64,000 bases of DNA from Flavobacterium ammonificans (GTDB lineage Bacteria > Bacteroidota > Bacteroidia > Flavobacteriales > Flavobacteriaceae), in assembly GCF_020886115.1 (NCBI RefSeq), contig NZ_AP025185.1:930001-994000 (forward strand), in the 5' to 3' direction. Below are positions 1 through 64,000 of this stretch, piece after piece; the stretch's first letter is position 1, and each line of letters opens with the position of its first letter. A program made the translations under genes and the position numbers. The notes below the pieces were generated by a model that saw only the letters and a program-made list of their open reading frames with translations, had not been told where the DNA came from and searched no databases.

Positions 1-1276
1 CTAACATAACCGATTGGAACATTTTAAGCATATAATAAGCTCCCAAAATAATTGTTGTTCCACCTACAATGGCAAACCCCATATTAACTTGAGACAAACT
101 ATATAAAACGGTAAACTCTCCCACAAAGTTAAATGTTCCTGGCAAAGCTACTGAAGCCAGCACAAGGATTAAAAACAAAGAAGTGAATTTTGGTGCTTGT
201 GAACGAATTCCCCCCATATCTGTAATAGCTCTGGTGTCATAACGTCTAAAAATGATTTCAGCTGCAAAAAATAAACCTACTACCACGAAACCGTGAGCAA
301 TCATTTGTAATACGGCACCACTCATTCCGTCAGTGGTCAAAGTATAAGCTCCCGCAGCAATTAAACCAACGTGAGCCAAAGAAGAATAGGCCAATAATTT
401 TTTTAGATCCTTTTGTTTTAATGCTACAATGGAACCGTAAACCACACCTGCTATTCCTAAAACTAACATAATAGTAACGTGAGCTTTGGCAGCAAAAGGG
501 ACAATAGGCAACTGCCAACGAATTACGCTATACAATCCCATTTTCAACATAATACCAGACAAAAGCATCGTTCCAACTGTTGGTGCTTTTTGGTACACAC
601 TAGCCTGCCAAGTATGGAAAGGAATGATTGGAATTTTAATGGCATACACCAAGAAGAAAGCTGCAAAAAGCCAAATTTGTTCTGTTCCGTTTAAATTTAA
701 TTGGTATAAATCTTCAATTAATAAACTTCCCGCTTTTTGATACAAATACACAAATCCTATTAGCATGAACAACGAACCTGCTAAAGTGTAGATGAAGAAT
801 TTCACTACTGCTTTTTTACGTTCTTCGGCATCTCCATTCCCCCAAACTAAGGCAATAAAATAAATTGGTAACAAAGCCAATTCCCAGAAGATATAGTACA
901 ACAATCCGTCAGCGGCTAAGAATGTTCCCGCCATAGCAAATGCCATAAATAGAATCAAGGCATAAAATGTTTTGGCATTTTTCACTTCGGTTCCAAATGA
1001 TGAAAAGATAATTATCGGCGTTAAAGCTGTGGTTAACAAAAGCATAGATAAAGCTAATCCATCTGCTTGTAAAGCAAAAGAAATATTCGGTTTTGCAATC
1101 CATTGTGTAAAGAAACCGATATTTTCACCTAGATTGTAGTGATTTAATAAAAGGATAGAAGCGCCTAAGGAAACTAATCCAAAAAGCAAGGCGATTTTAG
1201 ATGCAAATTTGTCACCAACCATATAGGTTGCTAAAGCACCAATTAAAAGAATAATTAATATTAGAGATACGTTCAT
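1..1276 (-). CDS. nuoM: NADH-quinone oxidoreductase subunit M (partial, C-terminus outside window)
   Basis: Membrane-arm antiporter-like subunit of respiratory complex I, which couples NADH:quinone electron transfer to proton pumping. Reading the minus strand from the ATG at 1274-1276 gives an uninterrupted frame to the window edge (about 425 residues). It starts MNVSLILIILLIGALATYMV, has repeated hydrophobic helices, and carries the family signatures FWELALLPIYFIALVWG, KIPIIPFHTWQASVYQKAPT and KKLLAYSSLAHVGLI. The frame has no stop, so it is truncated only by the window. It follows nuoL by 9 bases, as expected in a nuoA-N operon; nuoN should lie just outside. Confidence 0.96.
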   Translation of the reverse strand, partial: MNVSLILIILLIGALATYMVGDKFASKIALLFGLVSLGASILLLNHYNLGENIGFFTQWIAKPNISFALQADGLALSMLLLTTALTPIIIFSSFGTEVKNAKTFYALILFMAFAMAGTFLAADGLLYYIFWELALLPIYFIALVWGNGDAEERKKAVVKFFIYTLAGSLFMLIGFVYLYQKAGSLLIEDLYQLNLNGTEQIWLFAAFFLVYAIKIPIIPFHTWQASVYQKAPTVGTMLLSGIMLKMGLYSVIRWQLPIVPFAAKAHVTIMLVLGIAGVVYGSIVALKQKDLKKLLAYSSLAHVGLIAAGAYTLTTDGMSGAVLQMIAHGFVVVGLFFAAEIIFRRYDTRAITDMGGIRSQAPKFTSLFLILVLASVALPGTFNFVGEFTVLYSLSQVNMGFAIVGGTTIILGAYYMLKMFQSVML

Positions 1277-1285
1277 AGTAATGTA

Positions 1286-3175
1286 TTATTGAGCTAAAAA
1301 TAAAAAGGAAATAATGGCACATAAACCTAAAACAAAAGCAAACAGGTATAGACCAACACTTCCGTTTTGTACTTTTTCCCCTTGAACACTAATTTCATTG
1401 GTTACTTTTCCAAATCCAAATACGAATGAAGACAAGCTAGTTTCTACTTGGTCTCTAAAGAATTTAGACATTGCATTAATCGATTTAACAAACAAGAAAT
1501 CGTAAATCTCGTCTAAGTAGTATTTGTTATACAATACTTTAGCAAATCCTGTGATAGAAGCATCCTCTCCAGGAACCGTATTTTGTTTGTTGTATTTGGC
1601 ATAAGCCAATCCAATTCCTACTAATCCACCTACAACAGCAATAGCCATTAGTATATATTCAGTAGTTCCTAAATGGTGTTGTGCAGTTGCTAATTTTGGT
1701 AAAATTGGAATCAAGTAGTGATTCAACCAAGAATTTCCAGGCAAGCTAATTACTCCACCAACTGTTGCTAAAATAGCCAAAACAATTAATGGGAACGTAA
1801 TCAAAGCAGGACTTTCGTGTAAGTGGTGTTTTTGTTCTTCTGTTCCTCTAAACTCGTTAAAGAAAGTTAAGAACATCAGACGGAACATATAAAAAGCGGT
1901 CATAATAGACGCCACCGAAGCGACAACCCATAGCGGAATGTTATGATGAAAAGCCGTTAACAAAATTTCGTCTTTAGAGAAGAATCCTGAAAATACCGGC
2001 ACTCCTGAAATAGCTAATGAAGAAACTAACATCGTGATGAACGTAATTGGCATTACTTTTTTCAAACCACCCATGTTACGCATGTCTTGTTCACCATGTA
2101 AAGCGTGGATTACAGAACCTGAACCCAAAAACAAACAAGCTTTAAAGAAGGCATGAGTGATTACGTGGAAAACAGCTACTTCATAAGAGCCTAATCCTAA
2201 TGCTAAAAACATTAAGCCTAATTGCGAAACAGTAGAGTAGGCCAATACCTTTTTAATATCGTTTTGTACCAAACCAATTGTAGCTGCTACTAAGGCCGTA
2301 ATGGCTCCAATGACAGCAATAATGCTTTGTACGTCTGGTGTTAAATCAAATATAAAATTCAAACGCGTAATCATAAAGATACCCGCTGTTACCATCGTAG
2401 CAGCGTGAATCAAAGCCGAAACTGGTGTTGGTCCAGCCATTGCATCGGGTAACCAAGTGTATAATGGAATTTGAGCTGATTTTCCTGTTGCACCAATAAA
2501 CAAACACAAGGCAGCTGCAGATAACCAATATAAATCAAGGTTAGTTGCACCTGCAATTGCAGTTTTTAATGTTGCATAATCCAATGTAGAGAACAAATGC
2601 CCTAAAATGAAGATTCCGATTAACAATCCTAAATCTCCAATTCTATTCATGATGAAGGCTTTTTTAGCCGCATCATTGTAGTCTTGGTTTTTGTACCAAA
2701 ATCCAATTAATAAATACGAGCACAAACCAACTCCTTCCCATCCTATAAACATCACTAATAAGTTGCTACCTACTACCAAAGTAATCATAAAGAATACGAA
2801 TAAGTTGAGGTAAGCAAAGAATTTGTGCATGTTCTCGTCGTCGTGCATGTAGCTAATCGAATACAAATGAATTAGTGAACCAATTCCAGTGACAAATAGC
2901 AACCATAAAATTGACAATTGGTCTAACAAGAAGCCAAATTCAACTTTGAAATTGCTAATTTGAATCCAATCAAAAAGACTTATTTGAAATCCATTAGGGT
3001 TGGCTGCTAGCGCATCAAAGAAATAAATTGAAGTAGCAAAAGAAATCGCTACCGAAAGTGTCCCGATAATTCCTGAAACGGTTTTCCCTAAACTTTTCCC
3101 AAAGAAAACATTGATTAAAAATCCCGCGAAAGGAGCAAGAACTAAAAGTAAAGCTATATTGGTATTCATTTCCAT
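1286..3175 (-). CDS. nuoL: NADH-quinone oxidoreductase subunit L
   Basis: Largest membrane-arm subunit of complex I (629 aa), a distal proton-pumping antiporter-like protein. Motifs seen are FIGWEGVGLCSYLLIGFWY, KKAFIMNRIGDLGLL, YTWLPDAMAGPTPVSALIHA and KKVLAYSTVSQLGLM; the conserved glutamate of FIGWEG and the lysine after ATGKSAQ are present. The C-terminal part (about residues 520-629) contains the amphipathic region and last helix typical of NuoL. The start codon at 3173-3175 directly abuts the nuoK stop, so the genes are probably translationally coupled; a second in-frame ATG lies two codons inside. Confidence 0.97.
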   Translation of the reverse strand: MEMNTNIALLLVLAPFAGFLINVFFGKSLGKTVSGIIGTLSVAISFATSIYFFDALAANPNGFQISLFDWIQISNFKVEFGFLLDQLSILWLLFVTGIGSLIHLYSISYMHDDENMHKFFAYLNLFVFFMITLVVGSNLLVMFIGWEGVGLCSYLLIGFWYKNQDYNDAAKKAFIMNRIGDLGLLIGIFILGHLFSTLDYATLKTAIAGATNLDLYWLSAAALCLFIGATGKSAQIPLYTWLPDAMAGPTPVSALIHAATMVTAGIFMITRLNFIFDLTPDVQSIIAVIGAITALVAATIGLVQNDIKKVLAYSTVSQLGLMFLALGLGSYEVAVFHVITHAFFKACLFLGSGSVIHALHGEQDMRNMGGLKKVMPITFITMLVSSLAISGVPVFSGFFSKDEILLTAFHHNIPLWVVASVASIMTAFYMFRLMFLTFFNEFRGTEEQKHHLHESPALITFPLIVLAILATVGGVISLPGNSWLNHYLIPILPKLATAQHHLGTTEYILMAIAVVGGLVGIGLAYAKYNKQNTVPGEDASITGFAKVLYNKYYLDEIYDFLFVKSINAMSKFFRDQVETSLSSFVFGFGKVTNEISVQGEKVQNGSVGLYLFAFVLGLCAIISFLFLAQ

Positions 3176-3496
3176 TTATCCTTTTAAGTTTTTTAGGGCA
3201 TCGATACTAATCGAACCAGAATTTTTAAATATCGATACTAAAATCGCTAGTCCCACCGCTACTTCGGCAGCAGCAACAGCCATAGAGAAAAACACGAAAA
3301 CCTGTCCTTGAGCATCTTGATGGTAGGTTGAAAAAGCAACAAACAATAAGTTTACAGCATTCAACATTATCTCAATGGACATAAAAACGATAATGGCATT
3401 TCGTCTGTACAATACTCCGAATATTCCAATACAAAAAAGGATAACACTCAGGAAGATATAGTTTTCTATACCAATTTGATTTAAAATATTATTCAT
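3176..3496 (-). CDS. nuoK: NADH-quinone oxidoreductase subunit K
   Basis: Small complex I membrane subunit (106 aa, normal family length) with three transmembrane helices that helps link the quinone module to the antiporter subunits. The sequence shows [20 protein letters not shown] and [13 protein letters not shown], including the buried glutamates of helices 2 and 3 (MSIEIMLN and AAEVAVGLA). It lies between nuoJ and nuoL with a 1-base gap to nuoJ and no gap to nuoL. Confidence 0.96.
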
Positions 3497-3497
3497 T

Positions 3498-4010
3498 TTA
3501 TTTCTCTAGTTTTTCTTTCTTAGACAATAGAACTGTACCAATCATAGCTACCAAAAGCAAAATGGAGGCAAACTCAAAAGGAACCATATATTCGTTCAAC
3601 AAGATTTTACCTAATACATTTATTGATTGGTAATCTTCGCCAGTAGCAATATAATCTCCAGCAATTGGTTTTGAGTTGATGAAAATTGCAATCAAAATCA
3701 AACAAACCAAACAGAAAGAAACAATAGCGCCTAAACGAGTAATTCTCGGTTTGTGCACTTCGTTTTCTTTGTTTAAGTTCATCAACATAATGGTAAATAA
3801 GAACAAAATCATGATTGCGCCTGAATATACAATGATGTGTACAATGGCTAAAAATTGCGCGTTCAATACTAAATAATGACCTGCTACTGAGAAGAAACAG
3901 ATTACTAAGTATATAGCACTGTGAATTGGATTTCGACTAAAAACGGTTAAAAATGCCGTTGCTAAAGTGATTGCGGCTAAAACGCAAAAAATAATTAATA
4001 ATACTGACAT
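3498..4010 (-). CDS. nuoJ: NADH-quinone oxidoreductase subunit J
   Basis: Complex I membrane subunit of 170 aa with five predicted helices. The conserved stretch [23 protein letters not shown] contains the pi-bulge helix 3 region known in this family. Its ATG (4008-4010) shares one base with the nuoI stop codon (TAATG arrangement), which suggests coupled translation. The C-terminus ends in a charged tail (LSKKEKLEK), as is common in this family. Confidence 0.96.
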
Positions 4011-4555
4011 TAGTTAGCGTTTTTAAGTTGAGCATTTTGAATTGCCATTTCTAGAGGCATGACCAATTTGTCTTTTCCAAAAATAAAATCTTCTCTATCA
4101 TAATTAGAAGGTACTAATTCTTTAGACATAGTCAAATAAATAGCATCTTTTGGACAAGCTTCTTCGCACAATCCACAGAAAATACAACGCAGCATGTTGA
4201 TTTCGTAGATCTCTGCATATTTTTCTTCTCTGTATAAATGTTTTTCGTCTGGTCTGCGTTCTGCTGCTTTCATTGTGATAGCTTCTGCTGGACAAGACAA
4301 GGCGCATAAACCACATGCCGTACAGTTTTCTCGTCCTTGTTCATCACGTTTTAGCATGTGACGACCACGGTACACCGGACTCATTTCACGCACTTGTTCC
4401 GGATAATGGATAGTTGCTTTTTTAGTAAAAAAGTGTTGAATAGTAATCCACAATCCTTTAATAATTGCGATCAGATACATTTTTTCCAAAAAAGTCATCT
4501 CTTTGTTGGAGACTACTTTTTTTCTTCCCGATAAGGATATTGTTTCTATTGACAT
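4010..4555 (-). CDS. nuoI: NADH-quinone oxidoreductase subunit I (2 x [4Fe-4S])
   Basis: Peripheral-arm subunit (181 aa) carrying clusters N6a and N6b that pass electrons toward NuoB and quinone. Two ferredoxin motifs are visible: CTACGLCALSCP (about residues 78-89) and CIFCGLCEEACP (about residues 123-134), each CxxCxxCxxxCP. The N-terminal 60 residues hold the amphipathic membrane-anchoring helix and the YRGRHML segment found in NuoI. The gap to nuoH is 57 bases and AT-rich, with no internal promoter that I can defend. Confidence 0.97.
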   Translation of the reverse strand: MSIETISLSGRKKVVSNKEMTFLEKMYLIAIIKGLWITIQHFFTKKATIHYPEQVREMSPVYRGRHMLKRDEQGRENCTACGLCALSCPAEAITMKAAERRPDEKHLYREEKYAEIYEINMLRCIFCGLCEEACPKDAIYLTMSKELVPSNYDREDFIFGKDKLVMPLEMAIQNAQLKNAN

Positions 4556-4612
4556 TTTTTATTTTTTTATTTTTTAAGGTGATTTTAATTTCACCTCTAA
4601 AATTGATATAGT

Positions 4613-5665
4613 TTAGAATCCTAAATAAGCTGCGATATCCGCTCTTAAAATTACAATCCCTGTAATCATGATATTAATAATGGATAGTGGGATTAATATT
4701 CTCCATCCCAAATGCATCAATTGATCGTATCTGAATCTTGGAATCGTCCATCGAACCCACATGTAGAAAAAGATAAACCCACATATCTTGATGAATAATA
4801 CACCAATTCCAATGATGTTTCCAATATTTACACCCACGTTTTCTACTACCCAACTCATTCCTGGATAATTGTATCCTCCGAAGAATAAAATGGCTAAAAT
4901 CGTAGAAGAGATGAACATATTAGCATATTCAGCAAACAAATAGAATCCCATTTTCATCGATGAATATTCAGTATGGTATCCACCAATTAATTCACTCTCA
5001 CATTCTGCTAAGTCAAAAGGAGTACGGTTGGTTTCAGCAAAAGCACAAATCAAGAAAATCAAGAAAGAAACGGGTTGGTAAAATACATTCCAGTTCATTC
5101 CTTCTTGTTGCGCCGAAATTTCACGTAAGCTTAATGTTCCTGTCATCATTAATAAAGCAATCATAGACAATCCCATAGCTATTTCATACGATACCATTTG
5201 CGAAGCAGCACGAACCGCTCCCATCAAAGAGAACTTATTATTCGATGCCCAACCACCAATCATGATTCCGTACACTCCAACAGAAACTACTCCGAAGAAG
5301 TACAACAGACCAATATTTAAGTCGGTAGCTTGTAATAAAATATCACGTCCAAATAAGTGTAATTTATCTCCCCAAGGAATAACGGCACTGGTCATTAAAG
5401 CCGTACTCATTGCAATAGCTGGTCCAACGAAGAATAAAAAACGGTTTGGGGTATTCGGTTCAAATTCTTCTTTTGAGAATAATTTTAAACCATCTGCAAG
5501 TGGTTGAAGTAAACCTCCAAAACCGGCACGGTTAGGACCTACACGGTCTTGTAAAAATGCTGCTACTTTACGTTCTGCCCAAGTGGAATACATGGCCATA
5601 ATCATTGTTACAGCAAAAACCACTACAATAACAACACTTTTCTCTATAATAAAGGTACTATCCAT
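4613..5665 (-). CDS. nuoH: NADH-quinone oxidoreductase subunit H
   Basis: Complex I membrane subunit (350 aa) that forms the quinone-binding cavity with NuoB and NuoD. Family motifs include ERKVAAFLQDRVGPNRAGFGG near the N-terminus, the AETNRTPFDLAECESELIGG loop and the C-terminal WVRWTIPRFRYDQLMHLGW. About eight transmembrane helices are apparent. It starts three bases after the nuoG stop, and length and order are standard. Confidence 0.97.
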   Translation of the reverse strand: MDSTFIIEKSVVIVVVFAVTMIMAMYSTWAERKVAAFLQDRVGPNRAGFGGLLQPLADGLKLFSKEEFEPNTPNRFLFFVGPAIAMSTALMTSAVIPWGDKLHLFGRDILLQATDLNIGLLYFFGVVSVGVYGIMIGGWASNNKFSLMGAVRAASQMVSYEIAMGLSMIALLMMTGTLSLREISAQQEGMNWNVFYQPVSFLIFLICAFAETNRTPFDLAECESELIGGYHTEYSSMKMGFYLFAEYANMFISSTILAILFFGGYNYPGMSWVVENVGVNIGNIIGIGVLFIKICGFIFFYMWVRWTIPRFRYDQLMHLGWRILIPLSIINIMITGIVILRADIAAYLGF

Positions 5666-5668
5666 TGC

Positions 5669-6694
5669 TTACGATTTTTGGTTGTTAGTATCCAATGGGA
5701 ATTCAGCCATACTGATTTTTTTACGGTCTTCTTCTCTACCTAAAAGGATTTTCTCTTCGGTATTGATAACCACTTTTTCTAATTTGTGGTTGTATTTGTT
5801 TTGATTGATAACCGAATCTTTTTCAAATGCTCTAGGCCCTTCGATAGTCCAATCTTTTACATCTTTATGGTCAAAACGACATCCGTTGCAAATGAATTCT
5901 TCCACTTCATGGTATTCGTCTTTTCTTCCTGTAACTCTTTGAATTTCGTCTCCAAACATCCAAACAGTTGTTTTTCCGCAACATTTATCACAATCTCTGT
6001 GCGCGTTGTACGGTTTGCTGAACCAAACTCTCGATTTGAATCGGAATGTTTTGTCAGTCAATGCACCTACTGGACATACGTCAATCATATTTCCAGAGAA
6101 TTCATTGTCAATTGCTTTTGAGATACAAGTAGAAATATTAGCGTGATCACCACGATCCATTACTCCATGAACTCTATCGTCAGTCAATTGATCAGCCACC
6201 TGAACACAACGCTGACATAAAATACAACGGTTCATGTGCAATTGAATATTTGGTCCAATATCTTCTGGCTCAAATGTTCTTTTGTCTTCAATATAACGGG
6301 TTTGTGATTTTCCGTGTTCAAAACTTAAGTTTTGTAAATCACATTCACCGGCTTGGTCACATACTGGGCAATCCAAAGGGTGATTGATCAATAAGAATTC
6401 AGTAACTGATTTTCTAGCCTCAGTAACTCGCTCCGAAGATTTTGAGTTCACTTCCATGCCGTCCATACATCCCGTTACACAAGACGCCATTAATTTCGGC
6501 ATAGGTCTTGGGTCGGCTTCACTTCCTTTCGAAACTTCGACTAAACAGCAACGGCATTTTCCACCGCTTCCTTTTAGTTTAGAATAATAGCACATCGCTG
6601 GCGGAACTACATCTCCACCAATCATACGAGCTGCTTGCAGGATCGTTGTTCCTGGTTCTACTTCTATTGACTGACCGTCTATTGTTACTTTCAT
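5669..6694 (-). CDS. nuoG: NADH-quinone oxidoreductase subunit G, short form
   Basis: Peripheral-arm Fe-S subunit (341 aa). The N-terminal [2Fe-2S] domain has cysteines in PAMCYYSKLKGSGGKCRCC and MASCVTGC. A His-Cys3 [4Fe-4S] site follows in NHPLDCPVCDQAGECDLQ, then a [4Fe-4S] site in CILCQRCVQVAD with CPVGAL. A cysteine-bearing segment (CDKCCG and CNGC, about residues 235-275) comes next and the protein ends soon after. The large molybdopterin-oxidoreductase-like domain of E. coli NuoG (about 900 aa) is absent. The stop is clean and followed by nuoH after three bases, so this looks like a natural short form, which I recall from other flavobacteria. Confidence 0.93.
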   Translation of the reverse strand: MKVTIDGQSIEVEPGTTILQAARMIGGDVVPPAMCYYSKLKGSGGKCRCCLVEVSKGSEADPRPMPKLMASCVTGCMDGMEVNSKSSERVTEARKSVTEFLLINHPLDCPVCDQAGECDLQNLSFEHGKSQTRYIEDKRTFEPEDIGPNIQLHMNRCILCQRCVQVADQLTDDRVHGVMDRGDHANISTCISKAIDNEFSGNMIDVCPVGALTDKTFRFKSRVWFSKPYNAHRDCDKCCGKTTVWMFGDEIQRVTGRKDEYHEVEEFICNGCRFDHKDVKDWTIEGPRAFEKDSVINQNKYNHKLEKVVINTEEKILLGREEDRKKISMAEFPLDTNNQKS

Positions 6695-6759
6695 ATTATT
6701 AGTTGTTGGTTGTTGGTTTTTAGTTTTTGGAATGTCCTTTAACTATTGGCCTTCAACTT

Positions 6760-8127
6760 TTATACTGTTTGTTTTGCTACTAAATGTCTCACTTTTTCAA
6801 ATGGTTCATTGACAAAATGGTCTCTATTTTTTATTTTTTCTGGGAAACGAATGTGGTATTCAAATTCTTCTCTAAAGTGACGAATTGCTGCGGCAACCGG
6901 CCAAGAAGCAGCATCACCTAAAGGACAAATTGTATTTCCTTCAATCTTACTTTGAATACTCAAAAGCAATTCAATATCTTCTTCACGACCGTGACCGTTT
7001 TCAATTCGGTGTAATACTTTTTCTAACCAACCTGTTCCTTCTCTGCAAGGGGTACATTGACCACAACTTTCGTGGTGGTAAAAACGAGAGAAATTCCAAG
7101 TGTTTCGAACAACACAAGCAGTGTCATCATACACAATAAATCCTCCTGAACCCAACATTGATCCGGTGGCAAAACCTCCGTCAGATAAACTTTCGTAAGT
7201 CATCAATCGGTCTTCACCATTAGCAGTTTTGTAAATCAGATTAGCTGGTAAAATTGGCACTGAACTTCCTCCTGGAACAAAGGCTTTCAAAGGTCGGTCA
7301 GAGCTCATTCCTCCTAAATATTCATCAGAATTCATGAATTCATAGACGCTTAATCCCAATTCAATTTCGTAAACCCCTGGATTTTTAATATTTCCTGAAG
7401 CTGAAATTAATTTAGTCCCGGTAGAACGACCTACTCCAATAGCGGCATAATCAGCTCCTGAATTGTTGACAATCCAAGGCACAGCAGCAATAGTTTCCAC
7501 ATTGTTTACAACCGTTGGGTTTGCCCAAAGTCCTGATACCGCAGGGAAAGGCGGCTTAATACGTGGATTACCACGTTTTCCTTCTAATGATTCAATTAAT
7601 GCGGTCTCTTCACCACAGATGTAAGCACCTGCACCACAATGAACATAAAGCTCTAAGTCGTAACCTGTGCCTAATATATTTTTTCCTAACCAACCGGCAG
7701 CTTTTGCTTCGGCGATGGCTCTTTCTAAAATTTTATACACCCACATGTACTCCCCACGAATGTAGATGTACGAGCGGTTGGCACCCAAGGCATAGCTTGA
7801 AGTAATCATTCCTTCAATTAATAAGTGCGGAATGTACTCCATCAAGAAACGGTCTTTGAAAGTTCCCGGTTCTGATTCGTCAGCATTACATACTAAATGT
7901 CTTGGTTTACCTGATTTTTTATCAATGAAACTCCATTTCATTCCGGCAGGGAAACCGGCACCACCACGACCACGTAGTCCTGAAGTTTTAACTTCTTCAA
8001 CTACTTCGTCAGGGGTTAATGTTTTTAGGGCCTTCTCTACAGAGGCATAACCACCATTTTGACGGTATACTTCGTAGGTTTTAATCCCTGGAATATTGAT
8101 TTTGTCTAATAATATTTTTTGTGACAT
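6760..8127 (-). CDS. nuoF: NADH-quinone oxidoreductase subunit F (NADH/FMN binding)
   Basis: NADH dehydrogenase module subunit (455 aa) that binds FMN, NADH and the N3 [4Fe-4S] cluster. It shows the glycine-rich GLRGRGGAGFPAGMKW NADH/FMN segment (about residues 50-65), HCGAGAYICGEETALIESLEG in the FMN site, and the cluster motif SCGQCTPCREGTGWL with the distant fourth cysteine in NTICPLGD. The length is typical. A 65-base spacer rich in GTTGGT-like repeats separates it from nuoG; I see no gene in it. Confidence 0.97.
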   Translation of the reverse strand: MSQKILLDKINIPGIKTYEVYRQNGGYASVEKALKTLTPDEVVEEVKTSGLRGRGGAGFPAGMKWSFIDKKSGKPRHLVCNADESEPGTFKDRFLMEYIPHLLIEGMITSSYALGANRSYIYIRGEYMWVYKILERAIAEAKAAGWLGKNILGTGYDLELYVHCGAGAYICGEETALIESLEGKRGNPRIKPPFPAVSGLWANPTVVNNVETIAAVPWIVNNSGADYAAIGVGRSTGTKLISASGNIKNPGVYEIELGLSVYEFMNSDEYLGGMSSDRPLKAFVPGGSSVPILPANLIYKTANGEDRLMTYESLSDGGFATGSMLGSGGFIVYDDTACVVRNTWNFSRFYHHESCGQCTPCREGTGWLEKVLHRIENGHGREEDIELLLSIQSKIEGNTICPLGDAASWPVAAAIRHFREEFEYHIRFPEKIKNRDHFVNEPFEKVRHLVAKQTV

Positions 8128-8128
8128 C

Positions 8129-8659
8129 TTATTTATCGTGTAAGATTATTTTACCCGCTTTAGCCTCTTCAATTATTTGATCGATCTTTTGTTCGTTCAA
8201 ATGCTCTTTATAGAAATCGCCTAATTGCATCATTGGGGCATACCCACAAGCACCTAAGCATTCTACACCGCGAACTTCAAAAAGACCGTCAGAAGTGATT
8301 TCGCCCACTTTTACGCCTAATTTATTACAGGTGTAATCCATTAGATTTTCAACTCCATTCAAACAACAAGGAGACGTTTGACAAAACTCAAACATGTATT
8401 TTCCAATAGGCTTTAAATTGAACATGGTGTAAAAAGTAGCTACTTCGTATACTTCAACAGGTTTAATGTGAAGTATTTCGGCTACTTTATCCATTAATTC
8501 AATACTCAACCAGTTTTGGTGTGCATCTTGTACTTCGTGCAAAACAGGAATCAAGGCTGATTTTCTGTTCTCTTCAGGATAATGACCAATCAATTCGTTG
8601 ATGCGATTCATCAACGTTTCGGTCATATTTATTTCTTGTTTGTGTATTGTACGTTCCAT
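8129..8659 (-). CDS. nuoE: NADH-quinone oxidoreductase subunit E
   Basis: Thioredoxin-fold [2Fe-2S] subunit (176 aa) of the NADH-oxidising module. Cluster ligands lie in FCQTSPCCLNG and in VECLGACGYAPMMQ. The start MERTIHKQEINMTE is preferred because it follows the nuoD stop by three bases and I recall the same MER..KQEINMTE opening in related proteins; an internal ATG 11 codons later would remove it. Its stop is one base before nuoF begins. Confidence 0.96.
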   Translation of the reverse strand: MERTIHKQEINMTETLMNRINELIGHYPEENRKSALIPVLHEVQDAHQNWLSIELMDKVAEILHIKPVEVYEVATFYTMFNLKPIGKYMFEFCQTSPCCLNGVENLMDYTCNKLGVKVGEITSDGLFEVRGVECLGACGYAPMMQLGDFYKEHLNEQKIDQIIEEAKAGKIILHDK

Positions 8660-8662
8660 AAT

Positions 8663-9898
8663 TTATGCGTCTAATTCTCCGGCAATAACATTTAAACTTG
8701 ATAAAATTACAATGGCATCCGAAAGCATGGCACCTTTTATCATTTCTGGATAAGCTTGGTAATAGATAAAACAAGGTCTGCGGAAATGCAATCTATAAGG
8801 AGTACGACTTCCATCAGTTACTAAATAGAATCCAATTTCTCCATTTCCACCTTCCACAGGATGGTAAATTTCAGCTACTGGAACTGGAACTTCACCCATT
8901 ACAATTTTGAAGTGGTAAATTAACGATTCCATATTATGGTATACATCCTCTTTTGGAGGCAAGTAGTATTCTGGAACATCAGCGTGGTATGGTCCTTCAG
9001 GCAATTTCGCCAAAGCTTGACGAATAATGCTTAAACTTTCCCATACTTCGGCATTACGAACGCAAAAACGATCGTAGGTGTCTCCTGATTTTCCAACCGG
9101 AACAATAAAGTCAAAATCTTCGTAAGAACTATACGGTTGTGCTACACGAACGTCATAATCAACACCTGCAGCACGCAAGTTAGGTCCAGTAAATCCATAA
9201 GCCATCGCTTGTTCAGCTGAAATAGCACCTACATTTACGGTTCTATCAATAAAAATTCTATTTCTTTCGAATAGGTTTTCAAACTCTTTCCAAGCTACTG
9301 GAAACTCTTCTAAAAACACTTCTAATTTACGGAAAGCTTCTGGTGACCAATCTCTTTCGAAACCACCAATTCTTCCCATATTTGTTGTCAAACGCGCACC
9401 ACAAATTTCTTCGTAGATTTCGTACACTTTTTCTCTGAATTGGAATACATATAAAAATCCTGTATACGCTCCAGTATCTACACCTAAGATGGAATTACAA
9501 ATCAAGTGATCTGTAATACGAGCTAATTCCATTACGATAACACGTAAGTATTGCGCTCTCTTTGGCACTTCAATATCCAATAGTTTTTCTAATGTCATCC
9601 ACCATCCCATATTGTTAATAGGAGAGGAGCAATAGTTCATTCTATCAGTAAGTGGTGTAATTTGGTAAAAAGGACGGTTTTCCGCAATTTTTTCAAAAGC
9701 TCTGTGGATGTATCCAATAGTAGGTTCAGCTTCTAAAATTTTCTCACCATCCATTAACAAGATATTTTGAAAAATACCGTGTGTTGCCGGGTGAGTTGGC
9801 CCCAAATTCAGAATAGAAAGTTCACTTCCGTCTTCATTTTGGCGCTCTTTGATTATTTTAGCATAGCGATGCTCTGGTGGTAATAATAGTTCTGACAT
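8663..9898 (-). CDS. nuoD: NADH-quinone oxidoreductase subunit D
   Basis: Peripheral-arm 49-kDa-type subunit (411 aa) forming the quinone site with NuoB. Characteristic stretches are NLGPTHPATHGI (quinone-site histidines), IGYIHRAFEKIAENR, PLTDRMNY and GRIGGFERDW. The C-terminal YHPVEGGNGEIGFYLVTDGS and RRPCFIYYQAYP are also conserved. NuoC and NuoD are separate genes here rather than fused as in E. coli. The gene lies 32 bases after nuoC. Confidence 0.97.
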   Translation of the reverse strand: MSELLLPPEHRYAKIIKERQNEDGSELSILNLGPTHPATHGIFQNILLMDGEKILEAEPTIGYIHRAFEKIAENRPFYQITPLTDRMNYCSSPINNMGWWMTLEKLLDIEVPKRAQYLRVIVMELARITDHLICNSILGVDTGAYTGFLYVFQFREKVYEIYEEICGARLTTNMGRIGGFERDWSPEAFRKLEVFLEEFPVAWKEFENLFERNRIFIDRTVNVGAISAEQAMAYGFTGPNLRAAGVDYDVRVAQPYSSYEDFDFIVPVGKSGDTYDRFCVRNAEVWESLSIIRQALAKLPEGPYHADVPEYYLPPKEDVYHNMESLIYHFKIVMGEVPVPVAEIYHPVEGGNGEIGFYLVTDGSRTPYRLHFRRPCFIYYQAYPEMIKGAMLSDAIVILSSLNVIAGELDA

Positions 9899-9930
9899 TT
9901 AATGAATGTGAAAAATTATATGTTGTTGTT

Positions 9931-10452
9931 TTAGCAATTTGCTGTTGTTCTTCCGAAGAAACGATCGTCTTTGTCTGTTCTTCCGCTGTCTTCCATCGGG
10001 AATTCTTTTCGCATTGGAAATGAAACCATTTCATCCATATTCAAAATACGTTTCAACTGTGGGTGACCAATGAAATTGATACCGTAGAAATCGTAAGCTT
10101 CTCTTTCCATCCAGTTTGAACTTAAGAAAATAGTTGATATCGTTTTAATTTCAGGATTGTTTCCGCTGATGAACGCTTTAATTTTAATTCTCTTGTTTTC
10201 GTACCAATTGTGCATATGGTATACCACTGCAAACTGTCTTGTTTCTTCATTATCTGGATAATGAACTCCACATAAATCAGTCAAGAAGTGAAAACGTAAA
10301 ACAGGATCGTTTTTTAAGAAAAGGATAACGGCTGTGATTTTGTCAGCAGCTACTTCAAATGAAAAAATATCTTTCTCTTGATTGAATTGAAAAACATCGG
10401 AACCAAAAGTGGCTACTAATTTTTCTTGTATTTCGTTTGTTTCTAAAGCCAT
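9931..10452 (-). CDS. nuoC: NADH-quinone oxidoreductase subunit C
   Basis: 30-kDa-type complex I subunit (173 aa). The conserved block WMEREAYDFYGINFIGHPQLKR is visible at about residues 113-134, followed by FPMRKEFPMED. The rest is typical of the family, with a LTDLCGVHYPD strand region. It sits four bases after nuoB and is not fused to nuoD. Confidence 0.95.
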   Translation of the reverse strand: MALETNEIQEKLVATFGSDVFQFNQEKDIFSFEVAADKITAVILFLKNDPVLRFHFLTDLCGVHYPDNEETRQFAVVYHMHNWYENKRIKIKAFISGNNPEIKTISTIFLSSNWMEREAYDFYGINFIGHPQLKRILNMDEMVSFPMRKEFPMEDSGRTDKDDRFFGRTTANC

Positions 10453-10456
10453 CTTG

Positions 10457-11005
10457 TTATTTGATATTATAAGAAGCTAATAATTCTTGGTACTCAGGAG
10501 AACTTCTTCTTCTAACCGATTCGTTTTTAACGATTTCTTGTAATTTCATTACACCGTCTACGATTTGTTCTGGTCTTGGAGGACAACCTGGAACGTATAC
10601 GTCAACAGGAATTACTTTGTCAATTCCTTGCAAAACAGAGTAGGTGTCAAAAACACCTCCTGAAGAAGCGCAAGCTCCTACAGCAATTACCCAACGAGGT
10701 TCTGACATTTGTTCGTATACCTGACGCAAGATTGGAGCCATTTTTTTAGAAATAGTTCCCATTACCATTAACATATCGGCTTGACGAGGAGAGAAACTCA
10801 CACGCTCAGAACCAAAACGCGCTAAATCGTAATGCGAAGCCATTGTGGCCATAAATTCAATTCCGCAACATGAAGTTGCAAAAGGCAAAGGCCAAAGTGA
10901 ATTGGCACGAGCCAAACCTACTACATCATTTAGCTTTGTAGCGAAGAAACCTTCTCCTACAACTCCTTCCGGTGGCGCTACCATTGTTGTTTTTGAATCA
11001 CTCAT
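10457..11005 (-). CDS. nuoB: NADH-quinone oxidoreductase subunit B
   Basis: PSST-type subunit (182 aa) holding cluster N2, the last Fe-S centre before quinone. Ligand cysteines are visible in TSCCGIEFMAT, in GACASSGG and in YVPGCPPRPE. The tandem cysteine pair is diagnostic. The length and central position in the operon are normal. A 39-base AT-rich spacer separates it from nuoA. Confidence 0.97.
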   Translation of the reverse strand: MSDSKTTMVAPPEGVVGEGFFATKLNDVVGLARANSLWPLPFATSCCGIEFMATMASHYDLARFGSERVSFSPRQADMLMVMGTISKKMAPILRQVYEQMSEPRWVIAVGACASSGGVFDTYSVLQGIDKVIPVDVYVPGCPPRPEQIVDGVMKLQEIVKNESVRRRSSPEYQELLASYNIK

Positions 11006-11044
11006 TTCGAATTCGTAATTTTTGAATTTATAATTTTGAATTAA

Positions 11045-11410
11045 TTATTCCCAGTCTAATGCTTTTTTCTTGATGATATAGAAAAATCCAACCAACAACA
11101 AAAGCATGAAGATGACCATCTTGATCATTCCTTCGATTCCTAATTCTCTAAAGTTAATAGCCCAAGGATATAAGAAAATAACCTCTACGTCGAATAAAAC
11201 GAATAGGATAGCAACCACAAAATATTTAACTGAGAAAGGGATACGTGCGTTACCCACGGATTCGATACCGCACTCGAAGTTTTTATCTTTGGATTGTGAA
11301 TTTCTTTTTGGACCTAATTTTCCAGAAGCAAAAATGGTTCCTGCTACAAAACCAACAGCTAAAAGTAGCTGCATGAAAATTGGAATATAATTCAATTGTT
11401 CTGATTGCAT
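11045..11410 (-). CDS. nuoA: NADH-quinone oxidoreductase subunit A
   Basis: First gene of the nuo operon; complex I membrane subunit (121 aa, three helices) with the conserved KNFECGIESVGNARIPFSVKY-type loop and VEVIFLYPWA. I chose the ATG at 11408-11410 (MQSEQLNY). An in-frame ATG further upstream (11444-11446) overlaps the -7 promoter box and would add non-conserved residues, so it is unlikely to be translated. Confidence 0.94.
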   Translation of the reverse strand: MQSEQLNYIPIFMQLLLAVGFVAGTIFASGKLGPKRNSQSKDKNFECGIESVGNARIPFSVKYFVVAILFVLFDVEVIFLYPWAINFRELGIEGMIKMVIFMLLLLVGFFYIIKKKALDWE

Positions 11411-11443
11411 AATAAATTTGATGTTTTTAATGAAAATCAGGCA

Positions 11444-11474
11444 CAAAGATAACTTTCAAGTATTTAAAACACAA
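11444..11474 (-). promoter_or_regulatory. Promoter of the nuo operon
   Basis: On the minus strand, TATCTTTG (plus 11444-11451) matches the Bacteroidota -7 consensus TAnnTTTG. TTG (plus 11472-11474) lies 20 bases upstream, within the 17-23 base spacing known for this promoter class. Transcription would begin near 11437, leaving a leader of about 27 nt before the nuoA ATG at 11410. Confidence 0.75.
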
Positions 11475-11585
11475 GTGTAAAACTGAATTTAATGTTAATA
11501 TAAAACTAAATTACACCTTATTTTTATTAATTATAAATAAAGAGATAATTTAAAACGTGTTTAATAAGTTAAAAAAAACTATAAA

Positions 11586-11620
11586 CAAAAAAACGCCTCG
11601 ATGTTAATCGAGGCGTTTTG
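11586..11620 (-). terminator. Intrinsic terminator of the cold-shock gene
   Basis: An 11-bp stem (AAAACGCCTCG / CGAGGCGTTTT) with an 8-base loop is followed on the minus strand by a run of seven T. It lies 33 bases after the cold-shock stop codon and also separates that gene from the nuo promoter. Confidence 0.88.
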
Positions 11621-11652
11621 ACCATTCTCAGGCTAAAAAAATATTTTCTAGC

Positions 11653-11847
11653 TTAGATAACTGCTACTTGTGCAGCTACTTTTCCTTTTCTTCCTTCTTC
11701 TTCTTCGTAGCTCACTCTGTCACCTTCGCGTAATTCTTCCGCTGTGATTCCTGATGCATGAACGAAGATGTCTTTTCCTGTTTCTTCGTCCGTAATGAAT
11801 CCATAACCTTTTGATTCATTAAAAAATTTAACTGTACCTGTACGCAT
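11653..11847 (-). CDS. Cold-shock domain protein
   Basis: Single-stranded nucleic-acid binding protein (64 aa, family size 65-75) of the CspA type, acting as an RNA chaperone. RNP1 is KGYGFI (about residues 14-19) and RNP2 is DIFVHAS (about 27-33), with the opening GTVKFFNESKGYGF. The usual RNP1 phenylalanine is tyrosine here, a conservative change. It is a single-gene unit with its own -7 box and a strong terminator. The leader is short (about 20-25 nt), unlike the long cold-responsive leader of E. coli cspA, so leader-based cold control as in E. coli is not suggested. Confidence 0.95.
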   Translation of the reverse strand: MRTGTVKFFNESKGYGFITDEETGKDIFVHASGITAEELREGDRVSYEEEEGRKGKVAAQVAVI

Positions 11848-11876
11848 TGTAATAGTAATAATAATTTATAATAGAA

Positions 11877-11884
11877 CAAATGTA
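11877..11884 (-). promoter_or_regulatory. -7 promoter box of the cold-shock gene
   Basis: TACATTTG on the minus strand matches TAnnTTTG and lies 30 bases before the ATG at 11847. No clean -33 TTG is seen; TTTC occurs about 16 bases upstream of the box. Confidence 0.5.
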
Positions 11885-11972
11885 GTATTAAATACAATAC
11901 GAAATGCGTTTTCGATTTTTATTTTGCAAAAATATTGATTTTCAACGCATTCGGTATAAAATAATTGCCGAA

Positions 11973-13727
11973 TTACGCTTTCAAATCCAATTGAATATGC
12001 AATTCTTTCAATTGTGCTTCATCAATCGTTGAAGGTGCATCAATCATCACATCGCGACCCGAATTGTTTTTTGGGAAGGCAATAAAATCACGAATGGTTT
12101 CTTGCCCACCTAAAATAGCAACTAATCGATCCAATCCAAAGGCCAATCCACCATGAGGGGGTGCGCCAAATTGGAAGGCATCCATTAAGAAACCAAATTG
12201 TGCTTTTGCTTCTTCGGGAGTGAATCCTAAATATTTGAACATCAATTCTTGTGTCGCCTTATCGTGAATACGAATAGAACCTCCGCCAATTTCGTTTCCG
12301 TTCAACACCATATCGTAGGCATTGGCACGAACTTTTCCTGGATCAGTTGCAAGTAAATTAATGTCTTCTGGTTTTGGCGATGTAAACGGATGGTGCATGG
12401 CATGGTAACGACCACTTTCCTCATCTAATTCTAATAATGGAAAATCGACTACCCATAATGGAGCAAATTCGTCTGGTTTTCTCAAACCTAAACGTGTAGC
12501 TAGTTCCATACGTAATGCCGAAAGTTGTGCCCTAGTTTTATTAGCAGGTCCTGACAAAACAAAAATCATATCGCCTACTTTTGCTTGTGTCGCTTTTGCC
12601 CATTGAGTCAAATCGTCTTGATCGTAAAATTTATCTACTGATGATTTGTAAGTTCCGTCTTCGTTACATTTTACATACACCATTCCCGAAGCGCCAACTT
12701 GTGGACGTTTTACCCAATCAATCAAAGCATCAATCTCTTTTCGGGTGTAATTTCCAGCGCCTGGAACGGCAATTCCTACTACTAATTCAGCGGTATTAAA
12801 AACTGGAAAATCTTTATGTTGTGCGACGGCATTTAATTCGCCAAATTCCATTCCGAAACGGATGTCCGGCTTATCATTTCCGTAGGTTTTCATAGCGTAG
12901 TCGTAGGTAATTCTTGGGAATTTTGCTACTTCAACGCCTTTAATTTCTTTTAATAAATGACGAGTAAGTCCTTCAAAAACATTCAAAATATCTTCCTGTT
13001 CTACAAAGGCCATTTCGCAGTCAATTTGAGTAAACTCAGGTTGTCTGTCGGCACGTAAATCTTCGTCACGGAAACATTTCACAATTTGGAAATACTTATC
13101 CATTCCACCCACCATTAATAATTGTTTGAAGGTTTGTGGCGATTGTGGTAAGGCATAAAATTGTCCTTCGTTCATTCGCGAAGGCACCACAAAATCTCGA
13201 GCTCCCTCAGGAGTTGATTTGATTAAATAAGGCGTTTCCACTTCGCAAAAATCCAAATCAGAAAGGTATTTGCGTACTTCCATGGTTACTTTATGACGGA
13301 AAAGCAAACTGTTTTTTACTGGATTTCTTCGAATATCCAAATAACGGTATTTCATTCGGATGTCTTCACCACCATCTGTTTCGTCTTCAATCGTGAAAGG
13401 TGGGGTTAAGGCAGCATTCAAGATGGTCATTTCTGAAACCAAAATCTCAATTTCTCCTGTAGTCATTGCAGCATTTTTAGACTCACGCTCAATTACAGTC
13501 CCTTTTACTTGAATTACAAATTCACGTCCAAGAGTTTTGGCCAATTCAAAAACCGATTTTTCGGTGCGACTTTCGTCAAAAATCAATTGCGTAATTCCAT
13601 AACGGTCTCGTAAATCGACCCAATTCATAAATCCTTTATCGCGTGATTTTTGAACCCAACCGGCTAGTGTAACTTCTGTATTGATATGTGAGGCGTTCAA
13701 TTCGCCGCAGTTATGACTTCTGTACAT
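11973..13727 (-). CDS. aspS: Aspartate--tRNA ligase
   Basis: Class II aminoacyl-tRNA synthetase (584 aa) charging tRNA-Asp. The N-terminal OB-fold anticodon-binding domain begins [11 protein letters not shown] and includes [19 protein letters not shown]. Class II motif 2 is seen around [18 protein letters not shown], and motif 3 in [16 protein letters not shown]. The insertion (GAD) domain between motifs 2 and 3 makes it the bacterial type. A tRNA-Asp(GTC) gene also lies in this window at 58715. It is transcribed away from the efflux operon and followed by the independent cold-shock gene. Confidence 0.97.
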
Positions 13728-13744
13728 GATTAAAAATATTTGTG

Positions 13745-13752
13745 TGCAAATT
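13745..13752 (-). promoter_or_regulatory. -7 promoter box of aspS
   Basis: TAAATTTG on the minus strand matches TAnnTTTG and ends 17 bases before the aspS ATG, which implies a leader of only about 10 nt. No convincing -33 TTG is seen. Confidence 0.5.
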
Positions 13753-13794
13753 TAGGACTAATTATGAATATATGCAGAATAAAATTGTGGGAAT

Positions 13795-13828
13795 AAAAAA
13801 ACCTGCAAATAGTACTTTGCAGGTTTTT
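13795..13828 (-). terminator. Intrinsic terminator of the RND efflux operon
   Basis: The inverted repeat AACCTGCAAA / TTTGCAGGTT is followed on the minus strand by a T-run. It lies about 20 bases after the RND gene stop. Confidence 0.85.
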
Positions 13829-13849
13829 CATTTTCGCTATTATATTTCT

Positions 13850-16800
13850 TTATTCTCCTATTGTATCTTGATTTCTACGGTCACGTAACCAGTATTTAGT
13901 TCGTTTCACTAAATAGAACATTACAGGCACCATTATTAAAGTTAAAACAGTTGCGTAAGTCAATCCAAAGATAATGGTCCAAGCCAAAGGTCCCCAGAAC
14001 ATTACGTTATCTCCACCCATAAAGAAATGAGGGTTGAAATCGGTTACCAAAGTAAAGAAGTCAAAGTTCAATCCGATAGCCAAAGGAATTAATCCTAAGA
14101 TGGCGGTTAAAGCAGTTAACAATACTGGACGTAATCTTGATTTACCTGATTCGATAATCACTTCTTTAATTTCTTCTAAACTTAAATCATCGTGGCTTTC
14201 TAATTGTTTATCGGCAACTTTTTTGTCCAATAATAAAACGAAGAAATCCATTAATACGATTCCGTTTTTCACTACAACTCCAGCCAATGAGATAATTCCC
14301 ATCATAGTCATTAGGATTACAAAATCCATATTCGCAATTACATAACCATAAAATACACCACTAAAGCTTAATAACACAGTAAACATAATAATCATCGTTT
14401 TTGAAACTGAATTAAATTGCAACACAATGATAATAGTAATACCCGCTAAGGCTAAAAATAACGCGTACATCAAGAAACTTTGGTTTTTACCTTGTTCTTC
14501 TTGAACTCCTGAGAATGAATAACTCACACTTTTTGGAAGATTATAACTGTTAAGTTCTTCTTTAATTTGTTTCGTTATTTCATCTCCATTATATCCTGTA
14601 AGTACATTCGAATAAATGGTCATGATTCGTTTGTAATTCTTTCTTTTTATCTGATTATAAGTATTGGTTTTTTCAGTATTAGAAACAGCAGAAATAGGGA
14701 CTTGCATAATTTGTCCATTATTTGGGTTTCTGAACGTCATCGATTGGTTGAAAAGGATGTTTTCGTTTTTACGTTGATCGTCTTGCATACGCATCACGAT
14801 ATTGTAATCATCATCTCCTTCTTTATAAGTCGAAATCTCTTGTCCATACACCGAACGTCTTAGGTTGAAACCTAATTGTCCAGTAGAAATACCCATACTT
14901 CCTGCATTGGCACGATCTACTTTTACTTCTAGTTCTGGGCTTTCTTTGTTGATGTCGATACTTAATTTTTCGATACCAGGAATGTTTTTAGAATCGATAA
15001 AAGCAATCATTCTATCTGCTTCTTTCAACATTTGCTCATAATCAGCACCGGTTAATTGAATGCTAATTGGATACCCTGCAGGCGGCCCGTTAGCATCTTT
15101 TTCAACGGTTACAGTAGCGCCAGCAATTCCAGTTACTTTAGCTCTAATTTCTTCTAAAATCACCGAAGTGTTGATGCCTTTTCTGAATTTAAATTCGGAG
15201 AAACTCACCGTCACTTTTCCTTTGAATGGCGTTTCAGAGGCTGAACCAGCATCTACATTTGGATTTCCAGCACCAACCCCTACTTGCGAAATAATTGATT
15301 CCGCCATAAAGTTTTGGTCCGTACCAGGTTCAACATATTTCTCTAATATCTGGATGATTTGTTTCTCCACAAATAAAGTAGCTTTATTCGTCTTTTCGAT
15401 TGAAGTTCCTTGAGGATATTCAATGTAAGTAATCACTTGATTTGGAATATTATCAGGAAAGAACAATACTTTTCTTGGGAAAATTCCTAAAAGCACAAAT
15501 GAAAAAATTAATAAGACAATAATTCCGCCGAAGGCTTTCCAAGCGACTTTTCCAGATAAAATTTTTGCTAAGAAGATTTTGTATTTTTCTTCCATTTTTG
15601 GGAAAAAGCTGTACTGAAAATCTTGGGTCCATTGGAAAATTTTCCAATAATACAACCACATCAATCCTACCGAAATTAGCAATAAATGTCCTAGACCTCT
15701 TAATAGTTTGCTGTCATATATATTTCCAGGAACGGCAAATAGAATTCCTAAAGCAATGAATAGTATGGTGTAAAAATGCAAGCTTTTTTTCTTGATGTTT
15801 TTATCTTCTAACGCCATAGAACCTCCCGTCATAGCAGCGTTGATTACCATTGCTACAAATAAAGATCCTGTTAAAGTTACTGTCAATGTTATTGGGAAAT
15901 ATTTCATGAATTTACCCATTGTCCCTGGCCAAAGGGCAAAAGGTAAAAAGGCCATCAAAGTGGTTGCTGTTGACGAAATTACCGGCCAAGCAATTTCTCC
16001 AATTCCTACTTTAGAAGCTTGAATTCGAGTCATTCCTTTTTGCATATTGGCATAAACATTATCTACAACCACAATACCGTCATCCACCAACATTCCTAAT
16101 CCCATTACTAAGCCAAAAAGCACCATAGTGTTTAGGGTTAAACCAAACATAGATAAGATGGCAAAAGCAATCATCATAGATAATGGAATGGCAGCACCAA
16201 CAAATAAAGAGTTACGCAATCCCATAGTAAACATCAACACAATCATTACGAGAATGATTCCAAAAATAATATGGTTGGACAATTCATCTACTTGGTGTTC
16301 TACTCGAGACGATTGGTCGCTAGTTAATTCTACTTTTAAGTTTTTAGGCAAATAAGTTTCTTGCGCCAAAGCTACTTTTTCTTTTACCTGATCAATTGCG
16401 GAAATCATATTCTGATTGGAACGTTTTTTAACGTTCAGCATCACTACTTCCGTTCCTTTTTCACGAGCATAGGTGGTTTTTTCTTTTTCTTTGAAACTCA
16501 CCGTAGCAATGTTTTTAAGATAAACAGTTCCGCCGAAGGATTTTACAATAATGTTTTCTAACTCTTTTGGGTTTTTAAATTCTCCTACAATTCGAATGTT
16601 ATTACGTGATCCTTGCGAAGTTAAATTTCCACCCGAAAGTGTCATATTTTCATATTTCACTGCGTTTTGAATGTCGTCAAAAGTAACTTGAGCAGCAGTC
16701 ATTTTAAAGATGTCTACAGCGATTTCAACTTCTTTATCATCAACACCTAAAATGTCTACTTTTTTGATCTCTGAAATTTCTTCGATATCATCTTGTAATA

Positions 16801-17314
16801 ATTCACCATATTTTTTTAACTGTTGCGTGGTGTAATTACCCTGCAAGTTGATGTTCAAAATTGGCACTTCCTCAGAGATGTTTAATTCAAACACATTAGG
16901 CTCCACCTTGCTACCATTGTCCATATTTGGCCAATCGGTATCTGCTTTGGCATTATCTACTTTGTCTTTAATTTTTTGTTTGGCTTGTTCTACCGAAACA
17001 TCATCTGAAAACTCAGCGATAATCATTCCGTAATCTTGAAATGAACTGGAAGTGACTTTATCAACTCCACTGATGTTTTTGATTTGTTTTTCAAGCGGTT
17101 TAATCACCAATTTCTCTACATCCTCAGCCGAGTTTCCTGGGAAAACAGATGAGATGTAAATTTTGTTTTCGATGATTTCAGGAAAATCTTCTCGAGGCAT
17201 ATTAATGTATGCAGTCAAACCTGCAATGACAATTATAAAAGTCAAGATATAGACCGTGACGCGATTGTCAACTGCCCAACTTGAAATGCCGAATTCTTTA
17301 TTTTGATGTGACAT
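13850..17314 (-). CDS. RND-family efflux transporter permease (AcrB-like)
   Basis: Inner-membrane proton-driven pump (1154 aa; AcrB is about 1050) expected to work with the adjacent adaptor and TolC-type channel. The first helix is near residues 17-37, followed by a large periplasmic loop. TM4 carries GMLVDDGIVVVDNV with the proton-relay aspartate pair (about 411-412), and TM10 carries VVVKNGIVLMDFF with the matching lysine. The extra length lies mainly between TM6 and TM7 (about residues 505-580), where two added hydrophobic stretches occur (YTILFIALGILFAV and LLLISVGLMWLYYW). Substrates cannot be inferred. It is last in its operon and separated from the adaptor by a 137-base spacer holding a repeat. 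Confidence 0.94.
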   Translation of the reverse strand: MSHQNKEFGISSWAVDNRVTVYILTFIIVIAGLTAYINMPREDFPEIIENKIYISSVFPGNSAEDVEKLVIKPLEKQIKNISGVDKVTSSSFQDYGMIIAEFSDDVSVEQAKQKIKDKVDNAKADTDWPNMDNGSKVEPNVFELNISEEVPILNINLQGNYTTQQLKKYGELLQDDIEEISEIKKVDILGVDDKEVEIAVDIFKMTAAQVTFDDIQNAVKYENMTLSGGNLTSQGSRNNIRIVGEFKNPKELENIIVKSFGGTVYLKNIATVSFKEKEKTTYAREKGTEVVMLNVKKRSNQNMISAIDQVKEKVALAQETYLPKNLKVELTSDQSSRVEHQVDELSNHIIFGIILVMIVLMFTMGLRNSLFVGAAIPLSMMIAFAILSMFGLTLNTMVLFGLVMGLGMLVDDGIVVVDNVYANMQKGMTRIQASKVGIGEIAWPVISSTATTLMAFLPFALWPGTMGKFMKYFPITLTVTLTGSLFVAMVINAAMTGGSMALEDKNIKKKSLHFYTILFIALGILFAVPGNIYDSKLLRGLGHLLLISVGLMWLYYWKIFQWTQDFQYSFFPKMEEKYKIFLAKILSGKVAWKAFGGIIVLLIFSFVLLGIFPRKVLFFPDNIPNQVITYIEYPQGTSIEKTNKATLFVEKQIIQILEKYVEPGTDQNFMAESIISQVGVGAGNPNVDAGSASETPFKGKVTVSFSEFKFRKGINTSVILEEIRAKVTGIAGATVTVEKDANGPPAGYPISIQLTGADYEQMLKEADRMIAFIDSKNIPGIEKLSIDINKESPELEVKVDRANAGSMGISTGQLGFNLRRSVYGQEISTYKEGDDDYNIVMRMQDDQRKNENILFNQSMTFRNPNNGQIMQVPISAVSNTEKTNTYNQIKRKNYKRIMTIYSNVLTGYNGDEITKQIKEELNSYNLPKSVSYSFSGVQEEQGKNQSFLMYALFLALAGITIIIVLQFNSVSKTMIIMFTVLLSFSGVFYGYVIANMDFVILMTMMGIISLAGVVVKNGIVLMDFFVLLLDKKVADKQLESHDDLSLEEIKEVIIESGKSRLRPVLLTALTAILGLIPLAIGLNFDFFTLVTDFNPHFFMGGDNVMFWGPLAWTIIFGLTYATVLTLIMVPVMFYLVKRTKYWLRDRRNQDTIGE

Positions 17315-17317
17315 AGT

Positions 17318-17451
17318 AGCCCCCTAACCCCCAAAGGGGGAACTCCTATTAGGGGTCAATAGGAATTTATGTTAATAATCAATAAAATAATTTTATGCCT
17401 TTCTACTTTGTTTACAAAGTTGCTAATTCCCCCGTTGGGGGTTAGGGGGCT
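17318..17451. repeat. G/C-tract inverted repeat inside the efflux operon
   Basis: The left arm (17318-17342) reads AGCCCCCTAACCCCCAAAGG and continues GGGAA. The right arm (17425-17451) is its reverse complement with about one mismatch over 25 bases. The arms enclose about 80 AT-rich bases, and each arm holds its own small C5/G5 hairpin. The right arm ends exactly at the adaptor stop codon, and the left arm begins 3 bases after the RND ATG (17312). A second copy lies at 50518-50612. Confidence 0.85.
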
Positions 17452-18615
17452 TTAAAAGTTCAATTTCATTCCTTCAGAAATAGTATTTACTCCCTCGATT
17501 ACAATGATATCGTTAGCAGATAAACCGCTTAGTATTTCAGTTACATTATCAGATGACTTTCCTGTAGTTACCATTGCTTTTTTAGCAGTTGCGGTTTTAC
17601 CATTACTATTAGATGCTACGAAAACAAATTGATTTCCTTTTCCATCTTCTTGAATAACATTTGATGGCACTACAATTGCATTTTTAACTGTGTAATCAAT
17701 TACTTTTAGTTTCGCTACTTGGTTAGGGCGCAAAAGATTTTCTGGGTTTGGGATACTCACTTCAATTCCGAAACTTCTGTTGTTTGGGTTGATGAAATTT
17801 CCTATTTGACGTACTTTTCCTTTGTAATTTTTATTTAATGAAGTTAAGAAAACATCCACTTGAGTACCTACTTTTAGCTTGCCAATATAACTTTCTGGAA
17901 TAGTAGTCGATACGTACATATTATTCAAGTTTACAATTCGCATTAAACCTTGAGGTCCTGCCGCAACTACTTGTCCTCTTTCAACGAAAACTTCGTCAAT
18001 TGTTCCTGAGAAAGGCGCGCGAATTTCCGTTTTAGACAACATAGCTTTAGCTTGAGCCACAGAACGTTGTAAACTCAACATTTGTGTTTGAGCTTGTAAA
18101 TACTGAATTTCAGAACCAATTTTTTGATTCCAAAGATTTTTTTGTCTTTCAAAAGTAGTTTTAGCTAATTGGTATTGGGTTTCTAAACTAGCTACTTGTT
18201 GGCTAGATCCACCATCGTCCACACGTGCTAAAAGTTGTCCTTTGCTAACACGTTGTCCTGCTTTTACATTGAGTGCTATTAAAGTTCCAGGCATTTCAGG
18301 TTGAATTAAGATATTCTCTTTGGTGTTCACACTACCTTGAATGTCCAAATAGTGATTGAACACAGTATCTTTTAAAGTTAATACTGAAACTAAAGCTTCT
18401 TCTTTTCTAACATTCAATGTTGCTAGAGCAGCATCTATTTTGGCAAGATCTGCCTGAATATCCGCTTTTCTTGCTTGCAATTCTTTATTGTTTTTTGCAG
18501 CAATCAGTTGGTCAACAGTTTGATCATTTTGTTTATCACCACAAGAGACTATAAGCGATGTGGCTACCAGTAGAGGGAATATTAATTTTGTCATTGGTGT
18601 TCTATTATATTTCAT
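17452..18615 (-). CDS. Efflux RND transporter periplasmic adaptor (membrane fusion) lipoprotein
   Basis: HlyD/AcrA-type adaptor (387 aa) that bridges the RND pump and the outer-membrane channel. The signal peptide ends in the lipobox LIVSC, so it should be a lipoprotein anchored in the inner membrane. A coiled-coil segment lies at about residues 30-65, a lipoyl-type half motif at VKAGQRVSKGQLLARVDDGG, a central hairpin with Gln/Leu-rich repeats, and the beta-barrel part at IRAPFSGTIDEVFVERGQVV. A second in-frame ATG seven codons in would still preserve the lipoprotein signal. It sits 11 bases after the TolC-like gene. Confidence 0.94.
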   Translation of the reverse strand: MKYNRTPMTKLIFPLLVATSLIVSCGDKQNDQTVDQLIAAKNNKELQARKADIQADLAKIDAALATLNVRKEEALVSVLTLKDTVFNHYLDIQGSVNTKENILIQPEMPGTLIALNVKAGQRVSKGQLLARVDDGGSSQQVASLETQYQLAKTTFERQKNLWNQKIGSEIQYLQAQTQMLSLQRSVAQAKAMLSKTEIRAPFSGTIDEVFVERGQVVAAGPQGLMRIVNLNNMYVSTTIPESYIGKLKVGTQVDVFLTSLNKNYKGKVRQIGNFINPNNRSFGIEVSIPNPENLLRPNQVAKLKVIDYTVKNAIVVPSNVIQEDGKGNQFVFVASNSNGKTATAKKAMVTTGKSSDNVTEILSGLSANDIIVIEGVNTISEGMKLNF

Positions 18616-18626
18616 ATTGTTAAGAT

Positions 18627-19973
18627 TTAGTTCTTGGTTATAATTTTTTCGAGACTTGCTTTTTTGTTGATTACGTCAAGCATAGCTTGTAAATAATTTT
18701 GTTGTGTAGCATATAATTGGCGCTGTGCTTCGCTCAAATCAAAGCTAGAAGACAGACCTTCTTTTAATTTGATTTGTTGTTTATTTTCAATTCGTTCAGC
18801 AAGAGTCAAGCTGCTTTTTGTGGTGTTCAATTGTTCTAAACTGTATTCGTAATCGCTTTTTGCTTTCTCAAATTGCAGTTTTAAACTTTGCTCTACTTGT
18901 GTCATTTGTGTTTTGGCTTGTTCTAAGGCAATTTTGGCTTGTTGTGTTCGAGCGCTTCTACCTAAACTACTAAAGATAGGGACGTTTAAACTTAATCCTA
19001 CATTAGAAAAATTAAGCCATCTCTGATTGTTAGTGAAAAATTGAAATTGGTTTCCAAAGGCATTGTATCCAAAATTATAAGCAGCAGCTAGAGAAGGGAG
19101 TGCGTTACTTTTTTCTAACAAAAGCAATAGTTTTTTACTTTGAACAAGATTCTCCTGAATTTTGAAATCAATCGAATTTTCAACTTGAAATGGAGTAGTG
19201 CTTAATTCAAAATTGATATTGTTTAAGGCAAGATTATTTAGATTTTCAGTTAGAATCAATTCTTTTTCTATAGTAATTCCAAGAATTAATTTCAACATAT
19301 TGGTAGCAATTACCTTTTGTCTTTTGATGTTTTCCTGCGCACTTTTGATTGTAGTTAATGTAATCTGAAGTTGTTCTACATTTTCTTCTTCGATCAAACC
19401 ATTTTTGAAAATTTGAGTAGTCTCATTTAATGTTTTCTCCAAATTGGTTTTATTTTTTTCTAAAATAGCAATACTTTCGTTAGCTAATAAAACATTTCCA
19501 TAGGCATTGACTACCATTTCGCGAATCTCTTGGTTGGTTTTGATTTTGGCATTTTCTGAGATTTGCAAATACACTTTAGCCGACTGAAGCCCTACAATAT
19601 AGGAACCATTAAAAATTAATTGGCTAACTGTTGCGTTTCCAATCATATTGTGTCGGGTTCCAAAAGCTACTTCTGCAAACTCTCCTGGTTGTCCTCCAAA
19701 AAATTCCGCCGGAATCAAAGATTTTTGCAATTCAATATTGTTTTGGTATCCAAGCGACGCATTAATTTGAGGCAAACCAATAGTAGTGGTTTCCCATTTT
19801 TTCTTTTTTGCAGCATCAATATCACGCGCAGCGTTGATTGCAGCGTAATTGTTTTTTAGTGCGTGCTCTATAGCTTCGTTTAAGCTAAAAGAATAGGATT
19901 CTTTTGTGAGATTAGTTTGCGCATGAAACACAAAGCTAATAGTTAAAAGGACAATTAATTGAATTTTCTTCAT
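18627..19973 (-). CDS. TolC-family outer membrane efflux protein
   Basis: Outer-membrane channel component (448 aa) for the RND system encoded downstream. A cleavable signal peptide (MKKIQLIVLLTISFVFHAQ) is followed by two repeats of long amphipathic helices, typical of the OEP domain. Seen stretches include LNEAIEHALKNNYAAINAARD near the N-terminus and GLSSSFDLSEAQRQLYATQQNYLQA near the C-terminus. It lies seven bases after the TetR regulator and is probably co-transcribed with it. Confidence 0.93.
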   Translation of the reverse strand: MKKIQLIVLLTISFVFHAQTNLTKESYSFSLNEAIEHALKNNYAAINAARDIDAAKKKKWETTTIGLPQINASLGYQNNIELQKSLIPAEFFGGQPGEFAEVAFGTRHNMIGNATVSQLIFNGSYIVGLQSAKVYLQISENAKIKTNQEIREMVVNAYGNVLLANESIAILEKNKTNLEKTLNETTQIFKNGLIEEENVEQLQITLTTIKSAQENIKRQKVIATNMLKLILGITIEKELILTENLNNLALNNINFELSTTPFQVENSIDFKIQENLVQSKKLLLLLEKSNALPSLAAAYNFGYNAFGNQFQFFTNNQRWLNFSNVGLSLNVPIFSSLGRSARTQQAKIALEQAKTQMTQVEQSLKLQFEKAKSDYEYSLEQLNTTKSSLTLAERIENKQQIKLKEGLSSSFDLSEAQRQLYATQQNYLQAMLDVINKKASLEKIITKN

Positions 19974-19980
19974 TGTATGA

Positions 19981-20577
19981 TTAAGATTGATTTGAATTTA
20001 AATAGTTGTTTAATTCTGAAATTCCTTTTGTTGTTGCCATAGCTCTGATATGGTATTCTAAGGCTTCTAGTTCCAATTTTTTAGCTTCTTTTTCGGAGCT
20101 AATATTTTCATTAATGGTGAAAATAAGTGCATAATAAAAATAAACATAAGATTCTACATTGATATTGTTTCGATATAGCCCTTCGTTTATTCCTTTCTCA
20201 ATATTCTGTTTGAATAAAGAATTGCATTCTAATTGCAATTTTTCAGTCAACTTTTCATGTATTTCAGGATAATGTTTTTTAAGTTGATAGGATGGAGATG
20301 TTTCTATAGAAACAAACATTTCTTTAATCATCTTAACGATTTCAAAATTTTCTTGTATGGCATTATGATTTTTAGCTACTATTTCATTTATAGTAGAATA
20401 AATGGTATTAGTCATAATGTAGGTAGACTCAGCAACTAGTATTTCTTTATTGCAAAAATATTTATAGATTGTTTTTTTTGAAATACACATTTCATTGGCA
20501 ATATCGTCCATAGTAACGCTTTTGAAACCGAGTTTCAAAAATAGTTGGGTCGCTTTTGCAATAATTTTTTCTTTCAT
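19981..20577 (-). CDS. TetR/AcrR-family transcriptional regulator
   Basis: Regulator of 198 aa with an N-terminal helix-turn-helix (about residues 18-45) including FKSVTMDDIANEMCISKKTI and YKYFCNKEIL. The C-terminal ligand domain is not informative. It is the first gene of the tetR-tolC-adaptor-RND operon. A perfect inverted repeat in its own promoter (20607-20634) is the obvious candidate operator, so repression of itself and the pump, relieved by a pump substrate, is inferred. Confidence 0.93.
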   Translation of the reverse strand: MKEKIIAKATQLFLKLGFKSVTMDDIANEMCISKKTIYKYFCNKEILVAESTYIMTNTIYSTINEIVAKNHNAIQENFEIVKMIKEMFVSIETSPSYQLKKHYPEIHEKLTEKLQLECNSLFKQNIEKGINEGLYRNNINVESYVYFYYALIFTINENISSEKEAKKLELEALEYHIRAMATTKGISELNNYLNSNQS

Positions 20578-20594
20578 GTTTATTTTAGGAGGTG

Positions 20595-20634
20595 CAAATA
20601 TAAGACGGAAACTTTGAATACCAAAAAAGTTTCC
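20595..20634 (-). promoter_or_regulatory. Efflux operon promoter with overlapping palindromic operator
   Basis: Minus strand: TTTG (plus 20622-20625), 19-base spacer, then TATATTTG (plus 20595-20602), a full match to the Bacteroidota consensus. A perfect 9-bp inverted repeat GGAAACTTT / AAAGTTTCC with a 10-base centre (20607-20634) covers the spacer and the -33 element, where a bound repressor would block polymerase. Binding by the adjacent TetR protein is inferred. Confidence 0.72.
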
Positions 20635-20689
20635 ATTGTTTTTTCTGATAGTGTGATTGAGAAATTGTATTTATAAAATCTCGGCCTTT

Positions 20690-20726
20690 TTTGGCAGTAA
20701 TTATTCCGATTGTAATTGTATCTTTG
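20690..20726 (+). promoter_or_regulatory. Promoter of the polyprenyl synthetase gene
   Basis: TATCTTTG at 20719-20726 matches TAnnTTTG. A TTTG at 20690-20693 lies 25 bases upstream, slightly further than usual. The leader would be about 23 nt before the ATG at 20756. Confidence 0.5.
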
Positions 20727-20755
20727 GAGCTTTGTTAACCAGAATAAAAGTAGCT

Positions 20756-21730
20756 ATGCATTCTATTCAACAGTATCAAGAATTTGTTTTGGAGTTTCTA
20801 AATGCGCAACAGCAGGAGCGAGAACCTAAAAATTTGTATGAGCCTATTCAATACATTTTAGGACTTGGAGGAAAAAAAATGCGTCCAGTACTTACTTTAA
20901 TGAGTGCTGAAATTTTTGATGCTAATTATGTAAAAGCACTACCAGCAGCTTTAGCAGTTGAGGTTTTCCATAATTTTTCTTTAGTTCACGATGATATTAT
21001 GGACGATGCTCCTTTGCGAAGAGGAAACATAACAGTACACGAAAAATGGAATATTAATACTGGAATTCTTTCTGGGGATGCGATGTTAATTTTGGCCTAC
21101 CAATATTTTGAGCAGTACGAACCATTTATTTTCAGAGAATTAGCGAAGTTGTTTAGTAAAACGGCATTGGAAGTTTGCGAAGGTCAACAATGGGATGTTG
21201 ATTTTGAAACTCGTTCAGATGTTACCATTCCGGAGTATTTAAAAATGATCGAATACAAAACAGCAGTTCTAGTGGCGGCAGCTATGAAAATGGGTGCTAT
21301 TGTAGCAGAAACGTCGGCTGAAAATGGCGATTTAATTTATGATTTCGGACTGAATTTAGGTTTGGCTTTCCAATTACAAGATGATTATCTGGATGCTTTT
21401 GGTAATCCTGCTACCTTCGGAAAACAAATAGGTGGAGATATCATTGAGAATAAAAAAACCTATTTGTATTTAAAAGCAATTGAGTTTGCTTCTGCCGAAG
21501 AGAAAGCTAAATTATTACAATTGTTTTCGGTATCACTAGAAGAAAATGCCACTAAAATTGAGGAAGTTAAAACTATTTTTAATACAACTGGCGCTACTAA
21601 GGCTACGCAACAAGCTATACAAGATTATACATTAATGGCTTTTGCAACCTTAGACAAAATGAATATTAGCTCAGAGAAGAAATCGATGTTGAGGTCTTTT
21701 GGGGAGAATTTAATGAATCGCAATGTCTAG
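20756..21730 (+). CDS. Polyprenyl synthetase (trans-isoprenyl diphosphate synthase)
   Basis: Chain-elongating prenyltransferase (324 aa) that condenses isopentenyl diphosphate onto allylic diphosphates, probably for quinone side chains or undecaprenyl precursors. The first Asp-rich motif is LVHDDIMDDAPLRRG, with GGKKMRPVL before it. The second is LQDDYLDAFG, followed by GKQIGGDI. The ATG at 20756 (MHSIQQYQEF) is chosen because it starts the conserved domain and follows the promoter; a TTG further upstream would put coding sequence through the promoter. It overlaps the next gene by 8 bases. Product chain length cannot be told from sequence alone. Confidence 0.92.
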   Translation: MHSIQQYQEFVLEFLNAQQQEREPKNLYEPIQYILGLGGKKMRPVLTLMSAEIFDANYVKALPAALAVEVFHNFSLVHDDIMDDAPLRRGNITVHEKWNINTGILSGDAMLILAYQYFEQYEPFIFRELAKLFSKTALEVCEGQQWDVDFETRSDVTIPEYLKMIEYKTAVLVAAAMKMGAIVAETSAENGDLIYDFGLNLGLAFQLQDDYLDAFGNPATFGKQIGGDIIENKKTYLYLKAIEFASAEEKAKLLQLFSVSLEENATKIEEVKTIFNTTGATKATQQAIQDYTLMAFATLDKMNISSEKKSMLRSFGENLMNRNV

Positions 21731-22082
21731 TTCTTTCGTCGCCCCATTAAATACAGATGTATTGCTTACCGAAGCTAGTAACGAAAATTTGTACTTCAAC
21801 TTAATTGAGCAAATTAATAAAGATTTCAATTTAGCGAACGAATCCATTGATTTACCTCAGGACATTCAACCCGAAGAACTAAAATCGGCTTTACACGAAA
21901 AAATCTATCGATTGATTCAGTATAAGTTCGCCGAATACTTGAACTTACTTTACATTGTTGATGTGCCAGAAGATCAAATAAAGAAATTGGATGGTTCTGA
22001 CATTGCAGAATTAGCTAAGCAAGTTGCTTTCTTGGTATTGAAACGCGAATGGATGAAAGTCTGGTTTCGAAATAAATACTAA
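21723..22082 (+). CDS. Small hypothetical protein overlapping the polyprenyl synthetase gene
   Basis: A 119-aa soluble, acidic protein of unknown function. The ATG at 21723 lies inside the last codons of the polyprenyl synthetase gene (8-base overlap in another frame), so translational coupling is likely. It has no signal peptide or membrane helix, a mainly helical look, and a conserved-looking tail KREWMKVWFRNKY. I recall similar small proteins next to polyprenyl synthetase genes in flavobacteria but know no assigned role. Its stop is one base from the stop of the convergent PhoD-like gene. Confidence 0.8.
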   Translation: MSSSFVAPLNTDVLLTEASNENLYFNLIEQINKDFNLANESIDLPQDIQPEELKSALHEKIYRLIQYKFAEYLNLLYIVDVPEDQIKKLDGSDIAELAKQVAFLVLKREWMKVWFRNKY

Positions 22083-22083
22083 A

Positions 22084-23418
22084 CTATTCTAGTTCTGATT
22101 TTAAGATTGTTTTATTCCACAACTCAGCGCCGTCTTTATCAAACAAACTCATTTTCATTTGGCGGGTTTCTTTTTCGCCAGAAAAAGACAAAGTCCCAAA
22201 AACATGTTGCGCAAATAAGCTGCCAGGCACTCTATTAGTGTTAGGTTCTTTAGTTATTCTTTCAACGTTTCCATGCCCAGAGGTTAAAGGTGAAACCGTC
22301 CAATCGTACAATGGATAAGTGTTAGGTCTTTTTAAGATGGATAATTCTGTAAAATGCCTGTCTCCAGAAATAAATACAACTCCTTTTATTTGGTTCGCCA
22401 AAATCTCGCTTAACAAAAAGTCTTTTTCAGATTTGTAGTTTTCATAGTTTTCAAAAACAGCTTCGGTATTTAAAACTTGTCCGCCAATAACTATGATTTT
22501 AAAACTCGCTTTTGAATAGGTTAAGGCGTCAATTAGCCATTTGATTTGTGCTGATCCAAGCATAGTTTTTTCTCCAGTTAAACGTTTGTTCGGCGATTTG
22601 AAAAAACGATTATCTAACAAAAAAAGTTCGGCATCACTCCAATTATAGCTCGAGAAAATGCCTTCTTTTTGCTCGGCATCCATCCCGTAAGATTTATTGG
22701 CCCAAAAATCTTTGAATGCTTGTTGGGTAATGTATTTGTTGTAAAAACTACGATCACTATCATCTGGTCCAAAATCGTGGTCGTCCCAAATGGCTATGTT
22801 TTGTGTACTTGCAAGCAAAGGTTGCATTTCTTTTAATGCTCTTGAATGTGTGTAACGATGATAAATTCCGGATTTACTATCCCAGTCCGCTTCTCGTAAA
22901 TACACATTGTCTCCTCCCCATAGCATTATATCTGGATTTTTTTTAGCAATACTTTCAAAAATCGAATAGTTAGAACCATAAGGTTTTCCTGGTCTATCTA
23001 ATGCTTCTTCACTAATGTAAGAGCAACTTCCTAAAGCAATCGTAAAATCAGGCGCTTTTTCGCGCCATTGCCATAATTTTTTTGATGAAAATGAAGTGTC
23101 ATAAGGCAACGCAATTTTTTGATTATTAATCAATAAATCGTAATGGTATTCTTTGCCTTGTTGCAATTGCGTTAGTACAATATGATTGGTAAAATAATTA
23201 TTCTCTGATGATTTATACGTCTTCGATGAAAAAACTTCTGCCGGTTTGTCTTTTGCATAATAATCAACTCGAACATCTGCCTCTTTTGAAGTTTGTGCCC
23301 AAATAACGGCTTCAGTCATTTCGCAATAACCCACCATTGGACCGGACTGCAAAAGAGTTTTTTGAGAATATCCAAAGAATGAAAAGCTAATTAAAAGGGA
23401 AAGAAAGATATTTTTCAT
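22084..23418 (-). CDS. PhoD-like alkaline phosphatase/phosphodiesterase, secreted
   Basis: A 444-aa exported metallophosphoesterase of the PhoD type. The signal peptide is MKNIFLSLLISFSFFGYSQ. Metal- and active-site motifs are ALGSCSYISEE, MLWGGDNVYLREADW, IAIWDDHDFGPDDSD and the C-terminal VFISGDRHFTELS. The N-terminal region (about residues 25-110) looks like the beta-sandwich domain that precedes PhoD catalytic domains. It probably hydrolyses phosphate mono- or diesters outside the cytoplasm. No pho-box-like element was recognised. Confidence 0.9.
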   Translation of the reverse strand: MKNIFLSLLISFSFFGYSQKTLLQSGPMVGYCEMTEAVIWAQTSKEADVRVDYYAKDKPAEVFSSKTYKSSENNYFTNHIVLTQLQQGKEYHYDLLINNQKIALPYDTSFSSKKLWQWREKAPDFTIALGSCSYISEEALDRPGKPYGSNYSIFESIAKKNPDIMLWGGDNVYLREADWDSKSGIYHRYTHSRALKEMQPLLASTQNIAIWDDHDFGPDDSDRSFYNKYITQQAFKDFWANKSYGMDAEQKEGIFSSYNWSDAELFLLDNRFFKSPNKRLTGEKTMLGSAQIKWLIDALTYSKASFKIIVIGGQVLNTEAVFENYENYKSEKDFLLSEILANQIKGVVFISGDRHFTELSILKRPNTYPLYDWTVSPLTSGHGNVERITKEPNTNRVPGSLFAQHVFGTLSFSGEKETRQMKMSLFDKDGAELWNKTILKSELE

Positions 23419-23473
23419 AATGTATTTATTGAGTGCTAAAGTAGTATTTACGGGTCAAATAAAGGTAATTAAT

Positions 23474-24022
23474 TTAAAAATAAAAACGAATGAATGGCAT
23501 AAGCGCATCGCTGTATGTACTTTCATTTTTGTCAAATAATAAGTTGTATCGAGCTCCAAGGGTTACATTTCCATTGCGATATCCGGCTCCAACATACAGA
23601 CCAGTATTCCAATATTTTCTTGATTCTTGATTTGAAATAAATGATGATGTTGTATTGACTCTAATTTGTTCCAGCTCAAGAGAAAGTTGAATTTTTTCAA
23701 TTGGATTAAATAAGCTAATTGCACTCACGCCATAAATAGAAGAACTGTATTGATTTTTTAATCGGGTATAACTTCCAATCAGCCCAGAACCAATACTTAT
23801 ATAACGGTTTAAAGGATAAATTGCGCTTGGAGCAACAGCTATTTCTGTGTAACCTGATCCTAAATTCAATCCAAAACCACCGCCAAACTGGACTTTTTCC
23901 CAGAACATAGTAGGAGTTTTATTCGCAATCGTTTGCGAGTAGCCATAATCAAATCCGATTAAAACAAACAAAATTACAATTGAATTTAATTTGATAACCT
24001 GGCTAAAATTAATTTTGCGCAT
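23474..24022 (-). CDS. Secreted outer-membrane-type hypothetical protein
   Basis: A 182-aa protein with a signal peptide (MRKINFSQVIKLN, then a hydrophobic core ending near GYGYSQ-type residues 27-30) and alternating beta-strand pattern ending in an aromatic residue (FIRFYF), typical of small outer-membrane beta-barrels. The ATG at 24020-24022 is preferred over one eight codons upstream because it begins a standard signal peptide. It is divergent from sucA; any name borrowed from 2-oxoglutarate metabolism would be unjustified, since no catalytic motif is visible. Function unknown. Confidence 0.78.
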   Translation of the reverse strand: MRKINFSQVIKLNSIVILFVLIGFDYGYSQTIANKTPTMFWEKVQFGGGFGLNLGSGYTEIAVAPSAIYPLNRYISIGSGLIGSYTRLKNQYSSSIYGVSAISLFNPIEKIQLSLELEQIRVNTTSSFISNQESRKYWNTGLYVGAGYRNGNVTLGARYNLLFDKNESTYSDALMPFIRFYF

Positions 24023-24097
24023 AATTTTTTTCGGTATTTTTAACAAAATTTAACGTAAAAGTAGATAAATAATAGGATTAAATAGATTGGTTTATTG

Positions 24098-24105
24098 TAC
24101 TTTTG
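24098..24105 (+). promoter_or_regulatory. -7 promoter box of sucA
   Basis: TACTTTTG matches TAnnTTTG and lies 37 bases before the sucA ATG (24143). No clear -33 TTG at the expected spacing. Confidence 0.5.
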
Positions 24106-24142
24106 TCAACAAAATAAACAAAAAGCATATTAATCAATAATT

Positions 24143-26914
24143 ATGGATAGGTTTTCCTTTTTAAACGCAGCTCATACCGAATTTTTCGCTCAATTATACG
24201 ATCAATATTTAGATAACCCTGATAGTGTTGAACCAAGTTGGAGAAGTTTTTTCCAAGGTTTTGATTTTGGAATGGCAACCTATAATGAGGAAAATGTCAT
24301 TGATCAAATGACTTCTTTCGCTTCTAATTCTGTTTCTAATGGAACCGTTTCTGAGAAATTACTGAAAGAATTCAACGTAATTAAATTAATTGACGGATAT
24401 CGAACTCGTGGGCATTTGTTTACTAAAACAAATCCTGTTCGTGATAGAAGAACCTATTCTCCTAATTTAGATATTGAAAATTTTGGATTGGCTGCGGCCG
24501 ATTTAGAAACGGTGTTTGATGCAGCTAAAATTTTAGGAAAACAACCGACTTCGCTTAAAGAAATTATTCGTCATCTCGAAAATATTTATTGTCAATCTAT
24601 TGGTGTGGAATACATGTACATTCGTAAGCCAGAAGTAGTACAATGGATTCAAGATCGATTGAATATTAATGAAAACTTACCCCATTTTAATGTTGAACAA
24701 AAGAAAAATATTCTAGATAAATTAAATGAAGCAGTTTCTTTTGAAAATTTCTTGCATACCAAATATGTTGGTCAAAAACGTTTCTCATTAGAAGGAGGAG
24801 AAAGTATTATTCCAGCTCTTGATGCTTTAATTGAAGCTGCTGCCGAAAAAGGAGTAGAGCAATTTGTAATGGGGATGGCCCACCGTGGGAGGTTAAATAT
24901 CTTAGCCAATATCTTCGGCAAAGCCACTCAAGACATTTTCTCTGAATTTGACGGAAAAGATTACGATCAAGAATATTTTGACGGTGACGTTAAATACCAT
25001 TTAGGATTAACTTCTGAAAGAAAAACTAAATCAGGCAAATCAATCAATATTAATTTAGCGCCAAACCCGTCTCACTTAGAGACTGTTGGGGCAGTTATTG
25101 AAGGAATTGCGCGTGCTAAACAAGACAAATATTTTCCAGACGATTTCTCAAAAGTATTGCCAATTGCCGTTCACGGTGATGCTGCGGTAGCAGGACAAGG
25201 GATTGTGTACGAAATTGTTCAAATGGCACAACTAGACGGTTACAAAACGGGTGGAACGATTCATTTAGTGATAAATAACCAAGTTGGTTTTACTACCAAT
25301 TACCAAGATGCACGTTCATCGACTTATTGTACGGATGTAGCTAAAGTTACTCTTTCACCAGTATTACACGTGAATGCAGATGATACTGAGGCGGTAGTGC
25401 ACGCTATGTTGTTTGCACTTGACTATAGAATGACTTTTGGTGGCGATGTGTTCATCGACCTTTTAGGATATAGAAAATACGGGCATAACGAAGGGGATGA
25501 GCCTCGTTTTACGCAACCCGTTTTATACAAAATCATTGCGCGTCATAAAAATCCAAGAGATATTTATGCTGAAAAATTGATTGTTGACGGAATTATTGAT
25601 CAAGCCTATGTAAACAAAATTGAAAGTGATTACAAAGCGAAATTGGACGAAAATTTACAAGAATCGCGCAAGAAAGATTTGACTATAATTAAGCCATTTA
25701 TGCAAGATGAGTGGCAAGGATTTGTTCAAGTGTCTGATGACGTGATGTTGCAAAAAGTAGACACTACTTACGACAAGAAAAAATTAGACGGTATTTTAGA
25801 AACAATTTCCACATTACCATCGGATAAAAAATTCATCAACAAAATTTCTAAGATTGTAACCGATAGAAAAACAATGTACGACAACAATCAAATCGATTGG
25901 GGTACTGCCGAAGCTTTGGCTTACGGTTCGTTGTTACAAGAAGGATACGATGTTCGTTTGTCAGGACAAGACGTAGAAAGAGGAACGTTCTCTCATCGTC
26001 ATGCTGTGGTAAAAGTAGAAGATAGCGAAGAAGAAGTAGTTCTTTTAAATTCAGTGAAAGATAAAAAAGGACAGTTCAATGCCTTTAACTCGTTCCTTTC
26101 AGAATATGGTGTTTTAGGATTTGATTACGGATATGCTTTGGCTAACCCAAATGCTTTAACGATTTGGGAAGCGCAATTTGGAGATTTCTCAAACGGTTGC
26201 CAAATTATGATTGACCAATATATTTCTTGTGGAGAAGATAAATGGAACAACCAAAATGGTATCGTACTATTATTGCCACACGGTTACGAAGGACAAGGTG
26301 CTGAGCACTCTTCGGCAAGAATGGAACGTTATTTACAATTGTGTGCTCGTCATAATATGTATGTAGCTGATTGTACTACACCAGCCAACTTCTTCCACTT
26401 GATGAGAAGACAAATGAAAACGAAATTCCGTAAACCTTTGGTGGTTTTTTCTCCAAAGAGTTTATTGCGTCACCCATTATGTATTTCTACTCAAGAGGAA
26501 TTGGCAAACGGAAGTTTCCAAGAGACAATTGACGATACATCAGTAGATAAATCAAAAGTAAAAACAGTAGTTTTCTGTACTGGTAAATTTTACTATGATA
26601 TAGTAGCTGAAAGAGAAAAACTAGAACGAAATGATGTAGCTTTGGTTCGAATTGAGCAATTATTTCCGTTGCCAACAGAACAATTGAAAGCGATTATTGC
26701 GAGCTATCCAAATGCAGATGATTACGTTTGGGCACAAGAAGAGCCTAAAAACATGGGAGCTTACAGTTATATGTTAGTGAACTTTGATTTGGTTCCTTGG
26801 CGTTTAGCCTCATTGAAAAATTATGCAGCACCAGCTTCAGGAAGTCACACTAGAGATAGAAGACGTCATGCTGATGCCATTAGAATGGTTTTTGACAAGA
26901 ATTTATTTAGATAA
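24143..26914 (+). CDS. sucA: 2-oxoglutarate dehydrogenase E1 component
   Basis: Thiamine-diphosphate enzyme (923 aa) that decarboxylates 2-oxoglutarate in the citric acid cycle and passes the succinyl group to E2. The N-terminus has the E1-specific LNAAHTEFFAQLYDQYLDNP and WRSFFQGFDF. The core includes GMAHRGRLNILANIFGK, VHGDAAVAGQGIVYE (ThDP/Mg site) and GHNEGDEPRFTQP. The transketolase C-half includes LLPHGYEGQGAEHSSARMER. The C-terminus is complete. The E2 gene follows, but two small genes intervene, which is unusual. Confidence 0.97.
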   Translation: MDRFSFLNAAHTEFFAQLYDQYLDNPDSVEPSWRSFFQGFDFGMATYNEENVIDQMTSFASNSVSNGTVSEKLLKEFNVIKLIDGYRTRGHLFTKTNPVRDRRTYSPNLDIENFGLAAADLETVFDAAKILGKQPTSLKEIIRHLENIYCQSIGVEYMYIRKPEVVQWIQDRLNINENLPHFNVEQKKNILDKLNEAVSFENFLHTKYVGQKRFSLEGGESIIPALDALIEAAAEKGVEQFVMGMAHRGRLNILANIFGKATQDIFSEFDGKDYDQEYFDGDVKYHLGLTSERKTKSGKSININLAPNPSHLETVGAVIEGIARAKQDKYFPDDFSKVLPIAVHGDAAVAGQGIVYEIVQMAQLDGYKTGGTIHLVINNQVGFTTNYQDARSSTYCTDVAKVTLSPVLHVNADDTEAVVHAMLFALDYRMTFGGDVFIDLLGYRKYGHNEGDEPRFTQPVLYKIIARHKNPRDIYAEKLIVDGIIDQAYVNKIESDYKAKLDENLQESRKKDLTIIKPFMQDEWQGFVQVSDDVMLQKVDTTYDKKKLDGILETISTLPSDKKFINKISKIVTDRKTMYDNNQIDWGTAEALAYGSLLQEGYDVRLSGQDVERGTFSHRHAVVKVEDSEEEVVLLNSVKDKKGQFNAFNSFLSEYGVLGFDYGYALANPNALTIWEAQFGDFSNGCQIMIDQYISCGEDKWNNQNGIVLLLPHGYEGQGAEHSSARMERYLQLCARHNMYVADCTTPANFFHLMRRQMKTKFRKPLVVFSPKSLLRHPLCISTQEELANGSFQETIDDTSVDKSKVKTVVFCTGKFYYDIVAEREKLERNDVALVRIEQLFPLPTEQLKAIIASYPNADDYVWAQEEPKNMGAYSYMLVNFDLVPWRLASLKNYAAPASGSHTRDRRRHADAIRMVFDKNLFR

Positions 26915-26915
26915 A

Positions 26916-27149
26916 ATGCCAACTGTTTTTTACATAAACGGATTTAGATTTTTCTTTTATAGTAATGAACATTTGCCAAAACACATTCATATTGAAATTG
27001 GAGATAAAACAGCAAAGTTTTATCTTGAAAATGCTGAATTAGTAAAGTCTTTTGGATTTAATCCAAATGAATTAAAGCAAATACGTATTTTAGTCGAAGA
27101 AAATCAAGAACTATTAATTAAAAAATGGGATGAGTATTTTAACAATTAA
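26916..27149 (+). CDS. DUF4160 domain protein
   Basis: A 77-aa protein recognised by FYINGFRFFFYSNEHLPKHI followed by HIE, the signature of DUF4160. The ATG at 26916 comes two bases after the sucA stop; frames reading in from inside sucA are artefacts. It overlaps the DUF2442 gene by 20 bases. DUF4160 and DUF2442 genes commonly occur as adjacent pairs and have been suggested to act as a toxin-antitoxin-like module, but no activity is established to my knowledge. The pair splits the sucA-sucB operon. Confidence 0.85.
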   Translation: MPTVFYINGFRFFFYSNEHLPKHIHIEIGDKTAKFYLENAELVKSFGFNPNELKQIRILVEENQELLIKKWDEYFNN

Positions 27150-27366
27150 CAAGTCAAAAAACGCAGTTGATATAGCTTTTGAAGATTCAAAAATGATTGT
27201 TTTTTTAGAAGACGGAAGAGAATTGTCAATACCTCTTGAATGGTTTCCAAGATTAAGAAAAGCTACTTCTGAACAATTAAGTAAATGGAGGCTTATTGGA
27301 AAAGGAGAAGGAATTCATTGGTCGGAAATTGATGAAGACATTTCAGTAGAAAATTTATTAGAATAA
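27130..27366 (+). CDS. DUF2442 domain protein
   Basis: A 78-aa protein with the DUF2442 pattern: a strand-rich N-terminal half (SKMIVFLEDGRELSIPLEWF) and the motif PRLRKATSEQLSKWRLIG, then GIHWSEIDEDISVENLL. The WSEIDEDIS..LL ending is diagnostic. It starts inside the last 20 bases of the DUF4160 gene and ends 33 bases before sucB, so the pair is probably transcribed from the sucA promoter. Function unknown; a partner or antitoxin-like role for DUF4160 is only a hypothesis. Confidence 0.87.
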   Translation: MSILTINKSKNAVDIAFEDSKMIVFLEDGRELSIPLEWFPRLRKATSEQLSKWRLIGKGEGIHWSEIDEDISVENLLE

Positions 27367-27399
27367 TATTAGAACAATAACAATATAAAGTTACAAACG

Positions 27400-28620
27400 A
27401 TGATTTTAGAAATGAAAGTCCCTTCACCTGGGGAATCAATCAAAGAAGTAGAAATCGCAACTTGGTTAGTAAAAGATGGCGATTATGTAGAAAAAGACCA
27501 AGCCATTGCTGAAGTAGATTCAGACAAAGCAACTTTAGAATTGCCAGCAGAAGCAAGTGGTGTCATTACACTTAAAGCTGAAGAAGGAGATGCAGTTGCT
27601 GTAGGTGCGGTAGTTTGTTTGATTGATACAGCTGCGGCAAAACCATCTGGTTCAGCTCCAGCTCCAGTTGCGGAAGCACCAAAAGCTGAAGAAAAGAAAG
27701 CAGAAGCGCCAAAAGCGGCTCCAGCTCCAGCAGCAACTTATGCTGCTCAAGCGCCTTCGCCAGCGGCACGTAAAATATTAGACGAAAAAAACATCCAACC
27801 TTCTGACATTGTTGGAACAGGAAAAGATGGACGTATCACTAAAGAAGATGCTGTGAACGCAGTACCTTCAATGGGAACTCCAACAGGAGGTTCTCGTGGT
27901 ACTGAAAGAATTAAATTATCGATGTTGCGTCGTAAAGTAGCGGAACGTTTAGTAGCTGCTAAAAATGATACGGCTATGTTGACTACTTTCAATGAAGTGA
28001 ACATGACACCAATAAATAATTTGCGTAACGAATACAAAGATGAATTCAAAGCAAAACACGCTGGTGTTGGTTTAGGATATATGTCTTTCTTTACAAAAGC
28101 AGTTACAAGAGCGTTACAATTGTATCCAGATGTAAACTCTATGATGGATGGAGATTATAAAGTGGCTTATGATTTCTGTGATATTTCTATCGCAGTTTCT
28201 GGTCCAAAAGGATTAATGGTACCGGTAGTTCGTAATGCAGAAAACTTAACTTTCCGTGGAGTAGAAGCTGAAATCAAACGTTTGGCAATCAAAGCACGTG
28301 ACGGGCAAATCACAGTTGATGATATGACAGGAGGAACATTCACTATTACTAATGGAGGTGTTTTTGGAAGTATGTTGTCTACACCAATTATCAACCCACC
28401 ACAATCAGGAATTTTAGGAATGCACAACATTATTGAGCGTCCAATTGCTGTAAATGGTAAAGTAGAGATTCATCCAATGATGTATGTGGCACTTTCATAT
28501 GACCACAGAATTATTGATGGTCGTGAGTCTGTTGGATTCTTAGTAGCAGTAAAAGAAGCGCTTGAAAATCCAGTAGAATTGCTTTGCGATAACAATCCTA
28601 AAAAAGCATTTGAATTGTAA
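27400..28620 (+). CDS. sucB: 2-oxoglutarate dehydrogenase E2 (dihydrolipoyllysine succinyltransferase)
   Basis: Core acyltransferase (406 aa) of the 2-oxoglutarate dehydrogenase complex. The lipoyl domain (residues 1-78) holds [17 protein letters not shown] with the lipoylated lysine. An Ala/Pro/Lys-rich linker follows (about 80-120). The peripheral subunit-binding domain is [18 protein letters not shown] with [12 protein letters not shown]. The catalytic domain ends with [17 protein letters not shown], whose His and Asp are catalytic. The DUF4160/DUF2442 pair separates it from sucA, but no separate promoter is obvious, so co-transcription is likely. Confidence 0.97.
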
Positions 28621-28648
28621 GACTTCGATAAGATCAGTCTAAATAATT

Positions 28649-28674
28649 GTCATTCTGAACTTGTTTCAGAATCT
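28649..28674. repeat. Palindromic intergenic repeat, GTCATTCTGAAC type
   Basis: ATTCTGAA (28652-28659) and TTCAGAAT (28665-28672) form an 8-bp stem with a 5-base loop, starting with TGTC. A diverged relative at 63466-63541 has the same pattern. I recall similar units scattered in intergenic regions of many Bacteroidota genomes. Confidence 0.65.
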
Positions 28675-28676
28675 AA

Positions 28677-28709
28677 ATCCTAAACTCTCTAAAGAGTTTA
28701 GGATTTTTC
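28677..28709 (+). terminator. Intrinsic terminator after sucB
   Basis: ATCCTAAACTCT / AGAGTTTAGGAT is a perfect 12-bp stem with a CTAA loop followed by TTTT. It ends the sucA-DUF4160-DUF2442-sucB unit. Confidence 0.88.
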
Positions 28710-28738
28710 GTTTATTTGCCAAACCTAAAAATCAAACT

Positions 28739-29953
28739 ATGTCATCCAATAAAAAGTCGGCCGCAATAGGGTTTATCTTCATTACCATGTTAATCGATAT
28801 TACGGGTTGGGGAATCATTATCCCAGTTATCCCTAAATTGATCAAAGAATTGATTCATGGTGATATTAGTGAAGCAGCCAAAATTGGAGGTTGGTTGACA
28901 TTTGCTTATGCGATAACTCAGTTTTTGTTTGCGCCATTAGTAGGTAATTTGAGTGATAAATTTGGGCGAAGACCTATCATTTTGATTTCGCTGTTTGCGT
29001 TTTCATTGGATTATTTGTTATTGGCTTTTGCGCCAACAATTGAATGGTTATTTGTAGGACGAATTATTGCTGGACTAACAGGAGCAAGTATTTCAACAGC
29101 AACTGCTTATATTGCCGATGTGAGCACACCAGAAAACAGAGCGAAAAACTTTGGGATGATAGGTGCGGCATTTGGATTAGGATTTATTATTGGACCTGTT
29201 ATTGGAGGTTTGTTAGGACAATTTGGCGCCAGGGTTCCGTTTTATGCTGCAGCAGGTCTTTGTTTATTAAACTTTTTGTACGGTTACTTTATTTTACCTG
29301 AATCATTGGTTAAAGAAAATAGAAGAGAATTTGATATCAAAAGAGCCAATCCTATTGGTGCTTTATTGCATTTAAAAAAATACCCTAAGTTAATTGGTTT
29401 AGTAATAGCTACTTTCTTATTGTATGTTGCGTCTCACGCAGTGCATAGTAATTGGAGTTTCTTTACCATGTATCAATTCAATTGGGACGAAAAAATGGTA
29501 GGAATATCGTTAGGTGTAATTGGACTGTTAGTAGGGCTAGTTCAAGGTGGTCTGATACGCTGGATTAATCCAAAATTAGGAAATGAAAAGAGTATTTATG
29601 TAGGAATGGCTTTATATACTTTAGGTATGTTTTTATTTGCCACTGCTACCGAAAGCTGGATGATGTTTGTCTTTTTAATTCCGTATTGTTTGGGAGGAAT
29701 CGCCGGACCTGCTATGCAAGCCGTAATTTCAGAACAAGTCCCTGCCAATGAGCAAGGCGAAATCCAAGGAACAATGTCGAGTTTAATGAGTGCTTCGGCA
29801 ATTATTGGACCCCCAATGATGTCTACTGTTTTTTATTACTTTACTCATAACGAAGCTCCATTTAAATTTCCTGGAGCGCCATTTGTTTTAGCAAGTATTT
29901 TGATGTTATTGAGTACAATTATTGCCTATTTATCTTTTAAAAAGCGCGACTAA
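28739..29953 (+). CDS. MFS transporter, TCR/Tet-like
   Basis: A 404-aa major facilitator with 12 predicted helices. The TetA-like signs are the opening [21 protein letters not shown], motif [12 protein letters not shown] between TM2 and TM3, and motif C-like [19 protein letters not shown] in TM5. The subfamily includes tetracycline and other drug:H+ antiporters, but sequence alone does not show resistance; many housekeeping members exist. The ATG at 28739 is chosen because the upstream in-frame ATG lies inside the terminator/repeat region. Confidence 0.88.
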
Positions 29954-29972
29954 ATTTTATAAATTCCAATTC

Positions 29973-30740
29973 ATGATTATTACAGATACCCATACCCATT
30001 TGTGTTCAGAAGAATTTGACCAAGACAGAACGGAGACGATTCAGCGCGCAATTGCGGCTGGAGTTTCTCGATTTTTTATTCCTTCAATTGATAGTTCTGG
30101 AACGCAAAAAATGTATGATTTGGAAGCGCAATTTCCAGACAATGTGCGTCTGATGATTGGTTTGCATCCTTGTTATGTAAAAGATAATTATTTGGACGAA
30201 TTGGCTCATGTAGAAGCACAATTAGCTCTTCATAAATTCTATGCTATTGGCGAAATTGGGATTGACTTGTACTGGGACAAAACAACTTTAGCTATCCAAA
30301 AAACCGCTTTCCAACGCCAAATACAATTGGCAAAACAACATAAATTAGCCATTAATATTCATTGCAGAGATGCTTTTGACGAAGTTTTCGAAGTGTTGGA
30401 ATTAGAGAAATCTCCTGAATTATTTGGAATTTTTCATTGTTTCTCGGGCGATTTGGAACAAGCCAAAAGAGCTATTTCGTTTGGATTAAAATTAGGAATT
30501 GGAGGCGTTGCGACATTCAAAAATGGTAAAATTGATCAGTTTTTAAATCAAATCGAATTAGAACACATAGTACTTGAAACGGATTCACCTTATTTAGCTC
30601 CTGTACCGCATCGAGGCAAACGCAATGAAAGTAGTTATGCTGTTTTGGTCGCTCAAAAATTAGCGGAATTATACAACATGCCGTTATCAGAAATTGCACG
30701 TATCACGACTGAAAATTCCAAAGCTATTTTTGGGATTTAA
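29973..30740 (+). CDS. TatD-family metal-dependent hydrolase/DNase
   Basis: TIM-barrel metallohydrolase (255 aa) of the TatD family; characterised members are 3'-5' exonucleases. Metal ligands are visible in order: DTHTHL (HxH), AIGEIGIDLY (Glu), INIHCRDAF (His), GIFHCFSG (His) and LETDSPYLAP (Asp). The ATG at 29973 starts exactly at the first strand (MIITDTHTH). It lies 19 bases after the MFS gene. Confidence 0.92.
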   Translation: MIITDTHTHLCSEEFDQDRTETIQRAIAAGVSRFFIPSIDSSGTQKMYDLEAQFPDNVRLMIGLHPCYVKDNYLDELAHVEAQLALHKFYAIGEIGIDLYWDKTTLAIQKTAFQRQIQLAKQHKLAINIHCRDAFDEVFEVLELEKSPELFGIFHCFSGDLEQAKRAISFGLKLGIGGVATFKNGKIDQFLNQIELEHIVLETDSPYLAPVPHRGKRNESSYAVLVAQKLAELYNMPLSEIARITTENSKAIFGI

Positions 30741-30803
30741 CTCAGAATCAGACTTAGTTTGATATTTTTTTTGTTCTTTTGTTCTCAATAAAATGATTTC
30801 AAA

Positions 30804-31940
30804 ATGCAAAAGTTTGACGCAATACGCCCTTTTTATGAAACGGAAGTAAATGAGGCTTTACAAAGTGTAATTCCCCATCCGATGATGAAGGCGTTGATGA
30901 ATTTTACTTTCCCTGATGTGGAGGATGAGGTATGGAAAGAGCAATTGAAAAAAACCCACTCCATACGAGATTTTCAGTGTAATTTTATTTATCAAACAGT
31001 TCAAAAAATTCTTGAAAATAGTTCCGACGGACTTACTACTTCTGGATTTGAGCATTTAGAAAAAAATAATTCCTATTTGTTTATTTCGAATCATCGAGAC
31101 ATTCTTTTAGATACTACACTGTTAAACGCCTCTTTGTTTCAAAATGGCCATTTGATGACGGCCTCAGCCATCGGAGATAATTTAGTAAAGAAATCATTTA
31201 TCAAAACTTTGGCGCGATTGAATCGCAACTTTTTAGTTTTAAGAGGTTTGTCGCCAAGAGAGATGTTGCAGAGTTCTAAATTATTGTCAGAATATATGGG
31301 TCAGTTGTTGTTGCACGAAAATCGTTCGGTTTGGATTGCGCAGCGAGAAGGTCGAACCAAAGACGGAAATGACGAAACCAACCCAGGAGTTTTAAAAATG
31401 ATTGGAATGGCATCAGACGAAGCCGATGTAATGAAGTACTTCAAAAAAATTAAAATTGTTCCTGTTTCTATTTCTTACGAATACGACCCAACAGACGTTT
31501 TAAAAATGCCTCAACTTTTGGCGGAAGCCAATAATGAAGTCTATGTGAAATCTAAGAATGAAGATTTTAATACGATTATGAGTGGTGTAATGGGGCAAAA
31601 GAAACGCATCCATTTGCATATCGGAAAAGTATTGGACACAGAAATTGACCGAATTATAACAGAAAATGATTCGTCAAACAAACAAATTCAGGCACTAGCA
31701 CAAGAAATTGATGATGCTATTTTGAGTAATTATAAGTTGTGGCCCACTAATTTTATTGCTTACGATATTGTGAATAAATCGAATGCCTTTTCTCATTTGT
31801 ATACGGAATCTGAGAAATCTCTTTTTGAGCGCCGTTTAGAAATTCGAATTGGAACTGACAATCCGGTTGCAATAGATGGATTTTTAGCTATGTATGCGAA
31901 TCCGGTTGTTAATAAATTAAAATATACCAATGCTTTCTAA
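30804..31940 (+). CDS. 1-acyl-sn-glycerol-3-phosphate acyltransferase-like protein
   Basis: A 378-aa PlsC-type acyltransferase. The catalytic NHx4D-type motif is SNHRDILLDT (about residues 95-104), and the substrate-binding EGxT-like motif is WIAQREGRTKDGND (about 178-191). The protein is longer than PlsC (about 240 aa) owing to N-terminal (about 80) and C-terminal (about 120) extensions. It probably acylates lysophosphatidate or a related lipid. Its last 11 bases overlap the asparaginase gene, which suggests co-transcription. Confidence 0.85.
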   Translation: MQKFDAIRPFYETEVNEALQSVIPHPMMKALMNFTFPDVEDEVWKEQLKKTHSIRDFQCNFIYQTVQKILENSSDGLTTSGFEHLEKNNSYLFISNHRDILLDTTLLNASLFQNGHLMTASAIGDNLVKKSFIKTLARLNRNFLVLRGLSPREMLQSSKLLSEYMGQLLLHENRSVWIAQREGRTKDGNDETNPGVLKMIGMASDEADVMKYFKKIKIVPVSISYEYDPTDVLKMPQLLAEANNEVYVKSKNEDFNTIMSGVMGQKKRIHLHIGKVLDTEIDRIITENDSSNKQIQALAQEIDDAILSNYKLWPTNFIAYDIVNKSNAFSHLYTESEKSLFERRLEIRIGTDNPVAIDGFLAMYANPVVNKLKYTNAF

Positions 31941-32961
31941 AGCAAAAATACTGTTGATTTATACCGGAGGGACTATCGGTATGAAAAAGGACTTCGTAAC
32001 AGGTTCTTTAAAAGCGTTCAATTTTAGTAAATTGTTGCAACGCATTCCTGAGCTTAAATTATTGGACTGCGAAATCGAAACCATTTCTTTTGAAAATCCA
32101 ATTGATTCTTCCAATATGAATCCGGAGAAATGGGTGAAACTCGCTACTATTATAGAAGAAAATTATAATTCATTTGATGGGTTTGTAGTGCTACACGGAT
32201 CAGATACGATGTCTTATAGCGCCTCGGCTTTGAGTTTTATGATGGAAAATTTAGGCAAGCCAATTATTTTTACTGGGTCTCAATTGCCCATAGGAGATTT
32301 ACGTACCGACGCTAAAGAAAATTTAATTACTGCTATTCAAATTGCCTCTTTGCGGGAAAATGGTGAAGCATTAGTGAAAGAGGTATGTTTGTATTTTGAA
32401 TACAAATTGTATCGTGGCAATAGAACTACTAAAATCAATGCCGAACATTTCAAAGCATTCACCTCGCCCAATTATCCTTTTTTAATAGAATCAGGAGTGC
32501 ATCTCAAAATTAATTCGGACTTGTTTTTGTCTTTAAACGTGGATACGAGATTGCAGGTTCATAAAGAATTAGACACCAATGTTATTATTCTAAAATTGTT
32601 TCCTGGAATCAGCGAACAATTAATTGATGCTGTCGTGGCAATTCCTAATTTAAGAGGAATCGTTTTGGAAACCTATGGGTCTGGCAATGCTCCTACTGAC
32701 GAATGGTTCTTATTGGTTTTGAAAAAAGCAATTCTGAATGGAATTCATATAATTAATATAACGCAATGTTCAGGCGGAAGTGTTAGAATGGGACAATATG
32801 AAACCAGTGCCGCTTTACTTGAAATTGGCGTTATATCAGGGAAAGACATGACTACTGAAGCGGCTATTACAAAATTGATGTATTTATTAGGACAAAATAC
32901 ACCACCGTCTAATTTCAGAAATAGATTTGAAACACCATTGCGTGGTGAAATTCAAGAATAG
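31930..32961 (+). CDS. ansA: Type I (cytoplasmic) L-asparaginase
   Basis: Hydrolyses asparagine to aspartate and ammonia (343 aa). The two threonine catalytic motifs are LLIYTGGTIGM near the N-terminus and FVVLHGSDTMSYSASAL (about residues 89-105). FTGSQLPIGDLRTDAKEN is typical. No signal peptide, so cytoplasmic type I. The ATG lies within the acyltransferase gene (11-base overlap). Confidence 0.93.
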   Translation: MLSKAKILLIYTGGTIGMKKDFVTGSLKAFNFSKLLQRIPELKLLDCEIETISFENPIDSSNMNPEKWVKLATIIEENYNSFDGFVVLHGSDTMSYSASALSFMMENLGKPIIFTGSQLPIGDLRTDAKENLITAIQIASLRENGEALVKEVCLYFEYKLYRGNRTTKINAEHFKAFTSPNYPFLIESGVHLKINSDLFLSLNVDTRLQVHKELDTNVIILKLFPGISEQLIDAVVAIPNLRGIVLETYGSGNAPTDEWFLLVLKKAILNGIHIINITQCSGGSVRMGQYETSAALLEIGVISGKDMTTEAAITKLMYLLGQNTPPSNFRNRFETPLRGEIQE

Positions 32962-33014
32962 TCTAGTTTCATTTTTATACCTCATTTTTTTTTAAGTTAT
33001 TTGCAATCCCAATT

Positions 33015-33101
33015 AGAGAGGTGTCCGAGTGGTTGAAGGAGCAAGCCTGGAAAGTTTGTATATGGGTAACTGTATCGTGGGTTCGAATCCCATCCTCTCT
33101 G
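33015..33101 (+). tRNA. tRNA-Ser (anticodon GGA)
   Basis: An 87-base class II tRNA. The acceptor stem AGAGAGG (33015-33021) pairs with CCTCTCT (33094-33100), with G discriminator. The anticodon stem-loop CAAGC-CTGGAAA-GTTTG gives GGA at 33049-33051, reading UCC and UCU. It has a long variable arm and the T-loop GGTTCGAATCC. The 3' CCA is not encoded. Confidence 0.97.
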
Positions 33102-33109
33102 CAAAATTA

Positions 33110-33137
33110 AAACTCAAGAGCGATCTTGGGTTTTTTT
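33110..33137 (+). terminator. Intrinsic terminator after tRNA-Ser
   Basis: AAACTCAAGA / TCTTGGGTTT (10 bp, one T-G pair) with a GCGA loop runs into seven T. Confidence 0.85.
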
Positions 33138-33172
33138 GTTTTAATTTAGATAATTTTCAACCTTCAAAACGG

Positions 33173-33180
33173 TATCTTTG
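33173..33180 (+). promoter_or_regulatory. -7 promoter box of the PorT-like gene
   Basis: TATCTTTG matches TAnnTTTG, 27 bases before the ATG at 33208. No good -33 TTG. Confidence 0.45.
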
Positions 33181-33207
33181 TTATTAGGAATAATTAATAC
33201 AAACCCT

Positions 33208-33933
33208 ATGAAAGAAATGAATAGCTATGTAAAATCGATTTTGGTTTTCCAATTATTTTTACTGTATTGTATTCCTATTTTTGGTCAGGAGATTCAAAAA
33301 TCAGAAATCATCTCTGAAACTAAAATCGATTCGTTGTACCGAGAAGATCAGTTTTTTATCGGGCTTACTTATAATCTTTTAAACAAAACACCTGTCGGTT
33401 TTTCAAATGATAAATTTGCTGCCGGTTTAACTGCCGGATTTTTGAGAGACATGCCAATAAATGCAAAAAGAAATTTAGCTATTGCACCAGGATTAGGTCT
33501 GACTTTTAATAATTACAATCAAAATATTGGCATATCAACCAGTAACGGAATACCCTCTTATTCTTTATTGAGTGATCCGTCAAAATATTCTAACAATAAG
33601 TTTTCACAATTATTTTTAGATGTTCCTATAGAGTTGAGATGGAGGGGTTCTACTTTTCAAAATCATACTTTTTTTCGCATTCATGCAGGACTAAAACTAA
33701 GTTATTTGGTATTTGACAGGTCTGTATTTACTAGTAATTTGGGTGATGTAGTCATTAATAACAATCCTGACTTCAACAAAATCCAGTACGGATTATTTGC
33801 TGCAGCAGGATATGGTAGTGCTAATTTATACATTCAGTACGGTTTGAATTCTTTGTTTAAAACAGCTCAAATTGCAGGCAATCCAATTAATGCAAGGTCA
33901 TTAAATATAGGGTTGGTCTTTTATATTTTATAG
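33208..33933 (+). CDS. Outer-membrane beta-barrel protein, PorT-like
   Basis: A 241-aa protein with an N-terminal signal peptide ending near IPIFGQ, then alternating beta-strands with aromatic girdles (FFIGLTYNLL, FRIHAGLKLSYLVFD, YGLFAAAGYG) and a terminal strand LNIGLVFYIL. This fits the PorT/outer-membrane beta-barrel families of Bacteroidota. The ATG at 33208 (MKEMNSYVK) is preferred because a TTG start 10 codons earlier lies at the promoter box. PorT proper works in type IX secretion, but no other such gene is nearby, so the role is undetermined. Confidence 0.78.
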   Translation: MKEMNSYVKSILVFQLFLLYCIPIFGQEIQKSEIISETKIDSLYREDQFFIGLTYNLLNKTPVGFSNDKFAAGLTAGFLRDMPINAKRNLAIAPGLGLTFNNYNQNIGISTSNGIPSYSLLSDPSKYSNNKFSQLFLDVPIELRWRGSTFQNHTFFRIHAGLKLSYLVFDRSVFTSNLGDVVINNNPDFNKIQYGLFAAAGYGSANLYIQYGLNSLFKTAQIAGNPINARSLNIGLVFYIL

Positions 33934-34002
33934 TATAAAGCTCGAATTCGAAAAGAAGTACTATTTTTGATTCACTAAGACCTGAGTTTCTTAATTTGAT
34001 AC

Positions 34003-36447
34003 ATGAAAATATCCATCCAAAATAGCATTTCAAATCTCAATGCCCAATTCATTGGAGATTGTAGTGATTACACGATTGATTCTATATCGATAGACAGTCG
34101 GTCATTGCAAAATAGCGCTACAAGTTTGTTTTTTGCACTTGTAGGGCCAAATAACGATGCTCATCATTACATTGAGGATTTGATTCGTCAAGGAGTTCGT
34201 TATTTTGTAGTCAATCACATACCTGAAAATTGCCTTGGTAAAGCTAACTTTTTAGTAGTCAAGGATACTTTAATCGCCTTACAACAATTAGCAATTAGCT
34301 ATCGAAGTCAATATGATTTTCCAATAATTGGCATTACTGGAAGTAACGGAAAAACGATAGTTAAAGAATGGCTTAACTTTCTATTAAGCCCAGATTTTAA
34401 TATCATAAGAAGTCCCAAAAGTTATAATTCTCAAATTGGAGTTCCGCTCTCAATTTTAGGGATTAATAGCCAGCACAATTTAGGGATTTTTGAAGCAGGT
34501 ATTTCCACAGTAGCTGAAATGGAAAAGTTACAAGATATTATTCGTCCAACGATTGGTATCTTAACTAATATAGGATCTGCACATGATGAGGGATTTGCTT
34601 CCATAGGAGAAAAAATTAAAGAGAAGCTTAGATTGTTTAGTAATTGCAACACATTAATATATAATAAAAACAAAACAATTGATGCTTTCTTAAATCCTAG
34701 GTTGAATACTTTTTCTTGGAGTTTTAATGATAAAGAAGCAGACGTTTTTATCCAAAAAATTAGTGGAATCGAAAACACTCAATTTCAGGTAAAGTATAAA
34801 TTAAACAGTTTCGATTTTACCATACCTTTTCAAGACAATGCTTCTATTGAGAATGCGATTCACTGCGTGATGGTATTGTTATATTTTAACTATGATCCTT
34901 TAATTATTGAGAGTAGAATACGATTGCTTTATCCTGTAGAAATGCGACTTAAACTAAAGAATGGAATTAACGGAACTACCCTTATTGATGATAGTTATAG
35001 TTCCGATTTTCAGTCTTTAAAAATAGCATTAGATTTTTTAGAAAGTCAAAAGCATCACAAAAAAAAGACAGTTATACTTTCTGATATTTTTCAGAGTGGA
35101 CTGTCTAATGAGGAGTTGTATTCTAAAGTGTCACAATTAATTATTGCTAATAAAATAAATAGGGTAATCGGAATTGGAAAAACAATTTCGGAGTTCAAAC
35201 ACAAGTTTGTTAATTGCTCAACTTATGCCACCACTCATGAGTTTATTGAACAATTTGATAGTGATAATTTACGAAATGAAACGATTCTGATAAAAGGTGC
35301 TAGAAGTTTCCATTTTGAAGAAATTGTTACTGCTTTTGAAGAAAAAACGCATGAGACGGTACTAGAAGTGAATTTGAATGCGATTAGCAATAATTTAAGT
35401 TTTTATAAATCAAAATTGAAGCCAGAAACCAAAATGATGGTAATGGTAAAGGCTTTTAGTTATGGCAATGGCGGAGTAGAGATAGCTAAATTATTAGAGC
35501 ATCATTGTGTTGATTATTTGGGAGTTGCATTTGCAGACGAGGGTATTGCATTAAAAAATGCAGGAATTCAATTGCCAATTATGGTTTTGAATCCAGAAAC
35601 AACCAGTTTTGAGGCAATCATTCAATATCAATTAGAACCAGAAATATACAGTTTGAAAGGGCTTAATGCTTTTCTTAAACTTGCAGAACAAAAAAACTTA
35701 AGACATTTTCCTATTCATATCAAGTTGGATACAGGCATGCATCGTTTGGGCTTTGAATCCAACACTATTGAAGAGTTAATTGCTGCCTTGAAAGGAAATC
35801 AACATGTAATTGTCAAAAGTATTTTATCGCACATGGCCACGAGTGATGCAGTCGAACACCTTGATTTTTCATTACATCAAATTAAGTTATTTGAAATCTT
35901 ATCTCAACAATTGATGGTTGAATTAGATATTCAACCTATTCGTCATATTCTAAACACTTCTGGGATAAGTAATTTTACTCACGGGCAATATGATATGGTT
36001 CGGTTAGGGATTGGATTGTACGGAATTTCTAACGATCAGGAAGAACAAAAACAGTTAGAAAATGTTAGTACTTTAAAATCAGTCATTTCACAGATTAGAA
36101 CAATTTCAGAAGGTGAAAGTGTAGGGTACGGAAGGAGATTTGTTGCTAATTGCTCAACAGATGTAGCCACGATCCCTATTGGATATGCTGATGGAATCTC
36201 CAGGTTATGGGGAAATGAAGTAGGCTATGTTTCGATAAACAAACAAAAAGCAGCAATTATAGGTAGTATATGTATGGACATGTTGATGGTTAATGTTACT
36301 GGAATTAATTGTGTTGAAGGTGATCCGGTTATTATTTTTGGAGATTCTCCAACGGTAATTGAGATAGCACAAAAAACACATACGATTCCGTATGAAATTT
36401 TAACCAGTATTTCACAACGTGTGAAACGTATTTTTTATAGAGAATAA
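34003..36447 (+). CDS. Bifunctional UDP-MurNAc-tripeptide:D-Ala-D-Ala ligase / alanine racemase
   Basis: A MurF-Alr fusion (814 aa) coupling two steps of peptidoglycan precursor synthesis. The MurF part (about 1-450) has the Mur ligase P-loop GITGSNGKTIVKEW, the SYNSQIGVPLSILGI substrate segment and DDSYSSDFQSLKIAL. The alanine racemase part (about 455-814) begins LEVNLNAISNNLSFYKSKL, carries the PLP-lysine region VMVKAFSYGNGG, and has the catalytic tyrosine region GYGRRFVANC. The fusion is known in Bacteroidota. It is the third gene before asd, another cell-wall and lysine precursor enzyme. Confidence 0.95.
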   Translation: MKISIQNSISNLNAQFIGDCSDYTIDSISIDSRSLQNSATSLFFALVGPNNDAHHYIEDLIRQGVRYFVVNHIPENCLGKANFLVVKDTLIALQQLAISYRSQYDFPIIGITGSNGKTIVKEWLNFLLSPDFNIIRSPKSYNSQIGVPLSILGINSQHNLGIFEAGISTVAEMEKLQDIIRPTIGILTNIGSAHDEGFASIGEKIKEKLRLFSNCNTLIYNKNKTIDAFLNPRLNTFSWSFNDKEADVFIQKISGIENTQFQVKYKLNSFDFTIPFQDNASIENAIHCVMVLLYFNYDPLIIESRIRLLYPVEMRLKLKNGINGTTLIDDSYSSDFQSLKIALDFLESQKHHKKKTVILSDIFQSGLSNEELYSKVSQLIIANKINRVIGIGKTISEFKHKFVNCSTYATTHEFIEQFDSDNLRNETILIKGARSFHFEEIVTAFEEKTHETVLEVNLNAISNNLSFYKSKLKPETKMMVMVKAFSYGNGGVEIAKLLEHHCVDYLGVAFADEGIALKNAGIQLPIMVLNPETTSFEAIIQYQLEPEIYSLKGLNAFLKLAEQKNLRHFPIHIKLDTGMHRLGFESNTIEELIAALKGNQHVIVKSILSHMATSDAVEHLDFSLHQIKLFEILSQQLMVELDIQPIRHILNTSGISNFTHGQYDMVRLGIGLYGISNDQEEQKQLENVSTLKSVISQIRTISEGESVGYGRRFVANCSTDVATIPIGYADGISRLWGNEVGYVSINKQKAAIIGSICMDMLMVNVTGINCVEGDPVIIFGDSPTVIEIAQKTHTIPYEILTSISQRVKRIFYRE

Positions 36448-36466
36448 GATTTTATAGTAATTATTT

Positions 36467-36904
36467 ATGGGATTTTTTACAGATTTTAAAGCCTTTTTAA
36501 TGAAAGGCGAGATAGTTAATCTAGCCACTGCGGTAATTGTTGGAGGTGCTTTTGGAAAAATAGTTACCTCATTTACAAATGATGTTTTAATGCCTCCTAT
36601 CGGGCTGCTTTTAGGAAAGGTAGATTTCAAGAATTTAAAATTAATACTTCAAGACGGTGTTCCTGCGGTAACTGAGAATGGTATTCAAAAAGCGCCAGCT
36701 ATTGCTGAGGTTACTCTTAATTACGGAGCTTTTATTCAAACTGTTTTTGATTTCGTAATTATCGGTTTTTGTATTTTTATAGTTTTAAAAGCCTACGAAA
36801 AAGCCCAACAAAAAATCATTAAAAATGAAGTTCCTAAAGAGACAAGCGGCCCTACGCAAGAACAATTACTTACTGAAATCCGCGATTTGTTGAAAAACAA
36901 ATAA
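36467..36904 (+). CDS. mscL: Large-conductance mechanosensitive channel
   Basis: Pressure-relief channel of the inner membrane (145 aa, standard). TM1 contains GEIVNLATAVIVGGAFGKIV, with the glycine/alanine pore-lining face, followed by FTNDVLMPPIGLLLG. TM2 is TVFDFVIIGFCIFIVLKAYE. A charged C-terminal bundle helix ends LLTEIRDLLKNK. It follows murF-alr by 19 bases. Confidence 0.96.
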   Translation: MGFFTDFKAFLMKGEIVNLATAVIVGGAFGKIVTSFTNDVLMPPIGLLLGKVDFKNLKLILQDGVPAVTENGIQKAPAIAEVTLNYGAFIQTVFDFVIIGFCIFIVLKAYEKAQQKIIKNEVPKETSGPTQEQLLTEIRDLLKNK

Positions 36905-36947
36905 AAATGTTATAAATTTAACAATTTGTTATTTTTTGTGAACACAC

Positions 36948-36977
36948 TTGTTCCAAACTCTTTATTGGTTATTTTTG
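36948..36977 (+). promoter_or_regulatory. Promoter of asd
   Basis: TTG (36948-36950), 19-base spacer, TATTTTTG (36970-36977): a full match to the Bacteroidota consensus. The leader before the ATG at 37014 is about 30 nt. Confidence 0.72.
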
Positions 36978-37013
36978 TCCAATAAAATTACAATTCAACT
37001 CTAATTATATACA

Positions 37014-38003
37014 ATGAGAATAGCAGTAGTAGGAGCTACCGGAATGGTTGGCGAAATAATGTTAAAAGTTTTAGCAGAAAGAAATTTTCCGGTATCGGAG
37101 TTAATTCCTGTGGCTTCTGAAAAATCAGTGGGTAAAGAAATTGATTTCAAAGGAACTAAGTACAAAGTAGTGGGTTTACAAACAGCGGTTGATATGAAAG
37201 CAGATATTGCTTTATTTTCTGCTGGTGGAAGCACGTCGTTAGAATGGGCTCCAAAATTTGCTGCTGTAGGAACTACCGTGATTGATAATTCATCGGCTTG
37301 GAGAATGGATCCTACTAAGAAATTAGTTGTGCCTGAAATCAATGCAGGAGAATTAACAGCTGAAGATAAAATTATTGCTAATCCCAACTGTTCAACAATC
37401 CAGATGGTATTGGCTTTAGCACCTTTACATAAAAAATACAATATCAAACGTATCATTGTTTCAACGTATCAATCCATTACAGGAACGGGAGTAAAAGCCG
37501 TACAACAATTCGAAAACGAATGTGCTGGTATCGAGGGAGATATGGTATACAAATATAAAATCAACCGAAATTGTATTCCACAGTGTGATAGTTTTGAGGA
37601 CAATGGTTACACTAAAGAGGAAATGAAATTAGTGAACGAAACGAAGAAAATCTTAAGTGATAATTCCATAGCAGTGACCGCAACCGCTGTTCGTGTTCCT
37701 GTTGTTGGTGGGCACAGTGAAGCTTTAAATGTTGAGTTTACTAATGATTTTGATGTAAATGAAGTGCGAACTATTTTGAGTCAAACAGATGGTGTAGTGG
37801 TTCAAGATAATTTGGATACGTTTACTTATCCAATGCCGCGTTATGCCGAAGGTAAAAACGAAGTTTTTGTAGGTAGAATTCGCCGTGACGAAAGCCAACC
37901 CAACACAATCAATATGTGGGTTGTAGCAGATAATTTAAGAAAAGGAGCTGCTACAAACACCATTCAAATTGCAGAGTATTTGATTGCAGCTAAACTAGTA
38001 TAG
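37014..38003 (+). CDS. asd: Aspartate-semialdehyde dehydrogenase
   Basis: NADP-dependent enzyme (329 aa) of the aspartate pathway to lysine/diaminopimelate, threonine and methionine. The N-terminal Rossmann motif is VVGATGMVGEIML. The active-site cysteine is in IIANPNCSTIQMVLAL (about residue 128), and the base histidine in VVGGHSEALNVEF. The Asd-specific region SAGGSTSLEWAPKFA is present. It is followed by a strong terminator. Confidence 0.97.
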   Translation: MRIAVVGATGMVGEIMLKVLAERNFPVSELIPVASEKSVGKEIDFKGTKYKVVGLQTAVDMKADIALFSAGGSTSLEWAPKFAAVGTTVIDNSSAWRMDPTKKLVVPEINAGELTAEDKIIANPNCSTIQMVLALAPLHKKYNIKRIIVSTYQSITGTGVKAVQQFENECAGIEGDMVYKYKINRNCIPQCDSFEDNGYTKEEMKLVNETKKILSDNSIAVTATAVRVPVVGGHSEALNVEFTNDFDVNEVRTILSQTDGVVVQDNLDTFTYPMPRYAEGKNEVFVGRIRRDESQPNTINMWVVADNLRKGAATNTIQIAEYLIAAKLV

Positions 38004-38021
38004 TTGAATTTATATTTATTA

Positions 38022-38059
38022 AAAAGCCATTTACTCATTGAAAGTAAATGGCTTTTTTT
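38022..38059 (+). terminator. Intrinsic terminator after asd
   Basis: AAAAGCCATTTACT / AGTAAATGGCTTTT is a perfect 14-bp stem followed by a T-run. Confidence 0.9.
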
Positions 38060-38141
38060 ATGTTTCTCTCTTAATTTTAGTAATTATTGCTCTCATTTTT
38101 ATAGTTTTACAGAACCACAATAACTATTATTTTATACCAAT

Positions 38142-38645
38142 ATGAAGAAATATATATTCTTTGGACTATTGAATTTTTATTCTTTATCTTTTTTTGCTCA
38201 AAATGAATCGCAAAAAAATGATGTTAACCAATTAGTGGATTTATGGCACAAAGCAGCTTCAGAAGCTAATTTCAAAAAATACTTTGATGTAATGGCAGAT
38301 GATGCAATTTTTATTGGGACTGACGCTACTGAATATTGGAATAAACAAGAATTTGAAAACTATGCCAAACCTCATTTTGATAAAGGAAAGGCTTGGTCTT
38401 TTACTACTTTAGAGAGACATATTTATTTTGATTCAACAGGAAATACCGCTTGGTTTGATGAATTATTGGATACACAAATGAAAATTTGTAGAGGTTCAGG
38501 AGTACTTGTTAAAACGGGAGGCCGATGGAAAATTAAACATTATGTTTTATCAATGACTATCCCAAATGAGACTAGTAAATCAGTAATAACAATTAAGTCT
38601 CCTATTGAACAGCCCATAATAACACGTCTTCGATCTAAATCATAA
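38142..38645 (+). CDS. Secreted NTF2-like (SnoaL-type) protein
   Basis: A 167-aa protein with a signal peptide (MKKYIFFGLLNFYSLSFFAQ) and an NTF2-like domain: VNQLVDLWHKAASEANFKKY, FDVMADDAIFIGTDATEYWN and the C-terminal GRWKIKHYVLSMTIPNE. The W-K-I-xHY strand is characteristic. These domains often bind small ligands; no catalytic role can be assigned. It has a monocistronic position with an AT-rich upstream region. Confidence 0.82.
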   Translation: MKKYIFFGLLNFYSLSFFAQNESQKNDVNQLVDLWHKAASEANFKKYFDVMADDAIFIGTDATEYWNKQEFENYAKPHFDKGKAWSFTTLERHIYFDSTGNTAWFDELLDTQMKICRGSGVLVKTGGRWKIKHYVLSMTIPNETSKSVITIKSPIEQPIITRLRSKS

Positions 38646-38710
38646 CATTTTAAACTATCTTTTCTCTAAGATAATTCTAATGAAGCCTACTTTTATCCTA
38701 TATATTTCCT

Positions 38711-38718
38711 TAATTTTG
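38711..38718 (+). promoter_or_regulatory. -7 promoter box of trmB
   Basis: TAATTTTG matches TAnnTTTG, 19 bases before the GTG start at 38738. The -33 element is weak. Confidence 0.45.
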
Positions 38719-38737
38719 CCAAAATATTTTAAATAAA

Positions 38738-39412
38738 GTGGGAAGTAAAAACAAATTAAAAAGGTTCAAGGAAAACGAGACGTTTAACAATGTTTTTCAG
38801 CCAACAAGAGAAGAAGTTGTAGGTGATTTATTTCCGTTAAAGGGCAAATGGAATTCAGATTTTTTTAAAAATGACAATCCAATCGTTTTAGAGTTGGGCT
38901 GTGGAAAAGGAGAATACTCTGTAGGTCTAGCCGAAAGATATCCAAATAAAAATTTTATTGGAATTGACATTAAAGGCGCGCGTTTTTGGCGTGGGGCTAA
39001 AACAGCTGTTGAAACGGGGATGCATAATGTTGCTTTTATTCGAACTCAAATCGAACTCATTAATCATATTTTTGCTGAAAATGAAGTAGATGAAATTTGG
39101 ATTACGTTCCCTGATCCACAAATAAAATACAAACGCACGAAGCACCGAATGACTAATTCAGAGTTTTTGAAGTTGTATAAAAAAATATTGAAGAAAGACG
39201 GTGTGATGAACTTAAAAACCGATAGTGAATTCATGCACGGATACACCCTTGGATTATTGCATGGAGAAGGTCATGAAGTGGTATATGCTAATCATAATGT
39301 ATATACAAATGAAGGAAGTCCAGAAGAGGTTACTGCTTTTCAAACATTTTATGAGAAACAATATTTAGAAATTAACAAAGCAATTACGTATATTAGATTT
39401 AAAATTAAATAG
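38738..39412 (+). CDS. trmB: tRNA (guanine-N7-)-methyltransferase
   Basis: SAM-dependent enzyme (224 aa) forming m7G46 in tRNA. Motifs include LELGCGKGEYSVGLAERYP (SAM site), NFIGIDIKGARFWRGAK and ITFPDPQIKYKRTKHR, which is diagnostic for TrmB. Translation probably begins with GTG (38738), because the conserved-looking VGSKNKLKRF opening starts there and no ATG is available nearby. Confidence 0.94.
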   Translation: MGSKNKLKRFKENETFNNVFQPTREEVVGDLFPLKGKWNSDFFKNDNPIVLELGCGKGEYSVGLAERYPNKNFIGIDIKGARFWRGAKTAVETGMHNVAFIRTQIELINHIFAENEVDEIWITFPDPQIKYKRTKHRMTNSEFLKLYKKILKKDGVMNLKTDSEFMHGYTLGLLHGEGHEVVYANHNVYTNEGSPEEVTAFQTFYEKQYLEINKAITYIRFKIK

Positions 39413-39473
39413 TGTCGTTTCAGTTTCAGGATTTGGAGTAAAAGCAACACATTGGTACTGAAACAAAGGCTAT

Positions 39474-40109
39474 ATGACTATAATTTCCACTTTATTTTTT
39501 GGGTTTATCAGTGCGGTAATAGGGATTCTTCCACCTGGATTAATCAATATGACTGTGGCTAAAGTAAATAGTAAAGAAGGTAAGAATGCTGCTCTTTGGT
39601 TTGTTTTTGGAGCAGTAATTGTAATTTTCGTCCAAGTTTCACTTGCAATTTTATTTGCTCAATTTATTGGAGCCCGTCCAGAAGTTGGTCTTTTGTTTAG
39701 AGAAATAGGCGCTGTTATTTTTTCAATTTTAGCGGTCTACTTTCTATGGATTGCTTCGCCACCGAAAAAAATAAAAGGTAAGGTGATTAAACAACGAACT
39801 TCTACTCGTTTTTTTTTAGGGATGTTGTTATCGGCATTGAATTTTTTTCCAATCCCATATTATGTTGTAGTAAGTCTTTGGTTAGCTTCTTTAAATTGGT
39901 TTATTTTTGAACCTCTTTCCATACTAATTTTTGTTTTTGGTGCAATTCTTGGATCTATTCTAGTTTTTTACAGTTACATTCTGTTTTTTGTAAAAATTGA
40001 AACGAAAACTGATTTTTTCATGAAAAACATGAATAAAATTATCGGAAGTATAACTGCTGTAGTTGCAATTATAGCATTATTCAATATTGTTCAATATTAT
40101 TGGACTTAA
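39474..40109 (+). CDS. LysE-family translocator
   Basis: Inner-membrane exporter-like protein (211 aa) with six predicted helices. The LysE-type start FISAVIGILPPGLINMTVAK contains the PPGP-like turn (PPGL here). The central KQRTSTRFFLGMLLSALNFF matches the family's mid-region. These proteins export amino acids or small metabolites; the substrate is unknown. It lies seven bases before the alkyltransferase-like gene. Confidence 0.84.
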   Translation: MTIISTLFFGFISAVIGILPPGLINMTVAKVNSKEGKNAALWFVFGAVIVIFVQVSLAILFAQFIGARPEVGLLFREIGAVIFSILAVYFLWIASPPKKIKGKVIKQRTSTRFFLGMLLSALNFFPIPYYVVVSLWLASLNWFIFEPLSILIFVFGAILGSILVFYSYILFFVKIETKTDFFMKNMNKIIGSITAVVAIIALFNIVQYYWT

Positions 40110-40116
40110 CTAGTGT

Positions 40117-40467
40117 ATGACTAAGTCAAACGATAATTTTTTCCAACGCGTTTACGATATTGTAAGGCAAATCCCTTATGGGAAAGTAACTTCTTATGGA
40201 GCCATTGCTAAAGCTTTAGGCACAGCCCGTTCTGCTCGTATGGTTGGTTGGGCTATGAATGCATCGCACCATTTAGATGATGTTCCAGCCCATCGTGTTG
40301 TAAATAGAAAAGGATTGCTTACGGGTAAATTACATTTTGACGGAACCAATTTAATGCAGCAATTGCTCGAAAATGAAGGAATTGAAATTAAAGACAATCA
40401 AATTGTTGATTTTGAAAGTCATTTCTGGGAGCCAATAACAGATAATTCTTCTGATTTTACAATTTAA
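40117..40467 (+). CDS. Alkyltransferase-like (MGMT-family) DNA-binding protein, no active-site cysteine
   Basis: A 116-aa protein with the C-terminal DNA-binding half of O6-methylguanine-DNA methyltransferase: FQRVYDIVRQIPYGKVTSYG and ARSARMVGWAMN (the helix-turn-helix with the arginine finger RMVG). At the active-site motif PCHRV it reads VPAHRVVNRKG, so alanine replaces the alkyl-accepting cysteine. This defines alkyltransferase-like (ATL) proteins, which bind O6-alkylguanine and flag it for nucleotide excision repair. It is intact and cannot act as a methyltransferase. Confidence 0.9.
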   Translation: MTKSNDNFFQRVYDIVRQIPYGKVTSYGAIAKALGTARSARMVGWAMNASHHLDDVPAHRVVNRKGLLTGKLHFDGTNLMQQLLENEGIEIKDNQIVDFESHFWEPITDNSSDFTI

Positions 40468-40540
40468 AATCAAATAATAAGTATTGATTTTCATATCAAT
40501 AAATCCAATCTAAAAACACGGAATTACGAATAGAATCTGC

Positions 40541-40548
40541 TATATTTG
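40541..40548 (+). promoter_or_regulatory. -7 promoter box of the mrp/Fe-S cluster genes
   Basis: TATATTTG matches TAnnTTTG, 73 bases before the ATG at 40622. No clean -33 TTG. The leader would be about 67 nt. Confidence 0.5.
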
Positions 40549-40621
40549 CAATTCATATTCAGTTTAAATAAAAGGAATATAACCCATTTGCTAAGACGAA
40601 GTATTTTTAATAAAAAAGAAA

Positions 40622-41749
40622 ATGAAATTAGATAGAAAAGAGATCCTTAAAGCATTAGAAACTATTTCAATTGCTGGAGAAGGGAAAAATATGGTGGAAA
40701 GTGGTGCAGTAGCTAATGTAATTACTTTTGGCGATGAAGTGGTGGTAGATTTAGTTTTGCACACCCCAGCAATGCACATTAAAAAAAGAGCTGAAGACGA
40801 TATCAAAAAAACAATTCATGATTTGATTTCGCCTGACGCTAAGGTGAAGGTGAATAGTAAAGTAGAAGTAGCGGATAAACCTGAAATAAAAGGCAAAGCG
40901 ATTCCTGGAATTAAAAATATTATTGCAGTCGCTTCTGGCAAAGGAGGTGTAGGGAAGTCTACAACTACAGCTAATTTAGCTGTTTCTTTAGCTAGAATGG
41001 GATTTTCGGTCGGGGTTTTAGATGCTGATATTTATGGTCCGTCGATGCCTATTATGTTTGATGTAGAAAATGAGAAACCAATTTCTATTGAGGTAGATGG
41101 TAAATCTAAGATGAAACCAATTGAAAGTTACGAAGTAAAGATTTTATCAATAGGATTTTTTACCTCTCCAAGTCAAGCAGTTATTTGGCGTGGACCAATG
41201 GCAGCTAAAGCATTGAATCAAATGATTTTTGATGCTAATTGGGGTGAATTAGACTTTCTTTTAATTGATTTACCTCCTGGAACAGGTGATATTCACCTCT
41301 CCATCATGCAATCGCTCCCAATAACAGGCGCTGTTGTTGTAAGTACGCCTCAAGCTGTAGCTTTGGCGGATGCCAAAAAAGGAGTTTCCATGTTTTTATC
41401 AGAAGCAATCAATGTTCCAGTTTTAGGAATTATCGAAAATATGGCCTATTTCACACCGGAGGAATTACCTAATAATAAATACTATATTTTTGGACAAGAA
41501 GGAGCTAAAAACCTAGCTGCAGACTTGAATGTTCCGTTCCTTGGAGAAGTGCCAATTGTTCAATCTATTCGTGAAGCAGGAGACTATGGTCGCCCTGCCG
41601 CGATGCAAGAAGGTTCAGTGATCGAAGCAGTTTTCCAAGAAATTACTCGTAATGTTGTGCAACAAACGGTTGCTAGAAACGAAAGTTTACCAGCGACTGA
41701 AGCAATAAAAATTACAACTATGGCAGGTTGTTCAGCAGTTAAAAAATAA
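40622..41749 (+). CDS. Mrp/NBP35-family ATP-binding Fe-S carrier protein
   Basis: P-loop ATPase (375 aa) of the ApbC/Mrp family, which binds and transfers Fe-S clusters. The N-terminal about 95 residues are a DUF59/MIP18-type domain (LKALETISIAGEGKNMVESG). The deviant Walker A is VASGKGGVGKSTTTANLA (about residue 104), with LDADIYGPSMPIMF and LLIDLPPGTGDIHLS. A CxxC pair, expected in many family members, is not obvious; the C-terminus ends AGCSAVKK. It precedes a NifU-like protein by nine bases and a ferredoxin. Confidence 0.92.
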   Translation: MKLDRKEILKALETISIAGEGKNMVESGAVANVITFGDEVVVDLVLHTPAMHIKKRAEDDIKKTIHDLISPDAKVKVNSKVEVADKPEIKGKAIPGIKNIIAVASGKGGVGKSTTTANLAVSLARMGFSVGVLDADIYGPSMPIMFDVENEKPISIEVDGKSKMKPIESYEVKILSIGFFTSPSQAVIWRGPMAAKALNQMIFDANWGELDFLLIDLPPGTGDIHLSIMQSLPITGAVVVSTPQAVALADAKKGVSMFLSEAINVPVLGIIENMAYFTPEELPNNKYYIFGQEGAKNLAADLNVPFLGEVPIVQSIREAGDYGRPAAMQEGSVIEAVFQEITRNVVQQTVARNESLPATEAIKITTMAGCSAVKK

Positions 41750-41758
41750 TTTAAAGAT

Positions 41759-41998
41759 ATGACAACAGAAGAAGTATTGGCGAATGTGCTAAAAGCCCTA
41801 GAGGAAATTAGACCTTTTTTGAATTCGGATGGTGGAGACATTTCATTGGTAGAAATTGAAGATGATAAGCATGTAAAAGTTCGTCTTGAAGGGGCATGTA
41901 CAAGCTGTAGTGTCAATCAGATGACATTAAAAGCGGGTGTTGAAACTACCATAAAAAAATACGCGCCTCAAATTGAAACAGTCATAAATGTACTTTAG
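41759..41998 (+). CDS. NifU-family Fe-S scaffold protein
   Basis: A 79-aa NifU C-terminal-type domain, the minimal Nfu form. ALEEIRPFLNSDGGDISLVE and the cluster motif GACTSCSVNQMTLK (CxxC) are clear. It should hold a [4Fe-4S] cluster at a dimer interface and deliver it to target proteins. Its position directly after the Mrp gene supports joint action in cluster delivery. Confidence 0.94.
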   Translation: MTTEEVLANVLKALEEIRPFLNSDGGDISLVEIEDDKHVKVRLEGACTSCSVNQMTLKAGVETTIKKYAPQIETVINVL

Positions 41999-42044
41999 CT
42001 TGCTTTTTTGATAACAATAAATACAACTAAAGAATAAATTACAA

Positions 42045-42362
42045 ATGGACGTTTTAATTAAAATTAAAGACAGAGAAGGAGTGGTCCATGAATTGCAGGC
42101 GCCAACAGATATGGCGATGAATATCATGGAATTGTGTAAAGCCTATGAGCTTCCAGTTGAAGGAACTTGTGGAGGAATGGCGATGTGTGCTTCTTGTCAA
42201 TGTTATGTACTAAACGATGTGTCTTTGCCAGAAAAAGGAGAAGATGAAGAAGCTATGTTATCTGAAGCTTTTTATGTAAAGTCAAATAGTCGTTTAGGAT
42301 GTCAAATACCCATAACCGAAGATTTAGATGGATTAGAATTAGAATTAGCTCCTGAAAATTAA
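42045..42362 (+). CDS. [2Fe-2S] ferredoxin
   Basis: Adrenodoxin/ISC-type ferredoxin (105 aa). Cluster ligands follow the pattern Cx5CxxC: VEGTCGGMAMCASCQCYVL, with the fourth in SRLGCQIPI. Family-typical PTDMAMNIMELCKAYELPV precedes them. Electron donor role in Fe-S assembly or hydroxylation is plausible from its neighbours. A bidirectional terminator follows. Confidence 0.93.
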   Translation: MDVLIKIKDREGVVHELQAPTDMAMNIMELCKAYELPVEGTCGGMAMCASCQCYVLNDVSLPEKGEDEEAMLSEAFYVKSNSRLGCQIPITEDLDGLELELAPEN

Positions 42363-42363
42363 T

Positions 42364-42394
42364 AAAAAAAGCGAGAATTTTTTCTCGCTTTTTT
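42364..42394. terminator. Bidirectional terminator between ferredoxin and DUF3050 genes
   Basis: GCGAGA / TCTCGC stem with a 6-base loop flanked by seven A on the left and six T on the right, so it can end both convergent transcripts. Confidence 0.85.
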
Positions 42395-42414
42395 GTGTTT
42401 TGAAAATTTCTAAA

Positions 42415-43197
42415 TTAGGCCATTTCAGTTTTTAGTGATAAACTTTCTTCAATAGCATCCCAAAGGCCGATGCGTTTTTCTAGAGCTAATATGGAAATCT
42501 TTTCTACTTCATTCCATTTTTTAGCATCATTGCCACACAATTCAGTTACCATTCCCATAGCCATAGGTCCATGTTCATCAGCATCTAATTCAATATGTCG
42601 TTCAAAATAGTAAATTAGTTTTTTCAAATCAGTTTCAGGGAAATTCGCTTGAAAGTTTTTCAAAATAGCAGTAAACATACTCGGAATTAAATCTTCTCTT
42701 CCAAATGTGAATGCTGCTACAATTTCATGAGCTTTACCTTCTTCAATAACTCTGAATGTAAAATCTAAAAACGCTTTTATATTAGGATGTAAATTACTTG
42801 TTTTAATGGCAACAAAAATATTGTTTAAGGAACTGAGATTAGTTAAAAAATCTTCAATTTCTTTAGTATTCGCTCCGCAATCTTGCATAGCTTCTAAGTA
42901 CATTTCAAAATGACTTTGGCGACGGCCATCTAAAGTTAAATCACTCTCTTCGGCTACCACAATTTCATTAATCAAATAACGAGTTTGGGTGTTGGCTGTT
43001 GGAAACCATGGAGTTGTTGTGCAAGTTAACTTAGATTGTAAGGCTTTCAATAAAGACATAAAATCCCATACGGCATACACATGATTTTCTAAAAAATGAT
43101 GTAAATCCTCTAGAGTTTGTACTTTATTGTAGAGAGAGTGTTGAAGTAAAGTTTCTTTTTGAGACTGAATGCTATTGTTTATAGTTTCAATATTCAT
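42415..43197 (-). CDS. DUF3050 (heme-oxygenase-like fold) protein
   Basis: A 260-aa soluble protein that I place in DUF3050 from HHFLENHVYAVWDFMSLLKA (residues 33-52) and HIELDADEHGPMAMGM (201-216). The first stretch resembles helix 1 of heme-oxygenase-like folds. Conserved-looking acidic and His residues (E83/E84, H96, E152/E153, H157, H201, D205, H209) could form a metal site, as in heme-oxygenase-like di-iron oxidases; this is inference. No signal peptide or membrane helix. It lies after a hairpin separating it from the acyl-CoA dehydrogenase gene. Function unknown. Confidence 0.82.
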   Translation of the reverse strand: MNIETINNSIQSQKETLLQHSLYNKVQTLEDLHHFLENHVYAVWDFMSLLKALQSKLTCTTTPWFPTANTQTRYLINEIVVAEESDLTLDGRRQSHFEMYLEAMQDCGANTKEIEDFLTNLSSLNNIFVAIKTSNLHPNIKAFLDFTFRVIEEGKAHEIVAAFTFGREDLIPSMFTAILKNFQANFPETDLKKLIYYFERHIELDADEHGPMAMGMVTELCGNDAKKWNEVEKISILALEKRIGLWDAIEESLSLKTEMA

Positions 43198-43222
43198 TTT
43201 TCTAATTTTTTGTAAAAGTAAG

Positions 43223-43248
43223 AAAGCTTCTTATTTACAAGAAGCTTT
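43223..43248 (-). terminator. Hairpin after the acyl-CoA dehydrogenase gene
   Basis: AAAGCTTCTT / AAGAAGCTTT is a perfect 10-bp stem with a 6-base loop, 40 bases after the dehydrogenase stop on the minus strand. The following T-run is interrupted, so termination may be leaky. Confidence 0.6.
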
Positions 43249-43287
43249 TACTATCGATTTTATGAATACTTTAATAACTGTTTGTTC

Positions 43288-44466
43288 TTATTTGAATGCC
43301 GAAATTCCTGTAATATCCATACCTGTAATTAGTAAATGAATATCGTGCGTCCCTTCATAGGTAACAACCGATTCCAAGTTCATCATGTGACGCATTATAG
43401 AATATTCGCCTGTGATTCCCATTCCACCTAGCATTTGTCGCGCATCGCGCGCAATTTGAATAGCCATTTCAACATTATTCCTTTTTGCCATTGAAATCTG
43501 AGCGGTAGTAGCTTTTCCTTCGTTTTTTAGCACACCTAAACGCCAGGTTAGCAACTGAGCTTTAGTGATTTCTGTAATCATTTCGGCTAATTTTTTTTGT
43601 TGTAATTGAGTTCCGGCAATGGGTTTGTCAAACTGAATTCTTTCTTTAGCATATCGCAAAGCTGTATCATAACAATCCATTGCAGCTCCAATAGCTCCCC
43701 ATGCGATTCCATAACGTGCAGAATCCAAACAGCCAAGCGGAGCTCCCAATCCTGATTTATTAGGCAGTAGGTTCTCTTTAGGAACTTTTACATTGTCAAA
43801 AATCAATTCACCAGTAGAAGATGCACGAAGAGACCATTTGTTATGTGTTTCAGGAGTTGTAAAACCTTCCATACCGCGTTCAACAATTAACCCATGAATA
43901 CGACCTTCTTCATTTTTAGCCCAAACCACAGCAATATCTGCAAACGGGGCATTAGAAATCCACATTTTGGCACCATTTAATAAATAATGGTCGCCTTTGT
44001 CCTTAAAGTTGGTCGTCATTCCGCCAGGATTTGAACCATGGTCGGGTTCAGTCAAACCAAAACATCCCATTAATTCACCTGTTGCTAGTTTAGGTAAATA
44101 TTTTTGACGTTGTTCCTCGTTTCCGTATTTCCAAATAGGGTACATCACTAATGACGACTGCACTGATGAAGTGGAACGAACTCCAGAGTCACCGCGTTCT
44201 ATTTCTTGCATAATGAGTCCGTAGGATATTTGATCTAATCCTGCTCCGCCATATTCTTCAGGAATATAAGGGCCAAATCCACCAATTTCACCTAGACCTT
44301 TAATGATTTGTTTTGGGAACTCTGCACGTTGTGCATAATCTTCAATAATTGGGGAAACTTCTCGTTTTACCCATGCTCTAGCAGAGTCACGAACTAATTT
44401 GTGTTCCTCAGTCAATAAATCATCTAAATTGTAATAATCAGGTGCTTGAAATAAGTCTGGCTTCAT
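43288..44466 (-). CDS. Acyl-CoA dehydrogenase, glutaryl-CoA dehydrogenase-like
   Basis: FAD-dependent acyl-CoA dehydrogenase (392 aa). The region RSTSSVQSSLVMYPIWKYGN resembles the glutaryl-CoA dehydrogenase substrate loop, including the arginine and serine. FGLTEPDHGSNPGGM and KMWISNAPFADIAVVWAK are FAD-binding motifs. The catalytic base is the glutamate in VTYEGTHDIHLLITG near the C-terminus. Its role is probably lysine/tryptophan degradation via glutaryl-CoA, inferred from similarity. It is flanked by unrelated genes. Confidence 0.88.
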   Translation of the reverse strand: MKPDLFQAPDYYNLDDLLTEEHKLVRDSARAWVKREVSPIIEDYAQRAEFPKQIIKGLGEIGGFGPYIPEEYGGAGLDQISYGLIMQEIERGDSGVRSTSSVQSSLVMYPIWKYGNEEQRQKYLPKLATGELMGCFGLTEPDHGSNPGGMTTNFKDKGDHYLLNGAKMWISNAPFADIAVVWAKNEEGRIHGLIVERGMEGFTTPETHNKWSLRASSTGELIFDNVKVPKENLLPNKSGLGAPLGCLDSARYGIAWGAIGAAMDCYDTALRYAKERIQFDKPIAGTQLQQKKLAEMITEITKAQLLTWRLGVLKNEGKATTAQISMAKRNNVEMAIQIARDARQMLGGMGITGEYSIMRHMMNLESVVTYEGTHDIHLLITGMDITGISAFK

Positions 44467-44487
44467 TATATTCGGTTTTTATGAAAA

Positions 44488-44495
44488 CAAATTTA
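44488..44495 (-). promoter_or_regulatory. -7 promoter box of the acyl-CoA dehydrogenase gene
   Basis: TAAATTTG on the minus strand matches TAnnTTTG, 21 bases before the ATG. The TTTG upstream is only 15 bases away, shorter than usual. Confidence 0.4.
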
Positions 44496-44544
44496 CACAA
44501 AGTAATATAACAAAATAAAAATAAAATGTTATAATTTCACGAAA

Positions 44545-45258
44545 CTACATTTTTAAATAAAACTCTTTTGTCAGTTCGATGTATTCTGGGGTGTATTGAT
44601 GGCGGGCTGTTTCGATGATTAACTCGTCTGAGTGTAAAGTAGGTAATTCAAAACGTTTAAAAGCCAATAAACTACGTTTGATTTCAGTAGTTGGGGTTCC
44701 TTTAACGCGTGTGATTTTTATTGGATACAATTCAAATTCCTTGGCGATAGCTAAAAATCGTTCTTCTTCTTTATAAGGTATAATAACGGCCAAAATTCCG
44801 TTTTCGGATAATAATAAATCAGCGGCTTCAATTAAATCCTCGAAAGGAAGTGCGTCTTGAAAGCGCGCTAAATCACGTTGTTCGTCATTTGTTTTATAAT
44901 CTTCAGCATAAAACGGCGGATTAGATACAATTAAATCATACTCGTCTTCCGGCTCTTCCATGAATTCGTCTAAGCCTGCATGAAAACAAAATAAGCGATC
45001 GTTCCAAGGCGAATTTTCAAAATTATCTGTGGCTTGTTCGTATGCGTTTTCTTCTATTTCTAAAGCGTCAATTTGGGCTGCATTAGAGCGTTGTGCTAGC
45101 ATCAAAGCAATAATTCCAGTTCCAGTTCCGATGTCTAAAATGCTATATGGATTGTGTAAAATTGGAGCCCAAGCGCCTAGTAATACACCATCAGTGCCAA
45201 TTTTCATAGCACATTGATCTTGCTCGAGTGAGAATTGTTTGAACTGGAATTTAGACAA
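44545..45258 (-). CDS. tRNA1(Val) (adenine(37)-N6)-methyltransferase-like protein
   Basis: Class I methyltransferase of the YfiC/TrmN6 type (237 aa). It begins FQFKQFSLEQDQCAMKIGTD with GVLLGAW, followed by SAM motif ILDIGTGTGIIALMLAQ, and contains the amino-methyltransferase signature DLIVSNPPFYAED. It should methylate A37 of tRNA-Val. The 92-base gap to rimM has no gene; it holds two short TTAGA/AACTTAGATT-like repeats of no clear meaning. Confidence 0.9.
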   Translation of the reverse strand: MSKFQFKQFSLEQDQCAMKIGTDGVLLGAWAPILHNPYSILDIGTGTGIIALMLAQRSNAAQIDALEIEENAYEQATDNFENSPWNDRLFCFHAGLDEFMEEPEDEYDLIVSNPPFYAEDYKTNDEQRDLARFQDALPFEDLIEAADLLLSENGILAVIIPYKEEERFLAIAKEFELYPIKITRVKGTPTTEIKRSLLAFKRFELPTLHSDELIIETARHQYTPEYIELTKEFYLKM

Positions 45259-45350
45259 CTTAGATTTTTTAGAATATTAGATAACTCAGATTTTTTCTAA
45301 AGTCGCAGACGTTTCTATTAATCTAAAAGCGCAGCGAATCTAAAAACGGC

Positions 45351-45875
45351 TTAAAGGTACATCTCAATCAAACCTTCTGGCAAATTCATTACGACTTTTT
45401 TATTCTCGCGATCAATTTTCACCAAGAAATGGTCAATCATTGGAATTAAAATTTCAACAGCACCGTTGAGTACTTCAAAAAGAGGTTGTGCAGTTGAATC
45501 GTTAACGGATTGAATTTTTCCAACTACACCAAGGCGTTGGTCTTCTACTTCAAAACCTATTACTTCGTGAAAATAAAATTTATTACCACTTAATTTAGGT
45601 AACATACTTAATGGGAGGTATAGGTCATTGCCTAAAAGGGCTTCGGCCTCTTCTTCTGTAGTTACATCTTCAAAACGAACTCTAAGAAAGTCGTTTTTAT
45701 GTAGGGAGGAGGTTTCAATAAAAAAAGGAACCAAGTGTTTGTTGCATTCAACAAACACTGATTCCAAATTTTCGTATAACTCAGGTTCGTCTGTGTCTAA
45801 ATAGGCTAAGACTTCACCCTTGAAACTAAATTTTTTAGCGATTTTACCTAAATAGAAACAATCTTCTTTACGCAT
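45351..45875 (-). CDS. rimM: Ribosome maturation factor RimM
   Basis: 16S rRNA processing protein (174 aa) assisting 30S head assembly by binding S19. The N-terminal RimM domain opens CFYLGKIAKKFSFKGEVLAYL, and the PRC-barrel domain carries KFYFHEVIGFEVED and QPLFEVLNGAVEILIPMID. It lies 15 bases after rpsP, as expected. The trmD usually seen with this pair is not adjacent; the next gene is a different tRNA methyltransferase. Confidence 0.95.
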   Translation of the reverse strand: MRKEDCFYLGKIAKKFSFKGEVLAYLDTDEPELYENLESVFVECNKHLVPFFIETSSLHKNDFLRVRFEDVTTEEEAEALLGNDLYLPLSMLPKLSGNKFYFHEVIGFEVEDQRLGVVGKIQSVNDSTAQPLFEVLNGAVEILIPMIDHFLVKIDRENKKVVMNLPEGLIEMYL

Positions 45876-45890
45876 TGTCGCTTAGAGAAT

Positions 45891-46550
45891 TTATGCTTCA
45901 GTTGTTTCGTTATTTTCTTCTTCAGCAGCAGGAGCTTCTTCAGCAGGAGTTTCAACAACTTCTTCGGCAACAGCTTCAACAGCTACTTCCTCAGCAGGAG
46001 CTTCAACAACTTCTTCAGCAGCAGCCTCAACAGCTACTTCTTCTTCAGCAACAACTTCTTCTTCAACAGCAGGAGTTGCAGCAGCAATAGCATCAGCTTC
46101 AGCTTGAGCCGCTGCAGCTAAACGTTTTGCATTTACTTCTTTTTCTGCTTTTAAAGCTTTTGCTTTAACATCTGCTTGCGCTTTTGATAAACCATCTTTT
46201 TTAGCATTTACTTTACCAGCTTTTGCTTCTAACCAAGCAGCTAATTTTGCATCAGCTTGTTCCTGAGTTAAAGCGCCTTTACGAATACCTCCATCAAGGT
46301 GGTGTTTCAATAAAGCACCTTTGTAAGAAAGAATTGCTTTTGCAGTATCTGTTGGTTGTGCACCATTGTGCAACCATTTTACAGCGCTATCCAAGTTTAA
46401 TTCGATAGTTGCAGGGTTAGTGTTTGGATTGTAAGTACCGATTTTCTCTAAGTATTTACCATCTCTTTTTGAGCGAGCATCAGCTGCTACTACCCAGTAA
46501 AACGGTTTTTGTTTTTTACCGTGTCTTTGTAATCTAATTTTTACTGACAT
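45891..46550 (-). CDS. rpsP: 30S ribosomal protein S16 with long Ala/Glu-rich tail
   Basis: Small-subunit ribosomal protein. The S16 fold (residues 1-80) shows VKIRLQRHGKKQKPFYWVVA and KIGTYNPNTNP. A long C-terminal extension brings it to 219 aa (E. coli S16 is 82), first Lys/Ala-rich (about 105-150) and then Ala/Glu/Val-rich (about 155-219). The tail has a 17-residue tandem duplication (170-186 and 187-203). A moderate tail occurs in other flavobacterial S16 proteins as I recall. The gene has its own -7 box. Confidence 0.95.
   Translation of the reverse strand: MSVKIRLQRHGKKQKPFYWVVAADARSKRDGKYLEKIGTYNPNTNPATIELNLDSAVKWLHNGAQPTDTAKAILSYKGALLKHHLDGGIRKGALTQEQADAKLAAWLEAKAGKVNAKKDGLSKAQADVKAKALKAEKEVNAKRLAAAAQAEADAIAAATPAVEEEVVAEEEVAVEAAAEEVVEAPAEEVAVEAVAEEVVETPAEEAPAAEEENNETTEA
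45942..46043. repeat. 51-bp tandem duplication in the rpsP tail
   Basis: Two 51-base units (45942-45992 and 45993-46043) differ at about five positions. Each encodes EEVAVEA-x-AEEVVE-x-PA, in frame. Confidence 0.9.
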
Positions 46551-46569
46551 AATCTTATGATTAAATTTT

Positions 46570-46584
46570 GAGGTACTCGACCTC
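46570..46584 (-). promoter_or_regulatory. Small hairpin in the rpsP leader
   Basis: GAGGT / ACCTC with a 5-base loop lies between the rpsP -7 box and the ATG. It could be an autoregulatory element but is short. Confidence 0.35.
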
Positions 46585-46599
46585 GGTTAATTAAGGGTG

Positions 46600-46607
46600 C
46601 AAAGATA
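46600..46607 (-). promoter_or_regulatory. -7 promoter box of rpsP
   Basis: TATCTTTG on the minus strand matches TAnnTTTG; the start codon is 49 bases downstream. Confidence 0.55.
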
Positions 46608-46760
46608 CATTTTTTATTTAAAAATGCTAATTCGAATTCTATATTTATTAATTTATAAATGTGCAACTGTTATTAGGTCTAATTCATTGACCTTAAGGAC
46701 GTTTTTTGATAATTATATCATAAATAAGTGCAATCATAGTAGATTAGGATATATTAAGAC

Positions 46761-46768
46761 TACATTTG
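46761..46768 (+). promoter_or_regulatory. -7 promoter box of the RRM gene
   Basis: TACATTTG matches TAnnTTTG, 22 bases before the ATG at 46791; the same octamer serves the cold-shock gene at 11877. Confidence 0.5.
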
Positions 46769-46790
46769 TCGCTTAATTAAATAAGTTTAT

Positions 46791-47138
46791 ATGAACATTT
46801 TTGTGGGAAGTCTTCCATTCAGTATTGAGGAAGCAGATTTAAGAGAGTCTTTCGAGGCTTACGGAGCAGTAGATTCAGTAAAAATTATTACTGATAAGTT
46901 TACTGGTAGAAGTAAAGGTTTTGGTTTTGTTGAAATGCCAAGCGATGAGGAAGCTCAAAAAGCAATTGACGAATTGAATGGTGCTACTGTTCAAGGACGT
47001 TCAATCGTAGTAAACAAATCTGAGCCTAAACCAGAAGGCGAAAGAAGAAGTTTTAACAACAACCGTGGTGGAGATTCACGCGGAGGTTACGGAAACAACC
47101 GTGGCGGTGGAGACCGTGGAGGTAGAGGAGGATATTAA
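46791..47138 (+). CDS. RNA-binding protein (RRM with Gly/Arg-rich tail)
   Basis: A 115-aa single-RRM protein. RNP2 is IFVGSL (residues 3-8) and RNP1 is KGFGFVEM (about 43-50). The tail from about residue 80 is rich in Arg-Gly-Gly and Asn (NNNRGGDSRGGYGNNRGG), as in plant-type and cyanobacterial/bacteroidete RRM proteins. It probably binds RNA broadly and may help at low temperature; that role is inferred by analogy. It is monocistronic with a strong terminator. Confidence 0.94.
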   Translation: MNIFVGSLPFSIEEADLRESFEAYGAVDSVKIITDKFTGRSKGFGFVEMPSDEEAQKAIDELNGATVQGRSIVVNKSEPKPEGERRSFNNNRGGDSRGGYGNNRGGGDRGGRGGY

Positions 47139-47156
47139 TATTTTTTCTTTATATAT

Positions 47157-47190
47157 AAAAAGGTGTCAATGAAAATTGACACCTTTTTTA
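47157..47190. terminator. Bidirectional terminator between the RRM gene and leuB
   Basis: AAAAGGTGTCAAT / ATTGACACCTTTT with a GAAA loop; A-tract on one side and T-tract on the other, between convergent genes. Confidence 0.88.
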
Positions 47191-47209
47191 TTTTAAATCG
47201 GATTGTAAA

Positions 47210-48271
47210 TTACAAATTCGACACTAACCAATCGCCAACTTCACTTGTTTTGTAAGCTTTTGATTCTTTTGGAGCTAAATCTTCCGTAACAACTCCTTGT
47301 TCTAATGATTTGTTGACTACTGCTCTAATGGCATCTGCTTCGGCTTTTAATCCGAAAGCATCTTCAAACATCATCGCCGCTGATAATATAGTAGCCAAGG
47401 GATTAGCAATATTCAATCCGGTAGCTTGTGGATATGATCCGTGAATGGGTTCATATAAAGAAGTATGTTCTCCCACAGATGCCGACGGCATTAATCCCAT
47501 TGATCCTGAAATCACAGAAGCTTCATCCGTTAAAATGTCTCCAAATAAGTTTTCAGTAATTAATACATCATACGAATTAGGCCATTGCACCAATCGCATC
47601 GCAACAGCATCTACAAATTCATACGATACTTCCACTTCTGGATAGTCTTTTTCCATTGCTTGAACGGTTTCTCTCCATAAACGAGACGTTTCTAATACGT
47701 TGGCTTTGTCCACACAACATAATTTTTTAGAACGCGTCATGGCTAATTCAAAACCTTTTTTAGCCAAACGTTGTACTTCGGCTCTAGTGTAAACACAGTT
47801 GTCAAAAGCTGTTTCGCCATTGTCTTTTCTTCCTTTTTCACCAAAGTAAATTCCGCCCGTTAATTCTCTTAAGAAAACTAAATCAGTGCCTTCAATACGC
47901 TCTCTTTTTAAAGGAGAATTGTCAATTAAAGAAGGGAAAGTAAAGGTTGGTCGCACATTGGCAAATAAACCTAATTTTTTACGCATCAACAACAATCCTT
48001 GTTCTGGACGTACTTTTGCCGATGGATCGTTATCGTATTTTGGGTGTCCAATAGCACCAAATAAAACTGCATCGGCTTTCATACAAATTTCGTGTGTTTC
48101 ATCTGGATAAGGAACGCCAACAGCATCGATAGCGCAAGCACCTGTTAATGCTGGCGTCCAGTCAATTTCGTGATTGAATTTTTTTGCAATAGCATCCGAA
48201 ACTTTTACAGCTTCATTAATTACTTCTGGTCCTATTCCGTCTCCGGCTAAAAGAGCAATATTGAATTTCAT
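47210..48271 (-). CDS. leuB: 3-isopropylmalate dehydrogenase
   Basis: NAD-dependent oxidative decarboxylase (353 aa), third step of leucine synthesis. IALLAGDGIGPEVINEAVKV opens the protein, with RPEQGLLLMRKKLGLFANVRP and the substrate-site GSAPDIAG-equivalent YEPIHGSYPQATGLNIANPLA. The ATG at 48269-48271 (MKFNIALLAG) is chosen; an in-frame extension of 53 residues running into leuA is not LeuB-like. Last gene of the leuCDAB operon, 35 bases after leuA. Confidence 0.96.
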   Translation of the reverse strand: MKFNIALLAGDGIGPEVINEAVKVSDAIAKKFNHEIDWTPALTGACAIDAVGVPYPDETHEICMKADAVLFGAIGHPKYDNDPSAKVRPEQGLLLMRKKLGLFANVRPTFTFPSLIDNSPLKRERIEGTDLVFLRELTGGIYFGEKGRKDNGETAFDNCVYTRAEVQRLAKKGFELAMTRSKKLCCVDKANVLETSRLWRETVQAMEKDYPEVEVSYEFVDAVAMRLVQWPNSYDVLITENLFGDILTDEASVISGSMGLMPSASVGEHTSLYEPIHGSYPQATGLNIANPLATILSAAMMFEDAFGLKAEADAIRAVVNKSLEQGVVTEDLAPKESKAYKTSEVGDWLVSNL

Positions 48272-48306
48272 TGAGTATTTTTTGTTATAATTTTTAATTT
48301 GTTGCT

Positions 48307-49830
48307 TTATACGCTTACGACATTCAGCATTTTTTGAGTCGCTACAATTGCGGCTACAGTTTGATCTGAATCCAATCCGCGGGTTTTGAATTCTTTTCCG
48401 CTTTTGGTCCAGGTGATGATGGTTTCGCACAATGCATCAGAGCTACTACCAGGAGGGATTCGCACGGCGTAGTCAATTAATTTGGGTAAACTCATTTTTT
48501 TGCTTTTGTAAATTTTAGCTAACGCATTCATAAAAGCATCAAATTGTCCGTCACCTTGTGCATTTTCTTCGATAACTTCCCCGTCAATTTTTAAACAAAG
48601 CGTTGTCGAAGGGCGAATACCTTTCGCGTGAACTAATACGTAAGATTCCACAGTAATACGTTCTTCATAGCTTTGGCTATCCAAAACATCCGATATAATA
48701 TAGGGTAAATCTTCTTTGGTAACGGTTTGTTTTTTGTCGCCCAATTCAATAATTCTTTGGGTAACCAATTTTAAATCGTCTTGATTGAGCTGTAATCCTA
48801 TTTCTTGAAGATTCTTTTCGATGTTGGCTTTTCCTGAAGTTTTTCCTAAGGCATATTTTCTTTTCCTTCCAAAACGTTCTGGAAGTAAATCGTTGAAATA
48901 TAAATTGTTTTTATTGTCACCGTCAGCGTGAATTCCTGCGGTTTGCGTGAAAACATTGTCTCCCACAATAGGTTTGTTAGCTGGAATTCGATAGCCTGTA
49001 AAAGTTTCAACCAATTTGCTCACGGAGTACAGAGACGATTCTTTAACATTGATATCCACGTCATGCATAAAATCATTGATTACCGCAACGGTACTTTCAA
49101 GTGGTGCATTTCCTGCTCGTTCTCCCATTCCGTTTACGGTAACATGTAGGCCATGAATACCCGCTTTAACTGCTTCGATTGCGTTAGCAACACTTAAATC
49201 GTAATCATTGTGAGCATGAAAATCAAAATGGGTGTTAGGGTATTTTGCCGTAATTGTTGAAACAAAATCAAATACTTCTGACGGAATCAATACTCCTAAA
49301 GTATCCGGTAACAGGATTCTTTTAACCGGTTGTTGTGTCAAAAAATCTAAGTATTGAAAAACATAGTCAGGAGAATTGCGCATTCCGTTGCTCCAATCTT
49401 CCAAATAGACGTTGGTTTCAATATTATTTTCTTTTGCCAATGCGATTGCTTGAGCAATTTCATCGAAATGTTGTTCGGGTGTTTTCTTTAATTGATATGT
49501 CAAATGGTTGAGCGAACCTTTAGTCAATAAATTTTGGACTTTTGCTCCTGCTTTTTTCATCCATTCAATTGAAATGCCATTATCTACAAAAGATAAAACT
49601 TCAATTTTATCTGTGTATCCTTTATTAGCAGCCCACTCCATGATGCCTTTCACTCCTTGAAATTCTCCTTCGCTTACCCGCGCTGAAGCAATTTCGATAC
49701 GATCAATATGAAGTTCTTCAAGCAATAATTGTGCAATGGTTAATTTTTCTGCAGCAGAAAATGATACTCCCGATGTTTGTTCCCCATCGCGAAGTGTCGT
49801 GTCCATTATTTCAATTTTTCTTTTCCCCAT
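48307..49830 (-). CDS. leuA: 2-isopropylmalate synthase (LeuA-type, with regulatory domain)
   Basis: Condenses acetyl-CoA with 2-oxoisovalerate (507 aa). HMGL-like catalytic motifs are IMDTTLRDGEQTSGVSF and FDFHAHNDYDLSVANAIEAV (metal HxH), with GLHVTVNGMGERAGNAPLES. A C-terminal LeuA allosteric domain (about residues 375-505) suggests leucine feedback inhibition. Citramalate synthase is a close relative and cannot be excluded from sequence, but the leu operon position favours LeuA. The gap to leuD is 77 bases. Confidence 0.9.
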   Translation of the reverse strand: MGKRKIEIMDTTLRDGEQTSGVSFSAAEKLTIAQLLLEELHIDRIEIASARVSEGEFQGVKGIMEWAANKGYTDKIEVLSFVDNGISIEWMKKAGAKVQNLLTKGSLNHLTYQLKKTPEQHFDEIAQAIALAKENNIETNVYLEDWSNGMRNSPDYVFQYLDFLTQQPVKRILLPDTLGVLIPSEVFDFVSTITAKYPNTHFDFHAHNDYDLSVANAIEAVKAGIHGLHVTVNGMGERAGNAPLESTVAVINDFMHDVDINVKESSLYSVSKLVETFTGYRIPANKPIVGDNVFTQTAGIHADGDNKNNLYFNDLLPERFGRKRKYALGKTSGKANIEKNLQEIGLQLNQDDLKLVTQRIIELGDKKQTVTKEDLPYIISDVLDSQSYEERITVESYVLVHAKGIRPSTTLCLKIDGEVIEENAQGDGQFDAFMNALAKIYKSKKMSLPKLIDYAVRIPPGSSSDALCETIITWTKSGKEFKTRGLDSDQTVAAIVATQKMLNVVSV

Positions 49831-49907
49831 TTTTCATTTGATTCGGAAAGCAATTTATTTCAAATTAAAGAGCCATCCAGAAACCTAATTTTATTCTGAA
49901 TTTATAT

Positions 49908-50504
49908 TTAGTAAGGCAATTGGTTGGCAAACTCAACAATTTCTTCCTTCATACTTTGTAAGTAATCAATATCATCAAAACCATTGATCATATTGTTCTT
50001 TTTGTATCCATTGATATCAAAAGACTCACTTTGACCTGTAGCCAATAACGTAATTGTTTGTGCTGGTAAATTGATTTCCAATTCCGTGTTGGGATCCGCT
50101 TCAATTGCACTAAAAATAGTAGCAGCAAATTCTGGACTTACTTGAACAGGAAGTACTCCAATGTTCAAACAATTTCCTTTGAAAATATCTGCAAAGAAAC
50201 TCGATACTACCGCTCTGAATCCGTAATCGTATACTGCCCAAGCAGCGTGTTCTCTTGAAGAACCTGAACCGAAGTTTTTTCCACCCACAAGAATTTTTCC
50301 GCTGTACGTTGAATTGTTTAATACGAAATCTGCTTTTGGAGTATCGTCTCCATTGTATCTCCAGTCTCTGAAAAGATTATCACCAAAACCTTCACGTTTG
50401 GTCGCTTTCAAGAAACGTGCTGGTATAATTTGATCAGTATCTACGTTTTCTATAGGTAGTGGCACCGCACTACTTCTAAGAACATTAAATTTATCGTATG
50501 CCAT
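49908..50504 (-). CDS. leuD: 3-isopropylmalate dehydratase small subunit
   Basis: Small subunit (198 aa) that completes the aconitase-like isomerase with Leu[21 protein letters not shown] and [16 protein letters not shown] are family signatures. The ATG at 50502-50504 (MAYDKFNVL) is chosen; an upstream in-frame ATG at 50534 would encode residues from the G/C-tract repeat and is rejected. The repeat separates it from leuC. Confidence 0.95.
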
Positions 50505-50517
50505 TTGATTTTTGATT

Positions 50518-50612
50518 AGCCCCCCAACCCCCAAAGGGGGAGTTGCAGGAGGACGTATGTTTTTATATTTTTTTTCTATTTCGTTTGTTCCCCCTTTGGG
50601 GGTTAGGGGGCT
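50518..50612. repeat. G/C-tract inverted repeat between leuC and leuD
   Basis: Same element family as 17318-17451. The left arm AGCCCCCCAACCCCCAAAGG (then GGG, 50518-50540) and the right arm (50588-50612) are reverse complements with about one mismatch, around about 47 AT-rich bases. The right arm ends at the leuC stop codon, as it ends at the adaptor stop in the other copy. Confidence 0.85.
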
Positions 50613-52006
50613 TATAACAACTCTCTCGGATCAGTCAATTTACCTGTAACTGCAGCTGCAGCAGCCATAATTGGACTTGCCAATAAAGTTCTAGAGCCAG
50701 GACCTTGACGTCCTTCAAAGTTTCTGTTAGATGTGCTTACTGCATATTTTCCAGCAGGTACTTTGTCATCATTCATTGCCAAACAAGCTGAACAACCTGG
50801 CTGACGCAATACAAATCCTGCTTCGGTAAGAATATCTAACAATCCTTCTTCTTTGATTTGTGCTTCCACTACGTGGGAACCTGGAACTAACCAAGCCGTA
50901 ACGTTGTCTGCTTTTTTTCTACCTTTTACAATTTCGGTAAAAGCTCTAAAATCTTCAATACGACCATTTGTACAACTTCCTAAGAAAACGTAATCGATTG
51001 GTTTTCCAATCATCATATCATTTTCTTCGAAGCCCATGTAGGCTAGTGATTTTTTGTAGGTTTCCGCGCCACCTTCTACTTGGTTAGCATTGGGAATATG
51101 TTTAGAAATACCAATTCCCATTCCTGGATTTGTACCATAAGTAATCATCGGTTCAATGTCAGCTGCGTTGATGTTCAATTCAGCATCAAAAACCGCATCA
51201 GCATCTGTTTTTAATGTTTTCCAATAGGCTACCGCTTTATCCCAAGCTTCGCCTTTCGGAGCGTGCAATTTTCCTTCTAAGAAATCAAAAGTAGTTTGGT
51301 CAGGAGCAATCATACCGCCACGAGCACCCATTTCGATACTTAAATTACACACAGTCATACGGCCTTCCATGGTCATGTTTTCAAAAACATCACCAGCATA
51401 TTCCACAAAATATCCAGTTCCACCAGAAGTAGTTAATTGTGCAATAATATAAAGCGCTACATCTTTTGGACCCACGCCTTTGCTCAATTGACCATTTACG
51501 TTAATACGCATTTTCTTTGGTTTGGGCTGCATAATACATTGCGTAGACAATACCATTTCCACCTCAGATGTTCCGATACCAAAAGCAATGGCACCAAAAG
51601 CTCCGTGAGTAGAAGTGTGTGAATCTCCACAAACAATGGTTGCACCCGGTAAAGTAATCCCGTTTTCAGGACCTACTACGTGAACAATTCCATTTTTTTG
51701 GTGACCCAATCCCCAGTGAGAAATCCCATATTCTTTGGCATTGTCTTCTAAAGCTTTCAATTGATTAGCAGAAAGCGGGTCTTCAACAGGTAGGTGTTGA
51801 TTTATTGTTGGTGTGTTGTGATCAGCAGTTGCAAAAGTGCGTTCTGGATATAAAACCGAAACACCTCTTGATTTTAAACCTAAAAAAGCTACGGGACTAG
51901 TAACTTCATGAATGAAATGACGGTCAATAAAAAACACGTCCGGTCCATCTTCAATTTTACGCACAACGTGCGAATCCCATACTTTGTCAAATAATGTTTT
52001 ACTCAT
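50612..52006 (-). CDS. leuC: 3-isopropylmalate dehydratase large subunit
   Basis: Aconitase-family Fe-S subunit (464 aa) that isomerises 2- to 3-isopropylmalate. Cluster cysteines appear in [14 protein letters not shown] and [17 protein letters not shown], with the substrate-loop [20 protein letters not shown]. The ATG at 52004-52006 ([15 protein letters not shown]) is chosen; the upstream extension encodes a leucine-rich run that overlaps the promoter. First gene of leuCDAB. Confidence 0.96.
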
Positions 52007-52075
52007 TGTAACTTTTTTTAATGTATTTCTCTGTATTACAGTTGGTTTATTAGATAACAATTGTAATAATAGTAG

Positions 52076-52083
52076 CAAAATTA
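52076..52083 (-). promoter_or_regulatory. -7 promoter box of the leuCDAB operon
   Basis: TAATTTTG on the minus strand matches TAnnTTTG. The leader to the leuC ATG (52006) is about 65 nt. No clear -33 TTG. Confidence 0.45.
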
Positions 52084-52563
52084 GAAAAAGAAATTAAGTA
52101 GACTTAGTAGTACTTATGCTATATACGATACCCAAATTAACTTTTGCTTTTAAAATCAAATATTACTTTACGCTAATTGAAAACTATTTTCTTAAATTTT
52201 AAAAAATGGGGTTCTTATTTACCTCTTTTCAGGAGCGCTTTTTTGTTTTTAAGATTTGAAAATTTTAGAATAATTTCGCTAATAATTCGTCAATTTTAAA
52301 CAAAAACACCTCATTATGCAGTAAAAAACAATAAAAAAGGCAAAAAAAAGTCAAATTATAATTTACATTTTATGCCTTGTTTAAGGTTATTTTTTTATGA
52401 GCTTGCTTGAAAAATAATAGTTGATTTTATGAATTCATTTTACGACATCCAAAAAATCACAACTTTACTTTTTTGTTAATAACTTCCCTCATTTTTTAGA
52501 CCAAAAAAAACTAAATTTGAAACTCATTTTTTGTGAGTTTTTCTAATTTTAAAATGTTTACAA

Positions 52564-52625
52564 CCAGTTAAATAAACTATCAAAATCGATGTGATTTTGG
52601 TTCCCGAATACTGTTTTCGGGCTGG
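52564..52625 (+). promoter_or_regulatory. Possible structured RNA element upstream of dnaE (three-helix junction)
   Basis: Closing helix CCAG / CTGG (52564-52567, 52622-52625) encloses CAAAATC / GATTTTG (52581-52587, 52593-52599) and CCCGAA / TTCGGG (52603-52608, 52616-52621). All pairs are perfect, and the element ends 11 bases before the dnaE ATG. It has not been tested for conservation. Confidence 0.4.
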
Positions 52626-52636
52626 AACGATGAAGT

Positions 52637-55600
52637 ATGTATTTAATATTTGATACCGAAACCACAGGTTTACCAAAGCGTTGGGACGCACCCATTACCG
52701 ATACTAACAACTGGCCACGTTGTATACAAATTGCTTGGCAGTTGCACGATGATATGGGAAAACTCATCGAGCATCAAGATTATTTGGTCAAACCAGAAGG
52801 CTTTAATATTCCCTATGATGCAGAACGAATTCACGGTATTTCAACGGAGTTAGCGGAGGCGGAAGGAATTCTTATAGCTGAAGTTTTAGAAAAATTCAAT
52901 AGTTCTTTGGCGAAAGCCAAGTTCATTGTAGGTCAGAATTTAGGTTTTGATGTCAATATTATGGGATGCGAATTCCACCGAATGGGAGTAGAATCGCCAA
53001 TGGCATCGTTACCGGTTTTAGATACCTGTACTGAAGTAACGGCTTCCCTTTTAAAATTACCCGGCGGTCGTGGAGGGAAATTCAAATTACCTACCCTAAC
53101 CGAATTGCACAGTTATCTTTTTAATCAGCCATTTGCAGAGGCCCACAATGCCACTGCCGATGTGGAGGCTACAACACGATGTTTTTTAGAATTAATTCGA
53201 CGCGAAATATTTACTAAGGAAGAATTAGATGTACCCGCTTCGTATTTCCAAGATTTTCAAAATAGAAACCCGAGAACGATTGAACTAATTGGATTACAAC
53301 ACATCAATTTAAAAGAAGCTTCAGATCGAATTCGTCAACAGTTCGGAGAGAAACAAGCACCTACGGTTTCGAAACAAACACTTTCAGACAATAAAAAAGC
53401 ATTAATTGATGCTGATTTTGTGCACCTTCATAATCATACTCAGTTCTCAGTTTTGCAATCTACCATAAGTGTTGCTGCATTAGTAAAAGCTGCAGCTAAA
53501 CATAAAATGCCTGCTGTGGCAATGACAGATCACGCCAATTTAATGGGAGCGTTTCATTTTGTTCGCGATATTTTAGCCCATAATAAATCAGCTGCAACCA
53601 AAAACAAAGAAGCGGTTGAAAAAGGAGAAGAACCAACAGAGGTTCCTATGAAACCCATTGTAGGCTGTGAGTTTTTTGTTTGCGACAATCATAAAGACAA
53701 GTCTCGTAAAGACAATGGTTACCAAATTGTTCTTTTGGCAAAAACCAAAAAAGGCTATCATAATTTGGCTAAAATGTCTTCGATTGCGCATACCGAAGGC
53801 TTTTATTATGTACCTAGAATTGATAAAAAAGTAATTCAAGAGTACAAAGAAGATATTATTGTTTTATCAGGTAATCTTTATGGCGAAATCCCAAACAAAG
53901 TTTTGAACTTGGGTGAAAACCAAGCCGAAGAAGCCTTGCTTTGGTGGAAAAATGAATTCCAAAACGATTTTTATATTGAGGTTATGCGCCACAATCAAGA
54001 AGATGAAAATCGGGTGAATACCGCTTTGATTGCTTTGGCTAGAAAGCACGAAGTGAAGCTGGTTGCGACCAACAATATTTTTTATATCGATAAAGAAAAT
54101 GCCAATGCCCACGATATTTTATTGTGTGTGCGCGATGGTGAAAAACAAACTACACCAATAGGCCGAGGTCGTGGTTACCGTTACGGTTTGCCCAATCAAG
54201 AATATTATTTCAAGTCGGGCGATGAGATGAAACAACTTTTCAACGACTTGCCTGAAGCGATTTCCAATATTGCTGAAATTGTAGATAAAATTGAAATTTA
54301 TGATTTAGCCCGTGACGTTTTATTGCCAAAATTTGAAATTCCATCGGAGTTTTTAGTTCCAGAAGATGAGGCAGACGGTGGAAAACGAGGTGAAAATAAG
54401 TATTTACGTTACCTTACTTATGAAGGAGCAAAAAAACGATACCCCGAGATTACTCCCGAAATACAAGAGCGTTTGGACTTTGAGTTGATGACGATTGAAA
54501 ATTCAGGTTATCCAGGTTACTTTTTGATTGTGCAAGATTTCATTGCCGAAGCCAGAAATATGGGCGTGTCTGTTGGTCCTGGAAGGGGTTCGGCAGCGGG
54601 TTCAGTAGTAGCCTATTGTTTGAAAATTACCAATATCGATCCACTGAAATACAACCTGCTTTTTGAGCGTTTCTTAAATCCGGATCGTGTGTCTTTACCC
54701 GATATTGATATTGATTTTGATGATGAAGGGCGAAGCAGTGTGATGGACTATGTGATTCGAAAATATGGTTCCAAACAAGTAGCTCAGATTATTACCTATG
54801 GTAAAATGGCAACGAAATCGGCTATTCGTGATACAGCACGTGTATTGGATTTACCCTTATTTGAGGCCGATAAAATTGCGAAGTTAATTCCAGGCATGAT
54901 GCCGTCGAAATGGAATTTGGCTCGTTTTTTAAACGAAGACGATGCGTTAATCAAGAAAACGGTTCGTCCAGAAGAATACGATAAAATCAAAGAATTAATT
55001 GCCTTAGCTGGTGGAACAGATTTAGGAGGACAAACCATACAACAAGCTAAAGTTTTAGAGGGAAATCTTCGAAACACAGGAATTCACGCTTGCGGTGTGA
55101 TTATTACCCCTGATGATATTACAAATTTTGTACCGGTTGCAACTGCTAAAGATTCGGATTTGTACGTGACTCAATTCGATAACTCGGTGGTAGAAAGTGC
55201 CGGTTTGTTAAAGATGGACTTCTTGGGGTTGAAAACCCTAACCTTAATAAAAGATACGGTTAAATTGGTGAAATACAGATCTGGAATTGATTTGAATCCA
55301 GATGAATTTCCTATTGATGACCAAAAGACATATGAGCTTTTTCAACGTGGTGAGACAGTAGGGATTTTTCAATATGAGAGTCCTGGAATGCAGAAATACA
55401 TGAAGGAATTAAAACCTACGGTTTTTCCTGATTTGATTGCCATGAATGCATTATATCGTCCGGGACCAATTGCGTATATTCCAAGTTTTATTAAACGTAA
55501 AAACGGAGAAGAGCCTATTGTGTATGACTTAGATGATTGCGAAGAGTTATTGAAAGACACCTACGGAATTACGGTTTACCAAGAGCAGGTAATGCTTTTG

Positions 55601-57178
55601 TCGCAAAAATTAGCTGATTTCTCGAAAGGCGATGCTGACGTTTTGCGTAAAGCAATGGGGAAAAAGATGATTGATGTCTTGGCTAAAATGGAACCGAAAT
55701 TCATTGAGCAAGCCATGGCAAAAGGACACGCCAAAGACAAATTAGAGAAAATTTGGAATGACTGGAAGGCTTTTGCCGAATATGCGTTTAATAAATCGCA
55801 CTCTACTTGTTACGCTTGGATTGCCTATCAAACCGCTTATTTGAAAGCCAATTATCCTGCCGAATATATGGCTGCCGTACTTTCAAACAATATGAGCGAT
55901 ATCAAACAAGTGTCGTTTTTTATGGAAGAATGCAAGCGAATGGGATTGCAGGTTTTAGGTCCAGACGTGAACGAGTCGTTTTATAAATTTACTGTAAACG
56001 ATGATTATGCTGTTCGTTTTGGAATGGGAGCGATAAAAGGAGTAGGGTCGGGTGCTGTAGCAACTATTGTCGAGAACAGAAAAGACGGAAAATACAAATC
56101 GATTTTTGATTTGACTAAACGTATTGATTTGCGTGCCGCGAATAAAAAAGCATTAGAGAATCTAGCTTTAGCCGGAGGATTTGATTCGTTTGAAGGTACG
56201 ACTCGTGCACAATATTTTCATGATGATGGCGACGGAATTACTTTTTATGAAAAAGCAATGCGTTACGGAGCTAAGTTCCAAGAAAACGAAAATTCATCAC
56301 AAGTGAGTTTGTTTGGAGAAAGTAGCGATGTGCAAATCGCCGAGCCTGTAGTGCCGCCTTGTGAGGATTGGAGTACCATGGAAAAATTAGCCAAGGAGAA
56401 AGAAGTCGTTGGAATTTATATTTCTGGACATCCTTTAGATGATTATAAATTTGAGATGAAACACTTTTGCAATGCCAAATTGGAAGCGCTGAAACATTTA
56501 GAGCATTATGTAGGGAAAACGCTTTCTTTTGGAGGAATTATCAATAACGTCCAACACAGAGTGGCTAAAAACGGTAAAGGTTGGGCTTCTTTTTTTCTGG
56601 AAGGATACGATGAAAGCTACGAGTTCAGAATCTTTGGAGAAGAGTATTTGAAATTTCGTCACTTTTTGATTCAGAACAACTTTACTTATATGCGTGTTTT
56701 GGTAAAAGAAGGATGGGCTGATAAAGAAACTGGTAAAAAAGGAGAACCTCGATTACAATTTACATTAATCCAATATTTACAAGATGTCTTACCGTCATTT
56801 GCCAAAAAATTAGTTTTGTTATTGAATATCAACGATATTCAAACTGATTTCATCCAGCAATTGAACCAACTTTTTCAAGAGAACAAAGGAGATAACACTG
56901 TTACTTTTGAAATAATGGAATTGGAAAAAATCACAAAAATTGTAGAAACCACTTCTGAAATTTCGGATACTGAAGAAGAAATTTTTGTAGAAGAAACCGA
57001 TGGCGATGAGGTAGATGTTCCATTAATGGAAGCACAAAAAATCAGCTCAACTACTGAAGTGGAAGAAATCAATGTGGTAACTAAATTAAGTATGCCAAGT
57101 CGAAAATTAAAAGTCAAAATATCCAATGAATTGCTTTTTGAATTGGAAAAAAGACAAATTAATTTTAAATTGAATTAG
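52637..57178 (+). CDS. dnaE: DNA polymerase III subunit alpha with N-terminal proofreading exonuclease
   Basis: Replicative polymerase (1513 aa; E. coli DnaE is 1160). An N-terminal DEDDh exonuclease (about residues 1-190) shows YLIFDTETTGLPK and EAHNATADVEATTRCFLELI, with the catalytic His and Asp. The PHP domain follows (DFVHLHNHTQFSVLQSTIS from about 258). The polymerase active-site aspartates lie in LPDIDIDFDDEG (about 686-696), and the pair GPGRGSAAGSVVAYCL precedes them. A helix-hairpin-helix region and OB domain (about 1295-1360) are near the C-terminus. A weakly conserved acidic tail ends it. So proofreading is fused in cis, as known in Bacteroidota relatives. Confidence 0.95.
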   Translation: MYLIFDTETTGLPKRWDAPITDTNNWPRCIQIAWQLHDDMGKLIEHQDYLVKPEGFNIPYDAERIHGISTELAEAEGILIAEVLEKFNSSLAKAKFIVGQNLGFDVNIMGCEFHRMGVESPMASLPVLDTCTEVTASLLKLPGGRGGKFKLPTLTELHSYLFNQPFAEAHNATADVEATTRCFLELIRREIFTKEELDVPASYFQDFQNRNPRTIELIGLQHINLKEASDRIRQQFGEKQAPTVSKQTLSDNKKALIDADFVHLHNHTQFSVLQSTISVAALVKAAAKHKMPAVAMTDHANLMGAFHFVRDILAHNKSAATKNKEAVEKGEEPTEVPMKPIVGCEFFVCDNHKDKSRKDNGYQIVLLAKTKKGYHNLAKMSSIAHTEGFYYVPRIDKKVIQEYKEDIIVLSGNLYGEIPNKVLNLGENQAEEALLWWKNEFQNDFYIEVMRHNQEDENRVNTALIALARKHEVKLVATNNIFYIDKENANAHDILLCVRDGEKQTTPIGRGRGYRYGLPNQEYYFKSGDEMKQLFNDLPEAISNIAEIVDKIEIYDLARDVLLPKFEIPSEFLVPEDEADGGKRGENKYLRYLTYEGAKKRYPEITPEIQERLDFELMTIENSGYPGYFLIVQDFIAEARNMGVSVGPGRGSAAGSVVAYCLKITNIDPLKYNLLFERFLNPDRVSLPDIDIDFDDEGRSSVMDYVIRKYGSKQVAQIITYGKMATKSAIRDTARVLDLPLFEADKIAKLIPGMMPSKWNLARFLNEDDALIKKTVRPEEYDKIKELIALAGGTDLGGQTIQQAKVLEGNLRNTGIHACGVIITPDDITNFVPVATAKDSDLYVTQFDNSVVESAGLLKMDFLGLKTLTLIKDTVKLVKYRSGIDLNPDEFPIDDQKTYELFQRGETVGIFQYESPGMQKYMKELKPTVFPDLIAMNALYRPGPIAYIPSFIKRKNGEEPIVYDLDDCEELLKDTYGITVYQEQVMLLSQKLADFSKGDADVLRKAMGKKMIDVLAKMEPKFIEQAMAKGHAKDKLEKIWNDWKAFAEYAFNKSHSTCYAWIAYQTAYLKANYPAEYMAAVLSNNMSDIKQVSFFMEECKRMGLQVLGPDVNESFYKFTVNDDYAVRFGMGAIKGVGSGAVATIVENRKDGKYKSIFDLTKRIDLRAANKKALENLALAGGFDSFEGTTRAQYFHDDGDGITFYEKAMRYGAKFQENENSSQVSLFGESSDVQIAEPVVPPCEDWSTMEKLAKEKEVVGIYISGHPLDDYKFEMKHFCNAKLEALKHLEHYVGKTLSFGGIINNVQHRVAKNGKGWASFFLEGYDESYEFRIFGEEYLKFRHFLIQNNFTYMRVLVKEGWADKETGKKGEPRLQFTLIQYLQDVLPSFAKKLVLLLNINDIQTDFIQQLNQLFQENKGDNTVTFEIMELEKITKIVETTSEISDTEEEIFVEETDGDEVDVPLMEAQKISSTTEVEEINVVTKLSMPSRKLKVKISNELLFELEKRQINFKLN

Positions 57179-57249
57179 TAAATAAACAAAGGCAATACTT
57201 TCATAACCAAAACTAATTTGGGAATGATAAGAAAATGATTTTTAATTAA

Positions 57250-57257
57250 TAGATTTG
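57250..57257 (+). promoter_or_regulatory. -7 promoter box of trxA
   Basis: TAGATTTG matches TAnnTTTG, 35 bases before the ATG at 57293. A TTTG occurs too far upstream (about 29 bases). Confidence 0.45.
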
Positions 57258-57292
57258 CAGAACATTAATAAACAAACAAAAACATAGATATT

Positions 57293-57610
57293 ATGGCATT
57301 AGCAATAACAGATGCTACTTTTGACGAAGTAGTTTTAAAATCAGACAAACCGGTTTTAGTAGATTTTTGGGCGGCTTGGTGTGGACCATGTAGAATGGTT
57401 GGACCAATCGTTGATGAATTGAGTAATGAATACGAAGGCAAAGTAGTTGTTGGGAAAGTGGATGTAGATGCTAACCAAGAATTTGCTGCAAAATACGGTG
57501 TTAGAAACATTCCTACAGTTTTGATTTTCAAAAATGGAGAAGTAGTAGGTAAGCAAGTTGGAGTTGCTCCAAAACAAACCTATGCAGATAGTTTAGACGC
57601 ATTGTTGTAA
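57293..57610 (+). CDS. trxA: Thioredoxin
   Basis: Cytoplasmic thiol-disulfide reductant (105 aa, standard). The active site is [14 protein letters not shown] (about residues 25-38), with [21 protein letters not shown] and the cis-proline. No signal peptide, so a cytoplasmic form. It has its own -7 box and a strong terminator. Confidence 0.97.
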
Positions 57611-57632
57611 TCAACTGATTGCATTATTTTAA

Positions 57633-57662
57633 AAAAGGGTTGGCGAAAGTCAATCCTTTTTT
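57633..57662 (+). terminator. Intrinsic terminator after trxA
   Basis: AAAAGGGTTG / CAATCCTTTT stem (one G-T pair) with an 8-base loop, followed by T. Confidence 0.85.
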
Positions 57663-57690
57663 ATTGTATATAAAGTACCAATCGTTTTCC

Positions 57691-57698
57691 TATATTTG
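57691..57698 (+). promoter_or_regulatory. -7 promoter box of the DUF58 gene (leaderless transcript likely)
   Basis: TATATTTG matches TAnnTTTG and ends only four bases before the ATG at 57703. Transcription should begin at or next to the start codon. TTG lies 24 bases upstream of the box. Confidence 0.55.
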
Positions 57699-57702
57699 AA
57701 TT

Positions 57703-58629
57703 ATGAAGATTGAATCAAAAAGAGATATTGTTTCTAGCTTTCATCATTTGGAGTTGTTAGCTCATCAAGTGGTGGAAGGATTTATTTCAGGGATGCACAA
57801 GAGTCCTTTTCATGGTTTTTCTGCAGAATTTGCAGAGCATAAATTGTACAATTCTGGAGAAAGCACCAAACATATCGACTGGAAATTATTTGCCAAAACC
57901 GATAGGCTGTATACCAAGCAATATGAAGAAGAAACCAATTTGCGTTGCCACTTAATTATAGACAATTCGTCTTCCATGCATTATCCTAATTTAAATGATG
58001 GGCAGTCTTTTTATGAAAATAAAATTGGATTTTCAGTACTTGCTTCAGCTGTATTGATGAACGTTTTAAAAAAGCAACGTGATGCAGTGGGATTAAGTGT
58101 TTTTTCAGATCAATACGAATACTATGCGCCAGAGAAAGGAAGTGATCGCCATCATCGAATGTTACTGAATACCTTAGAAAGTCTTTTGGAACGCCCCAAA
58201 GTAACCAAAACTACTGATACGATTACGTATTTACATCAAATTGCGGAGAAGATTCATCGCCGTTCTATGATTATTTTGTTTACCGATATGTTTCAATCAG
58301 AAAATGAAGCGGCTTTGTTTAGTGCCTTACAACATTTGAAGCACAACAAACACAAAGTAGTTATATTTCATGTTTATGATGCTAAATCAGAGTTGGATTT
58401 AGATTTTGATAATATACCCCGAAAGTTTGTGGATATTGAAACAGGTGAAGAAGTTGCTGTTTTTGCTGATTCAGTTCAGAAAGAGTATGAAAATTCAGTT
58501 TCAAACTATTTCAAAAAATTAGCATTATCATGTGCTCAAAATAGAATTCAATATGTTCCAGTGGAAGTAGGGCAAAATTTTAAAAAAATATTACTTACCT
58601 ATTTCGTTGAGAAACAAAACTTTGGTTAA
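57703..58629 (+). CDS. DUF58 domain protein
   Basis: A 308-aa protein with the DUF58 region ESTKHIDWKLFAKTDRLYTK at about residues 51-70. A VWA-like fold follows, with a MIDAS-like LIIDNSSSMHYPN (about 86-98). DUF58 proteins usually accompany MoxR-type AAA ATPases in a complex, but none is adjacent here. I cannot name a function. It starts at an ATG that sits almost on the promoter, so the mRNA may be leaderless; no upstream alternative start extends the conserved domain. The next gene is tRNA-Asp. Confidence 0.9.
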   Translation: MKIESKRDIVSSFHHLELLAHQVVEGFISGMHKSPFHGFSAEFAEHKLYNSGESTKHIDWKLFAKTDRLYTKQYEEETNLRCHLIIDNSSSMHYPNLNDGQSFYENKIGFSVLASAVLMNVLKKQRDAVGLSVFSDQYEYYAPEKGSDRHHRMLLNTLESLLERPKVTKTTDTITYLHQIAEKIHRRSMIILFTDMFQSENEAALFSALQHLKHNKHKVVIFHVYDAKSELDLDFDNIPRKFVDIETGEEVAVFADSVQKEYENSVSNYFKKLALSCAQNRIQYVPVEVGQNFKKILLTYFVEKQNFG

Positions 58630-58666
58630 TTCTAGTTTAGAATATTTAATTTTTTTATCAAAACAC

Positions 58667-58696
58667 TTGTATAAAAGGAAATCTGTTGTATATTTG
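58667..58696 (+). promoter_or_regulatory. Promoter of tRNA-Asp
   Basis: TTG (58667-58669), 19-base spacer, TATATTTG (58689-58696): a full match to the Bacteroidota consensus, 18 bases upstream of the mature tRNA. Confidence 0.72.
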
Positions 58697-58714
58697 CAAC
58701 CGCAATTAAGCAGA

Positions 58715-58788
58715 GGTTTGGTAGTTCAGTTGGTTAGAATACATGCCTGTCACGCATGGGGTCGCGGGTTCGAGTCCCGTCCAGACCG
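58715..58788 (+). tRNA. tRNA-Asp (anticodon GTC)
   Basis: Acceptor GGTTTGG pairs with CCAGACC (one T-G). The anticodon arm CATGC-CTGTCAC-GCATG gives GTC at 58749-58751. T-arm CGGGTTCGAGTCCCG. Length 74 with G discriminator; CCA is not encoded. Confidence 0.98.
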
Positions 58789-58798
58789 CTAAATTGGG

Positions 58799-58828
58799 AA
58801 AAGCACTTCATTATGAAGTGCTTTTTTG
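58799..58828 (+). terminator. Intrinsic terminator after tRNA-Asp
   Basis: AAAAGCACTTCA / TGAAGTGCTTTT perfect 12-bp stem with a TTA loop and T-run. Confidence 0.9.
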
Positions 58829-58859
58829 CCCAAAAACGGTATCTAAAGCTAGTTGTGTT

Positions 58860-58955
58860 GTTTGGTCGGCCTTGTAAGCTGACCTGGTTTAGTAGTTAGA
58901 CCGATGAAAAGCTTTCCAGAAATTCTGATTTTCAGAACTAAGGATAGCTTTTTTG
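58860..58955 (+). ncRNA. Candidate small structured RNA downstream of tRNA-Asp
   Basis: Three successive hairpins: GGTCGGC / GCTGACC with loop CTTGTAA (58864-58884, one G-T pair); GGTTT / AGACC with a 7-base loop (58886-58902, one T-G pair); and AAAAGCT / AGCTTTT (58907-58952), which holds TTCTGA / TCAGAA inside and runs into TTTTTT, like an intrinsic terminator. No TAnnTTTG box lies just upstream, so expression may depend on read-through from tRNA-Asp. The 300 bases from 58829 to 59151 otherwise hold no gene I recognise. Confidence 0.35.
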
Positions 58956-59151
58956 ATTTAAGACTGTACTAAAACGATATAGTGGTTTTATTTTACTCTT
59001 CAATATTAGTTTTTCAGAAATCCATTCTAAAAGAAAACCAACTTTACTTTCCTTTTTTTTATTCTTTCTATCAAGATTTGGTGCTTAATAAAGCTACTCA
59101 AAAAAATAATTGTATTTTTATAAAAAATTAGTTCTATTCAAAACCTTTACA

Positions 59152-59628
59152 TTGAAACATTTTTTTCTTTTTTTAGTAGTCCTATTGTTCAATTCATGTC
59201 AGTATTTTGATAGGCTTGTGCCTTCTGAAAAGGAATTATTGGCAAAAGAATTGAAAGAAATCAACTGGAAAGAAGTAGATGAATTTCCTTCGGTTGCAGA
59301 TTGCGAAAAAATCGATGATAAAACTCAACGACAACAATGTTTTTTCGAAATACTAACCCAGTTAATTCAAGAGAAATTGAGTGTTGATACTTTATCAGTT
59401 CTTTACCCAGAATTAGATACTATTGAGGTGAAAGTAACTGTTTTTCCTAATTCAACGATGCAATTTGAACCGCAATTTCCTAAAGATTCAGTGGCGTATG
59501 ATACGATCAAAATTGACAGTATTTTAAAAGCACGTCTAGTGGATTTTCCAAAAGTGAATCCAGCAATTAAACGCGGCATTCCTGTCAAAACACAATTTGT
59601 ACTTCCTGTTATATTAAAAGTCGAGTAG
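59152..59628 (+). CDS. Lipoprotein with TonB C-terminal-like region
   Basis: A 158-aa hypothetical lipoprotein. From a TTG start at 59152 it begins with a textbook lipoprotein signal ending VVLLFNSC. An alternative TTG at 59110 adds 14 residues before that signal. The remainder contains a cysteine pair (DCEKIDDKTQRQQCF) and a segment DFPKVNPAIKRGIPVKTQF ending in VLPVILKVE that resembles the TonB C-terminal fold. No ATG start exists. It precedes ruvC by 23 bases. Function unknown. Confidence 0.72.
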   Translation: MKHFFLFLVVLLFNSCQYFDRLVPSEKELLAKELKEINWKEVDEFPSVADCEKIDDKTQRQQCFFEILTQLIQEKLSVDTLSVLYPELDTIEVKVTVFPNSTMQFEPQFPKDSVAYDTIKIDSILKARLVDFPKVNPAIKRGIPVKTQFVLPVILKVE

Positions 59629-59651
59629 CTGCTACCCTTAAAAAACTTCAA

Positions 59652-60206
59652 TTGGCAAACGAACGCATCATATTAGGAATTGACCCTGGAACCACTATTA
59701 TGGGTTTTGGATTGATTAAAGTAGTCAATAAAAAGATGGAATTCTTGCAATTGAACGAACTACAATTATCCAAATACGACAATCACTATCAAAAGTTAAA
59801 AATCATTTTTGAACGTACTATTGAACTCATTGAAACCCACCATCCGGATGAAATAGCTATTGAAGCGCCATTCTTTGGAAAGAACGTGCAATCGATGTTG
59901 AAACTAGGTCGCGCACAAGGAGTAGCTATGGCAGCGGGACTTTCTCGCGGAATTCCCATTACAGAATACGAACCTAAAAAAATAAAAATGGCCATCACTG
60001 GAAACGGTAATGCTAGTAAAGAACAAGTAGCCAAAATGCTCCAACAACTGTTAGGTCTTAAAACCTTGCCGAAAAATTTAGACTCCACTGATGGATTAGC
60101 TGCGGCCGTTTGTCACTTCTTTAATTCGGGCCGACTAGAAATTGGAAAAAGTTATTCGGGTTGGGATGCTTTTGTGAAGCAAAATGAGGAACGAATTAAG
60201 CAATAG
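59652..60206 (+). CDS. ruvC: Crossover junction endodeoxyribonuclease RuvC
   Basis: Holliday-junction resolvase (184 aa). The catalytic acidic residues are visible in ILGIDPGTTIMGFG (Asp), AIEAPFFGKNVQS (Glu) and LDSTDGLAAAVCH (two Asp). The start is probably TTG at 59652 (reading ANERIILGID); no ATG precedes the conserved core. The stop codon (60204-60206) touches the left repeat of the cassette that follows. Confidence 0.94.
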   Translation: MANERIILGIDPGTTIMGFGLIKVVNKKMEFLQLNELQLSKYDNHYQKLKIIFERTIELIETHHPDEIAIEAPFFGKNVQSMLKLGRAQGVAMAAGLSRGIPITEYEPKKIKMAITGNGNASKEQVAKMLQQLLGLKTLPKNLDSTDGLAAAVCHFFNSGRLEIGKSYSGWDAFVKQNEERIKQ

Positions 60207-60674
60207 TGTTCAGTGTGCAGGTTTTAGTGTTCAGTCAAACTAATTTTATTCTATGAGATTTCAAGATTTATTAGCCTACAAAAAAGGATTTATTGTTGCG
60301 ATGGAAATTTTTGAATTAACGAAAAATTTCCCAAAAGAGGAAATCTATTCTTTAACGGATCAAATTCGTAGAAGTTCTAGAAGTGTTACAATAACTATAG
60401 CTGAAGCATATAGAAAAAGAGAGTATCCAAAATATTTTCATAGTAAATTAACTGACGCTGATTCAGAAAATTCAGAGACGCAGGGTTGGTTAGAATACGC
60501 TTTAGCTTGTAAATATATTTCACAAGAAATTCACGATTCTATTCTTGAAAAGTCAAAAGAAGTTGGTAAGCTTATCAATTTTATGATATTAAATCCAGGT
60601 AAATTTGGTTCTAAATCTGAAAACTAATATTTTCTTAATCTCGTCTGACCACTAAAATCTGACCACTGACCACT
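60205..60674. mobile_element. Putative cassette: four-helix-bundle gene flanked by 32-bp inverted repeats
   Basis: The left end (60205-60236) and the reverse complement of the right end (60643-60674) match at 26 of 32 positions. Each end is made of reiterated units: TGTTCAGT appears twice on the left and TGACCACT twice on the right, plus a partial copy. The gene inside begins 16 bases after the left end, and the right end stops six bases before the hemW ATG. ruvC and hemW remain intact. No transposase is present. Confidence 0.55.
60253..60627 (+). CDS. Four-helix-bundle protein (23S rRNA intervening-sequence type)
   Basis: A 124-aa all-helical protein. Motifs of the family are FQDLLAYKKGFIVAMEIFEL, LTDQIRRSSRSVTITIAEAY and QGWLEYALACKYIS. 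Members are found in intervening sequences of 23S rRNA and as stand-alone genes in Bacteroidota; their function is unknown. The gene has no rRNA context here. Paired inverted repeats on both sides suggest it belongs to a mobile cassette. Confidence 0.92.
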   Translation: MRFQDLLAYKKGFIVAMEIFELTKNFPKEEIYSLTDQIRRSSRSVTITIAEAYRKREYPKYFHSKLTDADSENSETQGWLEYALACKYISQEIHDSILEKSKEVGKLINFMILNPGKFGSKSEN

Positions 60675-60680
60675 TTAAAA

Positions 60681-61844
60681 ATGAGCGGAATATACATTCA
60701 CATACCTTTTTGCAAGCAGGCTTGCCATTACTGCGATTTTCATTTTTCGACCTCAATGCAGAAAAAAGAGGAAATGGTTTTGGCTTTGGCCAAGGAATTG
60801 CAATTGCGAAAGAGTGAGTTTGAAAACGAATCAGTCGCAACAATTTATTTTGGAGGAGGAACGCCGAGTAGATTGACTATTGCGGATTTACAATTGTTGA
60901 TTGCTTCAATTTATGCACAGTATACAATTGTAGAAAAACCAGAAATTACTCTCGAAGCCAATCCTGATGACTTGTCAGAATCCTATTTGTCCGATCTTAA
61001 AACTATTGGAGTTAATCGCTTGTCTATTGGAATTCAGTCTTTTTTTGAGGATGATTTGAAGTTAATGAACCGCGCTCATAATTCGGCAGAAGCCAAAAAG
61101 TGTTTGGAAATAGCTACCCGTTATTTTGATAATATTTCATTGGATTTAATTTACGGAATTCCTGACCTGAGCCAGAATGGCGAACAGGCGAAGCAAATGT
61201 CGAACGAAAGATGGCAGCAGAATATTGAAACGGCGCTGTCTTTTGGGATACCGCACATTTCCAGTTATGCTTTGACTGTTGAACCTAAAACGGCTTTGAA
61301 CAAACTGATTCAAACCGGAAAAATAGCTTCACCGAATGATGAGGTAGCCCAAGAACATTTTATGATTTTGGTCGAAACACTTGAAAAAAATGGATTTGTT
61401 CATTATGAATTGTCCAACTTTGGTAAAGAAAACTATTTTTCTCAAAATAATTCGGCCTATTGGTTGGGCAAAAAATACATAGGAATTGGCCCTTCGGCAC
61501 ATAGTTATGATGGTATTTCGAGGAGTTGGAATGTTGCAAATAACGCCTTGTATCTGAAAGCGCTCCAGAATGATGAATTACCCAATGAAGTCGAAAAATT
61601 AACTTTGGAAGATCGGTATAATGAATATATTATGACAGGTTTACGAACCATTTGGGGTGTTTCTTTGGTCCGAATTGACCAAGATTTTGGCATAGATTTT
61701 TTAAATTATTTGAAAAAACAATCACAAAAATTTATTGACGATGGGTTGCTTTCTATCACTGACGACATTTTGAAGCCAACATTGAAAGGCAAATTTTTAA
61801 CAGATGGAATTGCAAGTGATTTGTTTTACTTAAATTTGGAATAA
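60681..61844 (+). CDS. hemW: Radical SAM heme chaperone HemW (coproporphyrinogen dehydrogenase-like)
   Basis: A 387-aa radical SAM protein. The cluster motif is IPFCKQACHYCDFHF (Cx3CxxC), followed by YFGGGTPSRLT and LSIGIQSFFEDDLKLMNRAH. The C-terminal HemW/CPO region includes NSAYWLGKKYIGIGPSAHSY. Such proteins carry and insert heme; the old name is oxygen-independent coproporphyrinogen III oxidase-like. HemN's additional features are not seen. The ATG lies six bases after the cassette repeat. Confidence 0.93.
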   Translation: MSGIYIHIPFCKQACHYCDFHFSTSMQKKEEMVLALAKELQLRKSEFENESVATIYFGGGTPSRLTIADLQLLIASIYAQYTIVEKPEITLEANPDDLSESYLSDLKTIGVNRLSIGIQSFFEDDLKLMNRAHNSAEAKKCLEIATRYFDNISLDLIYGIPDLSQNGEQAKQMSNERWQQNIETALSFGIPHISSYALTVEPKTALNKLIQTGKIASPNDEVAQEHFMILVETLEKNGFVHYELSNFGKENYFSQNNSAYWLGKKYIGIGPSAHSYDGISRSWNVANNALYLKALQNDELPNEVEKLTLEDRYNEYIMTGLRTIWGVSLVRIDQDFGIDFLNYLKKQSQKFIDDGLLSITDDILKPTLKGKFLTDGIASDLFYLNLE

Positions 61845-61847
61845 TTC

Positions 61848-61930
61848 TTAACCACTAAGAACACGAAGAAAGCATAAAGAAGTACAAAGCTTTCTGAACT
61901 TAGTGAAAACCTTTCGCCCTTTGCGGTTAA
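61848..61930. repeat. Intergenic repeat of the AACCAC...GCGGTTAA type
   Basis: TTAACCACTAAG (61848-61859) and CTTTGCGGTTAA (61919-61930) are near-complementary ends (10 of 12) of an AG- and TC-rich segment (ACGAAGAAAGC, GTACAAAGCTTTC). I recall such sequence between genes in many Bacteroidota. It fills the space between hemW and the cyclase gene. Confidence 0.5.
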
Positions 61931-61936
61931 ATAATT

Positions 61937-62707
61937 ATGATAACAAAAATCCATAATTCCGAAATAGACTTATCAAAACCCATTGATATCTCGATTCCTA
62001 TAACGAATGACGAGCAAAATCCTATTGCTTGGTACCAAAATGCGCCAGAAATTAATCCTGTCGTTATGGGAGATTGGATTGGGAAAGTGTCAGAGGGTAA
62101 ATCGTCAACTAATTTCAATAACCTGTTTTTTAATCCACATGCTCACGGAACACATACCGAGTGTTTGGGACATATCACGAAGGAATTCTATAGCATTAAT
62201 CAATGTTTGAAACAGTTTTTCTTTTGGGCGACACTAATTTCGGTTCAACCAGAAAAAGTGGGAGAGGATTTAGTCATTTCTAAATCGCAGATTGAAAAGG
62301 CGTTGCAATCTGTTCAAAATTCAGAAATTAAATCTGAAGCGATTGTAATTCGGACATTGCCCAATGAGGCTTCTAAAAAATCATTAAAGTATTCGAATAC
62401 CAATCCGCCTTTTTTATCAGAAGAAGCGGCATTGTTTCTTCGCGAAAGCGGAATACAACATTTATTAATTGATTTACCTAGTGTCGATAAAGAGAGAGAT
62501 GAAGGGAAATTAGTAGCGCACAAGGCGTTTTGGAATGTTACTGATGTGAACCATTTGAACGTGGACGCAAGACTAAATTCTACAATTACTGAGATGATTT
62601 TTGTTCCCAATGAAGTTCATGACGGAAATTATGTGTTGAATTTACAAATTGCTTCTTTCGAAAATGATGCGAGTCCCAGCAAACCTATTTTGTACTCGAT
62701 ACAATAA
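61937..62707 (+). CDS. Cyclase-family (kynurenine-formamidase-like) metal-dependent hydrolase
   Basis: A 256-aa protein of the cyclase family. The metal motif HxGTHxE is seen in FNPHAHGTHTECLGH (about residues 69-83). IDISIPIT opens the domain, and LLIDLPSVDKERDEGKL and HDGNYVLNLQIASFEND close it. Known members include kynurenine formamidase and isatin hydrolase. Tryptophan-degradation neighbours are absent, so the substrate is open. Confidence 0.87.
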   Translation: MITKIHNSEIDLSKPIDISIPITNDEQNPIAWYQNAPEINPVVMGDWIGKVSEGKSSTNFNNLFFNPHAHGTHTECLGHITKEFYSINQCLKQFFFWATLISVQPEKVGEDLVISKSQIEKALQSVQNSEIKSEAIVIRTLPNEASKKSLKYSNTNPPFLSEEAALFLRESGIQHLLIDLPSVDKERDEGKLVAHKAFWNVTDVNHLNVDARLNSTITEMIFVPNEVHDGNYVLNLQIASFENDASPSKPILYSIQ

Positions 62708-62790
62708 TAGAACAGTTTCAAAGTTATTTTATAAACAACACAAATTAGGTAGTATCTTTACTTAAATTAATATTCCCAAACAAAGTTATT

Positions 62791-63441
62791 ATGAATGAGC
62801 AGCTTAAAAAGTTTTTAAACGAAGAACAAGATCCTAAAGCCATCGAAAAAGTCATGTCAAAATTGAGTGATTTATTGATGAAAAATGAAGAGATTGGTTA
62901 TATAGCCGTACAGAAAAAACCAGCTATTACCGTTTTGCCAGATAGTATCGTAGTGACGAATAAGCGAATCATTATTTGCCAACCAAAGAATTTAGGACTT
63001 TCAATGAATTTCACTGATTATTCTTGGGACGAAATCGAAAGTACGTTTGTTAAAGAAGGGATTTTGGGTTCTGATTTTTCATTTGTAACCAAAACAGCTC
63101 TTTCGGTTACAATAGAATATATTCCAAAAGTTCAAGCGAGAAAAATGTATGCTTTTGCAAAAGAACAAATCGATTTGTTAAAAGGAGGTTCAGGGTCTAC
63201 TACCAACTTGGCAATAGAAGAAGTAGATACGGAAGAAGTCACTTCATTTGCAGAGATTATGCCTACTCAATCCACTTCGTTTTCTGAACTCAGCTCTATG
63301 GATGCAGATAAGCCACTCAACGAATTGTCATCAGACGAGCTTTTTGAAAAATTGCAGAACTATAAAAAGTTGCTCGATAACGGCTTGATTCTCCAAGGCG
63401 AATACGATGCCTTGAAAAAGGAAATTCTGAGTTATATGTAA
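62791..63441 (+). CDS. PH-domain protein with C-terminal SHOCT motif
   Basis: A 216-aa soluble protein. An N-terminal bacterial PH-like domain (about residues 25-135) shows DSIVVTNKRIIICQPKNLGL and YSWDEIESTFVKEGILGSDF. A Ser/Thr/Glu-rich linker follows (about 140-175). The C-terminal helical hairpin LSSDELFEKLQNYKKLLDNG with LILQGEYDALKKEIL matches the SHOCT motif. These domains are usually adaptor or oligomerisation modules; no function can be assigned. Confidence 0.87.
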   Translation: MNEQLKKFLNEEQDPKAIEKVMSKLSDLLMKNEEIGYIAVQKKPAITVLPDSIVVTNKRIIICQPKNLGLSMNFTDYSWDEIESTFVKEGILGSDFSFVTKTALSVTIEYIPKVQARKMYAFAKEQIDLLKGGSGSTTNLAIEEVDTEEVTSFAEIMPTQSTSFSELSSMDADKPLNELSSDELFEKLQNYKKLLDNGLILQGEYDALKKEILSYM

Positions 63442-63465
63442 TAATAAGTATGTCATAAAAGTCTT

Positions 63466-63541
63466 GTCAAACTGAACTCGTTTCAGTTTCTATAAATAAT
63501 TTTATGCTATTTTATAGATTCCGAAATAAATTAGGAATGAC
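63466..63541. repeat. Large imperfect palindrome of the GTCATTCTGAAC repeat family
   Basis: The left arm GTCAAACTGAACTCGTTTCA continues GTTTCTATAAA, and the reverse complement of the right arm reads GTCATTCCTAATTTATTTCG then GAATCTATAAA. The two arms are clearly related, and both resemble the repeat at 28649-28674. It lies between convergent genes. Confidence 0.7.
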
Positions 63542-63571
63542 AAAACACTTGCTTTTGGACAGACTTATTTT

Positions 63572-63958
63572 TTATTTTCTTGTTTTTAAAATCGAATACC
63601 CGAGTATTCCCCAGGCTACTATAAGCAATAATCCACCTATAGGAGTTATGAAACCGATAGGTTTAAAATCAATACCAGTAATCCTCGTTGTGGACAACAG
63701 ATAAATTGATCCTGAAAAATAAACTATTCCAAATAGATTTAGTCTGTATATTATTCTTTTTGTTTTCTCCTGAATATCATTTTGTGTTGCTAAAAAGAAC
63801 AAAAAGAAGGCTTGATACATTTGGTAGCGAACTCCCGTTTCAAAACTAATCAATTGTTCTGGGGTCAATACTTTTTTCAAAGCGTGAGCGCCAAATGCTC
63901 CTAAAATAATCGCTATCATTCCTAAAAGTGCTCCTGTAGCTACGATTTTCTTATTCAT
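63572..63958 (-). CDS. DUF423 membrane protein
   Basis: A 128-aa protein with four predicted helices. The family pattern GALLGMIAIILGAFGAHALK is at the N-terminus, FETGVRYQMYQAFFLFFLA follows, and PIGFITPIGGLLLIVAW is at the C-terminal side. Function unknown. I chose the ATG at 63956-63958 (MNKKIVATGALLG); an upstream in-frame ATG at 63976 overlaps the -7 box and is rejected. Confidence 0.92.
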   Translation of the reverse strand: MNKKIVATGALLGMIAIILGAFGAHALKKVLTPEQLISFETGVRYQMYQAFFLFFLATQNDIQEKTKRIIYRLNLFGIVYFSGSIYLLSTTRITGIDFKPIGFITPIGGLLLIVAWGILGYSILKTRK

Positions 63959-63973
63959 TTTTTCTTTTTTATA

Positions 63974-63981
63974 CAAAAGTA
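63974..63981 (-). promoter_or_regulatory. -7 promoter box of the DUF423 gene
   Basis: TACTTTTG on the minus strand matches TAnnTTTG, 15 bases before the chosen ATG. The -33 region runs to the window edge. Confidence 0.45.
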
Positions 63982-64000
63982 TTCTTTATTAGATTATTCT

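Follow-up and report, generated by a model that had tools for sequence, protein, structure and literature searches.

The segment at positions 60205-60674 of the analysed Flavobacterium ammonificans DNA (a stretch of 64 kb, henceforth called the window) is interpreted as one mobile unit without a transposase and of REPIN-like architecture, whose two arms would be read by a ring of the protein encoded between them; we give this reading a probability of about 0.5. That the enclosed gene, a member of the 23S rRNA intervening-sequence protein family (IVP), and its arms form one unit, with turnover, is well supported. The element and its neighbours are as follows.

59652..60206, plus strand: ruvC, upstream host gene; its stop codon TAG (60204-60206) overlaps the left arm
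60205..60234, plus strand: left arm; five AG-headed units in 7-nt steps, the first AG being that of the ruvC stop codon
60253..60627, plus strand: IVP gene; four-helix bundle protein of 124 aa (PF05635, TIGR02436; Avd-like fold)
60645..60674, minus strand: right arm; five AG-headed units in 7-nt steps, ending six bases before the hemW ATG
60681..61844, plus strand: hemW, downstream host gene; name taken from the earlier note, start motif read, ATG at 60681

Structure of the element

An earlier note on this DNA had described inverted-repeat ends around the gene (matching at 26/32), and these were confirmed as arms of 30 nt each with 83% complementarity and a separation of 410 nt. Together with 160-nt flanks, the arm pair reached a score of 35 (z 8.2), which was attained by none of 100 dinucleotide shuffles. 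The left arm reads AGTGTTC-AGTGTGC-AGGTTTT-AGTGTTC-AG and the right arm, reverse-complemented, AGTGGTC-AGTGGTC-AGATTTT-AGTGGTC-AG, i.e., AG occurs five times per arm at exact 7-nt spacing (plus strand on the left, minus strand on the right). The repeat unit, previously given as an octamer, was corrected to a heptad; the octamers of the note share one base by overlap. The left end does adjoin the ruvC stop codon as described, to be exact by overlapping it via the AG of the first unit, and the distance of six bases between the right end and the hemW ATG was reproduced (60674 and 60681). The whole window was scanned with the AG motif, which was learned from a wider locus set and not from the window alone, yielding four chains of at least four AG at 7-8 nt spacing (three forward, one reverse); the only chains of length five were the two arms, which also form the only convergent pair. 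A sigma-70-like promoter was not found in 60100-60760 by a scan whose reach excludes Flavobacterium-type promoters.

The genome of the window contains four IVP genes, all flanked by co-directional genes and each accompanied by inverted repeats with differing letters. Three of the four arm pairs exceeded all 100 shuffles, and the fourth (L001) was equalled by 2 of 100. Elsewhere in this genome (L284 1430-5760; G000:C1:1273830-1278160), three one-directional AGTGTTCAGTGTTCAG stretches were observed near other short TACGATATACGA-like units; at this locus, the AGTGTTCAGTGTTCAG stretches were without a convergent partner of the same pattern.

The enclosed protein

The enclosed protein passed the cut-offs of PF05635 (100 bits; cut-off 33.8) and TIGR02436 (89.6; cut-off 24), in keeping with its previous assignment to the 23S intervening-sequence family, and just passed that of bAvd (41.9 bits; cut-off 40), and the profile search gave no match to a nuclease family. 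A crystal structure for PF05635 has been available since 2006. Single-sequence fold prediction was poor (pLDDT 52), and an alignment-based model was used instead (pLDDT 95), in which the protein is predicted to be a four-helix bundle with 2RLD and 2GSC as the best PDB matches, followed by Avd (4DWL, TM 0.77/0.89; 8UB7, TM 0.77/0.78). PDB entries 2GSC and 2RLD hold five chains each, and the crystallised pentamer is XCC0516. Sources marked “in part” are cited here from abstracts, sections, or passages. The Xanthomonas protein was termed a homopentamer (PMC4990558, in part), and the Avd-like nature of PF05635 has been noted before (PMC10053308, in part). By analogy with 2GSC, 2RLD, and the protein of PMC4990558 (in part), the IVP of the window is probably a homopentamer as well. 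“23S rRNA IVP” is also listed in a survey of CRISPR-linked proteins (figure legend, PMC10910872, in part), in which direct repeats around IVP genes might have passed for small CRISPR arrays.

Inverted arms at IVP loci

PF05635 genes were present in 77 of 100 relatives. For the detection of arms, the upstream flank was aligned to the reverse complement of the downstream flank, with a threshold score of 26. The Flavobacterium-side set (the best-scoring among the matches listed) comprised 94 loci with 98 IVP ORFs, of which 96 entries were retained after removal of those without both flanks or with duplicate flanks; in the many-phyla set, 79 of 80 loci had both flanks. Inverted arms with a score of at least 26 were detected at 72 of 96 IVP loci (among the matches listed), compared to 13 of the 221 other ORFs at these loci and to 20 of 471 mispaired flanks; all 100 shuffles were exceeded at 67 of 96 IVP loci (among the matches listed) versus 7 of 221 other ORFs. 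In the many-phyla set, 51 of 79 loci reached the arm score. Below it were 24 of 96 loci (among the matches listed) and 28 of 79, three of these 28 being Xanthomonas loci where the called start lies inside the arm.

Among the 16 dinucleotides, AG was the most over-chained relative to shuffles in both arms of the Flavobacterium-side set, and GT and AG led the chain excess in the many-phyla set. In the 3' arm, AG chains of five units were found in 23 of 72 cases (four units in 9, six in 3; among the matches listed) and in 18 of 51 cases of the many-phyla set (four in 9, six in 1). In the 5' arm, the peak was less sharp: of the 72 arms (among the matches listed), 18 had five units and 13 had six, and of the 51 arms of the many-phyla set, 11 had five and 7 had six. 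The remaining arms mostly carried shorter chains. Judged from these counts, five is therefore the commonest long form, i.e., the mode for the AG units per arm and not a rule. The grammar of the unit is common to many junctions, at which arms and gene recur together. The earlier note had considered that other four-helix-bundle loci might lack the repeats, which is contradicted by the inverted arrays at the 72 loci, or that they might carry the same repeat ends, which holds for the grammar, whereas the letters agree only within a protein subfamily. Other IVP genes (L234, L235, L236) were observed between genes that we take to be carA and carB, with GGCCAGA-, GGGAGCA-, and GGGGACC-like arm letters; accB, accC, and UbiA-like are likewise names presumed from reading of the protein letters. 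No link between IVP genes and such repeat arrays was found among the listed matches in the literature covered, preprints and most subscription papers lying outside this coverage.

Across 123 elements, the similarity of the arrays was about 0.05 at a protein identity below 60%, 0.19 at 60-70%, 0.46 at 70-80%, and 0.60 above. Close IVP pairs mostly occupy one junction (81 of 97 pairs at 70-80% identity, 42 of 45 above); for pairs at different junctions, the array cosine was 0.17 (59 pairs) at 60-70%, 0.38 (16 pairs) at 70-80%, and 0.57 (3 pairs) at 80% and above. Records labelled Nitrospirae and KSB1 have AGGCACAAAG-type units in common at 67% protein identity. By these sequence comparisons, the arm letters track the protein subfamily, also between different junctions.

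The ruvC-hemW junction in Flavobacterium

The ruvC gene was found in 292 of 299 genomes of the genus, and 70 ruvC-hemW junctions were assigned to classes by pattern rules, with two loci appearing misfiled by eye (L303, which was reassigned before the hemW tree analysis, and L290). Ten junctions were filled by an IVP gene in arms of the window's class, 39 carried gene-less palindromes (three letter classes with 7, 11, and 20 junctions, plus one junction with two palindromes), and five were clean (0-2 nt or overlap); the rest were other short (7) or other long (5) junctions or ones in which hemW was not reached (4). A different palindrome, CTCCTCCCCTTTGGGGAGG, was observed at this junction in two genomes (L097 and L121). 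Counted with the real stop codons, five AG at 7-8 nt spacing were present in the left arm of 4 and the right arm of 1 of the 18 gene-less CAGT palindromes, figures that rise to 11 (left) and 7 (right) at a spacing of 6-9 nt. The arms of filled junctions had 2 to 8 AG units, with five being reached in 4 left and 3 right arms out of 10 each.

Relatives of the window protein at an E-value of 1e-25 or better were present in 108 of 299 genomes, and at least 20 listed copies of its subfamily carry internal stops. Parsing succeeded for 28 of the best 30 loci, of which 22 lie at ruvC-hemW and six, all with CAGT-type arms, at one other junction, so that the IVP unit has occupied more than one place. 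On a hemW tree (quick, without bootstrap, and holding 63 of the 70 junctions), IVP presence needs at least nine changes, seven of them forced by starred branches; shuffled labels average 9.5 changes, and the clustering of IVP presence thus does not exceed the random level. The small element landing between genes that had been suspected from the window is thus seen as gene plus repeats coming and going: the junction without the cassette exists in relatives, a second junction is occupied, and a single fixed arrangement, which would have spoken against such an element, is not what the relatives have. The picture of a gene-containing cassette holds for the ten filled junctions and has to be amended for the 39 gene-less palindromes.

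Two alternatives are to be weighed against these data. According to the first, the arrangement is old and inherited, the arms having arisen by local slippage and inverted duplication and the turnover consisting of losses and junction recombination. The prevalence of one junction among IVP pairs at 70-80% identity (81 of 97) and the many subfamily copies with stops agree with this, as do the nine changes on the hemW tree against a shuffled mean of 9.5, a result that exchange of the junction could also give. An insertion is nevertheless needed somewhere because of the five clean junctions, the three letter classes, the tandem palindromes at one junction, and the same IVP unit at a second junction, and we regard this alternative as highly improbable.

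The second alternative takes the arms as ordinary intergenic hairpins of the host, REP- or terminator-like, into which IVP genes fell by chance, with the protein being unrelated to them. It would account for the frequency of gene-less palindromes (39 of 70 junctions) and for the dispersal of the window's letters, as AGTGNTCAGTGNTCAG was found scattered in 22 of 30 Flavobacterium genomes irrespective of whether the junction was filled. It is considered quite unlikely, since letters and protein go together between junctions and once between phyla (67% identity, Nitrospirae/KSB1), arms are far commoner at IVP loci than at neighbouring ORFs (72 of 96, among the matches listed, versus 13 of 221), and a terminator-like site was not found at the ruvC-hemW locus. 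Gene-less palindromes of the element's kind occupy the ruvC-hemW junction and are dispersed in genomes. The letters of the window itself show only a weak genome-wide link (in trans); its genome contains four exact matches, the element included, and AGTGNTCAGTGNTCAG is absent from one genome with a filled junction.

Heptamer repeats in Xanthomonas, Luteimonas, and relatives

In three Xanthomonas species, the XCC0516 orthologue is located between accB and accC, with GGGAATC-type heptads converging on it from both sides, as expected if protein and arms belong together. For X. campestris, 186 GGGAATC repeats have been reported, in 70 cases as convergent pairs and most commonly with four units, without a protein partner (Rehm et al., PMC4692102, in part); “S23” and “four helix” are absent from the main text of this source. 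The repeats are unusually stable in place, with 90% lying between the same ORFs in two species (PMC4692102, in part), which counts against frequent movement there. Pattern counts in genomes, those of AGTGNTCAGTGNTCAG included, refer to overlapping windows and not to sites. In 28 of the 80 many-phyla genomes, GGGAATNGGGAATNGGGA had 85-222 windows where the closest IVPs occur (five genomes: three Xanthomonas, Luteimonas, and Dokdonella) and 0-3 windows in the 23 others. The Dokdonella IVP has GGGATT-type arms, yet its genome has 85 GGGAAT windows, so that only four of the five genomes match in letters.

Among 81 relatives of Luteimonas, an IVP hit was obtained in 15 of 18 array-rich genomes (at least 10 windows of one of three letter classes) versus 12 of 63 array-poor genomes (p 1e-6; one weak hit, G414 with an E-value of 9.5e-4, excluded), leaving 3 of 18 array-rich genomes without a hit. 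The commoner of GGGAAT and GGGATT agreed with the arm of the accB-accC IVP in 12 of 12 genomes (p 0.002), with most arms read from the 5' side only and G408 and G407 being mixed: GGGAAT exceeded GGGATT in the six genomes with GGGAAT arms, and the reverse applied to the six with GGGATT arms. As the genomes are related, neither p value is independent of kinship. The third class, GTGATT, follows neither arm class. Inspected by eye, 19 gene-less convergent palindromes of Luteimonas-type genomes, chosen for visible convergent hits, displayed four clear units, a degenerate fifth, and an AAAAGC-like inner end, the last of which was also seen at the IVP copy.

Arm mismatches and gene orientation

When the two arms of each of 123 elements were compared over their interior columns, mismatches affected 2% of the cells at the G of AG and 24-29% of those at spacer positions. 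Chain positions of any dinucleotide had below-average mismatch, AG and GT being lowest among the common ones, and each arm keeps its own AG register. Over the 123 arm pairs, 98 mismatches keep a G-U pair in the sense RNA versus 143 of the A-C kind (p 0.0045). This lean toward A-C is the opposite of what stem selection produces, and since G-U-keeping mismatches are the rarer ones, the arms look not selected for pairing in the sense transcript. A stem in sense RNA was therefore rejected as unsupported by the direction of wobble. Gene orientation was counted for 175 loci, 18 of which were set aside (12 incomplete, 6 with far neighbours): 97 of the 110 arm-flanked IVPs with both neighbours were sense and 4 antisense to co-directional neighbours, and the respective numbers for the 47 IVPs without arms were 39 and 0. 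As the sense lean is also seen without arms, it belongs to the gene, and it may reflect read-through expression.

These data bear on a further alternative, in which the unit acts at the RNA level: the arms would pair as a stem in the operon mRNA, as in the 23S rRNA IVS, or the IVP ring would act like TRAP on the transcript, clamping it at the AG units of the IVP's own 5' arm for autoregulation or processing, with the palindrome separating or regulating the neighbouring cistrons. The sense bias (97 versus 4 with arms, 39 of 47 with 0 antisense without) and the contact of the arms with stop and start codons are in line with it, as are the excision by RNase III of IVS elements with an IVP protein (PMC4990558, in part) and the post-transcriptional binding proposed for TAACTGA heptamers (MacGregor, PMC4679880, in part). 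The sense bias is, however, likewise explained by expression, the AG register is also kept in the 3' arm, where it lies on the antisense strand, and the G-U count runs the wrong way; in our view, this alternative is rather unlikely.

Candidate movers

The genome of the window has no match to the reverse transcriptase family RVT_1 (PF00078) and contains two Y1 genes, the flanks of which showed no such arrays by eye (best inverted scores 25 and 21). A resident Y1 transposase or reverse transcriptase as the mover was thus dropped as unsupported. A different kind of repeat (AAATCCCTAACGGGATT-like; REP- or array-like) was observed in several copies after a Y1 transposase gene (G000:C1:1568200-1568544; L355 downstream flank). 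In a related alternative, such an enzyme (Y1 of the RAYT/IS200-like type, or a reverse transcriptase) moves the palindromes with or without the gene, the IVP being a mere passenger or helper. The presence of two Y1 genes, the REPIN-like architecture (PMC3116915, in part), and the cooperation of Avd with a reverse transcriptase (PMC10053308, in part) fit this possibility, but the lack of arrays beside the Y1 genes, the absence of RVT_1 from the genome, and the letters following the IVP make it very unlikely. An unrelated idea, that 7- or 8-nt units place stop codons in all frames, was dropped owing to its misfit with the GGGAATC class.

Proposed mechanism

In the preferred reading of a mobile unit with protein-read arms, the IVP gene would sit in the loop of a palindrome whose arms are each an array of about five AG-headed 7- or 8-mers. 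The IVP would form a pentameric ring like its crystallised relatives, and each subunit would read one unit, on the AG strand of the DNA at the 5' side of each arm; with one unit per subunit, one ring would fill one arm, and two rings would join both ends. We infer that one ring reads five units, with each subunit reading one, from three observations: five is the commonest count, the register is kept, and the relatives are pentamers. An enzyme supplied by the host or by another element would then copy or capture the bound, probably single-stranded palindrome at a new site between genes. Like REPINs, palindromes without a gene would be mobilised in trans. The gene itself would be expressed by read-through from the host operon, which would explain its sense bias.

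More tentatively, and as a possibility that we hold to be less probable than the reading for the window, IVPs at large may clamp nucleic acids in a sequence-specific, five-fold manner (with one ring per arm and one subunit for each AG-headed heptad). They would then define mobile palindromes that are widespread, lack a transposase, and have letters co-evolving with the protein; gene-less members would include the orphan heptamer repeats known from Xanthomonas and perhaps those from cyanobacteria and Beggiatoaceae. This may link an unexplained protein family to unexplained short repeats: PF05635 is without an assigned function, heptamer repeats are listed without a binding protein, and a role for both becomes directly testable owing to the matched letters and the count of about five. 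If true, there would be a widespread kind of bacterial mobile element without its own recombinase, and some repeats at operon junctions would be remains of IVP elements.

Comparison with known systems

Like the GGGAATC repeats of Xanthomonas and the GGGGATT repeats of Nostoc (Rehm et al., PMC4692102, in part), the arms of the window element are intergenic heptads, which in those repeats form convergent pairs in part of the cases. Unlike the window element, those heptamers were described as possible quadruplex formers and without a protein partner (PMC4692102, in part). The enclosed protein shares its modelled fold with Avd of diversity-generating retroelements; unlike such a retroelement, the genome has no PF00078 reverse transcriptase. 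TRAP is a ring that reads evenly spaced AG-containing triplets in RNA, eleven units with one per subunit. It serves as a working analogy only, in which the IVP ring would read evenly spaced AG units, one per subunit; the IVP fold is unrelated to that of TRAP, and binding by the IVP is put forward by analogy.

The 23S rRNA IVS also occurs in gene-less hairpin forms, in Salmonella. It resembles the window element in carrying an ORF of the IVP family between terminal inverted repeats (28-bp stem in Coxiella; PMC4990558, in part). Unlike the IVS, the window element lies between the protein genes ruvC and hemW and outside the 23S rRNA gene, and its arms are arrays of AG-headed heptads without sign of selection for sense-RNA pairing. 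With REPINs, it has in common the dispersed gene-less extragenic inverted pairs together with few gene-holding copies (PMC3116915, in part), and such dispersed pairs of one letter class were encountered in Xanthomonas/Luteimonas-type genomes. Unlike REPINs, the arms are multi-unit arrays, and unlike in REPIN-RAYT systems, the enclosed gene encodes a PF05635 four-helix bundle instead of a Y1 tyrosine transposase, the Y1 genes being located elsewhere. As it lacks the defining feature of each, the element is filed as neither REPIN-RAYT nor IVS.
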